From Candidatus Mcinerneyibacteriota bacterium (GTDB lineage: Bacteria; Macinerneyibacteriota; Macinerneyibacteria; Macinerneyibacteriales; DSCS01), in assembly GCA_016937175.1 (NCBI GenBank), contig JAFGWL010000004.1:1-7603 (forward strand): DNA of 7,603 nt, read 5' to 3'. The notes below the pieces were generated by a model. That model made no database searches. It had not been told where the DNA came from and saw only the letters and a program-made list of their open reading frames with translations. Positions 1 to 7,603 of this stretch are shown here, one piece after another; within the stretch, counting starts at the first letter, position 1; each line of letters begins with the position of its first letter. Made by a program: the position numbers and the translations under genes.

Positions 1-95
1 ATGACCTTCTGTGAGCGGATGAAATTAAAGGCTGTGGCCAGGAGCAGGACAGTCAAGACGCTCCAGAACAGGATATTCTTCTTTTTATTCTCCAT
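1..95 (-). CDS. N-terminal fragment of a membrane-anchored or exported protein (cut by window edge)
   Basis: Only the first 31 codons are present; the gene runs off the left edge. The ATG at 93-95 overlaps the last 11 nt of the propeller gene and is preceded by a strong ribosome binding site (GGAGG, 5 nt before the ATG) inside that gene's 3' end, so the two are very likely translationally coupled. The visible peptide starts MENKKKN, followed by a hydrophobic stretch of about 16 residues (ILFWSVLTVLLLATAF) and then polar NFIRSQK. That is a positively charged N-terminus plus a single transmembrane helix, i.e. a signal anchor or uncleaved signal peptide; no lipobox or clear AxA site is seen in the visible part. 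The function cannot be named. Its coupling to the lipoprotein suggests a partner acting at the inner membrane or in the periplasm. Confidence 0.7.
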   Translation of the reverse strand, partial: MENKKKNILFWSVLTVLLLATAFNFIRSQKV

Positions 96-1137
96 CGTCT
101 CCTCCTTCAGGCTCCAGGCCCGCATCGATATCATAAATGTAGAGTTTGGCCCTCCCCGCTTCATCGGGCCGGGTGAGGTACATGACATTTTCATAGTCGA
201 GACATGTCCGGGAGATTCCCAGGATCGTAACCGGATCAAGAGGCGGAAGGCTTGTGAAGGTATGGATCTCATGTCCATCTCTGTCCAGGATCCGGTATTC
301 GTCGGATTTGGACAGGTCGAAGATGTTCTTCATACTCGTGAGAAGCATGAACTTCCCGCTGCGGTCGAAATTGACATCAAAGATATCCCTGTACTTTGTC
401 CTGATCTTTCTGAGTAACTTCCCCTGAAGAGAGTAGACATAGATAAAGGGCTCGAGCATCTTCAAGCGGTCATCGAATGCTCCCAGCACGTAGATCTCAT
501 TTTTTGAGACAGCGTAGGTGGGATTGGCGATGAGAGAAGAGTGTCTTCTCTTGTGAAACCGGTATGCGATCTGCATCTTCTCATCAAGGCGGAAAAGGGT
601 ATGCATCCCTTCGGGCCCGGAACAGGAGAGAAGATAAAGAGCACTGTCCACACGGAAAAGCGTGTCCATATAGGTCTGCTCAGCCAGGCCGGGTGCGGCC
701 TGATCCACAAAAACGACACCGCCTTTTTCAACTCGGTAAGAATTGATAAAATCCCGGACCCGGTCATAGATGATGAAGGAATCCGGCCCTGTAAAATCAA
801 AACCTCCCACAGAGATGTATTCGCCGGGAGCTTTCCCCGCCTGCCCGGCCTGTCCGAGATAAGATCCCTCTCTATCCCAGGCAATGACCTGGTGTTCCCC
901 TCTATAATACCTGAGTCCTAAAATCAAATTTTCGTTGATTTTAAAATCACTGAAATATCCTTTATCAGGAACCTTTTGCAAAAGGATTATTTCTTTCTGA
1001 ACATAGATATCTTCAAGAGATCCTACTCTTCGGATCAAGGCAATCTCATTTCTTGTTAAGATGTCAGAGGGAACAGAACCTCTACAAGAGATCAGAAGGA
1101 AAAATATCCCCACAGTCAGTAATAATCTCGTTTTCAC
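85..1137 (-). CDS. 6-bladed beta-propeller lipoprotein
   Basis: The 350-residue protein begins with a lipoprotein signal peptide: MKTR, a hydrophobic core and the lipobox L-I-S-C with the lipidated Cys at residue 18, so it should sit on a membrane facing the periplasm or surface. The rest is beta-rich with repeated short strand-turn units. Residues 95-107 carry a variant (GQAGQAGKAPGEY) of the G-x-x-G-x-G-P-G-E-Y motif that I associate with the 6-bladed beta-propeller (TolB-like) lipoprotein family common in Bacteroidetes; here Ala103 replaces a usual Gly. No catalytic residues are recognisable and the ligand is unknown. The start is GTG at 1135-1137, with GGGAG 5 nt upstream; that site lies in one arm of an inverted repeat (see 1141-1180). 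It follows the last peptide gene by 109 nt with no convincing promoter of its own, so co-transcription with the peptide is likely. It ends overlapping the next gene. Confidence 0.8.
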   Translation of the reverse strand: MKTRLLLTVGIFFLLISCRGSVPSDILTRNEIALIRRVGSLEDIYVQKEIILLQKVPDKGYFSDFKINENLILGLRYYRGEHQVIAWDREGSYLGQAGQAGKAPGEYISVGGFDFTGPDSFIIYDRVRDFINSYRVEKGGVVFVDQAAPGLAEQTYMDTLFRVDSALYLLSCSGPEGMHTLFRLDEKMQIAYRFHKRRHSSLIANPTYAVSKNEIYVLGAFDDRLKMLEPFIYVYSLQGKLLRKIRTKYRDIFDVNFDRSGKFMLLTSMKNIFDLSKSDEYRILDRDGHEIHTFTSLPPLDPVTILGISRTCLDYENVMYLTRPDEAGRAKLYIYDIDAGLEPEGGDDGE

Positions 1138-1140
1138 TTA

Positions 1141-1180
1141 TTCTCCCTGAACTGAAAAACGGGAGAAGCTTTTGAGCTTC
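1141..1180 (-). promoter_or_regulatory. Two overlapping, mutually exclusive hairpins upstream of the propeller gene, one covering its ribosome binding site
   Basis: On the minus strand a perfect 7-nt inverted repeat, TTCTCCC (1161-1167) and GGGAGAA (1141-1147) with a 13-nt loop, puts the ribosome binding site of the propeller gene in its 3' arm. Just upstream a second perfect 6-nt hairpin, GAAGCT-CAAA-AGCTTC (1165-1180), shares three bases with the first arm, so both cannot form fully at once. The second hairpin is followed after four bases by TTTTT, like a weak terminator. The repeats are seen directly; a regulatory role is inference. Confidence 0.4.
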
Positions 1181-1246
1181 CTTGTTGTTGAGAAGTCTTT
1201 CAGTCACCATTTCGCTTTATTGAATCGGAAATCTTATCCTTATATC

Positions 1247-1450
1247 TTACCTGCGTGTAGGCAAGGTAATGGTCGTTCCTCCAGACACAATACAACTCGT
1301 ACCTCCGGGGAAACAATTGATTTGACCGTTAGCAGTCGATTTAGTCCCTTTTTGGAGTGGAAGCGGGGCGGCCACTGCTTTTTGACTCGTCATTAGAATC
1401 GTCCCGGCGATCATCAGCCCTACAAACAATACTGCGCAGATCTTTTTCAT
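1247..1450 (-). CDS. Small secreted peptide, array copy 1 (C-x6-C, signal peptide)
   Basis: 67 residues. The first ~28 form a classical Sec signal peptide: MKKI, hydrophobic core to about residue 20, likely cleavage after AVA. The mature part is about 39 residues and matches the other two copies: a Pro-rich start (PLPLQ), K-G-T, T-A-N-G, then the C-F-P-G-G-T-S-C pair of cysteines and a polar tail ending TRR. It is the most divergent copy: it lacks the Asn of K-N-G-T, has Ala for Glu in T-E-N-G and a longer Gly/Thr-rich tail. Start choice is firm: ATG with GGAGG 3 nt upstream, behind its own promoter at 1496-1523. The two cysteines could form a disulfide in the periplasm or outside the cell. 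No known family is recognised with confidence; the nearest analogy is the NVEALA-type peptides of Bacteroidetes, also found beside propeller lipoproteins. It probably shares a transcript with the propeller gene. Confidence 0.75.
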   Translation of the reverse strand: MKKICAVLFVGLMIAGTILMTSQKAVAAPLPLQKGTKSTANGQINCFPGGTSCIVSGGTTITLPTRR

Positions 1451-1463
1451 TTTCCTCCTTTTG

Positions 1464-1482
1464 AAAACAACTTCGTTTTTTT
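1464..1482 (-). promoter_or_regulatory. A/T hairpin in the 5' leader of peptide copy 1
   Basis: On the minus strand AAAAAAAC-GAA-GTTGTTTT forms an 8-nt stem with one mismatch and a 3-nt loop, lying between the putative transcription start and the ribosome binding site. The equivalent hairpin before copy 3 (2162-2180) is perfect. A role in mRNA stability or translation is inferred only. Confidence 0.35.
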
Positions 1483-1495
1483 ACAGTTATGATTG

Positions 1496-1523
1496 AGAAT
1501 AACAGAAGGGAAAAAGATGTCAA
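1496..1523 (-). promoter_or_regulatory. Sigma-70-type promoter for peptide copy 1 (and probably the propeller gene)
   Basis: Minus strand: a perfect -35 box TTGACA (1518-1523), a 16-nt spacer and TATTCT (1496-1501) as -10, preceded by TGT, giving an extended -10 (TGnTATTCT). Transcription would start about 40 nt before the ATG. The same boxes appear before copy 3, which raises confidence. Confidence 0.6.
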
Positions 1524-1557
1524 ATCAAATCTTTGAAAGAAATGCCTGTAACACCCG

Positions 1558-1596
1558 GATGATCCCGTGAGGAGCCTGCTCCCGGCGCGGGCCCGG
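1558..1596 (-). pseudogene. Relic of the 3' end of the cofE-like gene
   Basis: In the minus strand this stretch encodes G-P-R-R-E-Q-A-P-H-G-I-I-R, against G-Q-R-L-E-Q-T-P-I-G-I-I-R at the C-terminus of the intact cofE-like protein (residues 202-214). The relic has no start, a 1-nt deletion relative to the parent and no stop at the parental position. It sits at the same distance upstream of peptide copy 1 as the real cofE tail does upstream of copy 3, so it was carried along by a tandem duplication. Confidence 0.65.
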
Positions 1597-1622
1597 TATC
1601 AGACTAATGATGTCATGGCCGC

Positions 1623-1675
1623 AAAACCCGGCCAGATAATATCAGAATCACTGTTTCCGTTTTATCCGGGCCGGG
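1623..1675 (-). terminator. Terminator-like hairpin after peptide copy 2
   Basis: Minus strand: arm CCCGGCC (1669-1675) pairs with GGCCGGG (1627-1633); after a small internal mismatch GATAA (1662-1666) pairs with TTATC (1635-1639), leaving a loop of about 22 nt, and TTTT follows (1623-1626). It begins 14 nt after the stop of copy 2 and precedes the promoter of copy 1. The T-run is short and the loop long, so efficiency is uncertain. Confidence 0.5.
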
Positions 1676-1688
1676 CCTTAGGCAAAGC

Positions 1689-1883
1689 TCATCGTTGAGA
1701 TGAGGGAGGAGGCATCGTCACGACACATTGTGTCCCGCCTGGTGAACAGGGCAAAGCGCCGTTTTCGGTGGTCAATGTCCCGTTTTTGGCGGGTGGCTTC
1801 TTAATCGCTTCAGCCCTTTGGGCCAGGAAGAAGCCAGCAGCGATCATCACAACAAGAAACAAGACAACAGCGATCTTTTTCAT
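1689..1883 (-). CDS. Small secreted peptide, array copy 2 (C-x6-C, signal peptide)
   Basis: 64 residues. MKKI plus a hydrophobic core ending in the signal-peptidase-like site A-E-A (residues 24-26), giving a mature peptide of about 38 residues: I-K-K-P-P-A-K-N-G-T, then T-E-N-G, C-S-P-G-G-T-Q-C and a Pro/Ser-rich tail (MPPPSSQR). It is closest to copy 3, sharing the A-E-A-I-K start, K-N-G-T, T-E-N-G and the G-G-x-Q-C motif. The ATG has a good ribosome binding site (AAGGAG, 4 nt upstream). It lies 64 nt after the stop of copy 3 and has no promoter as clear as the one before copies 1 and 3, so it is probably read from the copy 3 promoter; a terminator-like hairpin follows. The mature part is basic at its start and small enough to be released. 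Function unknown. Confidence 0.75.
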   Translation of the reverse strand: MKKIAVVLFLVVMIAAGFFLAQRAEAIKKPPAKNGTLTTENGALPCSPGGTQCVVTMPPPSSQR

Positions 1884-1947
1884 ACTTCTCCTTAAAAAAG
1901 CATCTTTTTGACATTACCGGTGATATGGACTCTCTTCGAAGGCACTT

Positions 1948-2148
1948 TTACGCCCTCGTCGGAGACTGGGGAGGCGCCGACCAATAGCATTGACTTCCCC
2001 CGAGTACACAAGACGAGCTCCCGTTCTCTGTTCTTACCGTTCCGTTCTTACTGGGAGGGACTTTGATCGCCTCAGCTTCCTGAGTGAGGGCGATAAAGGC
2101 CCCGATGGCCATGAGCAAAAGAACCATGGCGGCGATGATCTTCTTCAT
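1948..2148 (-). CDS. Small secreted peptide, array copy 3 (C-x6-C, signal peptide)
   Basis: 66 residues, first peptide gene of the array in reading direction. MKKI, a hydrophobic core and A-E-A (residues 25-27) form a Sec signal peptide; the mature part of about 39 residues reads I-K-V-P-P-S-K-N-G-T, T-E-N-G-S-S-S, C-V-L-G-G-S-Q-C, then WSAPPQSPTRA-like polar tail. The two cysteines with six residues between them and a central Gly-Gly are kept in all three copies. Start is firm: ATG with GGAGG 3 nt upstream, behind a promoter at 2194-2222. It lies about 100 nt downstream of the cofE-like gene. No modification, export or immunity gene is visible next to it, so calling it a RiPP or bacteriocin would be unsupported; a structural or signalling peptide linked to the propeller lipoprotein is equally possible. 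Confidence 0.75.
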   Translation of the reverse strand: MKKIIAAMVLLLMAIGAFIALTQEAEAIKVPPSKNGTVRTENGSSSCVLGGSQCYWSAPPQSPTRA

Positions 2149-2161
2149 ATTCCTCCTTCTG

Positions 2162-2180
2162 AAAAAAACTTCGTTTTTTT
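2162..2180 (-). promoter_or_regulatory. Perfect A/T hairpin in the 5' leader of peptide copy 3
   Basis: Minus strand AAAAAAAC-GAA-GTTTTTTT is a perfect 8-nt stem with a 3-nt loop, ending a few bases before the ribosome binding site (AAGGAGG). It is retained with one mismatch before copy 1. It could protect the short mRNA or tune translation; this is inference. Confidence 0.4.
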
Positions 2181-2193
2181 ACAGTTATAGTCG

Positions 2194-2222
2194 AGAATAC
2201 CAGAAGGGGGAAAAGGTGTCAA
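2194..2222 (-). promoter_or_regulatory. Sigma-70-type promoter for peptide copies 3 and 2
   Basis: Minus strand: TTGACA (2217-2222), 17-nt spacer, TATTCT (2194-2199). Optimal spacing and a perfect -35 box, and the arrangement is kept in the duplicate before copy 1. This makes the peptide genes a transcription unit separable from the lipid A operon. Confidence 0.65.
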
Positions 2223-2231
2223 TCCAAAATT

Positions 2232-2255
2232 AAAAAAAGAAACGGCCTTAGGGCC
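2232..2255 (-). terminator. Possible short terminator overlapping the cofE-like stop codon
   Basis: Minus strand GGCC-CTAA-GGCC (2244-2255) is a 4-nt GC stem containing the TAA stop in its loop region, followed by GTTTC and TTTTTTT (2232-2238). The T-run is good but the stem is very short, so this is weak support for an end to the lipid A operon. Confidence 0.3.
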
Positions 2256-2895
2256 TGATGATCCCGATGGGAGTCTGCTCCAGGCGCTGGCCCAGGAAAT
2301 TGTCGGCGCAATTGCTTTCCACAAATTCAGGATCCAGCCCCGAAGTCTTTCCCCAGACATCCACATCGCCATAATCATTGGCGTCGATAATGGCGATCTC
2401 CACCTCTCGGCCCAGCTCAGCCTTGATCTTTTCGCAGACTTCGTCTCCCTTGACCGGGGCAAAGATCAAAACACGGTTGTAGGGGCCCACTGTCTTGGCC
2501 CGAACACCATCGGCACCGTCAATGGCCCCGGCACGCCGGCCCGCCACCTGGTAGAACCATCCGTGAATCCCCATCATCTTCCCTATGCCGCCGATAACGG
2601 CGGCAAAAAGGATCCTCAGCGCGCCGGCTTCATCGATGGCTCCCTGCATCTTTTCCACTCGGCCCAGGCCTTCCCCCGAAAGGGGTTTTGTCACAAATTT
2701 TGAGAGGAAACGAGCCAGTCGTGATATCTTCAAATCATCGAAGGGTTTCACCATACCCTGCGAGATGGAGACGACTTTGGAGGAGATCACGATGACATCT
2801 CCGTCTCTGGCTTCTTTCTCCAGGGCCTTGGTAGCCACCTGTATAATATCATCCTGTCCGGTAATGACTTGTGTCTTGATGGTGATCTTTTCCAC
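2248..2895 (-). CDS. cofE: CofE-like (coenzyme F420-0:L-glutamate ligase family) protein
   Basis: 215 residues, somewhat shorter than the ~250 of characterised CofE, which adds gamma-linked glutamate to F420-0 using GTP. Family-like features: D-G-D-V-I-V-I-S-S-K-V-V-S (31-43) at the end of the first domain; S-G-E-G-L-G-R-V (73-80); A-I-D-G-A-D-G-V (124-131); I-I-D-A-N-D-Y-G (169-176); and the C-terminal D-N-F-L-G-Q-R-L-E-Q-T-P-I-G-I-I-R. GTG start at 2893-2895, with AGGAGG overlapping the stop of the preceding acyltransferase gene; the gap is only 10 nt. Sitting at the end of a lipid A operon, with no other F420 gene in view, its substrate may not be F420-0; a different amide-forming ligation is possible. 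Family assignment is fairly sure, exact activity is not. A relic of its 3' end lies at 1558-1596. Confidence 0.75.
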   Translation of the reverse strand: MEKITIKTQVITGQDDIIQVATKALEKEARDGDVIVISSKVVSISQGMVKPFDDLKISRLARFLSKFVTKPLSGEGLGRVEKMQGAIDEAGALRILFAAVIGGIGKMMGIHGWFYQVAGRRAGAIDGADGVRAKTVGPYNRVLIFAPVKGDEVCEKIKAELGREVEIAIIDANDYGDVDVWGKTSGLDPEFVESNCADNFLGQRLEQTPIGIIRP

Positions 2896-2905
2896 TGAAG
2901 CCTCC

Positions 2906-3805
2906 TTATTTTCGTTGTGTCCGCCAGCGGTTGGCCAGCCAGTTCCATTGGGCCGGATTCTCTTTCACGGCCTCTTCCAATCTATCAACCAATCCCTGTA
3001 AATGGAAGCGGATATCGTCATCCAGGTCCTCATGTTGGCGCGTAAGGAGGAAAGGCTCTCCGATATGCCCCACAGAGGTCCCGTCTTCCAGCCGCCGGAC
3101 GGTGACGAAACTGACGGGGCAGCCGGTCTTCAGGGCAAAAATGACAGGCCCGTGCGGAGTAGAGCATCGCCGCCCCATAAAGGTCGTGGTCACCCCGGCG
3201 ATCCCCCCATCCTGGTCGTTGAGGATCGCCACGCCGTACCCCTCCCGTAGGAGACGCAGAGTCTCCGGCACCGCGCGCCTGTCTCTGTAGATGATTTTGA
3301 CACCACTCTTTTCCCTCATTCGGTTGACCAGGCGGTCGGTGAGTGGGTTGTTCTGTCTCCGGGCGATCACTGCCAGGGGATAGCCTTTATAGGCCACCGC
3401 CTGTCCCATGAGTTCCCAGTTCCCCAGATGGCCCAGAACAAAGATGACCCCGGGATACTCGTTGTATATCCTTTTGAGCACCTCTTCGTTTTCGATGCTG
3501 ATGACTTTGAGGACATCTTCTTTTCCCATGGTCATAAGATGGATCATTTCAATATAGGTGAGGATATTCTGAATGAAGACTTCCCGGACAAAAGCTTTGA
3601 GAGGCTTTCCTTCTTTGGGAAGGTCCAGGTGAGCCTTTTTGATATTGTCGACAGCCAACCTTTTATACCCCATAAGGGCGAAAAGGGGAAGAAGGGCTGC
3701 AGCTAGCTTACGGTTACAACGCCACGGGAAAAGAGAAACAAAAAATACCACGGCTTTGACAAAAAGATATTCGATCCCGTATTGAAGGCTTTTGACAATC
3801 ATCAT
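2906..3805 (-). CDS. lpxL: LpxL/HtrB-family lipid A (Kdo-dependent) secondary acyltransferase
   Basis: 299 residues, close to the usual ~300 for the family. Enzymes of this family transfer an acyl chain from acyl-ACP to the hydroxyl of a lipid A primary acyl chain at the inner face of the inner membrane. Seen here: hydrophobic N-terminal anchor (about residues 10-27); the catalytic H-x4-E in G-H-L-G-N-W-E (His126, Glu131); N-D-Q-D-G-G (196-201) followed by F-M-G-R-R and T-P-H-G-P; and a Trp-rich C-terminus (WNWLANRW), all typical. The first ATG (3803-3805) overlaps the waaA stop by 4 nt (ATGA); a second ATG follows at once and no clear ribosome binding site is seen, so translation probably depends on coupling to waaA. 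Its place just after waaA fits an enzyme that acts on Kdo-bearing lipid A. Whether it is the LpxL or LpxM type, and its chain length, cannot be read here. Confidence 0.88.
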   Translation of the reverse strand: MMIVKSLQYGIEYLFVKAVVFFVSLFPWRCNRKLAAALLPLFALMGYKRLAVDNIKKAHLDLPKEGKPLKAFVREVFIQNILTYIEMIHLMTMGKEDVLKVISIENEEVLKRIYNEYPGVIFVLGHLGNWELMGQAVAYKGYPLAVIARRQNNPLTDRLVNRMREKSGVKIIYRDRRAVPETLRLLREGYGVAILNDQDGGIAGVTTTFMGRRCSTPHGPVIFALKTGCPVSFVTVRRLEDGTSVGHIGEPFLLTRQHEDLDDDIRFHLQGLVDRLEEAVKENPAQWNWLANRWRTQRK

Positions 3806-5061
3806 GAGGAAAGGGCCTTTTTAATCGCTTCCACGTAACGTCCTGCCGCTCCGCTGTTGGCCCGGACACACGCTCCGGCCCGAGCCGCTACAGCTTCTGC
3901 TTCTCCGGGGTTTCCCAGGAGACGCTTCACAACGGGAGCAACCTCATCTGCAGAAGCTGTTATGAGAGCACTTTCATCCGTAAAATAGTCGTAGATCTCC
4001 TGAAAGTTATGCATATAGGGGCCGACGATGACGCACTTTTCCCAGAGAGCAGGCTCGATGATATTATGCCCGCCCTGGGGGATCCAACTTCCCCCCACCA
4101 GGACCAGGTCGGCAAACTTATAGACCATATCCAGCTCTCCCATGGTATCCCAGAGGGCCACGTCCGCCTTCCAGGAGAGCCGGGATGTCCGACGCTCCAC
4201 GCTGAACCCCTTTTCCGTGAGGAGGATCTCCACTTCCTGTATCCGTTCAAGATGGCGGGGAGCCAGGATAAAAACCGTCTTTCCCTTGAGCTCCTGAAAA
4301 CGGGAAAAGAGGATCTCCTCTTCCCCCTTATGGGTGGAACCGATCACCGTGAGCGGCTTGTCGGGGCGCCCTTCGAAAAGCGCTGCCAGGCGTGATTCCC
4401 GGCGGGGGTCACTCTTTTTACCGTAGACGTCATATTTCGTATTCCCGCACACTTCGATAAGCTCTTCCGGCGCTCCGCAATCCATAAACCTCTTCTTCTC
4501 CACATCAGATTGCACGAGCAAAGCCCGGTAGAGGGCGAAGATATGTCTCCATAAGCTTCTGAAAAGGCGGTAGCTTTTGTAATCTTTGGGAGGGATCCGG
4601 CCGTTGACAAGAAGCACGGGCACCTTTTTCTGCCAGGCCCTGCGTATAAGCTGGGGCCAGATCTCCGTCTCCACGATGATCAGAGCCCGGGGCCTCATCT
4701 TACTGAAGAGCGAAGCCACAAAGGGGAAGAAGTCCACGGGAAGGTAAAAAAGGGTGACATCCCGGCCGAAATGCTCCCTCACCATCTTGTATCCTGTATA
4801 AGTCCCCACAGAGACAGCCACAGGCTCTTTCCCCGTAAACTCCCGGATCACCGGGACGGCTGCTTTGACCTCTCCTGCCGAGACGGTATGAAACCAGACA
4901 TATCCTTTTGCGGGGAACAGGCGCGACGGGACGAATCCCACCCGCTGAAAAAGGCCGTGACGGTCTTTGCCTGTCACAAGAGCCCGGATCAGATAATAGG
5001 GAAAAAGAAGGAGCAAAACCGGGATAAAAATCAGATTATAGAGGAAAAAGATGAGGGCCAT
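3802..5061 (-). CDS. waaA: 3-deoxy-D-manno-octulosonic acid (Kdo) transferase
   Basis: 419 residues, normal for WaaA/KdtA (GT30), which moves Kdo from CMP-Kdo to the lipid A precursor on the inner membrane. Order of features: N-terminal membrane anchor (about 3-27); S-A-G-E-V-K-A-A (61-68) with the presumed catalytic base Glu64; E-T-E-I-W-P (131-136); G-N-T-K-Y-D (206-211); G-S-T-H-K-G-E-E-E (241-249); A-P-R-H (267-270); D-T-M-G-E-L (305-310); and G-G-S-W-I-P-Q-G-G-H-N-I-I-E-P (323-337) of the nucleotide-sugar site. ATG start with AGGGG upstream inside the end of the oxidoreductase gene, 3 nt after its stop. How many Kdo residues it adds cannot be told from the sequence. Confidence 0.95.
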   Translation of the reverse strand: MALIFFLYNLIFIPVLLLLFPYYLIRALVTGKDRHGLFQRVGFVPSRLFPAKGYVWFHTVSAGEVKAAVPVIREFTGKEPVAVSVGTYTGYKMVREHFGRDVTLFYLPVDFFPFVASLFSKMRPRALIIVETEIWPQLIRRAWQKKVPVLLVNGRIPPKDYKSYRLFRSLWRHIFALYRALLVQSDVEKKRFMDCGAPEELIEVCGNTKYDVYGKKSDPRRESRLAALFEGRPDKPLTVIGSTHKGEEEILFSRFQELKGKTVFILAPRHLERIQEVEILLTEKGFSVERRTSRLSWKADVALWDTMGELDMVYKFADLVLVGGSWIPQGGHNIIEPALWEKCVIVGPYMHNFQEIYDYFTDESALITASADEVAPVVKRLLGNPGEAEAVAARAGACVRANSGAAGRYVEAIKKALSS

Positions 5062-5064
5062 GCC

Positions 5065-6039
5065 CTACCCCTTTATATTCTTTTCGGTGATCTCCAGAGC
5101 CTTGAGAGCGATCTTCAAAGAACGGAGATTGTCCATGGCACTGTAGATGGGCTTTTCATGGTCCTGGATACAGTTGACAAAATGCTCGATCTCCAGGCGC
5201 AGGGGATTGTCCCTGTTCACCGTAAGGCGTTCTACATAGGAATCCTGGACCTGCTTCATCTTCCCCCCCACGACATTGTCACTGGTCGTGGCTTTTCTGT
5301 GGATGGAGACATCTTCCGAAGCATAATCGAGGAAAATATCATAATCGGGCATGGTTATGGAGAGGGTCCTTATCTTTGTCTGGCTCACACGGCTGGCAGA
5401 AATGGTTGCAAAGGTACCGTTTTCAAAATAGAGTTGGACATTGGCTATGTCTTCAAATCTGCTGTAGACTTGTTTTCCCACAGCTGCGATCCCGGCGACT
5501 CCGCTCCGGACCAGGCCGAGGATAATATCGATATCATGGATCATCAGGTCCAGGATGACCCCGGAAGTACGCTCTCTTTCCCCGGCAGGCCCAAACCTTT
5601 TGGCCTCGAGAAAGATCGGCGTCTCGCCCTTCACCACATCCATCAGCTCCAGGACAGCGGCGTTGAACCGCTCCACATGGCCCACATGAAAGACGAGGTT
5701 TCTCTCTTCTGCTATATCGATAAGCTCCACGGCATCTTCATAGATCCTGGTCATGGGCTTTTCCAGAAGAATATGCTTCCCGGTCTCCAGGCATCCCTTG
5801 GCCACCTTGTAGTGCTCTGATGTGGGGACGGCGATATTTACCGCATCCACGTGGGGGAGAAGGTCCTGGTAATTGTAAAAGGCTTTTGTCCCGTAGAGCT
5901 CTGCGATCTCATTGGCCCGGCTTTTACGGATATCACAGACTCCGACAAAATCGATATATTTCTTCAATTGGTCGTAGATCCGGGCATGGTAGTTTCCCAT
6001 ATGTCCCACACCGATGACACCCACACGCAATTTACTCAT
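5065..6039 (-). CDS. Gfo/Idh/MocA-family NAD-dependent sugar-nucleotide oxidoreductase, GnnA candidate
   Basis: 324 residues. N-terminal Rossmann fold with G-V-G-H-M-G (10-15) for NAD(P); E-K-P (93-95), the family signature whose Lys is catalytic; G-H-V-E-R-F-N (120-126); and D-L-M-I-H-D-I-D (164-171) containing the Asp/His pair near the sugar. The G-H-V-E-R-F-N and H-D-I-D patterns resemble enzymes that oxidise the 3'' position of UDP-GlcNAc derivatives (WlbA, GnnA). In Acidithiobacillus ferrooxidans, GnnA with the aminotransferase GnnB lies between lpxA and lpxB and produces UDP-GlcNAc3N; here the gene lies between lpxB and waaA and no GnnB is in view. That context makes a GnnA-type role the best guess. 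The ATG overlaps the end of lpxB by 8 nt, with AAAGG upstream. Confidence 0.85.
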   Translation of the reverse strand: MSKLRVGVIGVGHMGNYHARIYDQLKKYIDFVGVCDIRKSRANEIAELYGTKAFYNYQDLLPHVDAVNIAVPTSEHYKVAKGCLETGKHILLEKPMTRIYEDAVELIDIAEERNLVFHVGHVERFNAAVLELMDVVKGETPIFLEAKRFGPAGERERTSGVILDLMIHDIDIILGLVRSGVAGIAAVGKQVYSRFEDIANVQLYFENGTFATISASRVSQTKIRTLSITMPDYDIFLDYASEDVSIHRKATTSDNVVGGKMKQVQDSYVERLTVNRDNPLRLEIEHFVNCIQDHEKPIYSAMDNLRSLKIALKALEITEKNIKG

Positions 6040-7153
6040 GACAGCACCTTTCTTTTATCAGTCGGGCCGCCCTCCGGACAGCACCGGCCGGCTCCAGGGA
6101 TGCTTTCACCTGCGAAAGCTCTTTTTTGATCCTCTGATATTCTGTTTTATCTTCCAGGATCTTTTTTACCATAGCGGTGAGTTTGGGTTGTGTCAAATCC
6201 CTCTGGAGCAGTTCCGGGACTATCCCTTTCCCGGCGATGATATTGGGCATTCCCACATAGGAGACTTTCACAAGAAGCCGGGCGACGATCTCCGTGAGAA
6301 GTGAGACTTTGTAGGTGATGACCATTGGCGTCCCGGCCACGGCTGCTTCCAGAGTCGCTGTCCCTGACGAAAGGATCAGGAGGTCGGCTGCTTGCATCAC
6401 CACCGTCCCCTCCTTTTTCACAGTCTTGATGAAGGAAGGCGTCTCAGGGGCAAACCGCTCATAAAAACTGCTCGAAGCAAAGGGCATGATAAAATCAAAT
6501 TCCCCCTTCAGGGCTTCGGCGGTCTTAAGAAAAAGAGGAAAGAGAGTCCTGAACTCCTGGGGGCGTGATCCGGGGAGAAGCCCGATGAGAGGTTTGTCAT
6601 AGGAAGAGGAAAGGCCGAGAAGCCGTCTCGCTTCACCCTTGTCTAGAAGAGGCATCTCGTCCAGGATCGGGTGGCCGATATAGTCCACAGACAGGCTAGT
6701 CCCCTTGTAGAAGGCATCCTCTTGTCGGAAGACGGCCAGGATATGGTCCAGTTTGTTTTCCAAAGAGGAGGCTTTTTTCAGCCCCCAGAGCCAATACTGG
6801 GGAGCAAAATAATAGAAGGAAGTGATCCCTTCCTTCTTCACTGTCCCGGCCAGATTCAGGTTAAACCCTTGATTGTCGATAAAGACGACACAATCGGGCT
6901 TCCACTCCCGGACAAAGCGACGGGCCTTTTTTAATGAAGAGAGGTTCTCCCTCAGGTGAGGAAGCCCTTCAAGGATCCCCACACTGCTCTTTTCGGTAAG
7001 GTCATCGATGAGAGTGACGCCGGCCGCCTTCATCCTCTCCCCCCCTATCCCGCACAGTTGGATCCCCGGGATCTCCTCGTACAGGGCTCTGGCGAGAAAC
7101 GCTCCGTGGAGGTCTCCCGAAATCTCACCGGCAGACAGAAATATCTTACCCAT
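6032..7153 (-). CDS. lpxB: Lipid-A-disaccharide synthase
   Basis: 373 residues, normal length for LpxB (GT19), which joins UDP-2,3-diacylglucosamine and lipid X into the beta-1,6 disaccharide on the cytoplasmic face of the inner membrane. Recognisable motifs: S-A-G-E-I-S-G-D-L-H-G-A (7-18, usually GEASGD); F-I-D-N-Q-G-F-N (91-98); Y-F-A-P-Q-Y-W-L-W-G (115-124); G-H-P-I-L-D-E (160-166); L-L-P-G-S-R-x-x-E (192-200); S-S-G-T-A-T-L-E-A-A (262-271); and the C-terminal M-P-N-I-I-A-G-K-G-I-V-P-E-L-L-Q (302-317). The ATG overlaps the lpxA stop by 8 nt and follows a purine-rich AAAGAGAA, so expression is coupled to lpxA. Confidence 0.95.
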   Translation of the reverse strand: MGKIFLSAGEISGDLHGAFLARALYEEIPGIQLCGIGGERMKAAGVTLIDDLTEKSSVGILEGLPHLRENLSSLKKARRFVREWKPDCVVFIDNQGFNLNLAGTVKKEGITSFYYFAPQYWLWGLKKASSLENKLDHILAVFRQEDAFYKGTSLSVDYIGHPILDEMPLLDKGEARRLLGLSSSYDKPLIGLLPGSRPQEFRTLFPLFLKTAEALKGEFDFIMPFASSSFYERFAPETPSFIKTVKKEGTVVMQAADLLILSSGTATLEAAVAGTPMVITYKVSLLTEIVARLLVKVSYVGMPNIIAGKGIVPELLQRDLTQPKLTAMVKKILEDKTEYQRIKKELSQVKASLEPAGAVRRAARLIKERCCHE

Positions 7154-7603
7154 TCTCTTTCAGCAGCAAGCCCCTTTCCGATTTGTTGATAAAAGCGATC
7201 ACATGAGCCAATTCCGGACATTTTTCGGGACCCAGCCCTTCAAGGGTCTTGAGCATCTCTTCCCGGCTGCTGCTTTTGCGGATGACTGAAAGGGCTTCTT
7301 TCAGGGTACTCCTGGTCTCCCGGTCAAAACCGGCACGACGCAAGCCTACGATATTCAACCCGAATATCCTTGGAGGATACCCGCTGACAAGGGTATAGGG
7401 AATCACATCCTGGGTAATACGGGAAGCCCCGCCCAGCATGGCAAGGGTACCGATCTTGCAAAACTGGTGGACCAGACAGGAAGCCGAGATAAATGCCCGG
7501 TCTTCCACAGTGACATACCCCCCCAGGGCAGTAAAGTTTACCATGACTACATGGTCCCCCACCTGACAATCATGGCCGATATGAGCATGGCCCACTAGGA
7601 AAT
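7146..7603 (-). CDS. lpxA: UDP-N-acetylglucosamine acyltransferase, C-terminal part (5' end outside window)
   Basis: The frame is open to the right edge, with Phe-Leu codons before the first in-frame GTG (7593-7595), so that GTG is internal and the gene is partial. About 150 residues remain of a ~260-residue enzyme that puts the first 3-hydroxyacyl chain on UDP-GlcNAc (or UDP-GlcNAc3N). Visible: end of the left-handed beta-helix with A-H-I-G-H-D-C, containing the catalytic His (E. coli His125); V-H-Q-F-C-K-I-G (E. coli His160 region); G-G-A-S-R-I-T-Q-D-V with the Gly equivalent to the E. coli Gly173 acyl-chain ruler; F-G-L-N-I-V-G-L-R-R-A-G-F; and the helical C-terminal domain. The position of E. 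coli His144 (L-A-G-H-V) appears as Tyr (L-G-G-Y-V) here. First gene seen of the lipid A operon. Confidence 0.93.
   Translation of the reverse strand, partial: FLVGHAHIGHDCQVGDHVVMVNFTALGGYVTVEDRAFISASCLVHQFCKIGTLAMLGGASRITQDVIPYTLVSGYPPRIFGLNIVGLRRAGFDRETRSTLKEALSVIRKSSSREEMLKTLEGLGPEKCPELAHVIAFINKSERGLLLKENG

Follow-up and report, generated by a model that had tools for sequence, protein, structure and literature searches.

Three small open reading frames follow one another on the window (the whole stretch of DNA analysed here, which is an entire contig of 7603 bases from a genome of 1.88 Mb and 98.7% completeness), and they raise the questions of whether they are genuine genes, whether they belong to a known family, and what their products do beside the lipoprotein gene toward which they point. 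The original prediction had placed three small secreted C-x6-C precursors of 64–67 aa at 1247–2148 and had taken them for an unrecognised family whose members could, among other roles, be ligands of the neighbouring propeller lipoprotein. The peptide family was seen in that reading, while the kinship of the locus with NVEALA-like modules and its third member, a thioredoxin-like gene at 95–3, were missed.

Peptide genes and origin of the array

The three precursors were confirmed by their open reading frames and by alignment. Their genes are transcribed from the minus strand in the order 2148–1948 (gene 3), 1883–1689 (gene 2) and 1450–1247 (gene 1), each has an RBS-like sequence, and they point toward the propeller and thioredoxin-like genes on the same strand. 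Genes 3, 2 and 1 encode precursors of 66, 64 and 67 aa with the mature parts IKVPPSKNGTVRTENGSSSCVLGGSQCYWSAPPQSPTRA, IKKPPAKNGTLTTENGALPCSPGGTQCVVTMPPPSSQR and APLPLQKGTKSTANGQINCFPGGTSCIVSGGTTITLPTRR, respectively; the peptide sequence STANGQINCFPGGTSCIVSGGTTITLPTR is given as an example. Judged by reading the sequences, all three precursors have Sec-type signal peptides, which open with MKKI and run through a hydrophobic core to a cleavage-type site, A-(V/E)-A; a lipobox cysteine is absent from all of them. The leader/mature junctions read QKAVAA, QRAEAI and QEAEAI, with no GG preceding the mature part. The mature parts (38–40 residues, charge +3 to +4, pI 9.4–10.1) have in common P-P/P-L, K-(N)-G-T, T-x-N-G and C-x2-G-G-x2-C, and the three-peptide alignment contains 20 invariant columns, including P31, K34, G35, T36, T39, N41, G42, C46, G49, G50 and C53. 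Aligned alone, the mature parts score z 7.6 to 17.5 above shuffles, so the likeness of the three peptides extends beyond their signal peptides, as had been claimed.

Promoter-like sequences were found for gene 3 (TTGACA-N17-TATTCT, 2194–2222, minus strand) and gene 1 (TTGACA-N16-TATTCT, 1496–1523, minus strand); no promoter of its own was detected for gene 2. At the aligned site, the sole congener compared, G001 (record DSCS01, SpSt-1200), has TTGACA-N16-TAATCT. The upstream regions of genes 1 and 3 (1403–1515 and 2101–2213) are duplicates with 80% identity to each other and only 59–62% to the G001 region, and the mature coding parts of the same two genes share only 42% DNA identity. Between the copies, upstream of gene 1, lies a fossil (1555–1594, minus strand; 33/40 nt identical, blastn E 7e-8) of the 3' end of a cofE-like gene of the F420 ligase family, whose source stands at 2248–2895 on the minus strand (PF01996, E 4.5e-12) and occupies the same position in G001 (L004). 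The array therefore arose by tandem duplication of a unit composed of the cofE end, the promoter and the peptide gene. Its pattern reflects either cassette-like divergence, i.e., fast change of the mature parts after a recent duplication, or promoters homogenised between older copies. A possible attenuator hairpin in the stretch separating gene 1 from the propeller gene was discarded as unsupported, since z is about -1.8 in each of the two species and the pairings differ.

Family searches and conservation in the congener

None of the three peptides matched Pfam or NCBIfam over the cut-off, and the family thus stands as unrecognised at the sequence level. The best match was to DUF6520 (PF20130; 16.5 bits, another 13.8, vs. 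a cut-off of 25.4; E 0.011, residues 1–55), an identity that was weighed for its E-value and dropped, since DUF6520 loci are MauE loci. The three peptides gave no match to PF14055 (NVEALA) even at E 10, G000 gave none at E 0.1, and the NVEALA motif is absent from all three leader/mature junctions. Sequence homologues were found in G001 alone among the genome contigs searched and in none of the viral contigs searched, while 98 phylum-spread genomes gave weak partial matches only, none better than E 0.002 and the majority located within long frames. The exact C-x2-GG-x2-C also occurs in one Bacteroidota peptide (CDTGGTGC, L166), for which homology is not claimed, as the pairwise match comprises only 6/15 residues.

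G001 carries a single such peptide gene (L004:6001–6204), which is orthologous to gene 1 (1247–1450; 78% identical) and stands in the same place within the order lpxA-lpxB-Gfo/Idh-kdtA-lpxL-cofE-peptide-propeller-thioredoxin-like. The two orthologues differ mostly at third codon positions (9/11/19), with purifying constraint over the entire gene (P=1e-4) that is strongest in statistical terms in the mature core (residues 28–58), where 3.5 non-synonymous differences on 69 sites stand against 13.5 synonymous ones on 24 (P=4e-7); for the signal peptide, constraint against the G001 orthologue was not significant. These are genuine peptide genes whose mature core is constrained, which excludes the idea, raised beforehand as fatal to the prediction, that the mature parts evolve freely. 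A second such idea, that no homologues exist outside this locus, is excluded within the genus by the orthologue; the exclusion is confined to the genus because no sequence homologue was found beyond it, where the counterparts are module-level analogues. Identity between the window and G001 is 78% for the gene 1 peptide, which exceeds the 64% of the propeller and is close to the 77% of lpxL.

Two side observations concern the same comparison. The synonymous sites of gene 1 are unusually conserved relative to L004:6001–6204 (pS 0.39 vs. 0.62–0.78 in four neighbouring genes), which may reflect high expression or recent exchange. The G001 record is labelled Bacillota, yet both genomes carry lpxA, lpxB, kdtA and lpxL (2906–7603 in the window; L004), and among the genomes searched only three species are placed in the order of G001; given these lipid A and Kdo genes and the sparse order, the label looks doubtful.

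Propeller lipoprotein and thioredoxin-like protein

Gene 1 is followed, after 109 bp, by a lipoprotein gene (85–1137, minus strand; lipobox Cys18), the product of which is predicted to be a 6-bladed beta-propeller. The protein's own Pfam scores are E 0.005 for PF15869 and E 0.13 for PF17170 (11.8 bits vs. the 22.9 cut-off); its G001 orthologue (64% identical) reaches 24.7 bits vs. 22.9 for PF17170, and an HMM derived for this analysis from propellers of Bacteroidota matches the window protein with E 4e-15. A model built from four sequences (pLDDT 68, pTM 0.69), which superseded a poor single-sequence model (pLDDT 38), matches NHL propellers and PDB entry 4raa, and indicates that the 1137–85 gene encodes a propeller fold. 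The best PDB match is 4raa itself (Z 14.3 over 250 residues, rmsd 4.1 Å), which is also matched by profile over the full length (E 2e-25). This closest solved structure is BF0058 of Bacteroides fragilis, annotated only as 'putative exported protein'. Pfam recognised no signalling domain in the lipoprotein. MauB was not a conspicuous match when the model was compared by fold, a comparison that is no test of its absence.

The third gene (3–95, minus strand) encodes a thioredoxin-like protein with an N-terminal transmembrane part, 84% identical over 31 aa to its G001 orthologue. As it is cut by the contig end, its CxxC is known from that full-length orthologue only (L004:7356–7931, CEQC).

Recurrence of the triad in other genomes

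The combination of a small secreted cysteine peptide, a propeller and a CxxC protein recurs with unrelated peptides. G001 has a second cluster (L004:9211–11240) with a 94 aa Cys peptide, a propeller and a CNAC membrane protein, and a third (L066) with a 67 aa 2-Cys peptide, a propeller and a CHYC protein; the unrelated genome G081 (L127) has the same triad with a 103 aa 4-Cys peptide, a propeller matching PF17170 at 47 bits, and CMSC. The 94 aa peptide (L004:9211–9495), which is secreted and lies between the second and third G001 propellers, gave no match in Pfam.

For the survey of Bacteroidota, to which genome G064 was assigned by its SusC proteins, 39 PF17170 matches in the phylum were taken as the start. 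A first count, with a looser peptide rule and PF17170 matches only, found a peptide at 14/39 propellers vs. 5/104 other genes (P=7e-6). All five peptide-bearing 'controls' proved to be propellers by HMM, and the count was therefore repeated. Of the 53 propeller genes in this second count, 22 have a small secreted Cys peptide no more than 500 bp away, compared with 2 of 90 other genes (P=1.7e-9); for transmembrane CxxC proteins, with 1.5 kb as the limit, the figures are 12 of 53 and 0 of 90 (P=3e-6). These P values are indicative, because a few of the counted peptides are doubtful (L164:9115, L184:2853, L196:4988) and some genomes contribute several loci. Propellers are thereby linked less strongly to thioredoxin-like proteins than to peptides. 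At 31/53 Bacteroidota propellers no peptide was found alongside, and the other G000 propellers (PF17170, E ≤ 0.01) have no adjacent peptide. Pfam and NCBIfam searches with 31 peptides of comparable loci yielded nothing above the cut-off.

NVEALA peptides were read in context for all 11 matches over the cut-off in two genomes: nine are followed directly by an HMM-matched propeller and ten by a lipoprotein of 347–399 aa, the gaps between peptide and propeller range from -7 to 166 bp, and the clusters contain CTSC or CSAC proteins. In one further Bacteroidota locus (L189; 3512–5229, 1294–3483 and 8451–10001), two tandem Cys peptides with double-glycine leaders precede a propeller, together with genes for a C39-ABC exporter and a VKOR-thioredoxin protein. 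Their leaders imply that it is the mature peptide, and not the export route, that goes with the propeller; taken with the recurrence of the triad, propellers of this kind accompany Cys peptides irrespective of peptide sequence and export route. Judged from sequence, the peptides of other phyla are not demonstrably homologous to those of the window.

Proposed function and alternative explanations

The peptides are read here as one part of a three-part envelope module, in which the mature disulfide loop would be the dedicated partner of the propeller (ligand or subunit) and the thioredoxin-like protein would handle the disulfide, a reading that we regard as roughly evenly poised between right and wrong. 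The three genes would give rise to secreted peptides of about 4 kDa, each with one disulfide loop presumably formed at C-x2-G-G-x2-C, and the peptides would be exported by Sec. The 6-bladed lipoprotein would hold the peptide, probably on its propeller face, and the membrane-anchored CxxC protein could make, break or check the disulfide, while three copies may provide the single propeller with alternative ligands. Of the earlier idea of a propeller ligand, the association is now backed by comparative genomics across distant genomes, and it is from this association that we infer binding and role. A precedent for joining two of the parts is NHLRC2/SOQ1, where a thioredoxin-like domain and a 6-bladed propeller form one unit with a CCINC motif facing the propeller cleft; there the two parts lie side by side, as in the window, but are fused in one chain and have no known peptide partner (PMC6107167).

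The closest likeness is to NVEALA loci, in which a propeller lipoprotein of the PF17170 type is immediately preceded by a small secreted Cys peptide, CxxC thioredoxin-like genes are often present as in the window cluster, and several pairs occur per genome. The window peptides differ in having no NVEALA motif, no PF14055 match (27-bit cut-off) and a short AxA-type Sec leader, and the locus differs in its one C-x6-C loop, its tandem array before a single propeller and its phylum. The locus is outside the NVEALA family, yet it works like an NVEALA-propeller module; the bacteroidetocin, DUF6520/MauE and methylamine-dehydrogenase readings fit less well.

Among the alternatives, the peptides could be antimicrobial (bacteriocin-like), with the propeller as producer protection or docking site and the thioredoxin-like protein as a dedicated thiol oxidoreductase, which we consider unlikely. 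The small size, two Cys and positive charge (+3 to +4) of the peptides would suit this role, as would their diversified tandem copies and the GG-leader peptides and C39 exporter alongside a propeller in L189. Bacteroidetocins, too, are Cys peptides of about 40 aa whose loci include a dedicated thiol oxidoreductase, but they have a double-glycine leader, a C39 ABC exporter and four Cys, and a propeller is mentioned 0 times in the paper (PMC6671954). The window peptides take the Sec route, and a C39-peptidase ABC exporter is absent among the genes of the window and L004. Gene 1, which is under strong purifying selection and more conserved than the propeller, lacks an arms-race pattern, and this constraint together with a single propeller for three peptides speaks against a simple toxin-immunity pair.

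A role of the peptides as pheromones, extracellular signals for which the propeller lipoprotein would be the sensor, seems to us improbable. Propellers are common ligand-binding folds, and small, secreted, promoter-driven products in diversified copies would be in keeping with signalling; however, a regulator or membrane signal transducer is absent from the window, and the lipoprotein has no recognised signalling domain.

It is very unlikely that the peptides are small structural or catalytic subunits of a propeller enzyme, as in methylamine dehydrogenase, where MauA is a small disulfide subunit, MauB the propeller subunit and MauD a thioredoxin-like protein. The types of parts are the same (propeller, small Cys protein, thioredoxin-like), and DUF6520 loci, which resemble the window in having a small secreted Cys peptide with a redox partner gene nearby, have MauE alongside in 23/26 cases (L215–L240). 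Those loci, though, have a propeller in 0/26 cases, and the MauE HMM has no match in the window or L004; each window peptide has two Cys only, and Trp is absent from peptides 1 and 2, which makes a TTQ/CTQ cofactor impossible there. Chance or unconstrained frames with signal-peptide-like starts, which are easily found when frames are short and the mechanical list for the window is long, can be practically dismissed, being refuted by the mature-part likeness, the orthologue, the codon-position pattern and dN<dS in the mature core.

Significance

Within the proposed module of peptide, propeller and thioredoxin-like protein, the peptides most likely serve the lipoprotein, as its surface or periplasmic ligand or subunit, and do not act as toxins; adhesion, uptake and sensing are candidates for the final use. 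That the triad recurs both in Bacteroidota and elsewhere among bacteria suggests a peptide system of wide distribution. We tentatively suggest, with somewhat less than even confidence, that it may represent an undescribed class of envelope system composed of diversifying disulfide peptides (Sec- or double-glycine-exported), 6-bladed propeller lipoproteins and a dedicated membrane thioredoxin, which would extend from Bacteroidota to the phylum of the present genome and to one further phylum or more, and of which the tandem array here would change the mature cassette and keep the promoter. In the literature searched, which leaves out most subscription journals and preprints, we found no paper describing the triad and none using the names NVEALA, DUF6520 or DUF5128.

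Little has been explained so far about three families, the PF17170 propeller lipoproteins and the NVEALA and DUF6520 peptides. With unrelated Cys peptides found repeatedly next to one type of propeller and of thioredoxin-like protein, these orphan families can be assigned a common role that is open to testing, for which we propose peptide-propeller binding with dedicated disulfide handling, and the present locus extends the module to a poorly sampled lineage.
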